Source: an uncultured Nitrospiraceae bacterium (GTDB lineage: Bacteria; Nitrospirota; Thermodesulfovibrionia; Thermodesulfovibrionales; SM23-35). From it: DNA of 63,037 nucleotides. The stretch's first letter is position 1, and every line of letters starts with the position of its first letter. The stretch is taken from the NCBI GenBank assembly GCA_937138415.1, contig CAKZPA010000009.1, positions 1 through 63,037 on the forward strand, in the 5' to 3' direction. A model generated the notes under the pieces. The model ran no database searches and was not told the DNA's origin. It saw nothing but the letters and a program-made list of their open reading frames with translations. Shown one piece after another: positions 1-63,037 of this stretch. Position numbers and translations under genes: made by a program.

Positions 1-1
1 T

Positions 2-832
2 GCAAACGTCGTCCTGATCATCCCGATTCTTGTGGCGGCGCTTGGCACGACTCCGTGGAGTTTCCGCGCCATGTATAACCATGAGGTCGCAATCCGTCTG
101 GAGGGACAACCGCCACAAGTCAAAATCCTGACAGCAGCGGACGCCGCGCACCTTCCGCCTGCCGTTCAACGTTACCTTGTTTTTACGGGGGCCATGGGCA
201 AACCGCGTGTCTGGAATTATCGGATTCGATTCAGCGGGGTACTTCGAAACGGCCCCGATGACAAATGGATGCCAATCATAGCCTCCCAGCAGAGCTTCGC
301 CAACCCGCCGGCGCGGCTATTTCTCGTCGAGTCGTCCAAGTGTGGTGTCCCCCTCAACGCTTTTCACCGCTACGTCGGGGCGGAAGCAACTTTCCACGTG
401 AAAGTCGCCTCGTTCCTGACGGTGGTGGATGCGCACGGAGCCGAGATGAACAAGAGTGAAACCGTCACTCTACTCAACGATATGTTTATCCTTGCCCCAG
501 CGACATTGATTGACCCGAATATCGCGTGGGAAGAAATCGACGCTCGCACAGTCCGCGCTACATTCACCAACGCCGGGAACACTGTATCGGCAGTCGTGAC
601 ATTCGACGATTCAGGCGCCCTCGTCAACTTCGTATCCGATGATCGCGCCAGAACCATTGACGGCAAGACGTATGAGCGACTCCGCTGGTCGACGCCTGTC
701 AGTGATTGGCGTGAGTTCGACGGGCGCAAGCTGCCCGCAAAGGGTAAGGCACTCTGGACGCTTTCCAAGGGTGAATTCGCTTACGCGGAGATTGAGATTC
801 TCGACGTTCAGTACAACGTAACTGATGAGTGA
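2..832 (+). CDS. DUF6544-family protein, 5' end outside the window
   Basis: The reading frame is open to the left edge, so the true start lies outside the window. The first visible residues (ANVVLIIPILVAALG) form a hydrophobic, probably membrane-spanning segment. A GTG at 32 is an internal possibility only. The soluble part has the pattern I associate with DUF6544/DUF6920: 'PPAVQRYL' near the start, a 'W' plus 'IASQQSF' strand, 'DDRARTIDGK' and a terminal 'ILDVQYN'. Function of the family is not established, and I see no catalytic motif. It probably acts at the membrane or in the periplasm. It converges with the flavin reductase gene; only a short AT-rich hairpin separates them. Confidence 0.7.
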   Translation, partial: ANVVLIIPILVAALGTTPWSFRAMYNHEVAIRLEGQPPQVKILTAADAAHLPPAVQRYLVFTGAMGKPRVWNYRIRFSGVLRNGPDDKWMPIIASQQSFANPPARLFLVESSKCGVPLNAFHRYVGAEATFHVKVASFLTVVDAHGAEMNKSETVTLLNDMFILAPATLIDPNIAWEEIDARTVRATFTNAGNTVSAVVTFDDSGALVNFVSDDRARTIDGKTYERLRWSTPVSDWREFDGRKLPAKGKALWTLSKGEFAYAEIEILDVQYNVTDE

Positions 833-958
833 TTCGAAGTCATTCGAATTCAAGAACGGCGCGCCTGACAGCGGGATTCAGCCGCAACGTTGCCCAAGGA
901 CGTCAGAAGCACGCAGGAGCGAGTGAAATGGCGGTCTCCGGTTAGCAGATGAAGAAAT

Positions 959-981
959 AAAAAGGTGCAGTTCCCCTTTTT
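959..981. terminator. AT-rich hairpin between convergent genes
   Basis: A 7-bp inverted repeat, aaaaagg / ccttttt, with a 9-base loop lies between the convergent DUF6544 and flavin reductase genes. The A and T runs on its two sides mean it could terminate transcription in either direction. The stem is short and weak. Confidence 0.35.
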
Positions 982-998
982 AGCCCTTTTTTGTCTGA

Positions 999-1457
999 TC
1001 AAAAATAGTCCTCCCATCTGAACAGGAGCGGCTTTTCGTTCTCTCTCAAAATCTTCGCTTCCACAACAGTGCCTACGAAGAGCGAATGATCGCCGGCGGT
1101 AAAGGCGTTGGCAAGTTTGCATTCGAAGTACGCCAGTGCATCCCTGAGAACAGGAGAGCCGTTCGATGCGTCAAAATACGGAACATCCTTGAACTTGTCA
1201 TGCTTTCTCCCGCTCCTGAATCCGAAGTCGCGGGCGATTTTCTCCTGCCCCTCCGCGAGCACGTTGACGGCAAAATATCCCGACTCTTTGATCAGTCCAT
1301 GCGTATAACGGGCAGGTGCGATGGATACCATGAGCATTAACGGATTCATCGAAACCTGCGAGATCCACGCTGCCGTCATCCCGTTCACCCTCTCTTTTGT
1401 GCGGGTCGTCACGACGTAGACGCCGTGGGTGATCGTCTTTGACACAACATCCTGCAT
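999..1457 (-). CDS. Flavin reductase-like, FMN-binding split barrel protein
   Basis: 152-residue protein of the flavin reductase domain family, which binds FMN and usually reduces it with NAD(P)H or acts as an electron carrier. Recognisable elements are the N-terminal 'ITHGVYVVTTR', the 'MTAAWISQVSMNPLMLMVSI' strand pair that lines the flavin site, 'YFAVNVLAEGQ', and the late 'GDHSLFVGTVVEA' strand with its conserved histidine. I start at 1457 because GAGGAGG stands five bases upstream; a longer frame to 1535 lacks a ribosome site. It is transcribed divergently from the menaquinone cluster. The physiological partner is unknown. Confidence 0.85.
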   Translation of the reverse strand: MQDVVSKTITHGVYVVTTRTKERVNGMTAAWISQVSMNPLMLMVSIAPARYTHGLIKESGYFAVNVLAEGQEKIARDFGFRSGRKHDKFKDVPYFDASNGSPVLRDALAYFECKLANAFTAGDHSLFVGTVVEAKILRENEKPLLFRWEDYF

Positions 1458-1560
1458 AGCGGCCTCCTCACCGTTATTCTTTGATACATTACCACAATAT
1501 CCGTTGGAGGTGCGAGGAGGAAATGGCCCGCGCATTCCGCGGACTTTCGCCGGAGGGTCT

Positions 1561-1590
1561 TTGACAGATTATCCTGCATCCCCGTACAAT
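1561..1590 (+). promoter_or_regulatory. Sigma-70-type promoter before the menaquinone cluster
   Basis: TTGACA (1561-1566), an 18-base spacer and TACAAT (1585-1590). It predicts a transcript start near 1597 and a leader of about 145 bases before the GTG of mqnL at 1742. Confidence 0.6.
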
Positions 1591-1741
1591 TGTGAGAGTG
1601 CCGAGAACCGACATAAGGTCGTCCTTCTGTGATACTCCAGGCGGTTAGCGCATAGAGAGACGTGTCCGTACCCACTCTGTTGATCGCGGTGTCGTTTGAC
1701 CGCGGGAGGCGAGTGAAAAACCGAATTCGGGAGAGCGTCGC

Positions 1742-3187
1742 GTGGTTTTCAATGACGTGAGGGAATTCATATCGTTCCTCGAGGAGAAAGGCGAACTCGT
1801 TCGCGTGAGGGAAGAGGTCGACCCGATCCTCGAGATTACGGAAATCGCCGACAGGATCTCGAAAAAACAGGGGCCGGCTCTCCTCTTCGAGCGGGTGAAA
1901 CGGTCCCGCTATCCCGTGGCCATCAACCTCTTCGGCTCGTACCAGAGAATGGCCTGGGCATTGGGTTTAGAACGTTTCGAGGAGATCGGACAGCAGTTCG
2001 AATCGCTCCTCAGAACCGATCCCGACATGAAATTCGTGCAGAAGATGGAGGCCCTCTACAATCTTTATAAGCTCAGTACCTCGAAACCGAAGGAGGTCAA
2101 GCGGGCGCCGTGCCAGGAAATAGTCCGCGATGCCGACTTCTCGCTCTTCGAATACCCGATTCTCCAGTGCTGGCCGGGGGACGCGGGCCGTTTCATCACC
2201 CTGCCCCTCGTGATCACGAAGGATCCGGAAACAGGCAAACAGAACGTCGGGATGTACCGCCTGCAGGTCTTCGACGGAAAGACGACCGGAATGCACTGGC
2301 ACACGCACCATGATGGCGCCGTGAATTTTCGCAAGAACGCAAAAATGGGCAGGAAAACCGAGGTTGCCGTCGCTCTCGGAGGCGATCCCGTGACGATCTT
2401 CTCAGCGACCGCGCCTCTCCCGTATGGCGTGGAGGAACTCTTCTTCGCGGGGTTTCTCCGGAAGCGCGCGATCGAAGTCGTGAAGGCGAAAACGGTCGAC
2501 CTCCTGGTTCCCGCACAGGCCGAGATCATCCTCGAGGGATACGTGGACCCCTCCGAGGAACGGATCGAAGGGCCGTTCGGGGACCACACGGGATACTACT
2601 CGGTCGCTGACAAATATCCCGTGTTCCACGTCACCTGCGTTACCCAGAGAAAGGAGCCGATTTATCCGGCGACGATTGTGGGGAAGCCACCGATGGAAGA
2701 TTGCTACATGGGGAAGGCGACGGAGCGCATGTTTCTCCCTTTTATAAAAATGCAGTTGCCCGAGATCGTGGATATGAATCTCCCGCTCGAGGGCGTATTC
2801 CATAACTGCGCCCTGATCTCGATCCGTAAGTCGTATCCTATGCATGCGCGAAAAGTGATGAACGCGATCTGGGGGCTCGGTCAGATGATGTTCACGAAGT
2901 TCGTCATTATCTACGATGAGGATGTCAACGTGCAGAATACGTCAGAAGCGGCGTGGAAGGCGTTCAACAACGTTGATCCGGCGAGGGATATCGTCGTCTC
3001 CGAAGGGCCTCTCGATGTGCTCGATCATGCCTCGCCGAGGCCTATCTACGGCGCGAAGATGGGCATCGACGCGACGAAAAAATGGCCTGAGGAGGGATAT
3101 CAGCGGCAGTGGCCGGACGAGATCCGCATGTCGGATGAGATCAAGGCGCTCGTCGACAGGCGATGGAAATCCTATGGTCTTGAGTAA
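1742..3187 (+). CDS. mqnL: UbiD-family decarboxylase of menaquinone biosynthesis
   Basis: 481-residue UbiD-type decarboxylase, which uses prenylated FMN to remove the carboxylate from the prenylated 1,4-dihydroxy-6-naphthoate intermediate of the futalosine pathway. The family signature is clear: 'NVGMYRLQVFDGKTTGMHWH' around residues 168-187 (prFMN/metal region) and 'EERIEGPFGDHTGYYS' around 273-288, which holds the conserved Arg-Glu pair. The length is typical of the MqnL/UbiD group. The start is GTG with GGGAGAG upstream. The gene overlaps the UbiA-type prenyltransferase by 14 bases and is followed by ubiX, which makes its cofactor, so context supports menaquinone rather than ubiquinone or aromatic degradation. 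The symbol follows Streptomyces usage and is by analogy. Confidence 0.9.
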   Translation: MVFNDVREFISFLEEKGELVRVREEVDPILEITEIADRISKKQGPALLFERVKRSRYPVAINLFGSYQRMAWALGLERFEEIGQQFESLLRTDPDMKFVQKMEALYNLYKLSTSKPKEVKRAPCQEIVRDADFSLFEYPILQCWPGDAGRFITLPLVITKDPETGKQNVGMYRLQVFDGKTTGMHWHTHHDGAVNFRKNAKMGRKTEVAVALGGDPVTIFSATAPLPYGVEELFFAGFLRKRAIEVVKAKTVDLLVPAQAEIILEGYVDPSEERIEGPFGDHTGYYSVADKYPVFHVTCVTQRKEPIYPATIVGKPPMEDCYMGKATERMFLPFIKMQLPEIVDMNLPLEGVFHNCALISIRKSYPMHARKVMNAIWGLGQMMFTKFVIIYDEDVNVQNTSEAAWKAFNNVDPARDIVVSEGPLDVLDHASPRPIYGAKMGIDATKKWPEEGYQRQWPDEIRMSDEIKALVDRRWKSYGLE

Positions 3188-4046
3188 GATCGCAACGTAT
3201 CTTGAGATGATCAAGTTCCAGCACAGTATCTTTGCGCTTCCCTTCGCGTACCTTGGGGCGTTTCTCGCGGAAAAGCGCGTGCCGTCCCTTGCGGCGCTGT
3301 TCTGGATCACGGTCGCAATGGTGGGCGCGCGCAGTTTCGCGATGGCGGTGAACCGGATCATCGACAAGGAGATCGACAGAAGGAATCCGAGGACGGCGAA
3401 CAGGGCACTGCCGAAGGGGCAGCTCTCGGTCTCGGGTGTGCTGGTGTTTTCTCTCGCCAGCCTCGTGGTGTTTCTCATCGCGGTTTTCCATCTCGCGCCC
3501 CTCTGCCGGTATCTCTGGCCGTTCGTCGTCATTCCATTCGTCATCTACCCGTACACGAAGCGGTTCACGTGGCTTTCCCACTTTCTCCTCGGGGCTTGTC
3601 TCGGTCTCGCTCCTGTCGGCGCGTGGGTCGCGATTACGAACACCCTTGCGGTGGAACCGCTCTTGCTCGGCGCTGCCGTGATGTGCTGGGTCGCGGGGTT
3701 TGACATTTTTTACGCGATTCAGGACGTGGACTTCGACCGCGCACACGGTCTTCGATCCATTCCTGCTGCGTTCGGGATACGAATTTCCCTCGTGTTCACG
3801 AAGACTCTGCATTTTTTCGTGATCGTCTTGCTCGCGTGGGTGGGCCTCCGTCTCGACCTCGGGTTCATCTACTTCACCGGCGTGTTCATTGCGGGTGTCC
3901 TCCTCATCTACGAGAACAGCATCGTCAAAGCTGATGATGTGTCGAGATTGAATGTCGCTTTCTTCACGATGAACGGCGTCATAAGTGTCGTCATGTTCCT
4001 CTTTGTGGCAGGGGAGATCCTCTTCAGAGGGGCGAACAGTGTCTGA
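3174..4046 (+). CDS. mqnP: UbiA-family prenyltransferase of the futalosine pathway
   Basis: 290-residue integral membrane prenyltransferase that attaches the polyprenyl tail to the naphthoate ring. Both aspartate-rich motifs are present: N60-RIID64-KEID68 (NxxxDxxxD) and, at about residue 175, 'YAIQDVDFDRAHGLRSIP'. The rest is a chain of hydrophobic helices, as expected for UbiA proteins. I start at the ATG at 3174, which gives a family-typical N-terminus (MVLSKIATYLEMIKFQHSIF). A longer frame from 2916 only reads out-of-frame mqnL. It overlaps mqnL by 14 bases and ubiX by 8, so translation is likely coupled. Neighbours decide the menaquinone assignment. Confidence 0.9.
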   Translation: MVLSKIATYLEMIKFQHSIFALPFAYLGAFLAEKRVPSLAALFWITVAMVGARSFAMAVNRIIDKEIDRRNPRTANRALPKGQLSVSGVLVFSLASLVVFLIAVFHLAPLCRYLWPFVVIPFVIYPYTKRFTWLSHFLLGACLGLAPVGAWVAITNTLAVEPLLLGAAVMCWVAGFDIFYAIQDVDFDRAHGLRSIPAAFGIRISLVFTKTLHFFVIVLLAWVGLRLDLGFIYFTGVFIAGVLLIYENSIVKADDVSRLNVAFFTMNGVISVVMFLFVAGEILFRGANSV

Positions 4047-4623
4047 ATACGTCGTCGGTATCACGGGCGCAAGCGGGAGCATTTACGGCATTCGGCTCGT
4101 CGAGGAATTGTTAGCGGCCGGTCATCGCGTGGAACTCATCGTGACCGATGCCGGCGAGAAGGTCATGAAGGAAGAATTGAGGACGTCGGGACGAAAGGCG
4201 TATGAGCGACTGCTCGCCGCACGGAAGAATGCTCCGCTCAGGCTCTGGCGGAACGATGACTTCACGGCTCCCTTCATGAGCGGGTCGAACGCATTCGAAG
4301 CGGTGGTCGTCATTCCCTGCAGCGTCGGGAAACTCGCGGCCATCGCGAACGGTCTGTCGGGGAATCTCCTCGAGCGAACCGCGGACGTAGCGCTCAAAGA
4401 GAAACGAAAACTCGTCCTCGTTCTTCGGGAGACCCCGTTGAGCCCGATTCACATCGAAAATATGCTCAAGGTGGCGCGAGCGGGCGCCCATATTCTGCCC
4501 GCCATGCCGGCCTTTTATCACCGTCCGAAGACGATCGACGACATGGTCGATTTTATCGTCGGAAAGGTTCTGAACCTTCTCGGGATCGAACACAAACTCT
4601 TAAGAGGGTGGAAAGCGGGATAG
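4039..4623 (+). CDS. ubiX: Flavin prenyltransferase UbiX
   Basis: 194-residue flavoprotein that joins a dimethylallyl group to FMN to make the prenylated FMN needed by UbiD-type decarboxylases such as the mqnL product here. Diagnostic features are the N-terminal 'GITGASGSIYG' FMN loop, 'VVIPCSVGKLAAIANGLSGN' in the middle, 'RKLVLVLRETPL' and the C-terminal 'PAMPAFYHRP'. The start is the GTG at 4039 with AGAGGGG upstream, overlapping mqnP by 8 bases. The upstream frame extension to 3985 is mqnP read out of frame. Confidence 0.93.
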   Translation: MSEYVVGITGASGSIYGIRLVEELLAAGHRVELIVTDAGEKVMKEELRTSGRKAYERLLAARKNAPLRLWRNDDFTAPFMSGSNAFEAVVVIPCSVGKLAAIANGLSGNLLERTADVALKEKRKLVLVLRETPLSPIHIENMLKVARAGAHILPAMPAFYHRPKTIDDMVDFIVGKVLNLLGIEHKLLRGWKAG

Positions 4624-5016
4624 GGTTGTATAGCGAAGGGGTTTTTGAATCGTCAGACGTTTCCAAAGAGGAAAGTATCGATGCGGCTGAATACCTTCCG
4701 AATACCGGGAATGGTGTTTCTTCTGCATCCAAATAATATTTCGAACTTTGGTGGAGAGCAGAGGAGTTGATTGAAAGGGGAAAACCCTCACAGGGTTGGC
4801 TTGTTCGAGACCATGTGTCATTGCGCCGGATTCCTGCTTCCGCGGGAATGACAGCCACGGGTGTTTATTGCGACGACATTGGAGGAGCACCGGAATTATC
4901 ATGCGTATATCCCGCTCCCTGCTTACAACCTGCGGGGACAAGCTCCTTAGGCATGACAACTGAAAGTATTTGTCGCACGGAAATCGGGAAAGAACCTTAA
5001 TTGTTCGACCCTTAAT
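4624..5016. other. Gap of 393 bases with dispersed repeat sequence
   Basis: No gene is supported. It contains a copy of a palindromic dispersed repeat (4828-4852) and, at about 4911-4957, a second related-looking segment ending in GGCATGAC with paired CCTGC/GCGGGG stretches. No confident promoter for mqnE could be picked. Confidence 0.6.
4828..4852 (-). repeat. Dispersed 'GTCATTCCCGCG...GGAATCC' repeat
   Basis: On the minus strand this reads GTCATTCCCGCG then GAAGCAGGAATCC. It matches the widespread intergenic repeat type with a CCCGCG/AAGC/GGGAATCC palindrome found in many deltaproteobacterial and Nitrospirota genomes. It lies in the mqn cluster gap. Whether it is mobile or transcribed is unknown. 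Confidence 0.55.
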
Positions 5017-6132
5017 ATGGCAGAGAGCATTGTAGAGAACATCGCCGACAAGGTCGAAAAAGGCATACGTCTTTCCAGGGAGGATGGAATAGCCCTCATG
5101 GAGTCGAACGATCTGATATCGATCGGGCGGCTCGCTAATATGGTTAAGGAAAGGAAATCGGGAGCCGTCGCGTACTTCAATGTCAACCGACACATCAATC
5201 TGACGAACGTATGCGTTTCGCGCTGTGCGTTCTGCGCCTTTAGCAGAGACAAGGGCGATGCCGACGCGTATACGCTCTCGCTCGATGACGTGCTCCGCGT
5301 CGCGCGCGCTGCGCGTCACGACGGGGTGACCGAATTTCATATCGTGAGCGGTCTCCATCCCGACCTGCCGTTTTCATACTATCGCGATGTGATCGCAGCT
5401 CTCAAGGAAGAGATGCCCGACGTGCATCTGAAAGCGTTCACGGCTGTCGAAATCTTCTATTTTTCGCAACTGACCGGATTCGGCGTGGAGGACGTTCTCA
5501 GGGAACTCCAGATGGCCGGCCTCGGGTCACTGCCGGGTGGCGGAGCAGAAATTCTCCATCCACGGGTCCGGCAACGCGTCTGTCCCAACAAGGCTTCCTC
5601 CTCAGAGTGGCTCGACGTGATGCGGACCGCGCATCGGTTGGGCTTGAAGTCCAATGCGACGATGCTCTACGGCCACGTCGAGACGAGTTCGGAGAGGGTC
5701 GACCATCTCCTCGCGCTCCGGGCGCTCCAGGATGAGACGGGCGGATTCCAGGCGTTCATCCCGCTCCCGTTTCACCCGCGCAATACGCGCCTTTCGCATA
5801 TGCGGCGACCGACAGCCGTCGAAAAGTTGAAGGTGCTCGCGGTATCGAGACTGATGCTCGACAACGTTCCGCACATAAAGGCTTACTGGGTCATGCACGG
5901 CGTGAAAGTCGCCCAACTCGCCCTCCTTTTCGGTGCCGATGACCTCGACGGGACCGTCGCGGAGGAAAAAATTACCTACTCGGCCGGAGCCGAAACGGTG
6001 CAGTCTCTCTCGCGCGACGAGTTGTGCGATCTGATCCGGTCTGCGGGGAGGGTACCCGTCGAGAGAGACTCGCTCTATCGGCTCGTCGGCGACGTGCGAA
6101 AGGATCAGGCGGGAGTTCGCAGTGAGACCTAA
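5017..6132 (+). CDS. mqnE: Aminodeoxyfutalosine synthase (radical SAM)
   Basis: 371-residue radical SAM enzyme that joins 3-[(1-carboxyvinyl)oxy]benzoate, the MqnA product, to S-adenosylmethionine to form 6-amino-6-deoxyfutalosine. The cluster-binding motif C66-VSR-C70-AF-C73 (CxxxCxxC) is followed by 'VSGLHPDLPFSYY', 'AFTAVEIFYF' and 'LGSLPGGGAEIL', all typical of the MqnE/MqnC/CofH branch. MqnE rather than CofH is chosen because mqnA and mqnC follow directly. It overlaps mqnA by 11 bases. The start at 5017 gives a normal length; there is no strong Shine-Dalgarno sequence. Confidence 0.92.
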   Translation: MAESIVENIADKVEKGIRLSREDGIALMESNDLISIGRLANMVKERKSGAVAYFNVNRHINLTNVCVSRCAFCAFSRDKGDADAYTLSLDDVLRVARAARHDGVTEFHIVSGLHPDLPFSYYRDVIAALKEEMPDVHLKAFTAVEIFYFSQLTGFGVEDVLRELQMAGLGSLPGGGAEILHPRVRQRVCPNKASSSEWLDVMRTAHRLGLKSNATMLYGHVETSSERVDHLLALRALQDETGGFQAFIPLPFHPRNTRLSHMRRPTAVEKLKVLAVSRLMLDNVPHIKAYWVMHGVKVAQLALLFGADDLDGTVAEEKITYSAGAETVQSLSRDELCDLIRSAGRVPVERDSLYRLVGDVRKDQAGVRSET

Positions 6133-6967
6133 GGTGGGACATATCCAGTTCCTTAATTGTCTTCCGCTCTACTACGGCCTCGTAAAGAGCCTCGCGTTCC
6201 TCGACATCGAGCTCGTTAAGGGCACGCCGACGGAACTCAACGCTTTGCTGATCAACAAGAGCCTCGACGTATCTCCGATCTCGTCGATCGAATACGCACG
6301 CCATGCAGATTCCCTGTTGCTCCTGCCCGATTTCACGGTCAGCTCCGACGGCGAGGTGAAGAGCATACTCTTCCTCAGCCGATTCCCTGCTGAAGAACTA
6401 TCGGGAAAGAGCGTAGCGCTTGCCGACACTTCGTCGACGTCGCACGCTCTCCTGAAGATAATTCTGCGCCGCGGGTACAAGGTCGACCCACGGTATGTCG
6501 TCATGCCGCCCGATTTGGACGTCATGCTCTCTTCCGCCGATGCCGCTCTCCTCATCGGCGATAGTGCGTTGCGACACTATACGAACGCGCGGGGATACTA
6601 CCTTTACGACCTCGGCGCCGAGTGGAAAAAACTGACCGGCAAGGCGATGGTGTACGCCGTATGGGCGGTCAACCGGTCTTTCGCGGAGGCGAAGGCCGAC
6701 CTGTGCGCTGACGTCTACGAGACGTTCAGGAAGTCGATGAGGTATTCCATGCGCAACCTTCCCGAAATTGTCAAGTATGCGGCGAAATGGGAACCTTTCG
6801 ACGCGGCTTTTCTCAGTGCCTACTTCGCGTCTCTCCGCTTCTCGTTCGGGCGCAGGTATCGGGAGGGGCTGAGGCTTTTTTACCGAATGGCACGGGATAT
6901 CGGGGAGCTGGACAGGATTCCCGAGCTCGAATTCGTGGATCTCAAAGTGCACCGGACGAAAGTATGA
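6122..6967 (+). CDS. mqnA: Chorismate dehydratase MqnA
   Basis: 281-residue periplasmic-binding-protein-like enzyme that dehydrates chorismate to 3-[(1-carboxyvinyl)oxy]benzoate, the first step of the futalosine pathway. The N-terminus 'VGHIQFLNCLPLYYGL' is the family hallmark, followed by 'GTPTELNALLINKSLDVSPISSIEYA'-like substrate-loop sequence and 'ALLIGDSAL'. The start is GTG inside the end of mqnE; the stop overlaps the ATG of mqnC (ATGA). The head-to-tail order E-A-C implies one transcript and coupled translation. Confidence 0.93.
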   Translation: MRPKVGHIQFLNCLPLYYGLVKSLAFLDIELVKGTPTELNALLINKSLDVSPISSIEYARHADSLLLLPDFTVSSDGEVKSILFLSRFPAEELSGKSVALADTSSTSHALLKIILRRGYKVDPRYVVMPPDLDVMLSSADAALLIGDSALRHYTNARGYYLYDLGAEWKKLTGKAMVYAVWAVNRSFAEAKADLCADVYETFRKSMRYSMRNLPEIVKYAAKWEPFDAAFLSAYFASLRFSFGRRYREGLRLFYRMARDIGELDRIPELEFVDLKVHRTKV

Positions 6968-8034
6968 CGGCCGGGAACATTCTCGAGGACAGTGCGGCAG
7001 GGAAGCGGATAACCGCGGAAGAGGCGCTCTGTCTTTTCCACGAGGCCGACCTGCTCGGGCTTGCCGCCGCGGCCGATGCCGTGTGTCGAAAACAGCATCC
7101 TGACGGCATCGCCACGTTTCTCATAGATCGAAATATCAACTATACGAATATTTGCGTGAATCAGTGCGCGTTTTGCGCTTTTTTCAGACCTCCCGACCAC
7201 CCGGAGGCGTACGTCCTCAGCCAGGCAGAAATCGAGCTGAAGATTGCCGAGACGCTCTCCCTTTCGGGAACGCAGGTGATGATCCAGGGAGGCATTCACC
7301 CGGATCTCGGTCTCTCTTTCTACGTGAATATGTTCCGCCGGATAAAAGAGAAGTTCAAGATCCGAATACACAGTCTCTCTCCGCCTGAGATCGTGCACAT
7401 TGCCCGGCGAGAAGGGATGTCGATCGGCGAGGTACTGAGGGAGTTGAGGGTCGCGGGACTCGATTCGCTCCCGGGGGGCGGGGCTGAAATCCTCGTCGAC
7501 AGGGTCAGGCGAACGATCAGTCCGCGCAAGATATCCTCGGGGGAGTGGCTCGATGTGATGAGGGAAGCCCACGCGCAGGGGATGAAGACGACGGCGACCA
7601 TGATGTTCGGGACGGTCGAGACCGTCGAAGACCGTATCTCCCATCTCGAGAAGATCAGGTCGCTTCAGGACGCAACGGGCGGTTTTCTCTCTTTTATCCC
7701 CTGGACGTACCAGCCGGGCAATACGGTCCTCGGTGGCAAGACGGTCTCCGCACCCGAGTATTTGCGGATGCTCGCCCTCAGCCGTCTGTTCCTCGACAAC
7801 GTTCCGAACGTGCAGGGATCGTGGGTCACGCAGGGGCAGGACATCGGGCAAGTCTGTTTATCGTTCGGGGCGAATGATTTAGGCAGTATCATGATAGAGG
7901 AGAATGTGGTCAAAGCGGCAGGTGTCTCCCATAGGATGACGGTGGACGAGATGGTGCACCTCATCAGAAAAGCGGGCAAAATACCGGCGCAGAGAGATAC
8001 GGAGTTCAACCTCCTGAAGGTTTATGATGCGTGA
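6964..8034 (+). CDS. mqnC: Cyclic dehypoxanthinyl futalosine synthase (radical SAM)
   Basis: 356-residue radical SAM enzyme that cyclises dehypoxanthine futalosine. The motif C64-VNQ-C68-AF-C71 is intact, followed by 'MIQGGIHPDLGLSFY', 'HSLSPPEIVHIAR', 'LDSLPGGGAEILVDRVR' and 'FIPWTYQPGNT'. It differs from the neighbouring mqnE at exactly the positions expected of MqnC (QGG in place of SGL). I place the start at 6964, ATGA-overlapping mqnA, rather than at the in-frame ATG 6787 inside mqnA. Confidence 0.93.
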   Translation: MTAGNILEDSAAGKRITAEEALCLFHEADLLGLAAAADAVCRKQHPDGIATFLIDRNINYTNICVNQCAFCAFFRPPDHPEAYVLSQAEIELKIAETLSLSGTQVMIQGGIHPDLGLSFYVNMFRRIKEKFKIRIHSLSPPEIVHIARREGMSIGEVLRELRVAGLDSLPGGGAEILVDRVRRTISPRKISSGEWLDVMREAHAQGMKTTATMMFGTVETVEDRISHLEKIRSLQDATGGFLSFIPWTYQPGNTVLGGKTVSAPEYLRMLALSRLFLDNVPNVQGSWVTQGQDIGQVCLSFGANDLGSIMIEENVVKAAGVSHRMTVDEMVHLIRKAGKIPAQRDTEFNLLKVYDA

Positions 8035-8197
8035 TGCCTCGGGAAACGGCGACAGTGCTCGCTCGCCGTTGCCGCATATCTTGACGAACACGTAGAAGAG
8101 GGATGCCCGCTCGCGGGAATCCCGTCGGATAGTCGGGCGATCGAACAATGATTATTCGTGCGACATCCGGACGTTCGGGACGAGCGTCGGAGATCGA

Positions 8198-8920
8198 ATG
8201 AACGAGGTCGATCATCGGAAACGGGACGCGCGCGAAGTTTCGCGGATGTTTTCGGGCATCGGCGATCGTTACGACCTTCTCAATCATGTCCTCAGTTTCG
8301 GCCTCGATATCGGGTGGCGCAGGGCGGCGGCGCGCGAGACGCGCGTGGCCCACTGCGAGCGGATTCTCGATGTGTGCACCGGGACGGGAGATATGGCGCT
8401 CGAACTGAATCGCTTCTGGAAAGGGCGGGTCTTCATCGAGGGGTTGGATTTGTCGAGCAGCCTCCTCGAGAAAGCGAGGAGGAAGGCCGCGCAGGCGAAG
8501 GCGGACCACCTCATCGTCTTTCGTGAGGGGAACGCCGAATCGCTCCCGTATCCCGATGCGGCGTTCGATGCGATCACCATTACCTTCGGCCTGAGGAACG
8601 TCACGGATCGGGCGAAAGCACTGCGTGAGTTCCATCGCGTGGCCAAACGGGGAGCACGCTTTGTCTGTCTCGAATTCAGCCGGCCGACCAATCCGTTCTT
8701 CTCGGCGCTTTACGCTGTCTATCTGACGAGGGTCGTCCCTCTCCTCTCGCGCGTGTTCGGATCGGACCCGACCGCCTACCGCTACCTCGGGAACACGATC
8801 AGGGATTTTCCGAACCCCTCCGAACTCGCCCTGCTCATCGAATCGGCGGGGTGGAATCGCGTTTCGTATCGAAGGCTTTCATGGGGGATCGTCGCCCTCC
8901 ACACGGGAGTCAAAAACTGA
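8198..8920 (+). CDS. menG: Demethylmenaquinone methyltransferase
   Basis: 240-residue SAM-dependent methyltransferase of the UbiE/MenG family that performs the last step of menaquinone synthesis. The N-terminal 'VSRMFSGIGDRYDLLNHVLSFGLDIGWRR'-type sequence is the UbiE signature. SAM motif I is 'ILDVCTGTGDMALEL' (56-70), and 'ITFGLRNVTD' is the second signature. It sits 163 bases after mqnC, so it may be on the same transcript. Menaquinone specificity is inferred from the neighbours. The next gene starts two bases after its stop. Confidence 0.9.
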   Translation: MNEVDHRKRDAREVSRMFSGIGDRYDLLNHVLSFGLDIGWRRAAARETRVAHCERILDVCTGTGDMALELNRFWKGRVFIEGLDLSSSLLEKARRKAAQAKADHLIVFREGNAESLPYPDAAFDAITITFGLRNVTDRAKALREFHRVAKRGARFVCLEFSRPTNPFFSALYAVYLTRVVPLLSRVFGSDPTAYRYLGNTIRDFPNPSELALLIESAGWNRVSYRRLSWGIVALHTGVKN

Positions 8921-8922
8921 CG

Positions 8923-9915
8923 ATGGGGAACGCGCGTTCGCCCGTCCTTCTCCTCGAAGACCTCACGATATCTTTCCATTGGGGGGGAAAAAATGTCGTC
9001 AGTGTCGTCAATGATCTTCACCTTGCGGTCGGAGAAGCCGAGGTGTTCGGTCTCGTCGGCGAGAGCGGGTGCGGAAAGAGCCTGACCGCGCTCGCCATCA
9101 TGGGGATACTCCCGCACAACGCCTCAGCAAAGGGGAAGGTACTCTTTCGGGGCCGGAATCTCCTCGGCCTCGACGCGGAGTCGATGCGGCGATTGCGGGG
9201 GCGGGAGCTGGCGATGATCTTTCAGGAACCGATGACCTCGCTCAATCCTGTTCTCACCGTGGGCTATCAGGTCGCCGAGGTACTCATGGCGCACTTCGGC
9301 CTGGCAAAAAACGACGCTCTGGAGAAGACGGTCGAGCTGCTGCGCGCGGTGCGGATCCCTTCACCGGAGCTGAGGGTACGCGAATATCCGCACCAAATGT
9401 CGGGCGGCATGAGACAGAGGGTGATGATCGCGATGGCGATCGCCTGCAACCCGTCTCTCCTCATCGCCGACGAGCCGACGACGGCCCTTGACGTGACGAT
9501 CCAGGCACAGATCCTCGATCTGCTCGGAAGCCTCCGGGAAGAGAGAAAGATGGCGATCCTGCTCATCACGCACGACATCGGCGTCGTTGCGGAACACGCG
9601 GAACGGGCCGCGGTCATGTACGCGGGGAGGATCGTCGAACTGGCGGGCGTGAGCCGCATACTCGAAGCGCCCCGGCATCCCTATACCATGGGGCTTCTCG
9701 ACTCCCTTCCGAAGAGGAAAGGCATCCCGTTAAGGCCGATTCCCGGGTCCGTGCCCAGACCGGGCAAACTCCCCCCGGGATGCACGTTTTCCGAGAGGTG
9801 TCGTTACGTCGTTCCGGCGTGTCGAAAAGAGGAACCCATGCTCAGGGAGATTGCCACCGGACATTTCTCCCGGTGCATACGATCGGAGGAGATCGAATGG
9901 GAATCATCGATGTAA
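8923..9915 (+). CDS. dppD: Oligopeptide/dipeptide ABC transporter ATPase, DppD type
   Basis: 330-residue ABC ATPase of the peptide/nickel uptake class. Walker A is 'GESGCGKS' (residues 46-53), the signature is 'MSGGMRQR', Walker B is '[12 protein letters not shown]', and the switch histidine is in 'LLITHD'. The C-terminal oligopeptide/dipeptide extension with '[17 protein letters not shown]' (usually carrying an Fe-S site) marks the Dpp/Opp branch. The start at 8923 is two bases after menG; an upstream in-frame start at 8851 lies inside menG. It pairs with the next gene as the heteromeric ATPase. Confidence 0.9.
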
Positions 9916-10850
9916 TCTCGCTCAGGAAATTCTTTCCGTTCAGGAGGCGGGTGTTCGCCAAGCAGGAATGGCTCAGGGCCGTCGACGGGGTGACCTTTTC
10001 CGTTCGGGATGGTGCCGTGCTCGCCTTAGTGGGAGAGAGCGGTTCCGGCAAATCGACGGTCGCGCGGCTCGTCCTCCGCCTGATCCGGCCAACCTCGGGA
10101 GAGATTTTGTTTCGGGGAACGAATATTCAGGCGCTCAGGGGAGACTCCCTGCGGGAGTTCAGGAAATCGGTCCAGATCATATTCCAGGATCCTTTCGCGT
10201 CGTTGAATCCGAGGATGACCGTGTTCGATACGGTCTCGGAACCGCTCAAAATACACAAGCTCTGCAGGAAAGAGGAGATGAAAGACCGGGTCGTGCAGCT
10301 CTTGATGAGCGTCGGCCTTTCATCCGATATCCTCTCCCACTATCCCCACCAGTTCAGCGGCGGTCAGCGCCAGAGGATATGCATTGCCCGGTCCCTCGCT
10401 GTTTCTCCCCGTGTTCTGGTGGCCGATGAACCGCTCTCGGCGCTCGACGTCTCCATCCAGGCGCAGATACTGAACATCTTGCAGGATCTCCAGAGGAGGT
10501 CCCATATCTCGTTTCTCTTCATCAGCCATGACCTCAGAGTGGTGCACTATTTCAGCGACGAGGTCGCAGTCATGTGCCTCGGGAAAATTGTCGAGCGGGC
10601 GCCCACGAATCAGCTTTTCGAAACCCCGCTCCACCCGTACACAGAAGAACTCCTTGCCTCGGCTCCCAAACTGAAACGCGAACCGAGGAAAAGGGCCATT
10701 GTGAAGGGCGACGTGCCCAGTCCGGTCGACATGCCGCCCGGGTGTTCTTTCCATCCGCGCTGCCCGAAACGGTTCGATCCGTGCGACCGGTTCGTACCCG
10801 AATTGAAAGAGAGGGACGGCAGGCTCGTCGCGTGTCATCTCTACCGCTGA
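9897..10850 (+). CDS. dppF: Oligopeptide/dipeptide ABC transporter ATPase, DppF type
   Basis: 317-residue partner ATPase. Walker A 'GESGSGKS' (46-53), 'FSGGQRQRICIAR' signature, 'VLVADEPLSALD' Walker B, and the C-terminal 'PPGCSFHPRCPKRFDPC' extension. The DppF assignment over DppD rests on 'FQDPFASLNPRMT' and the second position. I start at 9897 (19-base overlap with dppD); the earlier in-frame ATG at 9780 is in dppD sequence. No substrate-binding protein follows; the permeases are 0.8-2.6 kb away on the other strand. Confidence 0.9.
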   Translation: MGIIDVISLRKFFPFRRRVFAKQEWLRAVDGVTFSVRDGAVLALVGESGSGKSTVARLVLRLIRPTSGEILFRGTNIQALRGDSLREFRKSVQIIFQDPFASLNPRMTVFDTVSEPLKIHKLCRKEEMKDRVVQLLMSVGLSSDILSHYPHQFSGGQRQRICIARSLAVSPRVLVADEPLSALDVSIQAQILNILQDLQRRSHISFLFISHDLRVVHYFSDEVAVMCLGKIVERAPTNQLFETPLHPYTEELLASAPKLKREPRKRAIVKGDVPSPVDMPPGCSFHPRCPKRFDPCDRFVPELKERDGRLVACHLYR

Positions 10851-10909
10851 TCGCTCCCGTCCAACGTGAGGGAACGTTGGCAGAGCGATGACACCGATGG
10901 ATCCCACGG

Positions 10910-10938
10910 TTGACTTCCCTCGTCGCGTGAGGTATGTT
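10910..10938 (+). promoter_or_regulatory. Promoter of pyrE, giving a leaderless transcript
   Basis: TTGACT (10910-10915), 17-base spacer, TATGTT (10933-10938). Only eight bases separate the -10 box from the ATG at 10947, and no Shine-Dalgarno sequence is present, so the mRNA would begin at or within a few bases of the start codon. Confidence 0.5.
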
Positions 10939-10946
10939 CAACGGAC

Positions 10947-11525
10947 ATGAAAGAGAGACTGATACGCCTTGTGATCGAGAGGGCCTTCAGGTATAGCGAA
11001 GAGCCTATTTTCAAACTCGTCTCCGGCAGGCTGAGCAACTACTATTTCGACTGCAAGACGATCACACTCCATCCGGAGGGGATGCACCTCATCGGCAACG
11101 TGATCTTCGACCACATCGAAGACCTCGGCGTGCGGGGTATCGGCGGCCTTACCCTTGGGGCCGATCCGGTCGCGTTCGCGGTCGCCTACACGTCGTATTT
11201 GCGAGGAAAACCGATCGAGGCATTCGTCGTCCGAAAGACCGCGAAATCGCACGGCACGATGCAGTGGATCGAAGGGAACGTGACAAAAGGCGATAACGTC
11301 GTCATCGTGGACGATGTCATCACGACGGGAAAGTCCACCATCGAAGCGATAACGCGCGCACAGGAGGCAGGGCTCAACATCGTCAAAGTCGTTGCGCTCA
11401 TCGACCGGCAGGAAGGCGGCAAAGAGAATGTTGAGGCGCTCGGCCACAAACTGACCGCCATGATTACGCGGGAAGAGGTGATGGCGGTCTACAACAAGCG
11501 TCGAGTCGAAGCACCAACGGATTGA
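10947..11525 (+). CDS. pyrE: Orotate phosphoribosyltransferase
   Basis: 192-residue type I phosphoribosyltransferase that joins orotate to PRPP in pyrimidine synthesis. The PRPP-binding loop 'VVIVDDVITTGKS' (118-130) is intact. 'FKLVSGRLSNYYFDCK' near residue 22 is the orotate-binding hood typical of PyrE, and 'GLTLGADPVA' (67-76) is the second family signature. Size and motifs fit PyrE better than other PRTases. It sits alone between two halves of a peptide transporter, apparently with its own promoter. Confidence 0.88.
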   Translation: MKERLIRLVIERAFRYSEEPIFKLVSGRLSNYYFDCKTITLHPEGMHLIGNVIFDHIEDLGVRGIGGLTLGADPVAFAVAYTSYLRGKPIEAFVVRKTAKSHGTMQWIEGNVTKGDNVVIVDDVITTGKSTIEAITRAQEAGLNIVKVVALIDRQEGGKENVEALGHKLTAMITREEVMAVYNKRRVEAPTD

Positions 11526-11530
11526 GATGA

Positions 11531-11570
11531 AGGGGTCGAGGGATTAAAGGGGCGAGAAATACGACCCTTT
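11531..11570 (+). terminator. Possible terminator after pyrE
   Basis: An 8-bp stem (aggggtcg / cgaccctt, one G-T pair) encloses a 23-base loop and is followed by a T run. It lies six bases after the pyrE stop and before the convergent dppC gene. The loop is long, so confidence is modest. Confidence 0.45.
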
Positions 11571-11632
11571 TTCCCCGTCATTATCCATCCCGGATTGTTC
11601 ATGTGTTCAATGACAGGGCATAGTATTCTCGC

Positions 11633-12484
11633 TCACTCTTCTTCCGTTCCCCATAATCTCGGATCGAGCGCGTCTCTCAGGCCTTCGCCGACCAGGTTAT
11701 AGCTCAAGACGGTTACGAGGATGGCCAATCCCGGGAAGAGCGACAGCCACCACGCGATTTCGATGTTGTCCTTCCCCGCGGTGAGGATATTCCCCCAGCT
11801 CGGGTCCGGAGGCTGCACGCCGAGGCCGAGGAACGACAGGCCGGACTCGATCAGTATCGCGCCGGCGACGCCGAAGGTTGCCGCCACGAAGACCGGCGAG
11901 ACGGCATTGGGCAAGATGTGCCTGAAGATCAACCGCCTGTTGCGGATGCCGAGGGCCCTCGCCGCATCGACGAAGTCGCGCTCCTTCAATGACAGGAACT
12001 CCGCTCTCACGAGGCGTGCGACGTCCATCCAGCCTGTTACCCCGATCACGGCCATGATCGTGAAGATACTTGGTTCCAGAATCGCGATCACGGCGAGGAT
12101 GAGGAAGAAGGTGGGGAATGCGAGCATCATGTCGACGATCCTCATGAGGATCGCGTCAACGCGCCCACCGTAAAACCCCGCGATCGAACCGACGACGACG
12201 CCGATCAGTATCGCGATGCCGACCGCGACAAAGCCGACCTTGAGAGACACCCGGGTCCCCCAGATGATCCTCGAGAGGAGATCCCTGCCGAGTTCGTCGG
12301 TGCCGAAGAGGTGCGCTTTGCTCGGGGGTGAAAGAGCGTTGTACACGTCGATCGCCGTCGGGTCGTAGGGAGCGATAACCGGCGCGAAGACGGCGGTCAG
12401 GATGAGGGCGCCGACGATGACCGCACCCGTGACCGAGAGTTTATTCTTAGCAAACCGTCGCACTATGACTCGAAGCAGCCGCAC
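11633..12484 (-). CDS. dppC: Peptide-type ABC transporter permease, DppC/OppC class
   Basis: 283-residue inner-membrane permease. The N-terminal 'RRFAKNKLSVTGAVIV' and 'PYDPTAIDVYNALSPPSKAHLFGTDELGRDLLSR' region is the OppC_N/DppC signature. The ATPase-contacting EAA loop is 'DFVDAARALGIRNRRLIFRH', followed by the late 'GLSFLGLGVQPPDPSWGN' stretch. It follows dppB on the same strand after a 29-base gap. With DppB it would form the membrane channel for the DppD/DppF ATPases encoded on the other side of pyrE. The substrate (peptide, nickel or other) cannot be told from the sequence. Confidence 0.9.
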   Translation of the reverse strand: MRLLRVIVRRFAKNKLSVTGAVIVGALILTAVFAPVIAPYDPTAIDVYNALSPPSKAHLFGTDELGRDLLSRIIWGTRVSLKVGFVAVGIAILIGVVVGSIAGFYGGRVDAILMRIVDMMLAFPTFFLILAVIAILEPSIFTIMAVIGVTGWMDVARLVRAEFLSLKERDFVDAARALGIRNRRLIFRHILPNAVSPVFVAATFGVAGAILIESGLSFLGLGVQPPDPSWGNILTAGKDNIEIAWWLSLFPGLAILVTVLSYNLVGEGLRDALDPRLWGTEEE

Positions 12485-12513
12485 GTCTCCATTCCTTATT
12501 TAATTAAAACGCC

Positions 12514-13494
12514 TTACGTCTCCTTTTTCGTTCTCACCCTGGGGTCCACGACGGCGTACGAGACATCGGCGATGAGATTTCCGATGAGCGTGAGGATCCC
12601 TCCGATAACGAGAATCCCCATGATGGTGGGATAATCTCTCGCCATTGTAGAGGCGTAAAATAGTTGCCCCATGCCCGGGATGGCGAAGATGGTTTCGAAG
12701 ATGACCCCGCCGCCGATGAGACCCGGCACAGAGAGACCGAGAATCGTCACGATCGGCATCAACGCGTTTCGCAACGCGTGCCGGAAGACGACCGTCGATT
12801 CGTCCAGACCTTTCGCGCGGGCCGTCTTGATGTAATCCTGTCGTATCACCTCGAGCATGCTCGACCTGCTGTACCGGCTCAGTCCGGCAATTCCGCCGAA
12901 AGCGGAGATGCCGACCGGAAGGATGAGGTGCCTGGCCCAATCGATGACCCGCTCGAAAGGACTCATATCCGAGACGTCGATGCTCTGGATCCCGGATATG
13001 GGAAGAATGCCCATGTTGACCCCAAAGAGGATCATGAGGAGGAGCGCGAGCCAGAACGTCGGGGTCGAGAACCCGATGAAGACGAATACCGTCGAGAGTT
13101 TGTCGAACAGGGAGTACTGCTTCGTTGCGGAGAGCACGCCGATCGGGATCGCAACCGCCACGATAATGAGCAGCGAGAGGACGTTGATGGTGAGGGTGAT
13201 CGGTATTCGCTCGAGAATCTTGTCGACGACCGGCCTGCCGTCGACGAATGACGTTCCGAAATCGAAGGCCACGAAGCGACCGAGCCAGTCGATATACTGT
13301 ACGTGGAGAGGCCGATCCAGCCCATAGAGCTTCTTCAGGTTTTCCTTCGCCTGGGCAGACACTTTGAGGGACATCTCGGTCTGCACCTCGACAGGATTCC
13401 CCGGCGCGAGGTGAATGACCGTGAAGGTAATGAGGGTGATCCCGAAGAGGAGGGGGACCATGAGCGCGAGTCGCTTGATGAGGTATGCAACCAT
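12514..13494 (-). CDS. dppB: Peptide-type ABC transporter permease, DppB/OppB class
   Basis: 326-residue inner-membrane permease starting '[20 protein letters not shown]', the standard DppB N-terminus. '[11 protein letters not shown]', '[15 protein letters not shown]' and '[11 protein letters not shown]' are family hallmarks, and the EAA loop '[20 protein letters not shown]' contacts the ATPases. I start at 13494; the frame runs on upstream without family similarity. A TATAAT on the minus strand (13505-13510) lies 10 bases before the ATG with no ribosome site, so the message may be leaderless. No binding-protein gene is adjacent. Confidence 0.9.
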
Positions 13495-13504
13495 GGCGTC
13501 TTGT

Positions 13505-13510
13505 ATTATA
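13505..13510 (-). promoter_or_regulatory. -10 element of dppBC
   Basis: A perfect TATAAT read on the minus strand, 10 bases before the dppB ATG. No good -35 match is visible at 16-18 bases. Confidence 0.4.
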
Positions 13511-13609
13511 GTACCAGAAGACCGGAGGCGCATCCGCGGCGTACACGCAGACGATGCAAGCGGACTCCGCGATGCTGTTCGGTCGAACAAAAATTTTCCA
13601 GAAATGCCC

Positions 13610-14707
13610 ATGGCTGAGTGCAGACTGTGCAGGAGCGTTTCAGCCGACATCGCGCATGAACTCGGCGTCTGTCTCCGGTGCGTGAGGGAGAATCCCGAAA
13701 GGGCGATCCCCATCGCCATGGAGGCGCATGCGAGAAGCAGGGAAGCGTTCGGACTCCCTGTCGTCCCCCCGAAAGATCCGCGGGGGATCCCCTGCTCGCT
13801 CTGCGTGAACGCGTGCCGCATTCCGGAGAATGGATTCGGTTATTGCGGGCTCAGGAGAAACGACGGGGGGCGCCTCGTGGAAGTCACGGCGGAGGAAGGG
13901 GCGCTGTCGTGGTATCACGACCCGCTTCCAACGAACTGCGTGGCCGACCGAGTGTGTGCGGGCGGCACGGGGGCGGGGTATCCCGAGTACGCCTATCGCC
14001 CCGGACCGGAGTACGGCTACAGGAACCTCGCTGTCTTTTTTCACGCCTGTTCACTGAACTGCCTGTACTGTCAGAATTGGCAGTTCAAGAAGGAGACCCT
14101 TCGGAACGCGAGAGTCCATGTCCGGGAACTCATCTCCGATGTCGACGCACGCACATCGTGCATCTGTTTTTTTGGCGGCGACCCGACCCCTCAGGCCCCA
14201 TTCGCACTCGAAGCGTCGAGGAGGGCGCTCGCGGCGAGCAAGGAGAGGATTCTGCGGATATGCTGGGAGACGAACGGGACGATGCACCCGGGGCTTCTCG
14301 ACGAAATGGCGGAACTCTCGCTCCGCACCGGAGGATGCATCAAGTTCGACCTCAAGGCATGGGACGAGAACCTCCATATCGCGCTGACCGGCGGAACGAA
14401 CAGGCGAACCTTCGACAATTTCGCGCGCGTCGCGCACGCGCAGAAGACGCGTCCGGTGCCGCCGTTGCTCGTAGCAAACACCCTTCTCGTCCCGGGGTAC
14501 ATCGACGAGACCGAAATACGGAACATCGCGCGGTTCGTCGCGTCGTTAGATCCCTCGATCCCTTACAGCATGCTCGCGTTTTATCCCCACTTTTCTCTGT
14601 CGGACTTGCTGTTCACGAAACGATCGTTCGCCCAGCGCTGCCTGGCGGCGGCGAGGGAGGAAGGGCTTCGGAACGTGAGGATCGGCAACACCCATCTGCT
14701 GGTGTGA
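13610..14707 (+). CDS. Radical SAM protein, PflA-related with N-terminal zinc-ribbon-like cysteines
   Basis: 365-residue radical SAM protein. The [4Fe-4S]/SAM motif is C147-SLN-C151-LY-C154 followed by QNW, as in the family annotated as pyruvate formate-lyase activating enzyme-related or AmmeMemoRadiSam-system proteins. The N-terminal third holds extra cysteine pairs (C4/C7, C21/C24, C62/C65, C69, C79) that could bind zinc or a second cluster. Later motifs include '[10 protein letters not shown]', 'WETNGTMHP' and '[11 protein letters not shown]'. The start is uncertain between ATG 13604 and ATG 13610. The usual partners of the AmmeMemoRadiSam system are not in this window, so the substrate is unknown. 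Confidence 0.8.
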
Positions 14708-14816
14708 TTCCCCTTCCGGGTTATCCGTCAAGGGATTTGTTGCGCGGCATCCATCGCTGCCTAAACACGCTCTCCTCGTTTTCTATTCGCATCCTCACGA
14801 AGAGCGTCTCCTCTGC

Positions 14817-14822
14817 TATAAT
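14817..14822 (+). promoter_or_regulatory. -10 element of the NitT-type permease gene
   Basis: Perfect TATAAT ending eight bases before the ATG at 14831, with no Shine-Dalgarno sequence between. A convincing -35 is missing. Confidence 0.4.
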
Positions 14823-14830
14823 GGTTTCTT

Positions 14831-16546
14831 ATGCGTAAAATACCTTTCGCGATTCCCGTCCTGCCGTTCCGATTCACGTTGATCGACGCCGGCATTCTCT
14901 TTTTCCTCATCGGCGTCCTCTCGCTCATCATCTTTGTTGCGTCCGGCTGGCGGCAGGAGATGCAGCCCGCGATCACGATCAGTCTCGACCCATCCTCTTT
15001 GCCTCTTTACTCCGCGAATTCACTGATCAGGATATTGTTCGCCTATGCGCTGTCTTTCGTGTTTTCGATATGGTATGGCTACATGGCCAACAGGAGCCCG
15101 ATCCACGAGAAGGTGATGATACCCCTCCTCGATGTCCTCCAGTCGATCCCCGTGCTCTCTTTTCTCCCGGGTGTCGTTCTCGCCATGATCGCGATCTTTC
15201 CGGACAGGCGGATCGGTCTCGAACTCGCATCGATTCTGCTCATTTTTACCGGTCAGGTATGGAATATGGCCTTCAGTTACTATAGCTCCATCAATACGAT
15301 CCCCCGGGAACTCACCGAAGTGACGCGCGTCTTCAGACACAGCAGGTTCACGAAATTCATCAGGCTCGATATGCCGTTCAGCGCGATCGGGCTCATCTGG
15401 AACAGCATGATGTCCGTCGCGGGCGGATGGTTTTTCCTCATGGCCTGCGAGATGTTCGTCCTCAAAGAGCGGGACTTTCGTCTCCCCGGGCTCGGTTCCT
15501 ACATTCAAACTGCGGCGAGTCAGGGGGACATGGTGCACGTGCTCTATGGCATCTTCACGATGGTGTTTCTCATCGTGGTGATCGACGTGATCGTCTGGAG
15601 GCCGCTCGTCGCCTGGTCGCAGAAATTCCGGATCGATACGATTCAGGCCGAGGACGAGCGGGAATCGTTCGTCCTCGATCTCATCCAGCGGTCTTCTTTC
15701 ATGGAGCGGGTGAGGACGGCTCTCTCGAGGGCGATCAAGAGGCTCGAAGCGTTTTCGGAACGTTTCGACTCGCCGTTCAAGCGGGTCTTCCCCGCCGTCC
15801 GTCGTCTTCTTTTCCTCGTCGCTGCCGTTGCGGCGGTCGCACTCTTATGCTGGGCGATCGTGAAGGCGGCGGGACTGTTGCTCTCGCTCGGTGTCGACGA
15901 GTACGCGACCGTCCTCGTCGCAGCCCTCTATTCCCTCGCACGGACATCCGCGGCCCTCTTCATCGCAACGCTCTGGACGGTTCCGGTCGGCGTGTACATC
16001 GGAATGAATCCGGGCGTGTCCCGTTTCCTCCAGCCTCTCGTCCAGATCGTCGCATCGGTGCCGGCGACCGCGGTATTCCCGGTCATTCTCCTCTTCCTCA
16101 TCGAACTTGGCGGGGGTCTCGACATCGGTTCGATCTTTCTCATGCTCCTCGGCACGCAATGGTATATACTGTTCAATGTCATCGCGGGCGCTTCGTCGAT
16201 CCCGCATGACTTGCGCGAGACGGCGCGGCTCTACGGAGTAAAGGGGATACAGAAGTGGAAAACGCTCATCTTGCCGGGGATATTTCCATACCTGGTCACC
16301 GGTCTCATCACCGCGACCGGCGGTGCCTGGAACGCAAGCATCGTTTCTGAGTTCGTGACGTTCGGAGGAGAGACACTGAAGACGCGCGGACTCGGAAGCC
16401 TCATCAGCGAGTCATCGCTCTCCGGGAATTTCGGCCTCCTCCTCTTGAGTACCGTCGTGATGGCGATGATCGTCGTGAGCATCAACAGGATTGTCTGGAA
16501 GCGATTGTTCGCCCTCGCTCAGGAAAAATACAGGCTCGATTACTGA
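14831..16546 (+). CDS. NitT/TauT-type ABC permease, two permease domains fused
   Basis: 571-residue membrane protein with two BPD_transp_1 permease halves in one chain. The first spans about residues 55-270 with its EAA loop at 'PRELTEVTRVFRHSRFTKFIRLDMP'-like sequence; the second about 350-560 with 'PHDLRETARLYGVKGIQKWKTLILP'. NitT/TauT permeases for nitrate, sulfonate or bicarbonate are usually single-domain, so this is the fused variant. It is followed five bases later by the ATPase gene, and no binding protein is near. The substrate is unknown. The message appears leaderless. Confidence 0.85.
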   Translation: MRKIPFAIPVLPFRFTLIDAGILFFLIGVLSLIIFVASGWRQEMQPAITISLDPSSLPLYSANSLIRILFAYALSFVFSIWYGYMANRSPIHEKVMIPLLDVLQSIPVLSFLPGVVLAMIAIFPDRRIGLELASILLIFTGQVWNMAFSYYSSINTIPRELTEVTRVFRHSRFTKFIRLDMPFSAIGLIWNSMMSVAGGWFFLMACEMFVLKERDFRLPGLGSYIQTAASQGDMVHVLYGIFTMVFLIVVIDVIVWRPLVAWSQKFRIDTIQAEDERESFVLDLIQRSSFMERVRTALSRAIKRLEAFSERFDSPFKRVFPAVRRLLFLVAAVAAVALLCWAIVKAAGLLLSLGVDEYATVLVAALYSLARTSAALFIATLWTVPVGVYIGMNPGVSRFLQPLVQIVASVPATAVFPVILLFLIELGGGLDIGSIFLMLLGTQWYILFNVIAGASSIPHDLRETARLYGVKGIQKWKTLILPGIFPYLVTGLITATGGAWNASIVSEFVTFGGETLKTRGLGSLISESSLSGNFGLLLLSTVVMAMIVVSINRIVWKRLFALAQEKYRLDY

Positions 16547-16550
16547 AGAC

Positions 16551-17828
16551 ATGTCCGGGATCATCCTCGAAACGAGAGAACTGACGAAAAGTTATCCCGT
16601 CGGCAAGGGAAGGTCGCTCTCCGTCCTCGAAGATATCAACATACAGGTGCGCGAAGGCGAGTTCGTTTCTATCCTCGGTCCCTCCGGCGCGGGCAAGTCG
16701 ACCCTTTTGAGGCTCATGGTCGGCCTCACGACGCCGTCGAAGGGGCAGGTCCTCTACCACGGGGTTCCCCTTCCGGAAGCGAACCCGAAGATCGCGATGG
16801 TTTTCCAGAGCTTTGCCCTCTTCCCGTGGCTGAGCGTTGTCGAAAACGTCGAACTCGGCCTGAAAGCGCTCGGCGTTCCCGACGACGTCGCCAAAGCGAA
16901 AGCGGTAGCCATGCTCGACCTCGTCGGACTGGACGGCTTCGAGGAGGCGTATCCAAGAGAGTTGTCCGGCGGGATGCGGCAGCGCGTCGGCATCGCGAGG
17001 GCGCTCGTCGTCGAACCGGAGATCCTTTTTATGGACGAACCATTTTCCGCCCTCGATATCCTCACGGCAGACAATCTGAGAGGAGAACTGGTCGACCTCT
17101 GGATCCAGAAAAAGATGCCTATAAAATCCATACTGTTCGTCACGCACAATATCGAGGAAGCGGTCTTCCTCTCCGACCGGGCCATCATCATGGGCCACAA
17201 TCCGGGAAGAATCAAGGCGGACATACCGATAGAGCTTCCGCACATCAGGAACAAGAACGCGAGGGATTTCAAATTTGCGGTCGACAGGATCTTCACCATC
17301 CTGAGCAAACCCGCGGAAGAGATCCCTTTTTTGTTGGAAAAGGGACGGTATCAGTTCCTCCCCCATACGAAGGTTGGCGCGATCGCCGGTTTGACGGAAC
17401 TCGTCCATGATCATGGCGGGAAAGTGGACATTTCCGCTCTCGCTTCGGAGCTCAGCATGGAGATTGACGATATTTTCCCTCTCATCGAGGCATCCGTGTT
17501 TCTCGATTTCGGGGAGATCAGAGAAGGAGACTATCTCCTCACCGAAAGAGGGAAAGCGTTTTCCGAAGCGGATACCCTGAAAAAGGAAGAGATATTCAGA
17601 GACGCTGCTGTGAACAACATCCAGCTCATCAAGCAGATCCTGCAGGTTTTGCAGTCGACCTCGAAGCACAGGATGCCGGAAGCTTTCTTTACGGAGATCC
17701 TCGAGAATCACTTCACGCCCGACGAGGCGTGGAATCAGCTCGAGACCGCGATCGACTGGGGACGATACGCTGAGATTTTCGCGTACGACTACGATGCTGG
17801 CGAGCTGTATCTCGAGAAGCCGGAGTGA
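16551..17828 (+). CDS. NitT/TauT-type ABC ATPase with C-terminal AAA-associated domain
   Basis: 425-residue protein. The N-terminal ~255 residues are an ABC ATPase: Walker A 'GPSGAGKS' (43-50), Q-loop 'MVFQSFALFPWLS', signature 'LSGGMRQRV', Walker B 'ILFMDEPFSALD' and 'LFVTHN'. The C-terminal ~160 residues, starting near 'ARDFKFAVDRIF', match my memory of the AAA-associated C-terminal domain (PF09821) found only with such fused permeases; it may sense ligand. I start at the ATG at 16551, five bases after the permease stop. Confidence 0.87.
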   Translation: MSGIILETRELTKSYPVGKGRSLSVLEDINIQVREGEFVSILGPSGAGKSTLLRLMVGLTTPSKGQVLYHGVPLPEANPKIAMVFQSFALFPWLSVVENVELGLKALGVPDDVAKAKAVAMLDLVGLDGFEEAYPRELSGGMRQRVGIARALVVEPEILFMDEPFSALDILTADNLRGELVDLWIQKKMPIKSILFVTHNIEEAVFLSDRAIIMGHNPGRIKADIPIELPHIRNKNARDFKFAVDRIFTILSKPAEEIPFLLEKGRYQFLPHTKVGAIAGLTELVHDHGGKVDISALASELSMEIDDIFPLIEASVFLDFGEIREGDYLLTERGKAFSEADTLKKEEIFRDAAVNNIQLIKQILQVLQSTSKHRMPEAFFTEILENHFTPDEAWNQLETAIDWGRYAEIFAYDYDAGELYLEKPE

Positions 17829-17982
17829 ATTTCCCCGAGAACGTTCCCTGACCGCCTTCGAACGAGAGCGATCTTATCTGCTGTCGGTCACGCGGGTATC
17901 CGCGGGTGATTGCGGTCACCGACGGTGCCAAAGGCACGGCCAATAATGGGAGTAATCGCGGGACCGTTGCATCGTTTATTGT

Positions 17983-18771
17983 ATGCGTGCTGGGCTTGAC
18001 TCCACATCGGACGTGAAGAGAGACGACTCGATAAAGATCAAAGCGCTCCTCCACAAGGATGTGAGTACCCGTGTCTCGGTCGGGGGGAAAAAATACCTCA
18101 TCATCACGGACGACCTCACGCCGCGGGATGGCCGCATCACCACGAAGGTCTACCTCGGGGGGGCGATTGTGCTGACGAGGGACACTGACCTCAATGAGAT
18201 CGCGGAGGAGGATCTCACCGAAAAGAAAGTGCTCGGTCTCTTGCATCGGCAGCACGAAATGATCGCTGAACTCCTGAGAAAAGAGAGCCAGAAAAAGACG
18301 ATGACACCGAGCGACTACCTTGACGAAGTCCGGGAACTCCTCCAGCGGAAGAGCAACAGGCGTGCGCTCGAACTCCTCGGCGCGGCGCTCGTAGAATACC
18401 CCGATGAACCGTTTCTCCTCTCCTACTACGGCTGCCTCGAAGCGGTGGCCAACAAGAATGTCGCGACGGGTATCGAACTGTGCGAGAGGGCACTCGCGCT
18501 CCTCGACAAGCGGTTTCCAGCCGACAAGGAGAGACACTTTCCGACGTTCTATCTGAACCTCGGGAGGGCTTATGTCGCGGCGGGCCGGAAGAAGCAGGCG
18601 GTCGAAACCTTCGAGAAGGGGCTCTCCTACGATGCGTCGCAAAAGGACCTCCTCTGGGAGATGCAGAAGCTCGGCGTGCGCCGGAAACCGGTTTTTCCGT
18701 TTCTCCAGAGGACGAACCCTCTCAATAAGTACGTCGGATGGTTACTGCACAAGCTGAAAGGATACGCCTGA
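17983..18771 (+). CDS. TPR-containing cytoplasmic protein of unknown function
   Basis: 262-residue soluble protein with no signal peptide. Residues about 15-85 form a beta-rich segment ('ALLHKDVSTRVSVGGKKYLIITDDL', 'TKVYLGGAIVLTRD') that I cannot assign. Residues about 110-230 hold two or three helical repeats of tetratricopeptide type ('ALELLGAALVEYPDEPFLLSYYGCLEA', 'FYLNLGRAYVAAGRKKQAVETFEKGLSYD'). This suggests a protein-interaction scaffold. It stands alone between an ABC transporter and a convergent FtsX-type gene 10 bases away. Confidence 0.65.
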   Translation: MRAGLDSTSDVKRDDSIKIKALLHKDVSTRVSVGGKKYLIITDDLTPRDGRITTKVYLGGAIVLTRDTDLNEIAEEDLTEKKVLGLLHRQHEMIAELLRKESQKKTMTPSDYLDEVRELLQRKSNRRALELLGAALVEYPDEPFLLSYYGCLEAVANKNVATGIELCERALALLDKRFPADKERHFPTFYLNLGRAYVAAGRKKQAVETFEKGLSYDASQKDLLWEMQKLGVRRKPVFPFLQRTNPLNKYVGWLLHKLKGYA

Positions 18772-18781
18772 GACGCCCTGT

Positions 18782-21346
18782 TCACTCGAAACTTATGAAT
18801 CGCTTCGGGTCTATCTTCTTCGCGATCGTCGCGGGAAGAGAACCGGCAAGGACGGTCGTGAGGAAGACGAGGCCCGAGAGAACGGCGAGAAAGAGGAAGG
18901 GGATCCGAAACTGTATCTCCCAGCCGAAGGAAATGGTATTCACGACGTGGATGAGGATGAGGCTCATGAGGAGACCGAGGACTGTCCCGAGCATGATGCC
19001 CGTGATGCCGATACACCCCGCGGAGAGCACAAACGTCCGGCGGATCTGTCCCCAGTCCGTGCCGAGGTAGCGGAGGATCCCGATCTCTCTCTTTCGTTCG
19101 ATGACGAGGGAGAGGAGCGTCGAAATGACACCCGTGAGCGAAACGGCGATCGAAATGAGCTCGATCGCGTAGGTTATCGCGAAGCTCTTATTGAAGATAT
19201 CCAGTATCTTCCCCCTCAGTTCCCGGTTGTTCATGATCTCGAGAGCGTATGAGGGCAGGAGGCGCGCTTTGAGCCCCGCGATCACGTCACCGACATCCGC
19301 GCCGGCCTTCACGTAAGCGCTCATCTGCGTCGTATCGTCGAGTCCCCAGAGTGTCTTCAGCCATCTCCGATGAAACGCGAGGTAGCCGGATGTGGTCGAG
19401 TAGCTCGAAGAGATGTCGATGATCCTGAACGGGACGGGTCCCGCGGGACTCTGAATCTCGATCGTCTCGTTCTTCTTCAGACCGTGCCGAATGGCGAGAA
19501 ACTCGGAAATGCCGACGACCGGTTCCCCATTCTCCATCTCTCGCAAGACCGTTTCGTATTCCCTGTCGCGGTGCCTCCTTTGGAGGAACGTTCTTTTCAC
19601 CCCCGTATCGAAGAATCCCGCGACCACTTTCTTCCCGAACAGGTCGAGGTGCAACCCGCGGAATCGATCGACGGCCTCGACCTCCGGGATGCTCTCGACG
19701 GCGCGCACGATATCCTCGGACATCGGGGCGAAGCAGTAGTTCGCCTTGCACGACGCGGGTTTGATGTAAATGTCGGCGGTGATGTTCCTGTCGATCCATG
19801 ACTGGAGGGATCCCCTGAGAGAAAAGATCACGATCAGGAGCGAGAAAATGAGCGCGCTGCTGGTCGCCACGCTCATCAGCGCGACGGAGAAACGGTATGC
19901 GTTTCCCCTGAGATCGCCCGCGGAGAGCGTCGCGCTCGAGCGGAAGAAGCGTTCGGCCGGTCGCTTGAGCAGCTTCAGCATGAGGACGAGGGTGAAAGGG
20001 GAGACGAGCGTGAATCCGCCGATCATGAAGAGGATGCCTATGTACGCGAGGAGGGGGAAGGAAAAGGGCGCATACCGATAGTCCAGATACGCGAGGGAGA
20101 TACCGATCACGATACTCGCGATGCCCGCGCACGCGAGCGCCCTCTCATACGGCCGGTATCGGCCCTCGAACGATCCTTCGCGGGAGGTTTCGTGGGGACG
20201 GATTGTCGACGCTTCGTACGCGGGAACGAGAGACGCGATGAGGGAGATGCACGTGCCGAGCGCGAGAGACATGAGTACGTCACGGCCACTCAGGAGATAG
20301 TCGGATATGGCGATCGTGCTGTAGAGCGTCGACACCGTCTTCTCGACGGCGATGACCGAAAAGTATGCGGCCAACTGACCGAATGCGATACCGATCAGTG
20401 AGCCGACCAGGCCGAGGAGAAGCCCCTGCGCCGTGAAAAGGAAGATCACCGTCTTCCGCTCCATGCCGAGGGCCCTCAGAATGCCGATCTCCGTCCTCCT
20501 CTTCACGACGGTCATGAAGACCGTGTTGTAGAGAAGGAAGACCCCGACGAGAATGGCGATGAGACTGACGAACTGGAGGTTGTACCGGAAGGACGTCACG
20601 AGCCCCTTCCGGTTCTCGATGAGTTCTTCTTTTTTCGCGATCGCGAGGTGCGGAGGCAGGATGGCCCGAATCTCACCGGCCGTCCCCTCGTCGACGGCGA
20701 GGTCGATTCGGGTGAGGAGGCCTGTTTTTCGGAACGCATCCTGGAAATTTCCGATATCCATGAGGACGGTCGTGCCCGGCAGGGTGCCGGCGGGGAGCAT
20801 GTCGGAGATTGTGAGTGTGACAGCCCTGTCATAGACGAATGCCTCCATGGTATCGCCCTTTTTCAGTAGGTATCGATCGCACAACTCCTTCGGAACGAAC
20901 ACGCCGTTTTCCGTTCTGTAGAAGGATTCCCAGTCGAGCGCGCTGAAGAGGGCTCCCCGGCCCGTTCCGGCCCCCGTCATCCCTCGCCTGAGAAATCTCG
21001 CCGCCTTCAGCGAATAGATACCGTGGATATCGATCGCATCCTTCCACGCAGGGAGGAATCCGAACGTTCTGATGACCGGCAGGCTATCCGGGCTGATTCG
21101 TCGGATGGTCGGATACACCCGCTCGTCGAAGTCCGTTCCGGCAGAGTCGTATATCTCGTAGGTCGCGACCGGAGAGATTCCGTGTATTTCGGACTCGAAG
21201 GACGAGATTGCGCGGTCCGAAGCGACTTTCACGCCGGTAAAGAGGCCGGTGCCGAGGGCGATCCCGATGACGGAGAGCACCGCGAAGAATTTGTCTTCGC
21301 GGATGTTCCTGATGACGAGCATCTTCAAGAGCCTCGGGAATGTCAT
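18782..21346 (-). CDS. FtsX/MacB-type ABC transporter permease
   Basis: 854-residue inner-membrane protein of the two-module FtsX class, with one N-terminal membrane helix, a large extracytoplasmic domain, a membrane block around '[28 protein letters not shown]'-like sequence, a second large domain and a C-terminal helical block. '[20 protein letters not shown]' and '[18 protein letters not shown]' are the two repeated FtsX signatures. It overlaps the ATPase gene by ATGA and is third in an operon with an AttH-like protein. That set suggests lipid or lipoprotein handling at the envelope. Confidence 0.88.
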
Positions 21347-21987
21347 GGGAGGATCACGCCGTCCTTTATCCTCGCGATTCTCTCGGCGTACTCGGCGATA
21401 TACGGCTCGTGGGTAACGAGAATGACCGTTTTCTTCGTTTCCCGGACGACCTGCCGGATGGTGTCCATGATCATCATGCCCGTTTCGCTGTCGAGACTGC
21501 CCGTCGGCTCGTCGGCGAGAATGATGTCGGGGTCGTGCACGAATGCGCGGGCGATGGCGACGCGCTGCTGCTCGCCGCCAGAGAGTTGGTAGGGATACGC
21601 GTCGTCTTTCCCGCGGAGGCCCATCCGTTCGATGAACATCTTCACGCGGGAGGTGTCCGTCGAATCCCTGAGGAGCAGGGGGAGCGCGATATTCTCGAAG
21701 ACGGTGATGTTCGGCAGGAGGTTGAAAAACTGGAAGATAAACCCCACTCTTTTTCTCCGATAGAGGGTGAGCTGATCATCGGAGTACGCCGCGATGTTGT
21801 CGCCGTCGACGAAGACGTTCCCTTTTTCGGGCCTGTCCATCCCGCCGATGAGGTTGAGCAGGGTCGATTTGCCCGAACCGGAGGACCCCATGATCGCGAG
21901 AAATTCGCCGCGTTCGATGCGGAGATCGATCCCCCTCAGCACTCTGTGAGAACCGTAGTATTTTTCGACTCGCTCCAGGCGGATCAT
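21343..21987 (-). CDS. LolD/MacB-type ABC transporter ATPase
   Basis: 214-residue stand-alone ABC ATPase. Walker A 'GSSGSGKS' (34-41), the LolD-type insertion '[24 protein letters not shown]', signature '[14 protein letters not shown]', Walker B '[12 protein letters not shown]' and 'VILVTHE'. It powers the permease encoded downstream, whose start codon overlaps its stop. These transporters move or release lipids or lipoproteins by mechanotransmission rather than importing solutes. Confidence 0.92.
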
Positions 21988-21994
21988 CGCGCGT

Positions 21995-23059
21995 TCAGTA
22001 TCCGGTCATCTCGACATAGGCGCGGCCCTTCGCGGACCCTTCGACGAGACACGCGCCTTCCCAGTAGTAGTTCCCGGTCGTCTCACGGGCGACGACCTCC
22101 TGGTCCTCGAGGAGGGGGACGATCTTGACTGCGACGTGTTCGGAGGGAATCGAGATGGTCCACCGCGCCGGGTATCGCGCTCCGGTCGCGCGGGATCGAT
22201 AGTGCGAGAGTACGCTGACAGAAAAATCATCCCGTGACAGCGTCCTGTACGTTCCATCGGGGTAAACGAAGGTGCCCGATGAATGGCGATCGAACGAACC
22301 ATCTCTGTTCCTCAGGAGGTAGAGCATGATCTCCCTCCCATCGTCGAGCTGAATGGCAAACCAGTCCCATCCAGCCTGCCGCTCGCTCAATCCTCTCGTC
22401 GAGATTTCCCTGTCGAACCAGCTCTTCCCCGTGACCTCGTACACGGTGTCACCGATCTTTACCCTGCCGCGTGTGAGGATATTCGTGTACGAAAAGTACA
22501 CGGAAGCGATGAGAGGGGATTCCTCCGATTTCCGGGAATAGCCGCGCTCTCCATTGAGCACGACTGGTTTCACGGGGAACAGCCGGAGATCGATCGATTT
22601 GTCGCTGTCGGATGCCTCCAACCGCATCTCCTTGTCCGTCCCCGTCAGGCGGCTGTTGCCCACCCAAACGTTCAGCCGTGCCTCATCCGCGCCGGCGTAC
22701 CCGTACACGCCCACATCTGCCTCATCCCGAAAAGAGAATGCTCTGCGACGCACATCGGTGATGGCGAAGTGTGAGACGTACACGCGGTTGACGCCGAATC
22801 GCGAGGCGAAAGGCCTCTTCTGAACGTTGACGACAAAGAAGGTGAGTTCGTATCCGAACTCCCCGTCTTTTCCATCGGAGAGGTGCCCGGTGAAATACCA
22901 CCATTGCACGCGGTAGTCTTTTTTGCAGTAGAAATCGTCCGGGATCGCGACCCGGTAATCAGGGGTCACTTCGCGAAACTCCTGAGCGGAAGCGAGCGCG
23001 GCTACGCAGATGACGGAGAGGAGGACGACCGTCTTTACGCCGGAACAGATCCTTCGCAT
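21995..23059 (-). CDS. AttH/CrtC-type lipocalin-like exported protein
   Basis: 354 residues with a signal peptide cut near ALASA/QEF (residues 24-29). The mature part begins 'DYRVAIPDDFYCKKDYRVQWWYFTGHL', the hallmark of the AttH/CrtC (carotenoid hydratase-related) lipocalin-like fold, with a second half containing 'GKSWFDREISTRGLSERQAGWDWFAIQ'. Its 3' end is seven bases from the ATPase gene, so it is the first gene of an AttH-LolD-FtsX operon like the attEFGH clusters. Expected role: periplasmic lipid-binding partner. I start at 23059; the upstream frame is not protein-like. Confidence 0.83.
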   Translation of the reverse strand: MRRICSGVKTVVLLSVICVAALASAQEFREVTPDYRVAIPDDFYCKKDYRVQWWYFTGHLSDGKDGEFGYELTFFVVNVQKRPFASRFGVNRVYVSHFAITDVRRRAFSFRDEADVGVYGYAGADEARLNVWVGNSRLTGTDKEMRLEASDSDKSIDLRLFPVKPVVLNGERGYSRKSEESPLIASVYFSYTNILTRGRVKIGDTVYEVTGKSWFDREISTRGLSERQAGWDWFAIQLDDGREIMLYLLRNRDGSFDRHSSGTFVYPDGTYRTLSRDDFSVSVLSHYRSRATGARYPARWTISIPSEHVAVKIVPLLEDQEVVARETTGNYYWEGACLVEGSAKGRAYVEMTGY

Positions 23060-23066
23060 GTGTGTT

Positions 23067-23096
23067 AGTGTAAGAAAACGCGCACGTTGTTGACAA
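23067..23096 (-). promoter_or_regulatory. Promoter of the attH operon, sharing its -35 with the divergent gene
   Basis: On the minus strand: TTGTCA (23096-23091), 18-base spacer, TACACT (23072-23067), then seven bases to the ATG at 23059. Five of its six -35 bases overlap a plus-strand TTGACA (23090-23095) that could serve the M48 gene, with a weak TAAGGT 17 bases further on. The two promoters would compete for polymerase. Confidence 0.5.
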
Positions 23097-23144
23097 GGAC
23101 AGCGGTATGCGATAAGGTGGAAGTATCCAGTAGGGAGGAACTCG

Positions 23145-24608
23145 ATGCCTGTGCGCCTCTTCAGCCGCCTCGTGCGGATACTGAGCCCCGTGCTCGTCCT
23201 GGTGGTGCTCGCGCAGTGCGCCGTGAATCCGGTCACCGGGCGACAGGAACTCATGCTCGTCTCCGAAAGTCAGGAGATCGGCATGGGCAAGGAGTTCTAT
23301 CCGAGCGCGATGTGGGGGGATGTCGGCGGCGGTGGCGAATACAGGGATGAGCAGCTCCGCGCGTACCTCAAAGAGATCGTCCTCCGCATCCACGCAGTTT
23401 CCCACAGGCCGAATCTGCCGGTCGATTTCTCGATCCAGAACAGCTCGGTCCCGAATGCATGGGCGATCCCGGGGCACGTGGTGATGACGCGGGGTCTGCT
23501 CGCGGGGCTGCAGAACGAGGCCGAATTCGCCTTCGTCATGGGGCATGAAATGGGGCACGTCGCTGCGCGTCATTACGCGAGGCAGATGACGTACGGCATT
23601 CTGCAGCAGATAGGGCTTGGTGCAGCGGGCATCGCGCTGAGCGGCTCGGAGTACGCCGACCTCGCCCTCGGGATGGGCGCGGTCGCCAGCAGCCTTCTCC
23701 TCCTCAAGTACAGCAGGGACGATGAACTCGAAGCCGACAGGCTCGGGATCGAGTATATGGCGAGACTGGGCTACGATCCGCGGCATGCGATCCAGGCCCA
23801 CCGAAATCTTGAAAACATTTCCCGCGCGTATCTGGAATCCGCCGGCAAGGAAACGCAGGAGAGGGTTTTTTTCGAAGATCTCCTCTCCACGCACCCGCGG
23901 ACGTCGGTGCGCATCGAGGAACTGCAGGCGATGATCGGCCGGCTTCGAACCGTTCAGATCGCGGGGGATGGAACGTTTCAGGACAGATTTCGGGAGAGAA
24001 CCGCCGCGCTGAGGAATACCGACCGGATCTATCGTGACTTTTACGATCCCGCCGTCCGGGCGTTTCAGAGCGAGCGCCTCGACGAGGCCGAGACGCTCGT
24101 CGGGCAGGCGATCGCGAAGGATCAGCGCCAGCCGGCTTTTCACACGCTCAAAGGGTTGCTGGCACTGAAACGGAAGAACCACGCCGCGGCGAAAACGAGC
24201 TTTCAGGCCGCGCTCGCTCTCGACGAACGGTACGCGCCCGCGTATCGTGGGCTGGGCATTCTTTCCTACCAGGAGAACGATTACCGCGGTGGCATCGAGC
24301 ATCTCAACCGGTGCCTCTCCCTTTTCCCGCGCGATTTCGTCGCCCACTACTTCATGGGCATGTCCTATTTCAAGGCGGGCAACTGCGAGTCGGCGATACG
24401 GCATTTGAGCGCATTTGCCGATGTGCAGCCGAAGCATCCCGACGTCCACGGAAGGCTCGGTGTGTGCTATGAGAAGACGGGCAACCTGTCTTCCGCCTAC
24501 CAGTCATACGCAACCCAGGTGAAGGTCGCTCCCGATAACGAGATGGGGAAGCACGCGGCGTCCCGGCTCGCGGTGTTGAAACCGATGCTCCAGAAACAGA
24601 GCCGCTGA
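23145..24608 (+). CDS. BepA-like M48 zinc metalloprotease lipoprotein with TPR repeats
   Basis: 487 residues. A lipobox (VLAQ-C25) predicts a lipoprotein on the periplasmic side. The zinc protease motif is H134-E135-MG-H138 with the third ligand in 'DDELEADRLG' near residue 200. The C-terminal ~230 residues carry TPR repeats ('LKGLLALKRKNHAAAKTSFQAALALDERYAPAYRGLG'-like units). This domain order is that of BepA/YfgC, which degrades or helps assemble outer-membrane beta-barrel proteins such as LptD. GGGAGG before the ATG supports the start. Confidence 0.9.
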   Translation: MPVRLFSRLVRILSPVLVLVVLAQCAVNPVTGRQELMLVSESQEIGMGKEFYPSAMWGDVGGGGEYRDEQLRAYLKEIVLRIHAVSHRPNLPVDFSIQNSSVPNAWAIPGHVVMTRGLLAGLQNEAEFAFVMGHEMGHVAARHYARQMTYGILQQIGLGAAGIALSGSEYADLALGMGAVASSLLLLKYSRDDELEADRLGIEYMARLGYDPRHAIQAHRNLENISRAYLESAGKETQERVFFEDLLSTHPRTSVRIEELQAMIGRLRTVQIAGDGTFQDRFRERTAALRNTDRIYRDFYDPAVRAFQSERLDEAETLVGQAIAKDQRQPAFHTLKGLLALKRKNHAAAKTSFQAALALDERYAPAYRGLGILSYQENDYRGGIEHLNRCLSLFPRDFVAHYFMGMSYFKAGNCESAIRHLSAFADVQPKHPDVHGRLGVCYEKTGNLSSAYQSYATQVKVAPDNEMGKHAASRLAVLKPMLQKQSR

Positions 24609-24734
24609 AGCGATGCAGGAGGCTCCGTTCCGAGCGGTCATTCCTCTGCTCCTCCTCGACGCATTCAGGGTTCGCCCGGCCGACCCTCTATCCTCGCGGT
24701 ACGGCAACGATGAGGATCGTCCAGGGAACGATAC

Positions 24735-25523
24735 GTGAAGATCGCGGTCCTCAGATCCATCGGCGAGAAGCTTCTTCGCGAAATCGGGCAGAGCAGGCGG
24801 ATTTCGAGGGAGTCGCTCGGAATCGGGGCATCGGGCGACCGCACGTACCCTATCGATCGTATGTCGGAGGATATCATCTTTTCGATGCTCGAGAAGATCG
24901 GCGAACCGTTGACGGTCATCTCCGAAGAAATCGGCGTCCGGGAGATGAACGGGGGCGGCACGATCGTGCTGATCGATCCAATCGACGGGAGCAGGAACGC
25001 GATCGCGGGGATCCCCTTCTACGGCACGTCACTCGCGGTGGCGCGCGGGGAGAGAGTCGGCGATATCTGCATGTCGTACGTGCTGAACCTCGTGACCGGC
25101 GACGAGTTCTGGGCCGAGAAGAACGGTGGCGCGTTTATGAATGGCGAGAGGATGAGAACGCAGCACGACGACGTTCTCTACGTCACTGCGTACGAAGCGC
25201 AGGCCCCGTCGCACGATATCCCCCGCATCGTTCCCCTCCTCCGTGCGTCGAGAAAAACCCGTTGTCTCGGCGCGACCGCGCTCGATATCGCATACCTCGC
25301 TGGCGGCGCGATAAGCGTTTTCGCGAACCCTTCGCCGTCGCGGAGTTTTGACTTTGCAGGCGGCTGGCTGCTCGTTCAGGAGGCGGGTGGCGTCTTCACG
25401 GACATGGACGGGAATTCGATAGATCGGGTTGCGCTCGGCCTGAAAAGATCCACCCCGCTCCTCGCGGCGGGCAACGCCCGGCTTCACGGGAAAGCCCTCG
25501 CCCTTCTCGGCCGGGGCGCGTGA
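24735..25523 (+). CDS. Inositol monophosphatase / fructose-1,6-bisphosphatase family protein
   Basis: 262-residue metal-dependent phosphatase. The metal-binding residues are visible in 'ISEEIG' (E64/E65), 'DPIDGS' (81-86) and the later 'SFDFAGGWLLVQEAGG'. The length is that of archaeal-type IMPase/FBPase rather than SuhB. Substrates may be inositol phosphate, fructose bisphosphate or PAP. The start is a GTG at 24735; no in-frame ATG precedes it. It ends 12 bases from the convergent hydrogenase operon. Confidence 0.83.
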   Translation: MKIAVLRSIGEKLLREIGQSRRISRESLGIGASGDRTYPIDRMSEDIIFSMLEKIGEPLTVISEEIGVREMNGGGTIVLIDPIDGSRNAIAGIPFYGTSLAVARGERVGDICMSYVLNLVTGDEFWAEKNGGAFMNGERMRTQHDDVLYVTAYEAQAPSHDIPRIVPLLRASRKTRCLGATALDIAYLAGGAISVFANPSPSRSFDFAGGWLLVQEAGGVFTDMDGNSIDRVALGLKRSTPLLAAGNARLHGKALALLGRGA

Positions 25524-25535
25524 ACGCTCTCTTCC

Positions 25536-26864
25536 CTACCTCTTGATGTCGACCTTCAGGCAGTGCGCGGAGCACGAGATGCACGGATCGTATGCCCGCA
25601 CGAGCATCTCGACGGCGAGGACGATTTCGTCGTCCTTCCTGTCGAGAATTTCCGGAACGAGTTTCATGAGGTCGTACTCGATGTTGCCCGTATTTTGGTT
25701 CGTCGGGATGACGCAATTCGCATCGGTGATGATGCCGTTGTCGTCGATTTCGTAATGGTGAAAGAGGATGCCCCGCGGCACCTCGACCGCCCCGACGCCG
25801 CTGCCCGCGCGGACGGGTATTTTCCGCTGCTCGTTCAGTCCGACGACGATCTCCTCGTCATAGTTGAGCGGATTCGCCTTGAGCGTTTCGACGATCGCGA
25901 TCGCGTCTTCGAGGCAGTGCACGCACTCGACGAGCTGGGCCGCCGTATTCATGTACGGGTTGATGCATTTCGGCACGAGGCCGATTTCGGCGGCGACGTG
26001 CTGTGCGCGAACGTGGAGCTTGTCCGCATTCAAATTGAAGCGGGCGAGTGCACCGACGGCGTAGGACTCCCTGCTCAACTTTGAATGTTTCGCCGACGAG
26101 TGCGGAACCACGAATTCGTTCGTGACGTTCCGGTACTCCTTCTTCGTCATCCGCACGCCGTCCGTCGAACCGACGTCTCCCGTGAGGAGGGGGTACTCGC
26201 CGTCATCGCTCACCAAGCCGACGTATTCCGTGTCCCGCTCGAATGCGGGGAACGTGAAATACGGTTTGAGCGCGATCGTCGCTTCTTCCATGTCATCCCT
26301 CAATCCCGCGAGGAGGTCGAGCATGGCATCGAGGTCTTTCGGCCTCGGGAGTTTCGTGAAGCCGCCGACGATCGCGGATATCGGGTGCACGTGCCGCCCG
26401 ACGAGGATATCGCACAGGTCATTGCACGTCTTCTTCATCCGGAGGGCTCTCCGGACGACATCTTCGTTCCCCTCGAGGAGAGGGACGAAGCTCTTCACGC
26501 CGAGGAGATCGGGCGCGACGAGGAGGTAAATGTGCAGGAGGTGGCTGTCGAGCAGCTCGAGGTGGAGGAGGAGTTTCCGCAGGAGGATCGTCTGTTTCGT
26601 CGGCACGATGCCGAGGGCGTCCTCCGCCGCCTGAATCGAGGCGAGCGAATGGCCGCACGCGCAGATACCGCATATCCTGCTCGTAATGTGCTGGGCTTCG
26701 AAGATCGACCTGCCCCGCAGCATTCCCTCGAAGAAACGGGGAGACTCGACGATCTCGAGCCGGCACGTCTCCAGTTTGCCCTGTGCGACATCGATCACGA
26801 TGTTCCCGTGACCTTCGACCCTCGTAAGATATTCGACGCGTATCTTCAGATCTTTCTTCTTCAT
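25536..26864 (-). CDS. hydA: [NiFe] hydrogenase large (alpha) subunit, group 3b
   Basis: 442-residue catalytic subunit. The Ni-Fe site cysteines are in 'RICGICACGH' (C64, C67) and 'DPCISCSAHCLK' near the C-terminus (C428, C431, H434). Full length and all four cysteine ligands are present, so it should be active after removal of the short C-terminal tail beyond H434. It is the last gene of a beta-gamma-delta-alpha operon and overlaps the small-subunit gene by ATGA, which fixes the start at 26864. Group 3b (sulfhydrogenase type) is inferred from the partner subunits. Confidence 0.92.
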   Translation of the reverse strand: MKKKDLKIRVEYLTRVEGHGNIVIDVAQGKLETCRLEIVESPRFFEGMLRGRSIFEAQHITSRICGICACGHSLASIQAAEDALGIVPTKQTILLRKLLLHLELLDSHLLHIYLLVAPDLLGVKSFVPLLEGNEDVVRRALRMKKTCNDLCDILVGRHVHPISAIVGGFTKLPRPKDLDAMLDLLAGLRDDMEEATIALKPYFTFPAFERDTEYVGLVSDDGEYPLLTGDVGSTDGVRMTKKEYRNVTNEFVVPHSSAKHSKLSRESYAVGALARFNLNADKLHVRAQHVAAEIGLVPKCINPYMNTAAQLVECVHCLEDAIAIVETLKANPLNYDEEIVVGLNEQRKIPVRAGSGVGAVEVPRGILFHHYEIDDNGIITDANCVIPTNQNTGNIEYDLMKLVPEILDRKDDEIVLAVEMLVRAYDPCISCSAHCLKVDIKR

Positions 26865-27607
26865 GGTTCGTCGAGCTCCCTGCATTTGTTGTACATGTTC
26901 ATTTTGTTGACCACGAGACTGGTGGGGATGCCGTACTTCGCGAGCACGTCGAGCGCGCCCTTCTCGTTCGGGTTACTCACCATCCCGCGGCAGCCGTAGC
27001 AAATGTTTCCGTTGTTGATGCACCAGGAGTTACAGCCGGCCCTCGTCACCGGACCGAGGCACGTCACCTTCCTGTCGTACATGCAGACGTTTTCGTTCAG
27101 TTTGCACTCCACGCAGACGGGATAATCGGGCACGTAGTAGGGGATCCCCTGGAGGGCCGCTTTCAGGACGGTCACGACTTCGGGGATATACACGGGACAG
27201 CCGTGGATGAAGTAGTCGACCTCGACGACCTGGTGCACCGCCTTCGTCGGCTCGGTCGGGAAAAATGCGTACGAATCCCCGTAGACGTATTTCCTGATTT
27301 CGTCGAAGACGAAGTTGTTCTTCATGCCATTGACGCCGCCGATCGTCGCGCAGGAGCCGTACGCGATGAGGACCGACGCCCTTCTCCTGATCCGCTGGAT
27401 GCGCTCCACCGCGTGCGGATCGGTGATGCTCCCCTCGACGATGGCGATATCGAGTTTTTTCCCCCACGTCTCGGACATGACTTCACGCCACTCCATGACA
27501 CGGAGAGAACCGAGGAGCGACAGTACCTGCTCTCCCATATTGGCGAGCTGCAACTGGCAGCCCTCGCAACAGGCGAAATCGAAAATGCCGACTTTTGGTT
27601 TTTTCAT
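26861..27607 (-). CDS. hydD: [NiFe] hydrogenase small (delta) subunit
   Basis: 248 residues of the NADH dehydrogenase 20 kDa/hydrogenase small subunit family, with the proximal cluster ligands in 'ACCEGCQLQ' (C13, C14, C17), 'GSCATIGG' and 'HGCPVYIPEV'. A cysteine-rich C-terminus ('VCVECKLNENVC', 'CYGCRG') binds the further [4Fe-4S] clusters. There is no Tat signal, so the enzyme is cytoplasmic. It sits one base after the gamma-subunit stop and overlaps hydA. Confidence 0.92.
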   Translation of the reverse strand: MKKPKVGIFDFACCEGCQLQLANMGEQVLSLLGSLRVMEWREVMSETWGKKLDIAIVEGSITDPHAVERIQRIRRRASVLIAYGSCATIGGVNGMKNNFVFDEIRKYVYGDSYAFFPTEPTKAVHQVVEVDYFIHGCPVYIPEVVTVLKAALQGIPYYVPDYPVCVECKLNENVCMYDRKVTCLGPVTRAGCNSWCINNGNICYGCRGMVSNPNEKGALDVLAKYGIPTSLVVNKMNMYNKCRELDEP

Positions 27608-27608
27608 G

Positions 27609-28445
27609 CTAAAAAGCCTCGCTCAGGTTTTTGATCTGTTCATAATTGAAAACCGGTCCATCCTGACAGACGTACAGATTCTGGATCTGGCAGTGGCCAC
27701 ACTTGCCGTTTCCGCACGCCATATTCCGCTCGAAGGAGAGGAGAATCTGCCGCTTGGGGATGCCTTTCTTCAGGAGTTCCTTGATCACGAAGGTGTACAT
27801 GACAGGGGGACCGACGACGGCAGCGAACGTCCGCAGCGGTTCGATGTCGACACCCGGGATGAGGGTCGTGATGACGCCGACATTGCCGGCCCATTCGGGG
27901 TCTGCCCGGTCGACGGTGCAGGCGTAGTGGAGGTCTGTTCGCTGGCTCCACTGTTCGAGTTCGTCGCTGAAGAGCATCTCCTTCGGTTCTTTGCAGCCGA
28001 ACAGGATGTGCACCTTTCCGAAGTCCCGGCGGTTATCGAGCACATAGGTGATGAGGGAGCGGAGCGGAGCGATCCCGAGCCCTCCCGCAATGATGAGGAG
28101 ATCGTTCCCCGTGATGATATTGACCGGAAACCCGCGTCCGTACGGCCCCCGAATGCCGATTTCATCGCCTTTCTTCAGCGTGTGGAGGCGGCGCGTCACC
28201 TTTCCCACCGCCCGTATGCACAGATCGAATGAATCCCGCCGGGAGGGGGACGAACAGACCGATATCGGGGATTCGCCGATCCCGAGGAGAGAGACCATGA
28301 TGAACTGGCCGGGCTCGTGGTCGAGCGAACTGCCGTCTTTCAGCGCTATCTCGAAAAATTTCTCGTTCCGCGTCAAGTTTTTCGTCCGGAGGATCGTCGC
28401 TTTCTTGAGCCGATAGCCGGAATCTTTTATAACCACTTTTTCCAT
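27609..28445 (-). CDS. hydG: Hydrogenase NAD(P)H-oxidoreductase (gamma) subunit
   Basis: 278-residue ferredoxin-NADP reductase-like flavoprotein. An FAD-binding barrel ('EPGQFIMVSLLGIGESPISV') is followed by a nucleotide fold ('NDLLIIAGGLGIAPLRSLI') and a C-terminal [2Fe-2S] motif 'ACGNGKCGHCQI'. It moves electrons between NADP(H) and the cluster chain. It overlaps the beta-subunit gene by 19 bases. The name HydG here is the sulfhydrogenase gamma subunit, not the unrelated [FeFe]-hydrogenase maturase of the same name. Confidence 0.9.
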   Translation of the reverse strand: MEKVVIKDSGYRLKKATILRTKNLTRNEKFFEIALKDGSSLDHEPGQFIMVSLLGIGESPISVCSSPSRRDSFDLCIRAVGKVTRRLHTLKKGDEIGIRGPYGRGFPVNIITGNDLLIIAGGLGIAPLRSLITYVLDNRRDFGKVHILFGCKEPKEMLFSDELEQWSQRTDLHYACTVDRADPEWAGNVGVITTLIPGVDIEPLRTFAAVVGPPVMYTFVIKELLKKGIPKRQILLSFERNMACGNGKCGHCQIQNLYVCQDGPVFNYEQIKNLSEAF

Positions 28446-29494
28446 ACTCTCTCCTCGCTCTCTTTGATCAGTTCACTGAGGGTTTCTTTGAGACTGATGT
28501 CCGCCATGCACGCCCGCGTGCACCTGCCGCAGCCGGTGCAGAAGAAGCGCGCGAACCTGTCGACGGGGTAACGGAATTTTCGGTAGTAGCGGTGCCGCTG
28601 ACGGGCGGACCGTTCCTTCCTGAAGTTGATCCCGCCCGCCACCCTCGCGAACGGCTCGAGTTGGCACGAGTCCCAGACCCTGTAGCGGATGCCGCGCGCG
28701 AGGGTCAGGTCGAGCTCGTCCTTGATATTGAAGCAGTAGCACGTGGGGCAGACATTCGTGCAGTTGCCGCACGCGAGGCACCGCTCGTTGAGATTGTCCC
28801 ACACGCGGGCTCCGAAGACGGCGTCGAACAGCTCGGGGATCAGTTTCGTCTTGATCGGCACTTCGTTCCGGAAGACTGTTCTCTTGCGGTCGCGGAGGGA
28901 ACGGAGCTCGTTCATGTGCGCCGAACCAGCCCCCTCGCAGAGGCCGGCGGTCCGGACGATTCGATCGCCCGAGACGGTGTTGATGTGAACCATGAAATAG
29001 TCGCCGAGGTCCGTGAAGAGCAAATCGTACCCGCCGCTCGGAAAACTTGCGTGGACGAGGTGACAGCTCGCGTACTCGTCGCAGTAGTCATTGCATTCGA
29101 GGCCGATGAGGGTGATGGTCCCCTTTCTCAGGAGATAGTTGTAATCCTTCGGGCGCTCGGAAAAAACCATGTTCAGGCACTGGATACCGGCGAGGTCGCA
29201 CGTGTGGGCGCCGAAGATGGTGAGGGGTTCGTACTCGACGACCGCTTCGGCATGGGAACGCCTGTCGAGCGTGAATTCCAGGAGCGTCTCCCGCTGCGGC
29301 ATGAAGTATTTCTTCAGCGGCAGGATGGTCGGTATATAGTTCAGCGCGATCGGATCCGCCGAGGTCACTTCCTCGAACGCGTACGCGCCGAACCCCTTCG
29401 CGACAGGAGCAACGAGCTTTTGCATCGAGGAGAGAGCGGCGATGAATTCCTCAAACCTGTCTTTCTTCAGTACGACGTATTGCGTGTCTTCCAT
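28427..29494 (-). CDS. hydB: Hydrogenase 4Fe-4S dicluster (beta) subunit
   Basis: 355-residue iron-sulfur protein of the sulfhydrogenase beta / anaerobic sulfite reductase A family. Two ferredoxin-like clusters are bound by 'CLACGNCTNVCPTCYC' and 'CTGCGRCTRACMAD' in the C-terminal third. It relays electrons between the gamma subunit and the small subunit. It is the first gene of the operon, with AGAGGA before the ATG. No hydrogenase maturation genes are in the window, so they lie elsewhere. Confidence 0.9.
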   Translation of the reverse strand: MEDTQYVVLKKDRFEEFIAALSSMQKLVAPVAKGFGAYAFEEVTSADPIALNYIPTILPLKKYFMPQRETLLEFTLDRRSHAEAVVEYEPLTIFGAHTCDLAGIQCLNMVFSERPKDYNYLLRKGTITLIGLECNDYCDEYASCHLVHASFPSGGYDLLFTDLGDYFMVHINTVSGDRIVRTAGLCEGAGSAHMNELRSLRDRKRTVFRNEVPIKTKLIPELFDAVFGARVWDNLNERCLACGNCTNVCPTCYCFNIKDELDLTLARGIRYRVWDSCQLEPFARVAGGINFRKERSARQRHRYYRKFRYPVDRFARFFCTGCGRCTRACMADISLKETLSELIKESEERVWKKWL

Positions 29495-29619
29495 GGGATC
29501 CTCTTTTCACTGGTGTCTTTCGCTACGGCAATTGATTGCCGACGCCATTTGTATAAGACTTTCCCCTTGCCCGTGTCCTCCCTCGAGCGGAGAGAACGTT
29601 CTGCCCGGGCACTTCTCCC

Positions 29620-30636
29620 TCATCTTTTTTCCTCTTCCCCGGCTGATTCACTCGGGGGCTCGTCGCCGGGGTGTTCGACCACCGACGGCGCGTCGCCCGG
29701 TTCGGGAGCCGGCGGCGCCGGCGCCTCGGTACGTATTTCCGTCACGAAATAGTAGTTCAGTGTCGTCGCGATGATGATGAGGCCGAGGTAGGTCTCGAAC
29801 GCCGACGAGATGAGCTGGTAGGGAAACGAGAAGAAGCCGCCCACGATCGGGATCAGGCTGAAGGGATAGCTGAAAAGGACGACGAGAAAACTCGCAATGA
29901 GGTATCCGAAGAAGAGGATGACATACAACCAGAACGCATGGGGATGCGCGAGAAGGAACTGCCACGCTCCCTGGAAAGACTTCAGAGGTCCCGTCTCCCT
30001 GAAAGAGACCAACGCGACCCCGTAGAGGGTAGTCGCGAGGATGCCGAGAATGAGAATTGCCCCGATGATGAGGAGGGTGAGAGAAAAGAACGCCCCGAAG
30101 AAGAGGACGAGCGGGGAATCCTGTGACTTTGCGTAAGATACCAATGCGGCGATCCCCCCGCCGAGAATGCCGAGCACAAAGGCAACGACGATGAAGACGA
30201 CGCCGATGAGCGACGTGAACGCGAGGAGCCGGAAGAAATGTTTTCGCGCTTCTTCGAAAAAAGTGCGGAGATGGAACCGTGCCTCGCTGTCGCGAATCGA
30301 CCGGCCGATGATCCCGACCGACCCGCTGAAGACGTACATGCCGAGGAGGATGACAAAGAGGAGGTAGAGCAGGACGCACGCGAGGACCGCGAGGAGGAGG
30401 CCGAGATATTTCGAAACCATTTCCGAGGATCCCCTGATCAGCTTGAGGATGTCGCGGACGTCCGCCATTTCCGTCAGGTCGACCCCGAAGATAATGAAGG
30501 CTATCGCGAGAGGAATGCCGACAATAATGATCAGGCCGATGCTGCTGATAAAGACCATCCCCAACTGGAGGAGGACGAGCTGCCAGTTTCGGTTGACGAT
30601 CCGTATGCCGTCCCGGATCGCGTCACCGTACGTCAT
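29620..30636 (-). CDS. Polytopic membrane protein of unknown function
   Basis: 338 residues with about seven hydrophobic helices and a charged, Pro/Glu-rich C-terminal tail ('EAPAPPAPEPGDAPSVVEHP'). It resembles the glycerophosphoryl diester phosphodiesterase membrane-domain group in layout ('GDAIRDGIRIVNRNWQLVLLQL' amphipathic start, then helix pairs), but I see no catalytic motif. It overlaps the 3' end of the helicase gene by 14 bases on the same strand, so it is probably translated from the same message. Confidence 0.65.
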   Translation of the reverse strand: MTYGDAIRDGIRIVNRNWQLVLLQLGMVFISSIGLIIIVGIPLAIAFIIFGVDLTEMADVRDILKLIRGSSEMVSKYLGLLLAVLACVLLYLLFVILLGMYVFSGSVGIIGRSIRDSEARFHLRTFFEEARKHFFRLLAFTSLIGVVFIVVAFVLGILGGGIAALVSYAKSQDSPLVLFFGAFFSLTLLIIGAILILGILATTLYGVALVSFRETGPLKSFQGAWQFLLAHPHAFWLYVILFFGYLIASFLVVLFSYPFSLIPIVGGFFSFPYQLISSAFETYLGLIIIATTLNYYFVTEIRTEAPAPPAPEPGDAPSVVEHPGDEPPSESAGEEEKR

Positions 30637-32605
30637 CGGAATCGTCTTCTACCAGGATTTCATCGTAGACGTCGCCTGGCAACTCCCTGATGAAACGGGA
30701 GGGTTTCAGGAAGTTCATGGTCTGCCAGCCCCGGGATGCGATCGGGCAGCAGAGGAAGAGATCGTTGCGCGCACGGGTTGCAGCGACATAGAACAGTCGC
30801 CGTTCCTCCTCTTCGTCGCCGGCCTTGAGCGAGCGCGCCGACGGAAAGCTGCCGTCGTTCAAACCGATCATGAACACAGTGTCCCATTCGAGGCCTTTTG
30901 CCTGGTGCACGGTAGAGAGTATAACACATTCCCTTTCGGCGTCCCCGTCGCCTGTTTCTACGCCGGAAGCGCTCTGGAGGCTCAATTCGCTGACGAACGG
31001 TTCGAGCGATGCGTACTGGAGGGCGAATCTCGTCATCTGTTCGATGTCCTGGATGCGGTCTTCCGCGTTCGGGAACGTGCTGTAGAGGAAGTCCTCGTAT
31101 CCGTGCTTCATGATGTGTTCTATCGCCGAAGCCGGCTGGAGCGCCATCCCGTCGGCTCCCCCTTCTCTTAGGACGCGGAGGAGATCGACGAGGAGGGCGA
31201 ACCCGCCGAGGGCCTTGCGGGGAACGAGACGCGACACGGCGCCGATCGCCTCGAACGGCTTTTCCGAGTCCTTCACCGCGTCCCAGATTTTGCCCGCCGT
31301 GACGGCGCCTATTCCGGACACCAGTTTGAGGATCCGCTTCCAGCTCAACTCGTCGTACGGGTTGACGACGACCCTGAGGAACGAGAGGATGTCCTTGATG
31401 TGCGCCTGTTCGAAGAATTTCAACCCCGACCTGATCTCGAAAGGGATGCCTCTTCTCTGGAGTTCCATCTGAAGTTCCATCGACTGGTAGTGCGATCGGT
31501 AGAGGACGGCGATCTCCTCGAGCGATGACCCCTCCGCGTGCATATCGAGGATCTTCTGCGCGACGAAATCCGCCTGCTGGAAAATATCGTTCAGAGGCAC
31601 AACCGATGGGCGTTCTCCCGACGGCCTGACCGAGTGGAGTTCTTTGTGGAACTGCCTGCGATTATGGAGGATGCTCCGGTTGGCGAGCTCGAGGATTTCG
31701 GGGGTCGAGCGGTAGTTGATCGTGAGCGTAAAGAGCGACGCGTCGGGATACCGCTCGGGAAACTTGAGAATGTTTTCGAAGTTCGCCCCGCGGAACGAAT
31801 AGATGGACTGGGCGTCGTCCCCGACCACCATGAGATTTCGATGCGCGGAAGACAGCATGTCGACGATCTCCGCCTGGAGAGTGTTCGTATCCTGGTACTC
31901 GTCGACGAGTATGTGCACGAACCTCGACGCGTAGAGGTCCCGTATCGCCGCGTGTTCGGAGAGGAGGAGTTTCCAGTTGGCGAGGAGATCGTCGAAATCC
32001 ATCAGGTGCAGGCTTCTCTTCTTTTGCTCGTAGAGCGCTATCACCTGCGCGATCGTATCTTCCACGTTCGCGAAGACGGGGAAACGGAGCGGAATGAGTT
32101 CGCGGATCTCGATCCCCGTGTTCTTCGAGAGGCTATGCATGTCGCAGAGGACCGCTCCTTTCGGGAGCAAAGCGTCCCGGTTTTTGATCTCCGCGAGGCA
32201 GATGTCCAGGAGTTCCTTCGCGTCTTCCCGGTCGAGAATCGAAAATCCCGAGCGGTATCCGATGAGGGTGCTGTGCCGCCGCAGGATCGCGTTGCCGATG
32301 TGGTGAAAGGTGCCTCCCCAGAGCCCGTGGATATTCCTGCCGATGAGACCTTCCACGCGGCGCATCATTTCCCGCGCGGCCTTGTTCGTGAAAGTGAGGA
32401 GGAGGATCTCTTCCGGCCGTACGCCGTTTTCGATCAGGCGAGCGACCCGATAGGTGACGGTTCTCGTCTTTCCTGTCCCCGCTCCGGCGAGGACGAGCAT
32501 CGGGCCTCCCTCGTGCATGACGACCGCGTACTGTTCCGGGTTGAGTTCTTTCCGATAATCGATCGCGAGACCGGAGGGATTCCTGTGGAGGATGTACTTT
32601 TTCAT
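30623..32605 (-). CDS. UvrD/Rep-family ATP-dependent 3'-5' DNA helicase
   Basis: 660-residue superfamily 1A helicase. Motif I is 'AGAGTGKT' (40-47), Ia 'LTFTNKAAREMMRRV', II 'VDEYQDTNT', III 'GDDAQSIYSFRGA', IV 'LTINYRST', V 'VILSTVHQAKGLEWDTVF' and VI 'RRLFYVAATRARNDL'. It is shorter than E. coli UvrD and closer in size to Rep/PcrA. Roles in repair or fork restart are expected. The start at 32605 precedes the Q-motif 'LNPEQYAVVM' by 20 residues, as is normal. Confidence 0.92.
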   Translation of the reverse strand: MKKYILHRNPSGLAIDYRKELNPEQYAVVMHEGGPMLVLAGAGTGKTRTVTYRVARLIENGVRPEEILLLTFTNKAAREMMRRVEGLIGRNIHGLWGGTFHHIGNAILRRHSTLIGYRSGFSILDREDAKELLDICLAEIKNRDALLPKGAVLCDMHSLSKNTGIEIRELIPLRFPVFANVEDTIAQVIALYEQKKRSLHLMDFDDLLANWKLLLSEHAAIRDLYASRFVHILVDEYQDTNTLQAEIVDMLSSAHRNLMVVGDDAQSIYSFRGANFENILKFPERYPDASLFTLTINYRSTPEILELANRSILHNRRQFHKELHSVRPSGERPSVVPLNDIFQQADFVAQKILDMHAEGSSLEEIAVLYRSHYQSMELQMELQRRGIPFEIRSGLKFFEQAHIKDILSFLRVVVNPYDELSWKRILKLVSGIGAVTAGKIWDAVKDSEKPFEAIGAVSRLVPRKALGGFALLVDLLRVLREGGADGMALQPASAIEHIMKHGYEDFLYSTFPNAEDRIQDIEQMTRFALQYASLEPFVSELSLQSASGVETGDGDAERECVILSTVHQAKGLEWDTVFMIGLNDGSFPSARSLKAGDEEEERRLFYVAATRARNDLFLCCPIASRGWQTMNFLKPSRFIRELPGDVYDEILVEDDSDDVR

Positions 32606-32696
32606 GGCACGGATGTTGGGACGGCGCGCAAACCCGGCGTTCGCCGGCGGGGCAGCGAGACGGCATGGAGGCGCGAGGACACGGAAAAGCCGCTGT

Positions 32697-34040
32697 TCAC
32701 CGGAGGCGCTCCGCGATCTCGCGCGAGAAGTCCGCGAGGGACTCGTCCCGCGCCCCGAAAATCACCAATTTGTCCCATTCTCCGATCCGTTCGAAGAGGG
32801 CTTGCCTGTTCGGGAGCGCCTCGGCTCTCTTCCCCGAGGCGCTGATATCGCGGCAGAGATCTTCGCTCGATATGTCCCGCACCGACGTGCCGCCCGCATA
32901 GAAGATCGGGAGCATCATGAGGGAGTCGCCCGCGCGGAGGTGTCGCGCGAAGGCGTCGACGTATTCCCTGCGCATGAAGCGCGTCGGGCCGAAGCCGTGC
33001 GGCTGGAAGACATAGCAGATGCGAGGCCCGGCGTCGCGCACGGTCTCCATGAGCGCGGCGATTTTGTGGGGGTTGTGCGCATAGTCGTCGATCACGAGAA
33101 AGCGCCCATTGCGGAGGTGAATATCGAATCGCCTCTCGACGCCGGCAAAATCGCGCATGACTGCGGCGATGTCGGAAAGCCGGATTCCCATCGTCGCGAG
33201 GAGGGCGATACATGCGAGGGCGTTATAAGCATTGTGCCTCCCGGGAAGAGGGAGGGAAAAAGGCACGCCGCGCACGCGGAACGCCACGCTGAAAGGGGAG
33301 TGCGCGAGCGACTCCGCGCGGAAGTGCGCATCCTTCTCCAGAGAAAACGTGACGGCTCTTTCGAAATGGCATCGGGCGAGGTTCCCGTCATCGGCATTCA
33401 CGATGAGCGCCTCCCCCGTCTTCTCGCCGAGGACGGCGAACATTGCCACCGTGTCCGCAATCGGATTGTGGTCGAGCTCCGCATTCATGAAGATCGAAAA
33501 GCAGGGGGCGTAGTCCACGATCGAACCGTCCGATTCGCATGCCTCGAAGACGAGGAGATCCGAGTCCCCGGAGATCGCGTTGCCGAGGTTCCGCTCGTCC
33601 CTGAACTGTTTCACTCGCCCACCGCCCAGGAAATTCGGCTGCATCCCGAGCCCCCGCATAACGTATGCGAGCAGGCCCGCGGTCGTCGACTTCCCGCTGG
33701 TGCCGGCGACCGCGATCGCCCGGTAGCGAGAGATGGTGTCGGATAAAAAGCGGGGTCGTGTCGCGACAGGGATGTTCGCCGCCCGCGCCTTGACGGCCTC
33801 GGGGTTGTCGTCTTCGACCGCGGTACTGAAAACAACGCAATCGAACGACGCATCGATTCCCGAACCGTCCTGTGGAGCAATGGCGATGCCCTTCGCCCGC
33901 ATCGTCCGCAAAAAGGGATGGGTGGGCATCCTGTCGAACAGGCGGTCGGAACCGGCGACCGCGTGGCCTTTGTCGGCGGCGAAACTCGCGAGAGCGGAGA
34001 GACCGCTCCCGGCGATACCCGAGAAAAATAGTTTTGCCAT
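32697..34040 (-). CDS. Mur ligase-family protein, MurC/Mpl-like
   Basis: 447-residue ligase with the three Mur domains: N-terminal Rossmann ('FFSGIAGSGLSALASFAADKGHAVAGSD'-like), central ATPase with 'AVAGTSGKSTTAG' (110-122) and 'FEACESDGS', and C-terminal 'DDYAHNPHKIAALMETVRD'. These are MurC/Mpl hallmarks, but no other cell wall genes are nearby and the N-terminal GxxGSG differs from the usual GIGGxGM of MurC. Mpl (tripeptide recycling) is the best guess; a diverged MurC paralogue is the alternative. I start at 34040; a TACAAT lies 10 bases before it. Confidence 0.8.
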   Translation of the reverse strand: MAKLFFSGIAGSGLSALASFAADKGHAVAGSDRLFDRMPTHPFLRTMRAKGIAIAPQDGSGIDASFDCVVFSTAVEDDNPEAVKARAANIPVATRPRFLSDTISRYRAIAVAGTSGKSTTAGLLAYVMRGLGMQPNFLGGGRVKQFRDERNLGNAISGDSDLLVFEACESDGSIVDYAPCFSIFMNAELDHNPIADTVAMFAVLGEKTGEALIVNADDGNLARCHFERAVTFSLEKDAHFRAESLAHSPFSVAFRVRGVPFSLPLPGRHNAYNALACIALLATMGIRLSDIAAVMRDFAGVERRFDIHLRNGRFLVIDDYAHNPHKIAALMETVRDAGPRICYVFQPHGFGPTRFMRREYVDAFARHLRAGDSLMMLPIFYAGGTSVRDISSEDLCRDISASGKRAEALPNRQALFERIGEWDKLVIFGARDESLADFSREIAERLR

Positions 34041-34121
34041 CTGCTCGTGTATTGTAAGGCAAACAAAAAACAAAGCGCAAAAAGGGAAAGAGAATGCGGG
34101 CGCGCAGCCCGTGGCGAAGTG

Positions 34122-35870
34122 TTATTCCGCTGCGGGTCTCGCGACGTCGATGATCGCGCGGGAGTACGCTTCCGTGAGTCGGGCAAGGAATGTCTTGTCG
34201 ATCGGGCCTTTCCAGTTGACGACTTCCGTGAAGCGTTTCGGGATGGAGACCGTCTTCGGATCGAAGCCGGTTGCGAATCGGTTCCGCCAGCGGAGCGTCT
34301 GAATCCGTTTGGCAACCCCGTCGATGTCATCCGCGAGTCTTTCGTACCCGACGGCACGGAGACACTCCGCGAGGAGTTCTTTCGTGTAGACGCCCCGTGC
34401 GAAGAGGCAGGCTACCATCGAGGTGAGGAAGACGCGGAACTGCTCGTCTTCGAGGAAGAAGGCGACTGCCGCGTCCACGTCTCTGCCGCTCGTTTTCTGA
34501 TCGTATGCGTAGCCGGCCGTGTCGAGGTGCGAGTGCCGCAACCCCAGCGCCTGCGAGACGAAGAAGACTTCACCCGTCGCGTACCCGGCCATCTCCTGCC
34601 CGAGCACGCAGGCAAACTCTTCGCCGCCGAAGTGGAGGGCGGCTTTCCTCGTCCCCTGTGCGAGGAGCCGGTAGAAGTCGTTCGGAGCGGTCGCAAGGTG
34701 ATGGAGGGCCTCTGCGTACGTCCGTGCTGCTCCGAACCGGAGAGGCACGATCGTTTGCTCGAGCGTGACGATGCCTTTTTCCAGGGCCTCGGTTGCCCAG
34801 GCGAGCGCGACCCCGGACGATATCATGTCGAGGCCGACTTTTTCCGTTACGTCGAAGAGGGAGAGGACCTCCGACGCGTCGTAGATGCCGAGCATGGCGC
34901 CCTGGGCGAAAATCGGCTCGTGGTCGTAGGCGATCTGACGGTACAGGAAACGGTATTCGTCCTGGAACCGTTCTCGAACGAAGCCGATATGGATGCAGCC
35001 CACCGGGCATCCCGCGCATGCGACGTTCCTCAAGAGTGCCTTCTCCGCGAATGTCTCTCCCGTGATCCCCGAGACTGCCGGATCGTTCGTCTTCTGGAGG
35101 TTGCGGATCGGCAGCGCGTGGAGATTATTCAGGTGCACGATGTTCGCGGGCGTCCCCAGGCAGTAATATTTGCTCATCATATCGGTATCGACGAGCTTAT
35201 CATGGACGTCGGCGAAGAGCTTCGGGTATTCCTTGTTCCCCGCGAGATCGAAGACGCCGTCTCCCTGTATGACGATGCCCTTCAGATTCTTGTTCCCCAT
35301 TACTGCTCCGCCCCCGAGCCTGCCGAAGTGGCGGTACGTGTCCACGTTGATGCAGGCCATGGCCGACTTGGTTTCGCCTGCCGGGCCGATCCTGAGAATG
35401 CTTCGGTGGCCGGCCCCCTTGAACATATGGCGGAGCATTTTGCCGGTCGTCTGCACGTCCATGCCCCACAGGTAATGGACTTCGCGCACTTCGAGCGATC
35501 TCGATCCGATGAAGAGACAGGAGGGCCTCCGCGCCTTCCCGACGATGACGAGAGCGTCGACGTCGGCGAATCGCATGGCGAGTGCCGAACGCCCGCCCGC
35601 GTGGCTTTCCGCATACTGATCGTGGTAGGGAGATTTGAACGCGCAGACCGTCTTGCTCATGAGGGGGAAATAGCCGGTGAGGGGGCCGATCGCGAAAATG
35701 AGCGGCTGATCCGGGTCGTCCCACGGCCTCCCGACCTGAGCGTAGCGCTTGAACAGGAGGGCCGCGAGGCCACTCCCGCCGGCAACGTCGTCTCTGCCTT
35801 CGACCGTCAACACGTTTCCCCGCCCCGTCGCGAGGTCGATCATGAGCACCCTGAAATGGTCCCGAATCAC
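34122..35870 (-). CDS. aor: Aldehyde:ferredoxin oxidoreductase (tungsten enzyme family)
   Basis: 582-residue AOR-family enzyme that oxidises an aldehyde to an acid and reduces ferredoxin, using a tungstobispterin cofactor and one [4Fe-4S] cluster. Domain 1 has '[13 protein letters not shown]', '[16 protein letters not shown]' and '[24 protein letters not shown]'. The cluster ligands are in '[10 protein letters not shown]' near residue 290, with the last Cys in 'ACLFARG' about 190 residues later. Cytoplasmic, anaerobic. Its ATG overlaps the stop of pgi (ATGA), so the two are translationally coupled. Which aldehyde is used is unknown. Confidence 0.9.
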
Positions 35871-37504
35871 CTCTCCTCCCGCACCCGGTGTTTTCGATAA
35901 TGCCTGATGAGTTCGACCGTCGAACTGTCGTGGCGCGAGCGGACTCGCCCTTCGCCTTTCAGTTCATCGCCGATGCGCTTCGCCAGAACCTTGCCGAGTT
36001 CGACCCCCCACTGGTCGAACGGATTGATGCGCCATATGACGCTCTGCGTGAAGACGCTGTGTTCGTAGAGTGCGACGAGGCTGCCGAGGGTCTCCGGTGT
36101 CAGCCGGTCTGCGAGGATGACGGTCGACGGACGATTGCCGTCGAAGGTACGGTGGGGAACGAGCCACGATGGCGTGCCCTCGGCACGGATTTCCGCTGCG
36201 GTTTTCCCGAATGCGAGAGCCTCGCTCTGCGCGAAAAGGTTGGCCATGAGTATGTCGTGGTGATCCGTAAGATCGTTCAATGGCTGGCAGAAACCGATGA
36301 AATCGCAGGGAACGAGCCGGGTACCCTGATGGAGGAGCTGGTAGAAGGAGTGCTGACCGTTCGTCCCGGGCTCCCCCCAGATGACCGGACTCGTGGCATA
36401 GGTCGCTTTTGCGCCGTCGAGAGTGACCGATTTCCCGTTGCTCTCCATGACGAGTTGCTGCAGGTATGCGGGGAAGCGCTTCAAATACTGACAGTACGGG
36501 AGTATCGCCATCGTCTCGGCGCCGAAAAAGTTCGTGTACCAGACGGTCAGCAACCCCATGATGACCGGCAGGTTGCGATCGAACGGCGCCCTGCGAAAAT
36601 GTTCATCCATCGCGTGAAAGCCTCCGAGCATACGCGAAAAATGCTCCTCGCCGATTGCGAGCATCGTCGAAAGTCCGATCGCCGAGTCCATTGAATAACG
36701 ACCCCCGACCCAGTCCCAGAATTCGAACATGTTCGACGGATCGATGCCGAACCGCACCACTTCCTCGCGGTTCGTCGACACGGCGACAAAGTGTCGTGCA
36801 ATTGCCCGTTCGTCTCTCAGTCTCGAGAGGATCCAGCGGCGCGCCGTCTGCGCGTTCGTCATCGTCTCGAGCGTCGTGAACGTCTTCGACGAGACGATGA
36901 CGAGCGTCTCCTCGGGATCGAGGTCCAGCACCGCCTCGGTAAAATCGGCCCCATCGACATTCGAGACGAAGCGGAATCTCAGCCGGCGATCGCTATAGTA
37001 CCGGAGCGCTTCATACGCCATAAGCGGACCGAGATCGGAGCCGCCGATCCCGATATTGACGACATTCCTGACCGGTTTGCCGGTGTGCCCCTTCCACGAT
37101 CCGCTCCGGAGGCGACGCGAAAAAGACGCCATTTTCCTCAATACGTCGTGGACCGATGGAACCACGTTCACGCCGTCGACGTAGAATGTGTGATCGTTCG
37201 GTGCGCGGAGGGCGACATGGAGTGCCGCGCGGTCCTCCGTGACGTTGATTCTATCGCCCCGAAACATGGCGCGGATTCTCTCCCGGAGACCGCTCTCGTG
37301 GGCTAAGGAGACGAGGAGCCTCAGCGTCTCTTCAGTTATTCGGTGTTTCGAGAAGTCAACGTAGAGGCCGGCCGCCTGGCGGGCGAATCGCCTGCCCCTG
37401 AGGGGATCACCCACGAAAAGGTCGCGGAGATGTTGCCTGCGCATCGTTCTGTAATGCGCTTTGAGTGCTTTCCACGAGTGAAACGCAGTGAGCGATCGTT
37501 TCAT
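35867..37504 (-). CDS. pgi: Glucose-6-phosphate isomerase
   Basis: 545-residue Pgi of the long (bacterial/eukaryotic) type, interconverting glucose-6-phosphate and fructose-6-phosphate. Signatures: '[16 protein letters not shown]', '[19 protein letters not shown]', '[19 protein letters not shown]', '[16 protein letters not shown]' and '[18 protein letters not shown]', with the C-terminal '[18 protein letters not shown]'. All are intact. It is the first gene of a two-gene unit with aor. Confidence 0.95.
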
Positions 37505-37519
37505 GATGGGTGCGTCGCT

Positions 37520-37574
37520 AAAAAAGAAGGACAGAGCAGACGATGACCTTCTACACGTTCACGCTCTGTCCTTC
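37520..37574 (-). terminator. Rho-independent terminator of the OmpA-type gene
   Basis: A perfect 12-bp inverted repeat (gaaggacagagc 37526-37537 / gctctgtccttc 37563-37574) with a 25-base loop is followed, on the minus strand, by six T residues (37525-37520). It begins seven bases after the stop of the OmpA-family gene and ends just before pgi. Confidence 0.8.
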
Positions 37575-37581
37575 AAGGTCT

Positions 37582-38541
37582 TTATTGTTCGAAAATGAGG
37601 ATTTCCGCTCTCCTGTTTTCTGCTCTTCCTTGCGCCGTCTTGTTCGATGCGACCGGTTTCGATTCCCCGAACCCGACCGTCGCGATATCCGCTTCTTTCG
37701 AGGCGCCCTTCGCGATCAGATAATTCTTTACCGCAATCGCCCTCTTCTCGGAAAGTTTCTGGTTGTACGCTTCGGACCCGACATTGCACGTGTGTCCTTC
37801 GATTCTCACCTTCGCGCCGGGATACTTCTTCACGAACTCGACCGCTTTGTTCAGTTCTGCCTCGTCGGCCTTCCGGATCGTGGCCTTATCGAAATCGAAG
37901 TTTATCTTGAGCGTCATCTTGTCGATAACCTTCGGTTTCGCCGGGGCTGGCGGTGGCGGTGGCGGAGGCGGAGGCGGAGGAGGAGGCGGCGGCGATACGA
38001 CGGTCACGGTAGCCGTCGCTTTCTGTGTCCCACCGACTCCGGTACACTGGCCGGTATACGTTGTCGTGACCTTAGGGCTCACTGTTTTCGTGGTACCGGT
38101 GACCGGAACCGGTTCCCCGTCAAGCGTGGCGGATTCGACCGTCCCCGATGTTTTGAACGTAAGGGTGGATGATTGCCCGACCTCGATCTGTGCCGGGGAT
38201 GCCGTCAGAGTGCAGGCTGCTGGTATCGGGCAGAGTGCCTTTGCCATGGCTGTTGCCTCTTTGGCCTTCCTGATCCCTTCTTCCGTCAGGCACGCCCAGT
38301 AAGCGCGGTACGCCTCTTCCATGCGGTCTTGCGCGGCCTGGAATTCCGACGGGCAGAGTCGATCTTTCCCGGCCTTTTGCGCGTCCGTCACGGCGCGCTC
38401 CGCCTCCGGCAGTTCAGGGTGGTAGTACCAGATCGCACTGCCGTCGCGCGGCGCATAGACTCTCCCTCCGCACCCTGAAAAGAGCATGAGCGCGATGAGA
38501 CAGAGTGACACGACAATCAACAGTCTCTTTGCGTCTTTCAT
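37582..38541 (-). CDS. OmpA-family outer-membrane lipoprotein
   Basis: 319 residues. A lipobox (LFSG-C24) predicts a lipoprotein. Residues about 30-115 are helical, followed by an Ig-like strand region ('CTLTASPAQIEVGQSSTLTFKTSG'), a 15-proline tract and a C-terminal OmpA peptidoglycan-binding domain ('NFDFDKATIRKADEAELNK', 'VRIEGHTCNVGSEAYNQKLSEKRA'). It probably ties the outer membrane to the cell wall. The canonical Asp after 'GHT' is Cys here (GHTCNVGS). GGAGGT precedes the ATG at 38541; the longer frame is not used. Confidence 0.88.
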   Translation of the reverse strand: MKDAKRLLIVVSLCLIALMLFSGCGGRVYAPRDGSAIWYYHPELPEAERAVTDAQKAGKDRLCPSEFQAAQDRMEEAYRAYWACLTEEGIRKAKEATAMAKALCPIPAACTLTASPAQIEVGQSSTLTFKTSGTVESATLDGEPVPVTGTTKTVSPKVTTTYTGQCTGVGGTQKATATVTVVSPPPPPPPPPPPPPPPAPAKPKVIDKMTLKINFDFDKATIRKADEAELNKAVEFVKKYPGAKVRIEGHTCNVGSEAYNQKLSEKRAIAVKNYLIAKGASKEADIATVGFGESKPVASNKTAQGRAENRRAEILIFEQ

Positions 38542-38732
38542 TGAGACCTCCTTTCTCACGTGGTTATCTTCCGTCCTTCTCCCTTCGCACAAAAGCGTAG
38601 ATTGCAACCGTGTGTCTCTCCCCCTCGTCCCATTTCCGTATGACAATGCCCAAGACGAGGCTCGGCATTGACCGAGTTCCTCGGGCGCTGCCTCTTGTCC
38701 GGCGAAGTTCCCTGCTCCCCGAACTGCTTCTA

Positions 38733-38761
38733 ATTATAGAATGTATTTCCCAAAGTTGCAA
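38733..38761 (-). promoter_or_regulatory. Promoter of the OmpA-type lipoprotein gene
   Basis: On the minus strand: TTGCAA (38761-38756), 17-base spacer, TATAAT (38738-38733). It predicts a start near 38726, 185 bases before the ATG. Confidence 0.6.
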
Positions 38762-38829
38762 CGAGTTTCGTCGCGGCCGATGGAGCGAGCAGGAGGAACT
38801 CTCCGCCGCGGAGAGGTGCCCGCCCATGG

Positions 38830-38859
38830 TTGCCAAATTCAGTTCGGAGAGGGTATAGT
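38830..38859 (+). promoter_or_regulatory. Promoter of yajC
   Basis: TTGCCA (38830-38835), 18-base spacer, TATAGT (38854-38859). A strong GGAGGTGAT ribosome site follows just before the ATG at 38886. Confidence 0.55.
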
Positions 38860-38885
38860 ATCTGGTAAATTTCCGGAGGTGATCC

Positions 38886-39233
38886 ATGGGATTCAATTGG
38901 ATCGATATAGCGCATGCAATGGGACCAGCACCGCAGGGAGGCGCCGGGCAAGGAGGTCTGGCGGGTCTCATTACCAGTCTCGTCCCTCTCGTCCTCATCT
39001 TTGTCATCTTTTACTTTCTGCTCATTCGGCCGCAACAGAAGAGAGCGAAGGAACACAAGACCATGATCGAGAACCTCAAAAAGGGGGACAAGATCATCAC
39101 ATCGGGCGGGATCTACGGGGTTATCGAATCGGTCGGTACCAACACGATCACGCTCAAGGTCGCTGAGAACACAAAGGTCAAGATCGGGAAAGCGTACGTG
39201 GCCGCTCTGAGGGCATCGTCTGACGAAGATTAG
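38886..39233 (+). CDS. yajC: Preprotein translocase accessory protein YajC
   Basis: 115-residue single-pass membrane protein. A Gly/Ala-rich N-terminus precedes one membrane helix ('LVPLVLIFVIFYFLLIRPQQKRAKEHK'-type junction, the YajC hallmark), then 'LKKGDKIITSGGIYGVIE'. It associates with SecDF. It is followed by secD and secF, but a 354-base repeat-bearing gap separates it from secD. Confidence 0.95.
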   Translation: MGFNWIDIAHAMGPAPQGGAGQGGLAGLITSLVPLVLIFVIFYFLLIRPQQKRAKEHKTMIENLKKGDKIITSGGIYGVIESVGTNTITLKVAENTKVKIGKAYVAALRASSDED

Positions 39234-39587
39234 TCCAATTTCTGACAGGGTGCCGAGAGAGGCAAGAATGCGCGACAACCGAACCGTGGACCTTCCCTTT
39301 TGTCATTTCGAATCCTTCGCCCCCCGTCATTCCGAGCGAGTACTCTCCACAGCGGATCCGCTCTCTCGGCGAGTCGCGTGGGGCGACCGAGGCGGTAAGA
39401 ATCTCGTGGTTTGGCGCAGGACAAACGCTGTGAAGAACCGCACGGATGGGATCAGAGCGGCGCGCCAGGGTATTTTGTTCGGCGATATGCTCGCAGTAGC
39501 CCGGTATACTACGTCCTCGTCGCGGAACGCCGGAGCGTTCACGATGTTGGACGGAGGACATCGGGGTTTTCCCATAGCGGAGGCTGA
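39234..39587. other. Gap of 354 bases with repeat-like sequence between yajC and secD
   Basis: No gene is supported. It contains GTCATTCCGAGCGAG at about 39327, similar to the start of another common dispersed repeat, and GGCAAGAATGC (39261-39271), a core that recurs at 47954-47964 and, shortened, at 48138-48146. A TATACT (39505-39510) could be a -10 for secD, but no good -35 was found. Confidence 0.5.
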
Positions 39588-41210
39588 ATGAAGAAAAAAA
39601 TTCTCTGGAGGCTCATACTCATCGGAGTGACCCTCCTCCTCGCGTTCGTCTTCTTCCTTCCGAACACCCCGCTTTTCCCCCATATGCCCGAATGGTGGAA
39701 GAAGACCATGCCTTCGCGGGGGATCGTCCTCGGCCTCGATCTTCAGGGAGGCCTACACCTCGTTTTCGAGGTGGAAGGAGAGAAGGCTGTCGAAATCACG
39801 ACGGAAAGAATCGCGTCACGGTTGAGAGAGCTCCTCGCAAAGAAGAATCTCTCAGCGGAAGTGAGTTCGTCCGGGCTCGCCATTTCGATAAGCCCCTCCT
39901 CGACCGAGATAAGGAAAGTCGTCGAAGACAACTATCCTATCCTCGCACCCGTCGAGACCGCAACGCGGCTCGTTTACAGAATCTCCGACAGGGAAGCGAA
40001 GAGAATACGGGACAACGCCGCCGACCAGGCGCTCGAGACGATCCGGAACAGAATCGACCAGTTCGGCGTTGCGGAGCCGACGATCCATCGGCAAGGCGAA
40101 AACGAAATCGTCGTCCAGTTGCCGGGGGTGAAGGATCCGAGGCGTGCGATCGATCTCATCGGGAAGACCGCGCAGTTAGAGTTCAAGCTCGTGGACGATG
40201 AATCGCCGATCGCGGCCGAACTGCCGCAGGCGATCGCCCCCGGTGAGGAGGAGGAACTCCTCCGACAGTTCGCTGGCAGGATCCCTGAGGGAACGGAGAT
40301 CCTCTTCGAGAAGAGGGTCAACAGAGAAACAGGGGTTGTCCGGAAAAGTCCTATCCTCGTGAAAAAGCAGGCCGCCCTTACCGGCGACCTCCTGAGCGAT
40401 GCGAAGGTGAGTCTTGACTCGCGATTCAGCGAGCCGTATGTCTCTCTTTCGTTCAATGCAGCCGGCGCGAAGCTTTTCGAAGAGGTAACGGCCGCGAATG
40501 TCAAGAAGCGGCTCGCCATCGTGCTCGACAACACGGTCTATTCGGCGCCCGTCATCCAGGAAAAGATCGCCGGGGGCAATGCGCAGATCACGGGCCACTT
40601 CACGATGGAGGAGGCGAAAGACCTGAGTATTGTTCTCCGTGCGGGCGCGCTGCCGGCTCCGATGAAGATGCTCCAGAATGTGACGGTCGGGCCGTCTCTC
40701 GGGCGGGATTCGATCGAAGCCGGGAAGATTGCGGGGATCATCGGAACGATCGCGGTCGTCGCATTCATGATTTTTTACTACAGGCTGTCCGGGCTCATTG
40801 CGGATTTCGCCCTATTCCTCAATATCGTTCTCCTCCTCGGGGCGATGGCGTCGCTCAATGCAACGCTCACCCTCCCGGGTATCGCGGGCATCATCCTCGC
40901 CATCGGCATGGCGGTCGATTCGAACGTGCTCATGTTCGAGCGCATGCGCGATGAACTGCGGGCGGGGAAGACCCCCCGCGCAGCCGTCGATTCGGGGTAT
41001 CACAAGGCGTTCTGGACGATCTTCGATTCGCACGTGACGACGCTGATCACCGCGGCCGTCCTCTTCCAATTCGGGACGGGACCGATCAAGGGGTTCGCCG
41101 TGACCCTGAGCCTCGGTGTCGCAATAAATCTCTTCACCGCGCTCGTCGGCACGAAGTCGATCTTCGATGTCATCAACAGCAAGCGGGAACTGAAGCGGTT
41201 GAGCATATAG
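39588..41210 (+). CDS. secD: Protein translocase subunit SecD
   Basis: 540-residue membrane protein that uses the proton gradient to help pull exported proteins through SecYEG. It has an N-terminal helix, '[18 protein letters not shown]' (the SecD motif), a periplasmic P1 domain ('[26 protein letters not shown]'-like core) and six C-terminal helices with '[19 protein letters not shown]'. It is full length. GGAGGCTGA precedes the ATG. secF starts 14 bases after its stop. Confidence 0.95.
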
Positions 41211-41224
41211 GGAGAGGCAACGTC

Positions 41225-42139
41225 ATGATCGAGCTGATCAAGAAACCGAACATCGACTTCCTTGGGAAACGCAACATCGCGTTCGTCATTTCGGGTATTT
41301 TCATGGCGATCGGCATCCTCGCCATCGTGCAGATCGCGACGGGAAAGGCGAACCTCGGGATCGATTTCGCAGGTGGGACCGCGGTACAGCTGAAATTCGA
41401 AAAGAGCGTCTCGCTCCACGATGTCCGCGGTGCGCTCGAGGGCAGCGGCCTCAGGGATTTCGATCTTCAGGACCTCCCAACCGAGAACAAGATTCTCATT
41501 CGGGTGAAAAAAACGGAGCAGGACCTTGTGCACGTCTCCGACGCGATTACGACCGCGATCAGCCAGAAATTGCCTGACTACCCGTACGTCGTCGATGCGA
41601 CGACCGTGATAGGACCGAAGGTCGGGGGCAGGCTCAGAGCGGATGCGGCGAAGGCGATTGCCGTTGCAGTCATCGGCATCCTCATCTACGTCGCGTTCCG
41701 TTTTCAGTTCAAGTTCGGCGTCGGAGCGACGGTCGCGACGTTTCACGATGTGCTCGCGGTCCTCGGCATCTTCTATCTGCTGGGGCGGGAGATCAATCTC
41801 ATCCTCGTCTCCGCCCTCCTCACCATCGCGGGATATTCGCTCACGGATACGGTCGTCGTGTTCGACAGAATACGCGAAAATCTCAAATTTCGGCAGAAAG
41901 AGGGTGTCGAAACCATCATTAACAACAGTATCAACGAGGTGCTCTCGCGGACGATCATCACGTCGCTCACGGTGCTCATGACCGCCCTTTCCCTCTTCTT
42001 CTTCGGCGGCGAGGTGCTCCATGACTTTTCTCTCGCCATCATCCTCGGCGTCATTGTCGGCACTTACTCTTCAGTCTTCGTGGCAAGCCCCATCGTTCTC
42101 TTATGGGGCGGGCAGAAGCTCTTTACAAAGAAAAAGTGA
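41225..42139 (+). CDS. secF: Protein translocase subunit SecF
   Basis: 304-residue membrane partner of SecD. 'NLGIDFAGGTAVQLKFEK' is the SecF version of the D-x-x-GG motif, and the C-terminal helices include 'GYSLTDTVVVFDRIRENLK' and 'INEVLSRTIITSLTVL'. It is complete. GAGAGGC lies upstream of the ATG. Confidence 0.95.
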   Translation: MIELIKKPNIDFLGKRNIAFVISGIFMAIGILAIVQIATGKANLGIDFAGGTAVQLKFEKSVSLHDVRGALEGSGLRDFDLQDLPTENKILIRVKKTEQDLVHVSDAITTAISQKLPDYPYVVDATTVIGPKVGGRLRADAAKAIAVAVIGILIYVAFRFQFKFGVGATVATFHDVLAVLGIFYLLGREINLILVSALLTIAGYSLTDTVVVFDRIRENLKFRQKEGVETIINNSINEVLSRTIITSLTVLMTALSLFFFGGEVLHDFSLAIILGVIVGTYSSVFVASPIVLLWGGQKLFTKKK

Positions 42140-42244
42140 ATCATGCACGGGTCTCGGGGGCCACGATATCCGTGCGCGAGAGAACCGATTATTCCTGCCC
42201 CATGATCTCTCGAGGCCTTGAACCGCTGAACCCTTTCCCCTCGC

Positions 42245-43960
42245 ATGCATAAGCGCTGGTTTGTCAACAGGACGAACCCGCAGTATATCCGGTACCTCTG
42301 CGCGTCGGCGTCGATTCCCCCCGTCCTCGCGCAGATATTGATCAACAGAGGACTGAAGACGGCGAAAGAAATCGATTCCTTCCTGAATTCGGGGTTTTCA
42401 ACGTTGACGGATCCGCTCGAGATGCAGGGCGTGAGGATGGCTGTCGAACGGATCGCCGCCGCGGTCAAGAGGGGCGAGAGGGTCCTCGTCCACGGCGATT
42501 ACGATGCCGATGGCCTTACGGCAACGGCGATACTCGTCGGCGCGCTCCGCGCGCTCGGAGCGGACTGCGGGTACTGGATACCGCACAGAAGAGCGCACGG
42601 GTACGGTTTCAACTCGCCCGGGGTGGAGGCGGCAAAACGCGTGGGGGCCGCCCTCGTCATCGCGGTCGACTGCGGCATTACCGCCTTCGAGGCGGTGAAC
42701 GCCTGCAGCCGGGCGGGGATCGACGTCATTGTCGCCGACCACCATGAACCGGCCCTGGGAGGCGCTGATGGCGTGTCGGATACATACGTCCTTCCCGATG
42801 CGGCGGCCGTGATCAATCCGAAGGTGACCGATCGAACGACGCCGCTCGCCTTCTTGTCCGGTGCGGGAATCGCCTTCAAACTTGCGCATGCGCTCTCCCT
42901 CTTTTTCGCGGGCGGCTTCGCTCCCGAAGAATTCCTCGATCTTGCCGCCCTCGGCACGATCGCGGACAGCGTCCCTTTGATCGGAGAAAATCGCTGCCTC
43001 GTGAAAGAAGGCCTGAAGAGCATCGCTGCCGGCGAACGGGCGGGTCTTCGCGCCCTCAAGCACGTGGCGGGGATCGATGGGAAGAGAATGAGAGCGGGCC
43101 TCGTTGCCTTCACGATCGCTCCGCGGATCAACGCTGCCGGCAGAATGGACGACGCGAACGACGTCGTGAAACTCCTCCTGACGGGCTCGATCGAGGAGGC
43201 GACCGATATCGCGTCGCTCCTCGAAAAGCGGAATGCCGAGAGGCAGCGCGTCGAGCAGCAGGTCTATCAGGAAGCGCTCGACATGGTCCGCTCGAAAGGG
43301 GTTCCGCCGGTTATCGTGCTCGGTGCCGAAGGGTGGCATGGGGGGGTGATCGGGATCGTTGCGTCGAGACTCGCTGAGCAGTTTCACCGCCCCGCCATCC
43401 TTTTTTCGATAGAAGGAGACCTCGCCTGCGGGTCCGCCCGAAGCATACCCGCGTTCGATTTGAACGCCGGTTTCTCCTCGTGCCGGGATCTCCTGAGGAG
43501 GTTCGGCGGCCATGCGCAGGCGGCCGGGGTCGAGCTCGACGTGAAGGATATGCCGCTCTTCGAAGAACGGATCAATCGCCATGCGCACACGGTACTGAAG
43601 GAAGAGGATTTACTCCCGGTGCTCGAGATCGACGCGCAGGTGGATCTGTCCGAGATCACCATTGAACTTACGGAGGCGCTCGGGGCCCTCGAGCCGTTCG
43701 GCTGCGGCAACCCGGAGCCTCTCCTCGGATCGAAAGACCTCGAGATCCTCTCTCCCAGAATCGTCGGGGACAATCACCTGAAGATGCGGCTCCGCCAGAG
43801 GAATCAGTCCATCGAGGCGATCGGGTTCGAAATGGCTCCCCTTTACGAGGATCTTGCGCCGGATCGGACCGTCGACGCCGTGTTCACCCCCTTGGTGCAC
43901 GAATGGGCCGAATCCCGGTATCTCCAGTTGCATCTGAAGGCCCTCCGCCCGAGCCGGTAG
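42245..43960 (+). CDS. recJ: Single-stranded-DNA-specific exonuclease RecJ
   Basis: 571-residue DHH-family 5'-3' exonuclease. Catalytic motifs: 'VHGDYDADGLTA' (82-93), 'VDCGIT' and the DHH triad in 'VADHHEP' near residue 163, with the DHHA1 motif 'GWHGGVIGIVASRLAE' and 'GGHAQAAGVEL' later. It acts in recombination and mismatch repair. The C-terminal OB-like domain is present. No strong ribosome site is visible before the ATG at 42245. Confidence 0.94.
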   Translation: MHKRWFVNRTNPQYIRYLCASASIPPVLAQILINRGLKTAKEIDSFLNSGFSTLTDPLEMQGVRMAVERIAAAVKRGERVLVHGDYDADGLTATAILVGALRALGADCGYWIPHRRAHGYGFNSPGVEAAKRVGAALVIAVDCGITAFEAVNACSRAGIDVIVADHHEPALGGADGVSDTYVLPDAAAVINPKVTDRTTPLAFLSGAGIAFKLAHALSLFFAGGFAPEEFLDLAALGTIADSVPLIGENRCLVKEGLKSIAAGERAGLRALKHVAGIDGKRMRAGLVAFTIAPRINAAGRMDDANDVVKLLLTGSIEEATDIASLLEKRNAERQRVEQQVYQEALDMVRSKGVPPVIVLGAEGWHGGVIGIVASRLAEQFHRPAILFSIEGDLACGSARSIPAFDLNAGFSSCRDLLRRFGGHAQAAGVELDVKDMPLFEERINRHAHTVLKEEDLLPVLEIDAQVDLSEITIELTEALGALEPFGCGNPEPLLGSKDLEILSPRIVGDNHLKMRLRQRNQSIEAIGFEMAPLYEDLAPDRTVDAVFTPLVHEWAESRYLQLHLKALRPSR

Positions 43961-44009
43961 CGCGAAACGGCCCCTCCGTCCATTGACGAACGGGACATTC
44001 GTACCATTA

Positions 44010-44015
44010 TATAAT
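44010..44015 (+). promoter_or_regulatory. -10 element of rel/spoT
   Basis: TATAAT five bases before the ATG at 44021. A TTGACG at 43983-43988 is 21 bases away, too far for an ideal match; an overlapping CATTAT would give a 16-base spacer. Confidence 0.35.
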
Positions 44016-44020
44016 AAATC

Positions 44021-46153
44021 ATGGAAGAAGAGCTTGTAGATATAGACATTCTCATCAGGAAAGTCCTCTCCTATACTCCCGACGCGGACATCGAACTTCT
44101 CAAACAGGCCCATATCTTTTCGAACGAAGCGCACGGTACCCAGAGACGCATCGAAGGGTCCCCCTTCATCGAACATCCCCTCGCTGTCGCGTCGATTCTG
44201 GCCGATATGAAGATGGACGTGCCGACGATAGTGGCCGGTCTTCTCCATGACACGATCGAGGATACGAACATCACCGCCAAGCAGATCAGGGACCGTTTCG
44301 GTAAAGAGATCGCCTTTCTCGTGGAGGGGCTGACGAAGCTCTCCAAAATAGAGTTTTCGACGAAAGAGGAGGCGCAGGCGGAGAACTTCAGGAAGATGCT
44401 CCTCGCGATGTCGGAAGATCTCAGGGTTATTCTCATCAAATTCGCCGACAGACTCCACAATATGAGAACGCTCCAGTACCTGCCCGAGGGCAAGCAGCAG
44501 AGGATCGCCTCCGAGACGCTCGAAATTTACGCCCCGATCGCGAACCGTCTCGGGATTGGATGGGTCCGGACGGAACTCGAGGATCTGAGCTTCAAGGCGC
44601 TCATGCCGGATCTGTACAACGACCTCGTGAGGAAAGTGGCGAAACGGAAGGAAGAACAGGAGAGTTACCTCAGGGAGGTGACCTCGATCGTCACCGAGAA
44701 ACTGAAGGAAGAAGGGATCCCGGGGAAGGTCTCCTGGCGGATCAAGCACTACTACGGGATCTACCAGAAGATGCAGAAGCAGGAGATCCCGTTCGAGCAG
44801 GTGCACGACGTCCTCGGTCTCAGGATCATCACGGACACGAAGGCAAACTGTTACGCGATACTCGGGATGATCCATTCGCTCTGGGCCCCCGTTCCCGGAA
44901 GGTTCAAAGACTACATCGGCGTCCCGAAATCGAACATGTACCAGTCCCTCCACACGACGGTCATCGGCCCGGGAGGTGAACGCGTCGAGTTCCAGATCAG
45001 GACGACCGAGATGAACATGATCGCAGAGCACGGCATCGCGTCGCACTGGAGATACAAGGAAAAGGGCAAGATGGACGAAAAGAGCGACCGCTACATCTCG
45101 TGGCTGAGGGAACTCATCCAGGCCCAGAGGGAATTGAGCGACGCGAAGGATTTCCTCGACGCGGTAAAAGGCGAAGTCGTGCCGGAGGTGATCTACGTCT
45201 TTACGCCGAAGGGAGAGATCAAAGAGATGCCGGTCGGTTCCACGCCGGTAGATTTTGCCTACAGCATTCACTCGGAAGTCGGGAACAAGTGCGTCGGGGC
45301 GAAGGTGAACGGGCGGATCGTTCCTCTGCGGTTCGTGCTCCGGAACGGCGATACCGTCGAGATTTTGACGTCGCCGACGCAGGGTCCGAGCAGGGACTGG
45401 TTGAAATTCGTCGTGACGCCGCGGGCGAAGGGCAGGATCAAGCAGTGGATCAAGGCGGAGGAGAGGAAGCAGAGCGTGGAACTGGGACAGAAGCTGATCG
45501 AGGCGGAGTGCCGGAGGCACGATCTGAATCTCTCCGTTCTGAAGTCCGAGGAGATGCAGCGGGTGCTGAAGCTCCTCTCGGTCTCCTCGCTCGAGGACCT
45601 GTTCTCGTTCATCGGTCACGGAAAGATCTCCGCGCACCAGGTCGTGAACAAGTTGCTCCCCGAGAAGCCCGAAGAAGAGGCGCCGGTTCCGAAGGCGGTG
45701 AAACCGCCGAAGGAACACAAGGGCATTAGCATCAAGGGGACGGACAACGTGCTCTACCACACGGCGCGGTGCTGCTACCCGATCCCCGGCGACGGCCTCA
45801 TCGGATTCGTCACGCGGGGAAGGGGCGTGACGATTCATCGTCGGGATTGCCCGAACGTTGACCGGCTCGCGTTCGACGACGCGCGGCTCGTCGACGTGGA
45901 GTGGAAGGCGTCGCCCGATGCGACATCGCCGGTCAAATTGCTGATCGAAGCGGTGGACAAGCCCGGAATCCTCGCGAGCCTGAGTTCGGTCATTTCTTCG
46001 GTCAACGTGAACATCAGCAATGCCACCGTGAATTCGACGGAAGACAAGAAGTCTCACATCACGTTCATCCTCGAGGTGACAGACAAAGGCCAGCTCTCGG
46101 GCCTTACCCAGAAGATCGCTCAGCTCGAGGGTGTCCTCAAAGTGAGCCGATAG
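44021..46153 (+). CDS. relA/spoT: Bifunctional (p)ppGpp synthetase/hydrolase
   Basis: 710 residues in the Rel/SpoT order: HD hydrolase ('EAHGTQRRIEGSPFIEHP', 'HDTIEDT' with H76/D77 and E80/D81 intact), synthetase ('RIKHYYGIYQKMQKQ', 'HDVLGLRIITD'), TGS ('YVFTPKGEIKEMPVGSTPVDFAYSIHS'-like), helical/zinc-finger region with 'CCYPIPGDGLIGFVTRGRGVTIHRRDC'-like sequence and a C-terminal ACT domain. Because the hydrolase residues are intact it should both make and break (p)ppGpp. A TATAAT (44010-44015) ends five bases before the ATG, so the mRNA may be leaderless. Confidence 0.94.
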   Translation: MEEELVDIDILIRKVLSYTPDADIELLKQAHIFSNEAHGTQRRIEGSPFIEHPLAVASILADMKMDVPTIVAGLLHDTIEDTNITAKQIRDRFGKEIAFLVEGLTKLSKIEFSTKEEAQAENFRKMLLAMSEDLRVILIKFADRLHNMRTLQYLPEGKQQRIASETLEIYAPIANRLGIGWVRTELEDLSFKALMPDLYNDLVRKVAKRKEEQESYLREVTSIVTEKLKEEGIPGKVSWRIKHYYGIYQKMQKQEIPFEQVHDVLGLRIITDTKANCYAILGMIHSLWAPVPGRFKDYIGVPKSNMYQSLHTTVIGPGGERVEFQIRTTEMNMIAEHGIASHWRYKEKGKMDEKSDRYISWLRELIQAQRELSDAKDFLDAVKGEVVPEVIYVFTPKGEIKEMPVGSTPVDFAYSIHSEVGNKCVGAKVNGRIVPLRFVLRNGDTVEILTSPTQGPSRDWLKFVVTPRAKGRIKQWIKAEERKQSVELGQKLIEAECRRHDLNLSVLKSEEMQRVLKLLSVSSLEDLFSFIGHGKISAHQVVNKLLPEKPEEEAPVPKAVKPPKEHKGISIKGTDNVLYHTARCCYPIPGDGLIGFVTRGRGVTIHRRDCPNVDRLAFDDARLVDVEWKASPDATSPVKLLIEAVDKPGILASLSSVISSVNVNISNATVNSTEDKKSHITFILEVTDKGQLSGLTQKIAQLEGVLKVSR

Positions 46154-46173
46154 GTACCCGGCAGAGAGTGTGA

Positions 46174-46179
46174 TATAAT
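46174..46179 (+). promoter_or_regulatory. -10 element of the DUF72 gene
   Basis: TATAAT nine bases before the ATG at 46189. No clear -35 is seen, and no strong Shine-Dalgarno sequence. Confidence 0.35.
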
Positions 46180-46188
46180 AGGCCAGGC

Positions 46189-46926
46189 ATGGCGCGTCCG
46201 CGGATAGGGTGCAGCGGCTTTCTCTACGATCATTGGAAAGGTGCCTTCTATCCGGAAGATCTTCCGAGGAGTCAGTGGCTTTCCTACTATTGTTCGATCT
46301 TCACGACGGTCGAACTGAACGTCACCTTCTACGGCCTCCCCACGCGTGAAACCTTCTCGAAGTGGTATGCCTCCACCCCAGCGGATTTCGCGTTCGGGCT
46401 GAAGGGGAGCAGGTTCATCACCCACGTGAAGAAACTCAAGGACTGCGCGGAGCCGCTCGAGGCTTTTCTTTCGAGAGCGGCGCTCCTCAAGGAGAAGCTC
46501 GATGTGGTCCTCTGGCAACTCCCTCCGTCTTTCGTTCTCGACCTCGATCGGTTTCAGGAGTTCCTCGAGACCCTGAGGCCCTACCGCATGAGGAACGCGT
46601 TCGAATTCAGGAACAAGACCTGGGTCACGAAGAAGGTCTACGGACTGCTCGAAAAGGAGAACGCCGCCCTGTGCATCGCGGATCACCCAAATTTCCTCAG
46701 CGATCTCCCGACCACCGCGGATTTCGTCTACGTGAGACGGCACGGCGCGGAGGGAGACCATACAGCGTGCTACAGCTCTGAGTTCCTGAGAGAGGACGCA
46801 CGGAAGATCAAGGCATACCTCAGGGACAAGAAAGACGTCTATGTCTACTTCAACAACGACGCCATGGGATACGCGCCGAAGAACGCGCAGGAACTCGTCC
46901 AGTTGCTCCAGAAAAAAGGGAAGTGA
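46189..46926 (+). CDS. DUF72-family TIM-barrel protein
   Basis: 245-residue cytoplasmic protein of the YecE/DUF72 family. The signatures are 'RIGCSGFLYDHWKGAFYP', 'FTTVELNVTFYGLPTRETFSKWY', 'DFAFGLKGSRFITHVKKL', and the C-terminal 'VYVYFNNDAMGYAPKNA'. The family adopts a TIM barrel, but its biochemical role is not known. It ends one base before the convergent TrxB-like gene. Confidence 0.9.
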   Translation: MARPRIGCSGFLYDHWKGAFYPEDLPRSQWLSYYCSIFTTVELNVTFYGLPTRETFSKWYASTPADFAFGLKGSRFITHVKKLKDCAEPLEAFLSRAALLKEKLDVVLWQLPPSFVLDLDRFQEFLETLRPYRMRNAFEFRNKTWVTKKVYGLLEKENAALCIADHPNFLSDLPTTADFVYVRRHGAEGDHTACYSSEFLREDARKIKAYLRDKKDVYVYFNNDAMGYAPKNAQELVQLLQKKGK

Positions 46927-46927
46927 G

Positions 46928-47875
46928 CTACTTGCCCCAGTCCGAGCGGACTTTCGTCCTCTTGTAGAGGTATCGTTCCGCCGATAAGGCCGCGATGCAT
47001 CCCTGTGCCGCCGCAACCACCACCTGTCGGATCTCCGTGCACGTAACGTCTCCCGCGGCGAATACCCCCGGAATGGATGTCTCCATCATCGCATTCACGG
47101 GAATGCAGCCGTCCTCGCCCGTCTCGATCGCTCCGTAGAGAAAGTCGACGACCGGTTTGTTCCCGTGGAGGTAGACGAAGACGCCTGCTACGGGGAGTTC
47201 GGACTCGCGGTCGTCGGCGTCGCGCATCCTGATCTTTTCCACGAGATCCGTGCCTTCGACGGCTATGACCTTATGTCCGAGGAGTACTTTCACGTTCGGC
47301 AACTGCAGGACGGGGTGATCCTCCGTGTGTACCTTTCGCGACGGAGAGATGAGATAGACGGTCGCTGCGTACCGCGAGAGGACGCCGGCTTCTTTCACGG
47401 CTTCTTCCGAGCTTCCGATGACGCAGACGGTCATGCCGCGGTAGAAAGCCGCGTCGCAGGTCGCGCAGTAGCTGACGCCCCTCCCGAGGAATTCGCCTTC
47501 GCCCGCGATGCTCGGCCTTCTGCCCATGGAGCCGGTCGCGATGATCATCGTCTTTCCGCTGTACGACCTGTCCATGGCGATCGCCTCTTTTATCTCCTCG
47601 GCGAGCTGTACTCCGACGATCTGCGTCTCGACATACTCGGCTCCGAAACCGATCGCCTGCCTTCTCATGAGATCGAGGAGTTCCTTGCCAGGCATTGGTT
47701 GCATGAGCCCTGGGTAGTTTTCGATCTTGCTCGAGTAGGCGAGGGCGCCGGCCGTCGGCGATTTGTCGAGGATGACGGTTTTCAGTTTTCCTCTCGCCGC
47801 GTACTGGCCGGCGGCGAGCCCTGCGGGACCGCCTCCGATGATGATCACGTCGTAAAGCTCTGCCTGTTCCTCCAT
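46928..47875 (-). CDS. trxB: Thioredoxin reductase-like FAD/NAD(P) oxidoreductase
   Basis: 315-residue flavoprotein. FAD site 'DVIIIGGGPAGLAAGQYAARG' (starting at residue 9), redox pair C137-AT-C140 in 'SYCATCDAAFYRG', and the C-terminal FAD motif 'GVFAAGDVT'. The second nucleotide motif is 'VIGSSEEAVKEAGVLSRYA', in place of the usual GGGxSA, which may mean altered NAD(P)H use, as seen in some TrxB-like enzymes. AGGAGGT precedes the ATG. Confidence 0.85.
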   Translation of the reverse strand: MEEQAELYDVIIIGGGPAGLAAGQYAARGKLKTVILDKSPTAGALAYSSKIENYPGLMQPMPGKELLDLMRRQAIGFGAEYVETQIVGVQLAEEIKEAIAMDRSYSGKTMIIATGSMGRRPSIAGEGEFLGRGVSYCATCDAAFYRGMTVCVIGSSEEAVKEAGVLSRYAATVYLISPSRKVHTEDHPVLQLPNVKVLLGHKVIAVEGTDLVEKIRMRDADDRESELPVAGVFVYLHGNKPVVDFLYGAIETGEDGCIPVNAMMETSIPGVFAAGDVTCTEIRQVVVAAAQGCIAALSAERYLYKRTKVRSDWGK

Positions 47876-47912
47876 CGAAACCTCCTGTAGAGAGAGATAT
47901 CTAAAGTTTACA

Positions 47913-48140
47913 TTATTCGCCTTTCGGATCGCTCAGACGGGAGTCGAGAGAAAGGCAAGAATGCAACGTATCCCCGTCCGCCTCACTAGTTAGCCTCGCT
48001 TCCTGACATACGAAATCAGCAATGAAGGAACCAACCGGCTCTTGCCTCCTGAATTTGTAGGTCTCCACGTGTCTCGCTCTGCGGTGTCCCCACAGTAACC
48101 TCTCGGCGTCCGTCGGGTCCTTTCGGAGCGCTGTGCACAA
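47913..48140 (-). pseudogene. DUF559 (Vsr-like) nuclease remnant
   Basis: The frame encodes 'LRKDPTDAERLLWGHRRARHVET'-like sequence, then 'YKFRRQEPVGSFIADFVC', which is the conserved N-terminal half of DUF559 endonucleases. The catalytic strand is decayed: where the family has 'LVVELDGGxH' this has 'LTSEADGDTLH', and the chain then ends. The start is a TTG and the upstream family N-terminus is missing. A CCCTCA-type terminus follows at 48170. A 9-base direct repeat (CAAGAATGC, 47956-47964 and 48138-48146) flanks it. Confidence 0.7.
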
Positions 48141-48169
48141 GAATGCTTGTGGGAATCATTCATTGCACA

Positions 48170-48418
48170 CCCTCACCCTCCCCTCTCCCCTCAAGGGAGA
48201 GGGGACAATCAAGGATGCATCGTCCATCACGTCTTTCCTTAAAGGAGCGGCAACCGAAGATGTATATTCCATCGCTTCTCTCTTCAAGGAACGGCGTTCC
48301 ACGAAAAAGATGCGATAAGGATGGACACCCCCTATCGCCCTTCCCTCAAGGGCGAGGGGACAACCAAAATGGCTATTCCATCGACTCTGCCCACAAAGGA
48401 GAGGGTTCGGATAAACCT
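48170..48418. repeat. Degenerate tandem hairpin repeats beginning with a CCCTCA terminus
   Basis: About five imperfect units of 35-55 bases, each with a small hairpin around a C(A)AAGG centre (for example CTCCCCTCAAGGGAG at 48184) and several ending in a variant of ATTCCATCG or GTCCATCA. Approximate unit starts: 48179, 48232, 48276, 48331, 48384. The first unit is joined to ACCCTCACCCTCC, the same kind of terminus that bounds the DUF559 insertion in hsdS. Confidence 0.55.
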
Positions 48419-48444
48419 TTTTTGTTCATTGATGCCATCGGAGG

Positions 48445-48585
48445 TTGACAGGACATGCTATTTGAGCGGATTTGTTTTGCCGATATTCAGGCACAATGTC
48501 TTTAGTGATAAAGAGGCAAAAAATCCATCGGAGGGCCCGATGCGGATCGGGACCGAGAATGAACGAAAAGAGCATGTCCTGTCAA
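48445..48585. mobile_element. MITE-like element with 15-bp perfect terminal inverted repeats
   Basis: TTGACAGGACATGCT (48445-48459) and AGCATGTCCTGTCAA (48571-48585) are exact inverted copies, 141 bases end to end, with no coding capacity between. CCATCGGAGG occurs just outside the left end (48435-48444) and again inside (48525-48534). The size and structure are those of a non-autonomous transposon. No matching transposase is in the window. Confidence 0.6.
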
Positions 48586-48730
48586 GGGACTCGACGTCTA
48601 TAAAAAAGCGCGTTAAAAAGATCTATATTCTATTGCCTCTCCATCCATGGAGATGGTCTTCTGCTTTCCGTGCAGGAGTCGGAAGGAGCGCATCGTAGAC
48701 AAAGATTGGACTGTTCGACTCGTAGAGGGC

Positions 48731-48768
48731 GGGGCCTGACGCCGTTTTTAATTCATGGGTCAGGCCCC
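48731..48768. repeat. GGGGCCTGAC/GTCAGGCCCC hairpin after katG
   Basis: A perfect 10-bp inverted repeat with an 18-base loop, 17 bases past the katG stop. The GGGTCAGGCCCC motif recalls REP sequences associated with RAYT transposases. It could also end katG transcription, although no T run follows on the minus strand. Confidence 0.5.
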
Positions 48769-48785
48769 GGATATTCCTACACAGA

Positions 48786-51347
<2,562 letters not shown>

Positions 51348-52298
51348 ATGCTAAAGACGTTTTCGGAATTGGTAACCTTCAGCGTGCTGAAATTGGAACA
51401 CGGCTGTCGACTTGCTGATGCTCTTAATTTCTTCATTTACGACACATTGAAAATTTTTTTGCTCCTTTCAATCATCATTTTTGTCGTATCGATCGTTCGG
51501 AGCTATTTCCCGCCCGAAAAAACGCGGAAGCTATTGGCGCATAAAAAAGAATTGATAGGAAATGTCCTCGCGGCGCTGCTCGGCGTCGTGACGCCATTCT
51601 GCTCATGCTCTGCGGTTCCCTTGTTTATCGGCTTCGTGGAGGCAGGCGTCCCCTTGGGCGTGACGTTCTCATTTCTCATCTCCTCCCCCATGGTAAACGA
51701 GATCGCTGTGGTTCTGCTCTTCGGCATGTTCGGCTGGGAGGTGACCGCCCTCTATATCGGCACGGGTCTCGTCGTCGCGATCATTGGCGGTCTGACAATC
51801 GGGAAACTGAAACTTGAAAAATGGGTTGAACAGTATGTCTATGCGTTTCAGAGCGGAGGGCGATACGAGATTGTCGAACAGAGCTTCACGGACAGACTGC
51901 GGTATGCCAGAGACAATACGAGAGACATACTTCGGAGGATATGGCTTTATATCATCATCGCAATCGGCATCGGGGGCTTCATCCACGGATATGTGCCGCA
52001 AGACTTTCTCGTGAACTACGCGGGTCCGAAGAACCCTTTTGCCGTCCCCATAGCGGTCTTGCTCGGCGTTCCTCTCTATGCAAATGCCGCGGGCGTCGTC
52101 CCGATCGTGTATGCGCTGGTGGGGAAAGGGTTGAGCATGGGAACGGTGCTGGCATTCATGATGGCTGTCACGGCATTATCACTGCCCGAGATGATTATCC
52201 TGAGGAAGGTCCTCAAGACCCCGCTGCTCGGGGTATTTGCCGGCATCATGACCGCAACCATAATAACAGTGGGCTATCTGTTCAACGCACTTCTCTAA
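51348..52298 (+). CDS. arsP: ArsP-type permease (COG0701)
   Basis: 316-residue membrane protein with about eight helices. 'TPFCSCSAVPLFIGFVEAGVPLGVTFSFL'-type sequence holds the paired cysteines C85/C87 that bind trivalent methylarsenite in ArsP, and 'SSPMVNEIAVVLL' follows. The family also includes permeases proposed for other metals. The operon (ArsR, ArsC, ArsM) argues for export of methylated As(III). I start at 51348 with GGGTGGA upstream; the in-frame ATG at 51318 lies before the predicted transcript start. Confidence 0.85.
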   Translation: MLKTFSELVTFSVLKLEHGCRLADALNFFIYDTLKIFLLLSIIIFVVSIVRSYFPPEKTRKLLAHKKELIGNVLAALLGVVTPFCSCSAVPLFIGFVEAGVPLGVTFSFLISSPMVNEIAVVLLFGMFGWEVTALYIGTGLVVAIIGGLTIGKLKLEKWVEQYVYAFQSGGRYEIVEQSFTDRLRYARDNTRDILRRIWLYIIIAIGIGGFIHGYVPQDFLVNYAGPKNPFAVPIAVLLGVPLYANAAGVVPIVYALVGKGLSMGTVLAFMMAVTALSLPEMIILRKVLKTPLLGVFAGIMTATIITVGYLFNALL

Positions 52299-52310
52299 GG
52301 AGGTAGGCTG

Positions 52311-52550
52311 ATGGAGATCAAAGTATTGGGGCCGGGTTGTCCAAACTGTACCGCGCTCGAGGTGCTGGTCAAAAAAGCAGTACAAGAACTCGGCATCGAA
52401 GCAAGGATCGAGAAGGTTACGGACGTTAAAGACATCATGAGATACGCGATGTCCACGCCCGGACTGGTGATTAACGGGAAATTGAGACATTCGGGGAAAC
52501 CCTTGCCGAACCTTGATAAGGTGAAAGATCTGATAAGGGCGGATTTGTAA
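52311..52550 (+). CDS. Small thioredoxin-like protein (MTH895/TM0996 type)
   Basis: 79-residue redox protein with C10-PN-C13 after 'EIKVLGPG', and 'TPGLVINGKLRHSGK' carrying the cis-proline loop. It lacks the N-terminal strand of full thioredoxins, as is normal for this group. Genes of this type commonly sit between COG0701 permeases and ArsR genes, so it may reduce ArsC or hand over metalloid. AAGGAGG precedes its start. Confidence 0.9.
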   Translation: MEIKVLGPGCPNCTALEVLVKKAVQELGIEARIEKVTDVKDIMRYAMSTPGLVINGKLRHSGKPLPNLDKVKDLIRADL

Positions 52551-52551
52551 G

Positions 52552-52938
52552 ATGCAGGATCTCATGAAGGTATTCAAAGCCTTGTCCGAGGAGACGAGAC
52601 TGAGAATCCTCAAGCTCCTCGAGCGTGGGGAATTATGCGTCTGCGACATCGTGGCAGCACTGGATCTGATACAGCCGAAGGTGTCTTTTCATCTCGCGGT
52701 GCTGAAAGAGGCAGGCCTTATCAAAGATCGAAAACAGGGGAAGTGGACACATTACCGGCTCGACGATTCGGATATGTTCAGAAGATTTCTGCTGCTGACC
52801 GTGCTGGAGAGAACGTCCTCTCGCGTTGTCGAAGAGGATCACAAGAGATTGAAAGCTTTCTCCGAGGCGAAAAAACAGAAAGGCGCTGGTGTATCGCCGC
52901 GGGATAGAGACATCTGCTGTTCGAAGAAAGCGGGGTAG
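52552..52938 (+). CDS. arsR: ArsR-family arsenite-responsive repressor
   Basis: 128-residue winged-helix regulator. The recognition region 'RGELCVCDIVAALDLIQPKVSFHLAVLKEAG' holds the C29-V-C31 pair in the ELCVCD As(III)-binding motif, which releases DNA on binding arsenite. A C-terminal 'DICCSKK' could add a ligand. It starts one base after the thioredoxin stop. It probably controls the promoter at 51301. Confidence 0.93.
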   Translation: MQDLMKVFKALSEETRLRILKLLERGELCVCDIVAALDLIQPKVSFHLAVLKEAGLIKDRKQGKWTHYRLDDSDMFRRFLLLTVLERTSSRVVEEDHKRLKAFSEAKKQKGAGVSPRDRDICCSKKAG

Positions 52939-52941
52939 GCC

Positions 52942-53361
52942 ATGAAAAAAGTCATGTTCTTATGTACCGGCAATTCCTGCCGTTCCCAGATGGCGGAGGG
53001 CTTCGCGAAAGAATTCGGCAAGGGGCTACTCGAAGTGCACAGCGCGGGTCTCAGCCCCCAGGGGGTGAATCCCCGTGCCGTTGCCGTGATGAAGGAGATC
53101 GGGATAGATATTTCCGGGCAGACGTCGAAATCCATCGATGGAGACCTGCTCGGCACGATGGATATCGTTATCACGTTGTGCGGGAACGCTGCCGAGTCAT
53201 GCCCCTGGACGCCTCCCGGGATAACGAGAATCCACTGGCCGCTTGAAGACCCGGCAAAGGCAACCGGAACGGAAGAGGAGATCATGAACGAGTTCAGGAG
53301 GATTCGGGATGACATAGAGAAGAGGGTAAAAACCCTCGTTGAGGACCTGAGGAATGGCTGA
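52942..53361 (+). CDS. arsC: Arsenate reductase, thioredoxin-coupled (low-MW phosphatase fold)
   Basis: 139-residue enzyme reducing As(V) to As(III). The active loop is C8-TGNSC-R14 (CX5R), and the redox pair that shuttles the disulfide is C80 and C87 ('ITLCGNAAESCPW'). All catalytic residues are present, so it should be active with thioredoxin, maybe the small one encoded upstream. It begins three bases after arsR. Confidence 0.95.
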   Translation: MKKVMFLCTGNSCRSQMAEGFAKEFGKGLLEVHSAGLSPQGVNPRAVAVMKEIGIDISGQTSKSIDGDLLGTMDIVITLCGNAAESCPWTPPGITRIHWPLEDPAKATGTEEEIMNEFRRIRDDIEKRVKTLVEDLRNG

Positions 53362-53439
53362 ATCGGGAAGATCGATGAGAGCGTATTTATCTACCTGGGA
53401 ATCCCTTTCATCGCAGGAATCATTATTAGTATGAAGTGA
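53362..53439 (+). pseudogene. Fragment of an Acr3 arsenite efflux gene
   Basis: Immediately after the arsC stop, in the same frame, the DNA reads 'IGKIDESVFIYLGIPFIAG' and then stops after 'IIISMK'. 'ESVxIYLGIPFxAG' is a conserved internal stretch of the Acr3 arsenite carrier. Nothing of the rest of that ~350-residue protein remains, so this is the scar of a deletion. The recognition is from memory of the family over a short stretch. Confidence 0.65.
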
Positions 53440-53501
53440 CGTTCGCTTTTAAGAAATAGTGCCGTCACGAATGTCTTCACCAGAAGGAGGAAATAACGAC
53501 A

Positions 53502-54296
53502 GTGGAAAATGAGCAGTCGAAACTGAAAAAGCTTGTCATAAGAACATATTCGAATATCGCCGCACGAGGCTCATGCTGTGCCATGCCCGCAACTTGTTGT
53601 TCGCCGGAGATCGACCCAACGAACCTCCTTGAGACGGGAAAACGTTTAGGATATTCCGAGGAGGAACTGAAGATCGGGCTTGGCGAGGCAAACCTTGGGC
53701 TGGGATGCGGGAATCCGCTTGCTATAGCGGAACTGAAGGAAGGAGAGACGGTTCTCGATCTTGGAAGCGGTGCTGGATTTGACGCCTTCCTGTCCGCAAT
53801 GAAAGTCGGGGGAAGCGGGTACGTCATCGGGGTGGACATGACTCCGGAAATGGTCGAAAGAGCAAGGGAGAATGCTAAAACCCTCGGTGTCGATAACGTT
53901 GAGTTCAGACTCGGAGATATCGAGCATCTCCCCGTAGATGACCATTCCGTCGACGTGACCATATCGAACTGCGTGCTCAATCTCTCCCCACAAAAGCAAG
54001 CCGTCTTCCGGGAGGCGTTCAGAGTATTGAAGCCGGGAGGACGCATTGCAATTTCGGATATCTTGCAAAAGGGAGAATTCTCAGAAGCCATAAAACGGAA
54101 TGAAAAGGCATACAGTGGCTGAATTACCGGTGCGGTTCCCGTTGAGGAACTCAAAGGGATGCTCGAAGCAGTTGGATTTATCGATATCGCCATCACAACT
54201 AAAGAGAACAGTGACGAAATCATCAGGGCGTGGAACTTCGGAGAAGGGGTGGAGAATATGGTTTTTGCAGCTTATATCAGAGCGAAAAAAATGTGA
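53502..54296 (+). CDS. arsM: Arsenite methyltransferase with probable selenocysteine (in-frame TGA)
   Basis: 264 residues when the TGA at 54120-54122 (codon 207) is read through; 206 if it stops. SAM motif I is 'VLDLGSGAGFDAF' (84-96). ArsM/AS3MT enzymes bind As(III) with three conserved cysteines: C69 ('GLGCGNP') and C157 ('ISNCVLNL') are present, and the third, in the family motif Y/W-x-G-C-x-x-G-A, is exactly the TGA ('AYSG-U-ITGAV'). After it, 58 codons stay open and family-like ('EELKGMLEAVGFIDIAI', 'VFAAYIRAKK'). The start is GTG with AAGGAGG upstream. The alternative is a nonsense mutation of a Cys codon; see the hairpin downstream. Confidence 0.82.
54123..54151 (+). promoter_or_regulatory. 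Candidate bacterial SECIS hairpin
   Basis: Directly after the TGA, ggttcc (54134-54139) pairs with ggaact (54146-54151; 6 bp including one G-U) around the loop cgttga (54140-54145). The apical loop starts 17 bases after the TGA and has G at its second position. Both agree with the consensus I recall for bacterial SECIS elements (loop 16-37 bases from the UGA, G among the first two loop bases). Confidence 0.65.
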
Positions 54297-54427
54297 ACGC
54301 CTCTCCTTTCTCTCCAGGTCACGTAATGCCAGATTTTTTAGACAAGGTAGTCCGATAGTGCGTTCGATGCCTTTCCCGTGCGCAAGATACGTTCGTACAC
54401 ATTGTGCGCCGCCAGACCGAATTATCG

Positions 54428-56836
54428 CTACCAGCTGTAGCGTCGCTTGCCCCAGCTTGAGATTTTAGCGGTCGTCTCCCTGACCGTAAGGTTCGCCTCC
54501 TTGAACACGCACTCGGCCTGCCCCGCCCTGAATTCCAATTCCTGAGGCTCAAAAGCAATATGAAGGGCTCCCTTATCCTGACTCGAACTATCCCAGTTCC
54601 ACAGGTTCAGCGTTCCTTCACCCTGTCGGTCGAGTTTCATGACCAGCACGTCTGGCCACCTGACCCATTCGTTATTTTCCCACTTCGAGGGAGCAAACAT
54701 ATCGGCCCTCGCCAGAGCCAGAAGCCCACCATCCGGCGCCCTGCTCAAATCGACCACGGCATTTGTTTTGTGTGAGGCGGCATTCGATCGGACGCCGTGC
54801 CATTTGCCCCATGCGGGCATGCCGTTGGAATCTATTTTCATGATCAGCATATCGGTGCCGACTCCCGGGGATCCGGTCCCCGCCAGGATACCCGAACCAG
54901 TTTCTGCTTTCAGGCAACTGGTTCTAAGCCAGGCGAAAGAACGCGCCCAGATGGGCTTGCCTTCCACGGTGAAGATACTCAGAAAATCCCTGACGCCGCT
55001 CTGGGTGGTCATGGTTCCGAAAGCCAGGATGTTGCCGTCATCAGTGATATCCTTGAGTTTGAAATCTGCTTTTATCGCGTCGGGAGCTTTGAGCTTATAC
55101 GTGCCGGCTTTTAGGGGCAGCCCCTGCTTATTCAAGACCAGCGCAATCTCCTGCATGGCATTTTCCTTCCTCAAGTAACGGCTTCCGATCATGTACACAT
55201 TGCCGGCCCGATCAGACCGTGCCTTGCTGACGTATTCCTCCGCGCCGTCCGGATACGTCCGATATGTTTTACCCCAGACAGGATTCCCATCAGAGTTGAT
55301 CACAACGGTGAGCGCGTGCCACTCCGTAAAACCAAGACCATTGGTATGGCCGGCGAGCCACAGATTGCCGTCCCGGTCTTTGAACAGAGTGGTCAGGTAA
55401 CAGTCCCTGTCGGTGGCAACTATCTTCTGCCAGAGGAGCTTTCCCTCGGGATCGACTCTCAGAACGAGCGCAGAGTGTTTGTTTTTTTCGCTATGACGAG
55501 AGAGTATGACCGCGGTTCCATCTTCCAGCATCTCCATGGCCATTGGCTCAAGAATGATATCCGGCTCCGGAGGCCGATACGACTTCTGCCAGAGGACATT
55601 TCCGGTTTTATCGCCTTTTATCAGCCAGAGATGGGTCGGGCCTTCGGTGGCCGCGCTGGCAACCAGCCAGCTTCCGTCGCCTGCCGAACGGATAGACATG
55701 GGGTACTCGGGACTTTCATGGCCGACGGTGGTCGACCACATTTCATTGAGCGGCGGGTCCCAGTAAAAACGCAGAGTCGCTTCGTTATTTTCTTTCGGTT
55801 CCGAAGCGGCCGCGCTCCCCTGCGGCTCGAGGACAAAACGCGCTTCTTGTGCAGATCCGGGCTTGATTTTGCCGGAATCGAGCATTGCTCTGATCATGCT
55901 TTCGCTGATCGGAACTTCGACGTCGACCGCAGCTCCGGACTCGATGATTTTAACGAGGCCAACCCCGGCGAACTCCCACTGATCGTCGGGGAGAGTTTTC
56001 CAGAAAAGCACAATAAAGACTGAGTCCGGAAAATCGCCCGAGCCTGCATTTTTGATGACCACATGGAAAACGGGGGGGATGGTTGCGATTATCTCGGCCT
56101 TTTCGATGACGAGATCGGGCTTTCCACCCGATGGTTGCGCGGACGCCTGCTGGTTCGTCCCGCTCGTGCGCGTCTCTTCATCGCGAGAGAGGGTTTTTTT
56201 CAAGACATCCGACACTTTTCTCGTCACCTCCAAGGTCGACGCGCTGTCTGCTATCCCGGGCACGTTTCTCCCGGCGGGGGAGAGGATCGCGGTTGCCTTG
56301 TTATTAGCCAGGTTACTTTCCTTCAGCTTGCCGCCGCTGTCTATTTCCACCGTGATTTCTTTCGATCGGGTCACTGTGACGCCGCTGCGTACTTCCAGCC
56401 TCGCGCCAGGGTGCTCGAGTACGGATTTCGGGTCCAGACACTGTTCTTGCCCGCCCAGCGGAGTCATTCTCTCTGCTGGAAACAAAGGGAGGATCCGTTC
56501 AATTTCGCCCGAGATGATTCTCACGAAGATGTGCGGCTTGATATCGTGTGGGATCCACTTTTTCCCCGCATTGTGGATGGTGAGGGAAATCGATCCGTCA
56601 CCGGACAGATATATTCTTTCCAGGACGAGGTCATACTCATCGTTCTGTTTCAGGTTCGACGGCGGCTGGTTTCCGGCAGTTTGGAGACGAGGTTCGTAAT
56701 TCGAATCGCCCGGGACCTGCGGAGCGGCGGACACTATTATCGCAAAGGCCAGACTTGCAGTCGCAATGAGGTTAACGAAACCGACTGATCGTATGATCAA
56801 CCGCCTCAATCTGTTCGAGCGTGCGGTCAGAATCAT
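54428..56836 (-). CDS. Large exported protein with CARDB-like and beta-propeller-like repeats
   Basis: 802 residues with a signal-like N-terminus (hydrophobic stretch at about 18-36). Residues about 65-185 and 240-365 resemble CARDB domains ('LVLERIYLSGDGSISLTIHNAGKKW'; 'LVIEKAEIIATIPPVFHVVIKNAGSGDF'). The C-terminal ~430 residues contain repeats with 'G(N/K)xxWxKxY' ('TGNVLWQKSYR', 'EGKLLWQKIV', 'DGNPVWGKTYRTYP', 'EGKPIWARSF', 'NGMPAWGKWHG'), as in propeller-like quinoprotein folds. No enzyme motif is seen. It converges with arsM. Confidence 0.65.
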   Translation of the reverse strand: MILTARSNRLRRLIIRSVGFVNLIATASLAFAIIVSAAPQVPGDSNYEPRLQTAGNQPPSNLKQNDEYDLVLERIYLSGDGSISLTIHNAGKKWIPHDIKPHIFVRIISGEIERILPLFPAERMTPLGGQEQCLDPKSVLEHPGARLEVRSGVTVTRSKEITVEIDSGGKLKESNLANNKATAILSPAGRNVPGIADSASTLEVTRKVSDVLKKTLSRDEETRTSGTNQQASAQPSGGKPDLVIEKAEIIATIPPVFHVVIKNAGSGDFPDSVFIVLFWKTLPDDQWEFAGVGLVKIIESGAAVDVEVPISESMIRAMLDSGKIKPGSAQEARFVLEPQGSAAASEPKENNEATLRFYWDPPLNEMWSTTVGHESPEYPMSIRSAGDGSWLVASAATEGPTHLWLIKGDKTGNVLWQKSYRPPEPDIILEPMAMEMLEDGTAVILSRHSEKNKHSALVLRVDPEGKLLWQKIVATDRDCYLTTLFKDRDGNLWLAGHTNGLGFTEWHALTVVINSDGNPVWGKTYRTYPDGAEEYVSKARSDRAGNVYMIGSRYLRKENAMQEIALVLNKQGLPLKAGTYKLKAPDAIKADFKLKDITDDGNILAFGTMTTQSGVRDFLSIFTVEGKPIWARSFAWLRTSCLKAETGSGILAGTGSPGVGTDMLIMKIDSNGMPAWGKWHGVRSNAASHKTNAVVDLSRAPDGGLLALARADMFAPSKWENNEWVRWPDVLVMKLDRQGEGTLNLWNWDSSSQDKGALHIAFEPQELEFRAGQAECVFKEANLTVRETTAKISSWGKRRYSW

Positions 56837-56873
56837 GCCGAAAAATCATGTTTATGACGGTTTATCCTCGGAG

Positions 56874-57848
56874 CTACCTGCCCTTCTTGACGATGCTCCT
56901 CTTGACCATGTTCTTCTTGACCATGTGGATCGTCGCCTGAATTTCATTCATGTAATCGTCGGCAATGAGCGAGTCCGCCACCTGGAAGGCCACCTGGAGG
57001 AGAGCGGTGAGCGTCGGGTCGTCCGGAACGGGAAGGCCAACGGACAATAGATATACCTGCGCGAGCTGTTTGAACTGCTCGATGACATTCGCCAGGATGA
57101 CGGCTTCATCCTGCTGAAGAAGATAGCCATAGGAGATGCAGGACATTCTGAAGTCCGTCTCGACAGCGCGAATGAACTGTTCCGCCTCGACGCGCGACAT
57201 CGGATACGAGGTGAGGGCGGAGAAATCCGATAAGTCCTTGGCGTACGCCCGGACCATGAGGTTTTGCATGTGGGGCTTGGGCAGGAGCGCGATCTCCTCG
57301 AGTTTGGCTCCGACGGACGAGTCATAGCGGGCGAGGACGATGTCGCCGGCCGCTTCGATGATGTTGTGGCAGATTTCCACGGCGACATCCGGATAGCCTC
57401 CGAGGAGGGCAGCATACTCGGGGACGTACGTCATCAGCCAGGCGTTGAGCATCTTCGCCTTCGTTATGACATAGCCCTCGTCCGGGAGGAGCGTCCTCGA
57501 TGCGCGATGGGCCGTCGAGTCGGCTCCCCAGGTATCATTGTGGCTGAGGAAACCGTACGCGCTCGACTTCTCGTAGCCCCACCGAACGGCATTCCGCACC
57601 TTCATGAAAGAGTGATGCGTCTGGTCGTAAAGGTAATCCCTGTAGGACAAGCCCGGTTCCGTGAAAAGGTAGTTGAAGGCGTCCGGGGCCATGGCTCCGT
57701 ACATTTCTTCGATATTGTACGGGCCGCCGGATTTCTTCAGCGCGTCAGCGATGAAGGCGTGCGTTCCCCTTTCCCAGGCCGTTGCGGAACCGGACAACAT
57801 GGCGACCATAAGGCCGACCGACACGAACGCGAAAAATTTCTTTTTCAT
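56874..57848 (-). CDS. Exported zinc-dependent phospholipase C-like protein
   Basis: 324 residues with a signal peptide ending at SATA/W25. The mature N-terminal Trp followed by 'ERGTHAFIADAL' and later 'APDAFNYLF', 'DQTHHSFMKVRNAV', 'LSHNDTWGADSTAHRAS' and 'EICHNIIEAAGD' follow the metal-ligand pattern of the zinc-dependent PLC / S1-P1 nuclease fold, where the terminal Trp amine binds zinc. The substrate is unknown. It precedes the CARDB protein gene on the same strand by 37 bases, so the two may be co-transcribed. Confidence 0.7.
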   Translation of the reverse strand: MKKKFFAFVSVGLMVAMLSGSATAWERGTHAFIADALKKSGGPYNIEEMYGAMAPDAFNYLFTEPGLSYRDYLYDQTHHSFMKVRNAVRWGYEKSSAYGFLSHNDTWGADSTAHRASRTLLPDEGYVITKAKMLNAWLMTYVPEYAALLGGYPDVAVEICHNIIEAAGDIVLARYDSSVGAKLEEIALLPKPHMQNLMVRAYAKDLSDFSALTSYPMSRVEAEQFIRAVETDFRMSCISYGYLLQQDEAVILANVIEQFKQLAQVYLLSVGLPVPDDPTLTALLQVAFQVADSLIADDYMNEIQATIHMVKKNMVKRSIVKKGR

Positions 57849-58067
57849 TGGTAATCCTCTTTTCCCCGGTCTGGTTCCCGGTGTGGTTTGATGAAGTTTC
57901 TCTACCGATAAGCGGTACTATATGGAGCTGGCATTCGAATGTCAAGGCCGAAGCCGACATATCAAAACAATGATAATTCTCCTTTTGGCGTGGCCGGCTG
58001 AGGGCATGTTTGTGGCCGTTCATCCCGTTGCGCATCCGCTAGATGCTTTTTCATAGAGAACCCTCTT

Positions 58068-61000
58068 TCATGCCACTGCCCACTCCGCAGAAAGTACCTC
58101 CGCCTGTTCCAAGACGGTCTGGGTTGCTTTTTCCTGTTTATCGGGTGGATACCCGTATTTTCGTAAAACCCGCTTCACCATCACTCGGAGTTGAGCCCGC
58201 ACATTCTCTCTTATCGTCCAGTCGATGGTCACGTTATTTCTCACCGTCCTAACCAACTCTCGGGCGATAGTTCGTAGCGTCTCATCGCCAAGCACCTTCA
58301 CCGCACTGTCATTGGTCTCCAGAGCATCATAAAAGGCAACCTCTTCCTCTGAAAGACCAAGTTCTTCACCGCGGGCATCGGTCTCCCTCATCCTCTTCGC
58401 CAGAGCGATCAATTCCTCGATGACCTGCACCGCCTCGATCGTTCGATTCTGGTAACGTCTGATAGCTTCTTCAAGCATCTCGGCAAAAGATCTAGCCTGG
58501 ACGATGTTCTTCCGTCGCTTGATCCGGATTTCTCCAGATAAAAGTTTTCTAAGCATTTCGACGGCAAGGTTTCGCTGGGGCATCCCGCGCACTTCTGCCA
58601 AAAACTCCTCAGAAAGGATCGAAATATCCGGTTTCTTAAGACCCGCAGAAGCAAAGATGTCAATCACACCCTCCGGGGCAATCGCCTTAGAGACGATCTG
58701 GCGAATAGCATGATCGAGTTCATCTTCTGGCTTTGGCTCCCCAGGTGCCCTTTTTGCCAACACTGCCCTCACAGCCTGAAAGAAGGCCACATCATCCCGG
58801 ATTCTTAGCGCCTCTTCGTGAGGAACTGCCAAAGCAAAAGCCTGTGAGAGATCCCGAACAGCCTGTAACAACCGATCCCTGCCATTTTCCTGAGCCAGTA
58901 TATGCTCCTGGGCCGAAGGAAGAAGCGAAAGTCGCTCCTCTGGGCTTCCGGTTATCCACGAGGACCAATCGAACCCATGAAAGAGCCCACAACAAATCTC
59001 GTATTTTTCCAGCATGACCGAAACGGCCTCAGCCTGGTCAATGGCCGTCTTCCCAGTGCCCCCACTCTCTGTATAGGTAGCCAGAGCCTCCTTGAGTTCG
59101 TGAGCCAACCCAAGGTAATCCACAACCAGACCTCCAGGTTTGTCTCGGAAGACGCGATTCACCCTGGCAATAGCCTGCATGAGTCCATGGCCGCGCATTG
59201 GTTTATCAATATACATGGTATGGAGGGAGGGCGCATCGAAGCCCGTAAGCCACATATCCCTCACAATGACTACCTTAAAAGGATCGTTTGAATCTCGAAA
59301 GCGGTTTGCCAAAAATTCGCGGCGTTGCTTATTTCGAATATGGGGTTGCCAATCAATGGGATCGCTTGCTGACCCTGTCATGACGATCTTCATCGTTCCA
59401 TTCTCATCTTCTTCGCTGTGCCATTCAGGACGGAGGTTCGCTATTTCTCGATAGAGATCCACACAGATTCTACGGCTCATGCAAACGACCATGGCCTTGC
59501 CATCAAGCACATCGAGCCTTTTATCAAAGTGATCCACAATATCTTTTGCGATCAGCTTGATCCGTTTTTCAGCACCAACGATCTTTTCGAGCTGTGCCCA
59601 TCTGGTCTTGAGTTTCTCTTTTCTCTCGATCTCCTCACCTTCGGTTACCTCTTCGAACTCAGGATCGATCTTCGGCCGCTCCTTCTCATCGAGTTCGAGT
59701 TTAGCCAGGCGACTTTCATAAAAGATAGGAACTGTTGCCTTATCTTCAACTGCTCGCTGGATATCATAAATGCTTATGTAATCACCAAAAACGGCCCTTG
59801 TGTTTTTATCGGTTAGCTCGATGGGTGTACCGGTAAACCCGATGAAGGAGGCATTGGGCAGGGCGTCTCTCATATGTCTGGCAAAACCATCAATAAAATC
59901 ATACTGGCTACGGTGGGCCTCGTCAGCAATCACCACGATGTTGCGGCGATCGGAAAGGGCAGGATGCCGATCTCCCTTTTCTTCGGGGAAAAATTTCTGG
60001 ATGGTTGTAAAGATAACTCCTCCGGTCTCGACACGGAGTTTTTCTCTGAGATCTGCGCGGCTCTCAACCTGAACTGGCGGTTGTCTTAAAAGGTCTTGAC
60101 AGCGGGCAAAGGTGCCGAAGAGCTGGTCATCGAGGTCATTTCGGTCAGTAATCACAACGATCGTCGGGTTCTCCATAGCGGGCTCGCGTACTATACGCCC
60201 TGCATAGAAAGCCATGGTCAAGCTTTTACCTGAACCTTGAGTATGCCAGATGACACCAATTCGGCGGTCACCAGGGTTACCACCAGGTCTTCGGCCTGCC
60301 TCATAGCGGCCCTCCTCTTCAGCCACAAGATACTCCCTCAATTTTGCAGCCCGAAGTGTCTCGGTCAAAGCAACATTGACCGCATGAAACTGGTGGTAGC
60401 CTGCGGTCTTTTTCTCTAATTTACCACCTCCCATATCCTCAAAAACGACAAAATATCGGAGCATATCGAGCAATCGGTGCTTATCGAAAACCCCTTTAAT
60501 CATCACCTCGAGTTCAGGCGTATGGGTATCGTCGATTGACTCACCCGAAATCGTCCGCCATGGCTTGAACCATTCTCGACCTGAAGTCAAAGTTCCAATA
60601 CGAGCCTGCAAGCCATCCGATATAACCAGTAATTCATTGAAGCTAAATAGAGTGGGGAGTTCGGACTTATAAGTTTGAAGCTGTTGAAAGGCAGCCCAGA
60701 TATCGGCAGTCTCATCAGCAGGGTTCTTCAGTTCCAGAATCACCAATGGGAGACCATTAATAAAAAGAACGATGTCAGGCCTCCGGGTTGGGGCGAAATA
60801 TTTTTCGCCCTTACGTTCGGCCACTGTGAACTGGTTAACCGCAAGCCAATCGTTATTCTCCGAATTATCGAAATCAATCACTTGTGCCTGCGCGCCACGG
60901 ATTTCGCCATCTTTTGTTCGGTACTCGACTGTTACCCCATCAACAAGAAGTTGGTGAAATTGGCGATTTCTCGCCTCAAGGGTTGCCCCTTCGAGCCGGA

Positions 61001-61223
61001 GGAGTTTTCGATAGGCATCCTCCAAAGCCTCTGGAGGCAATGATTGATTCAACCGGAGAAGTGCATCGCGTAAACGCTGCTCCAAAACAACCTGGCTGTA
61101 GTCACTACGTTCGGCAAACAGAGTCTCCGGAGCAATTTCCGGGCCATGCTTGATTGCCCAGCCGATAGCCTCAAGCCATGAAAGAGCAGCATCTTCAACC
61201 AAGGATTCGGTCAGACAAACCAT
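58068..61223 (-). CDS. hsdR: Type I restriction enzyme R subunit
   Basis: 1051-residue motor and nuclease subunit. The N-terminal nuclease carries '[22 protein letters not shown]' (PD-(D/E)xK: D and ExK visible). The translocase has Walker A '[11 protein letters not shown]', DEAH box '[14 protein letters not shown]' and '[10 protein letters not shown]' and '[21 protein letters not shown]'-like motifs, then a helical C-terminus. It looks complete. Its start lies inside the end of the RAYT gene. Base composition looks more AT-rich than the core genes, consistent with transfer. Confidence 0.95.
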
Positions 61224-61810
61224 GCGTCCTCCGGTTCGGGTGCGGTTACCGCCGGGTTTTCCCGGTCGAATGCCCAGCGGGCAGGGTTGTCGAGGATGTA
61301 TTGACGGATGCGGTTCAGAGATTCGTCATTGCGAATGATGTGTTCGTAATAATTACGTTGCCAAAAACGCCCGGGGAACGGCGGCCAGCCTGATTTTTTG
61401 ACGCCACGCGTATATGCAACGGTAACCCGCGATTTGAATGCGCCGACCACATCCCCAACCGTAAGGGCAACCCTTGTGGTTGCCCTATTTTCGGGGGTTA
61501 TACCATTATGGGCAGGCACAAGGCCTGCCCCTACCGGTGTGGGTTCGGTGACGACGATGCCGTGAACGTGATTCGGCATGACGATGAATGCGTCGGTGCC
61601 TACACCAGGATAAAACGCCGGCAATTGATCCCAGACCGATTGGACCATCAACCCCGCCTCGTTCATCCGCATTTTCCCATCCGCCACCTCACCGAACAGA
61701 CAGGTGCGATCTTGCGTGCAAATCGTGACGAAATACGCGCTGGGCTGGGTGTAATCGTAGCCCTTCAGGCGAATGGAACGGCGGTGGTGGCGTTCAGGGT
61801 CGTAGGTCAC
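61211..61810 (-). CDS. REP-associated tyrosine transposase (RAYT)
   Basis: 199-residue Y1 single-strand transposase of the IS200/RAYT group. The metal HUH motif is '[10 protein letters not shown]', the nucleophile Tyr is in '[12 protein letters not shown]', and the N-terminal '[18 protein letters not shown]' is typical. It starts with GTG overlapping the hsdS stop (GTGA) and runs 13 bases into hsdR, so it is fixed inside the restriction operon. A stretch at about residues 92-116 is two palindromic repeats translated in frame. Confidence 0.9.
61462..61535. repeat. Two palindromic repeats embedded in the RAYT gene
   Basis: agggcaac/gttgccct (61464-61471, 61479-61486) and gggcaggc/gcctgccc (61510-61517, 61523-61530). 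They belong to the common 'GTAGGGGCAGGC...GCCTGCCC' and 'AGGGCAACC...GGTTGCCCT' interspersed hairpins. In the transposase frame they encode '[10 protein letters not shown]' and '[10 protein letters not shown]' within the linker between the HUH and Tyr motifs. Confidence 0.7.
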
Positions 61811-63037
61811 AGGCCGCGCTCCTTGAGGAATTTCTCCGCGTCCCTCACCCGTATCTCGCCCGAGATGAGCTTGGGCAGCAGCGCGTCGCGCAGGGAGGCG
61901 AGGGTGCGGGATTCTTCCTCAATACAGTCGATGCGTCCATACGCACTGCCAGCAAATCGGCTGAAATGAACCAATACTTGGCGTATTGGAACAATCATAC
62001 GGTGAGACTTCAGGTCTGTCTGAGTTAGAAGTGGCTGAGTAGAACCTCTGTTGAGTGAGTCGTAGTCAATGAAACGTAGTTGGAAAAAGAGGTATTCAAA
62101 CGCAAAAGGCTGTTTCGAGCGAACAATTAGTGTGTTATCCGAGGGCCAACATGGTGTAGGGATTCTGAACACAGAACCAAGTGTTCCTACCCTCCCCGTA
62201 AGCAGAATAGGCTTTTTGGTGAGCGGTTCGTGAACGTAACCCATGGGTCCGTTGCCGCCCCAGAGAGGAATTGGTGCCTCGCGGGACCATTCGGTGAACC
62301 TTACTTGGGGCCGCTTGCCACTTGTTATCTCGGCCAGCTCACCAAGTGTACCCACCTCCCACCCCTCCGGGATCTCGCCGAGTTCGGAGTCAACGAGCCG
62401 GGCGGGGAACAAGTGATCGAAAGCGCAGCTTTCGATCACACCCTCACCCCCAACTCCTCTCCCAGGGGGAGAGGGGGGTAGTGCGTCGACGATGCGGGTA
62501 AGTACGGACTGCGGGTCTTCGAAAAGCTCCTCATTCGTAAAACGCAGGACTCTGAATCCTTGTGATTCCAACCAAGCATCCCGTTTGTGGTCTCTCTTTC
62601 GCCTTTCGGCATGAACGCCACCGTCCAGTTCCACAACCAGCCGATGTTCATGGCAGTAAAAATCTACAACATAGTCCGCAATTTGGTGCTGGCGCCGAAA
62701 CTTCAGCTGCATGAAGCGCCGATCACGAACAAGCTCCCAAAAAAGTTCTTCTGCAGACATTTGTTTGCGGCGCAGTTCTCGGACCGTTTTCACCAACCCT
62801 GCAAAGTCATACCATCCCCGATAATTTGGCCGCCCTTTCTCCCCTTGGGAGAAGGGGACGGGGGATGAGGGTTGATTTCGAGCCCGGGCGGCGTTGCGAC
62901 GCACAGGCTCGAAATCAATGAACCATGATTTGAACAAGGCGCGGGCCATGGCCTCGAGCGTCTCGCTCATGCGCCGGTTCAGCTCGATCTTGTCGTCCAG
63001 CGTGCCGAGGATGTGGGCGATGGCGCGTTGTTCGGAG
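61807..63037 (-). CDS. hsdS: Type I restriction S subunit with an in-frame DUF559 nuclease insertion, 5' end outside
   Basis: The frame is open to the right edge ('SEQRAIAHILGTLDDKIELNRRM'-like conserved helix reading in from the end), so the first target-recognition domain lies outside. After 'ALFKSWFIDFEPVRRN' the normal HsdS sequence breaks off. About 155 residues follow that contain a DUF559 domain. HsdS then resumes with 'FDHLFPARLVDSELGEIPEGW' and a second recognition domain ('ITSGKRPQVRFTEW...'), ending 'LISGEIRVRDAEKFL'. The insertion is in the central spacer, and no stop codon interrupts the frame, so both DNA specificity and nuclease parts could be made as one chain. The stop overlaps the RAYT start. 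Confidence 0.88.
   Translation of the reverse strand, partial: SEQRAIAHILGTLDDKIELNRRMSETLEAMARALFKSWFIDFEPVRRNAARARNQPSSPVPFSQGEKGRPNYRGWYDFAGLVKTVRELRRKQMSAEELFWELVRDRRFMQLKFRRQHQIADYVVDFYCHEHRLVVELDGGVHAERRKRDHKRDAWLESQGFRVLRFTNEELFEDPQSVLTRIVDALPPSPPGRGVGGEGVIESCAFDHLFPARLVDSELGEIPEGWEVGTLGELAEITSGKRPQVRFTEWSREAPIPLWGGNGPMGYVHEPLTKKPILLTGRVGTLGSVFRIPTPCWPSDNTLIVRSKQPFAFEYLFFQLRFIDYDSLNRGSTQPLLTQTDLKSHRMIVPIRQVLVHFSRFAGSAYGRIDCIEEESRTLASLRDALLPKLISGEIRVRDAEKFLKERGL
62413..62918 (-). mobile_element. DUF559 element inserted in hsdS with inverted host duplications at both ends
   Basis: Core 62441-62871: termini CCCTCA(T/C)CCCC at both ends in inverted orientation, each followed by a G-rich hairpin (CTCCCAA/GGGAG types). 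The nuclease (62482-62793) keeps its PD-(D/E)xK residues: D103 in 'YVVDFYC', E114-L-D116 in 'VVELDGGVH' and H120 (numbering from the Met at 62970). At one end the host sequence TTGATTTCGAGCC (62872-62884, inverted copy 62906-62918) brackets 21 bases. At the other GTGATCGAAAGC (62413-62424, inverted copy 62428-62439) brackets three bases. Confidence 0.75.

Follow-up and report, generated by a model that had tools for sequence, protein, structure and literature searches.

Anatomy of the locus

Within the 63,037 nucleotides from an uncultured Nitrospiraceae bacterium that were analyzed here (referred to as the window), genes for a pyridine-nucleotide-disulphide oxidoreductase and a katG-like peroxidase enclose an intergenic gap that contains the remains of a DUF559 gene on the minus strand, together with a leader, a short tag and a hairpin (Table 1). 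That a DUF559 remnant lies here, as a sequence-only reading had claimed, is borne out by the open frame and by its match to PF04480 (E-value 9.8e-17, profile positions 8-62 of 109), which reaches 61.2 bits compared to a curated cut-off of 20.6 bits. The element is also decayed, as had been proposed: the domain is truncated and the frame is broken after the start, where MNDSHKHS can be read from the ATG at 48163-48161 before the frame is lost and the domain follows one frame off. The gene lacks its 3' half, and its 3' hairpin is gone as well. As the 3' half is lost and a frameshift lies behind the start, the gene in the window is dead; instead of a complete domain in an intact frame there is a pseudogene of the family. 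Among intact relatives the nearest one that was found, the gene at locus L025, starts with MNDLHRHFMAKALRK.

The leader is joined directly to CCCTCACCCTCC at 48170-48181, and these letters are present as they had been read. The hairpin resembles the BoxC/PIT/TM repeats in its succession of C-stem, loop, G-stem, short loop and a second G-stem (GGGTGAGGG). For the TM motif the consensus CCCTCNCCC N3-6 GGGNGAGGG N3 GGGNGAGGG was published (Holder et al. 2015, PMC4666352). All blocks of this motif occur in the window copy and the second loop has 2 nt compared to 3 nt in the consensus; the hairpin is a near-match, TM-type rather than strict TM. The fold calculations covered the duplex form of the hairpin. 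An Rfam scan of window positions 47800-48800 returned sub-threshold matches only, which we took as chance.

Between the element and katG we observed a 19-nt inverted repeat, TTGACAGGACATGCTATTT (95%), with arms at 48445-48463 and 48567-48585 that lie 103 nt apart and may mark the two termini of some other small element. A perfect, terminator-like 11-bp inverted repeat (CGGGGCCTGAC / GTCAGGCCCCG, 48730-48769) lies a short way downstream of the katG-like gene, which is on the minus strand.

Table 1. Features of the decayed DUF559 copy (window positions).
Feature	Position	Strand	Basis
DUF559 (Vsr-like, PD-(D/E)XK type) domain remnant, first 57 domain codons	47967..48137	-	Pfam PF04480; 62.5% identical to the L025 gene
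Open frame with the remnant; last ~18 codons non-DUF559	47913..48140	-	
TGTGCA in N-terminal codons; not conserved, chance match	48132..48137		C54 comparison and 178-terminus test
Former start, ATG (complement of 48161-48163), with the N-terminal codons MNDSHKH...	48138..48163	-	
Leader between GGGTGAGGG tag and ATG (TGCACA)	48164..48169	-	same letters in C54, similar ones in C44 and C1
GGGTGAGGG tag, oriented towards the gene	48170..48178	-	same placement in relatives
BoxC/PIT/TM-type hairpin CCCTCTCCC-TTGAG-GGGAGAGGG-GA-GGGTGAGGG	48170..48203	-	
Additional hairpin repeats of this cassette, degraded (CTTCCCTCAAGGGCGAGGGGACAACCAA..., CTGCCCACAAAGGAGAGGG...)	48340..48414		direct repeat family D1; C54 comparison

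Copies in the same genome

The genome (2.11 Mb in 57 contigs) has four DUF559 places, namely hsdS (62479-62790 of the window), C36, the window copy and C54. Only those in hsdS and C36 are intact genes, and they share 44% identity with the L025 gene compared to 61% for the remnant. At an unrelated site, C54 carries a paralogue with 86% identity to window positions 48025-48251. The two copies have AGAATGCTTGTGGGAATCATTCATTGCACACCCTCACCCTCCCCTCTCCCCTC, including the TGCACA leader, in common letter for letter. In C44 the leader recurs as TTCAT..CACACCCTCACCC, and shorter versions of it are kept in C44 and C1 (TTCAT..ACACCCTCA).

The C54 copy is decayed in its own way, with the 5' and 3' hairpins both kept and the interior deleted, and it has a single one of the cassettes beside its hairpin compared to the additional, degraded ones in the window. 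C44 and C1 have the hairpin and the start region only. We read the window copy with its remaining 5' end, C54 and C44/C1 as further stages of the decay seen at single sites in related genomes (see below). A viral scan with the 57-aa remnant as query gave no relatives. The repeat family is present at several places in the genome, between genes here and with related units inside genes (hsdS), which agrees with the sequence-only reading; its wording that the family is active in this genome is unsupported, as the copies of this clade (C9 and C54) are decayed and the intact hsdS and C36 genes are more distant.

Inverted flanks at the CCCTCA terminus

It had further been suggested that insertion copies the host flank in inverted form at the CCCTCA terminus, leading to a host arm, a loop and an inverted copy (TGTGCA ... 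TGCACA) in the same arrangement as in hsdS. Both 6-mers exist and their pairing is possible in a single-strand fold, and inverted arms of 12 bp (100%) and 22 nt (86%) with 3-nt loops are found at the two ends of the hsdS element, which lies in the same window. TGTGCA is indeed found where it was read, but it is not specifically inverted: positions 48132-48139 form TGTGCACA, a sequence identical to its reverse complement, and TGTGCA is thus equally a direct and an inverted copy of TGCACA. As TGCACA recurs in C54 elsewhere, it belongs to the DUF559 gene as its leader and is not host DNA, and at the position of the other arm C54 reads TTTTTGCAACAG, without TGTGCA. The proposed anatomy is thereby refuted for the window copy. 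Orientation differs as well, as CCCTCA faces outward to the host in hsdS and faces the gene here, the latter being also usual in most free-standing DUF559 genes.

The inverted flanks were then scored at 178 non-redundant termini of CCCTCA[CT]CC hairpins from the genome, its order and viral contigs, using the best perfect inverted copy that ends at most 4 nt from the terminus, with shuffled flanks and random positions of the same loci as controls. Copies of at least 6 bp occurred at 13 termini; the shuffled flanks gave 6.0 and the random real positions 9.6. The claim of inverted flanks above chance thus did not hold; 6-bp inverted flanks are about at chance level, and by the yardstick that the sequence-only reading had itself set, the idea of a shared mechanism fails for the window copy. 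Nothing clearly beyond chance was seen except hsdS, a case that does not carry over to the copy at 47913-48418. We consider an origin of the window arrangement by such flank copying highly improbable.

DUF559 domains inside genes

The hsdS frame (61807-63037, minus strand) stays open through the inserted DUF559 domain, giving an ORF of 387-409 aa, and the long inverted repeats at its junctions (62413-62439 and 62872-62918; 12 nt and 22 nt) include host codons. Directly behind hsdS lies a weak Y1_Tnp (RAYT-like) gene (61211-61810, minus strand). Its Pfam score of 20.3 falls short of the cut-off (23), and it contains a palindrome, GGGCAGGCACAAGGCCTGCCC, near position 61514. At L005 / L011 (C35) a TM hairpin element of ~54 bp is located inside an hsdM-like gene at about 1501-1555, apparently in frame and just before a PGFCKSA motif; a Methylomonas locus (L310) has a DUF559 unit in hsdM at what looks like the place of this element. 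In two related genomes (L049 and L050) DUF559 domains lie in frame inside apparent type III methylase (Mod) genes, with CACCTCACCCC ... GGGGTGAGGT ends in L050.

Association of DUF559 genes with hairpins

BoxC/PIT/TM repeats were recognised in E. coli in the 1990s. Holder et al. counted 23 TM copies in E. coli K-12, reported genome instability around the motif and a stable triplex formed by the single strand in vitro, and noted that no gene for mobility had ever been found close by (PMC4666352). We chose DUF559 loci regardless of repeats, and defined a hairpin as a pyrimidine-only arm of at least 7 residues plus its purine complement.

In the order to which the genome belongs, 83 of 94 DUF559 loci have a hairpin within 200 bp (55 of them on both sides), and beside the other 11 none was detected in the 200 bp searched. 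Within 100 bp there are 7.4 hairpins per kb, compared to about 0.15 per kb beyond 400 bp. Across many phyla (82 loci from named genomes) the picture is similar, with a hairpin within 200 bp in 74 and on both sides in 55 loci, and densities of 8.34 and 0.148 per kb. Near-strict TM motifs follow the same trend (0.45 compared to 0.019 per kb in the order and 1.59 compared to 0.038 across phyla), and the tag points towards the gene in 54 out of 69. The units are built in mirror symmetry, running from hairpin and G-rich tag through ATG, DUF559 and stop to C-rich tag and hairpin. As a control, Y1_Tnp loci of the same order have a hairpin within 500 bp in 3 out of 30 cases compared to 84 out of 94 for DUF559. 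A Y1/RAYT protein as mobiliser was rejected, since the Y1_Tnp genes of the order lack these hairpins.

The hairpin type differs between branches of DUF559 (CTCTCC, CTCCC, CTCTTA, CCTTT, CTCCTW, CCCTTA). A DUF559 tree with 166 rows requires 30 changes of the upstream class, compared to 68 with shuffled labels (minimum 61), and 31 of the downstream class, compared to 75. Upstream and downstream classes agree in 74 of 103 cases, with 22.7 expected. The tree is of a quick kind and orthologous loci were not removed from it, so part of this clade signal is shared descent of whole units. The units of Legionella anisa and L. shakespearei (L307 and L322) have flanking hairpins whose loops are long and nested and recur on one side or on both.

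On the level of genomes, 37 have both the TM hairpin and a strong DUF559 match, 26 the hairpin only, 25 DUF559 only and 88 neither (Fisher p 2.7e-6, relatedness ignored). The 26 out of 63 TM-bearing genomes that are without a strong DUF559 match may have lost the gene or may use something else.

That the hairpin immediately precedes the start codon and follows the stop could also be taken as a hint that it regulates or terminates the DUF559 gene, with the unit being a cassette moved by other means. We regard this as unlikely: many hairpin copies occur without a gene, Holder et al. report neither promoter nor terminator activity for the motif (PMC4666352), and the hairpin type agrees between the two sides and tracks the protein tree.

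Gain and decay at single sites

Three related genomes differ at one site, where G166 has the whole unit, G165 the 3' end of the gene with the 3' hairpin, and G167 nothing. In the gidB-gyrA gap (gene names inferred from flanking sequence) a larger DUF559-hairpin module is present in G165 and G166 and missing in G161-G164 and G167.

In E. coli K-12 the DUF559 gene ycjD (1351407-1351760) lies 168 bp from TMECO no. 9, for which Holder et al. give 1351205-1351239 (table in PMC4666352). The ycjD site alternates with the eef operon and is not a clean empty site; the sapF-fabI interval was rejected as such, because strains without ycjD carry this operon there.

YcjD was placed among the PD-(D/E)XK nucleases, with Vsr as a profile relative, by 2005 (PMC1189080). 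The DUF559 family profile matches the structure 3hrl with an E-value of 2e-35 and, weakly, the homing endonuclease I-Bth0305I; structure matches of a predicted DUF559 model (pLDDT 88) list 3hrl and I-Bth0305I first and Vsr further down. DUF559 segments are among the recombination hotspots in a study of Legionella evolution (PMC12308824). VsrA of Caulobacter, a DUF559 protein, has been linked to DNA damage and mismatch repair, and it causes a DNA-damage response in cells that lack a cytosine methylase (PMC12907096).

The relationship of DUF559 to Vsr and I-Bth0305I in fold and sequence, together with the VsrA result, would fit a nuclease for repair or defence that collects at unstable repeats prone to triplex formation, with mobility not involved. 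Packaging in mirror symmetry with clade-specific hairpins, and gain and decay at single sites among close relatives, have the look of mobile units, and we hold a pure repair or defence role to be improbable.

Comparison with known systems

The hairpins share with the BoxC/PIT/TM repeats their many copies, mostly intergenic and across phyla. As published, these repeats are without a mobility gene (PMC4666352), whereas here a cognate DUF559 gene lies between them. A literature search for DUF559 with repeats or transposition, excluding subscription papers and preprints, returned no paper on the association. YcjD and NGO0050 (PDB 3hrl) belong to the same family, and in the papers found they are not tied to repeats; ycjD adjoins a TMECO copy.

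The likeness to REP/RAYT (PMC2817692, PMC8266576) consists of a single small nuclease gene, inverted flanking palindromes, many palindromes without a gene, and a palindrome type that tracks the protein clade. Palindromes inverted around the nuclease gene and matched to its clade are found in the DUF559 family, the window copy keeping the 5' side only. The enzyme differs: RAYT is of the HuH/Y1 type and DUF559 is PD-(D/E)XK/Vsr-like, and the gene beside the palindromes here is DUF559 instead of a Y1 HuH gene (PF01797).

EDxHD homing endonucleases, which cut a defined allele, reside in introns or next to inteins. DUF559 has the fold of these Vsr-like enzymes (I-Bth0305I, PDB 3r3p), a remote sequence similarity to them and a small nuclease gene of selfish type; in contrast to them its gene is bounded by repeats and occurs at many unrelated sites.

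Proposed mechanism and meaning

We propose that a DUF559-plus-hairpin unit, a minus-strand gene with its own tag and hairpin, has left its 5' remnant at this locus, and that such a unit would work in the manner of REP/RAYT by means of a Vsr-like nuclease; we put the probability of this reading at about 0.72. Anatomy, decay, the C54 paralogue, the packaging between hairpins, the match of hairpin to protein clade and the series at single sites are observed, and the mobilising role of the protein is inferred from them. The ranking of the mechanisms by likelihood is the authors' own judgement. In mechanistic terms the DUF559 protein would bind and nick the hairpins of its own clade, nicking would spread the unit, and hairpins alone could be moved in trans as RAYT serves REP. 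After decay of the gene the hairpins would remain as scattered BoxC repeats. We lean slightly towards this view of the protein as the enzyme that spreads both the unit and, in trans, lone hairpins.

A broader proposal is that DUF559 represents a second, unrelated class of repeat-mobilising nucleases with clade-specific, triplex-capable hairpins, and that the bacterial BoxC/PIT/TM repeats, those of E. coli included, are its gene-less offspring and relics; we judge the odds of this to be even. The nuclease is a candidate for the spreader of the old BoxC repeats, as hairpins flank the genes of the family in about nine of ten cases over many bacterial phyla. With ycjD present in E. coli K-12, the origin of the BoxC/PIT/TM repeats becomes answerable in laboratory strains. 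If the proposal is true, a large family of uncharacterised proteins would have a function, and the REP/RAYT arrangement would have arisen more than once, with different enzymes.
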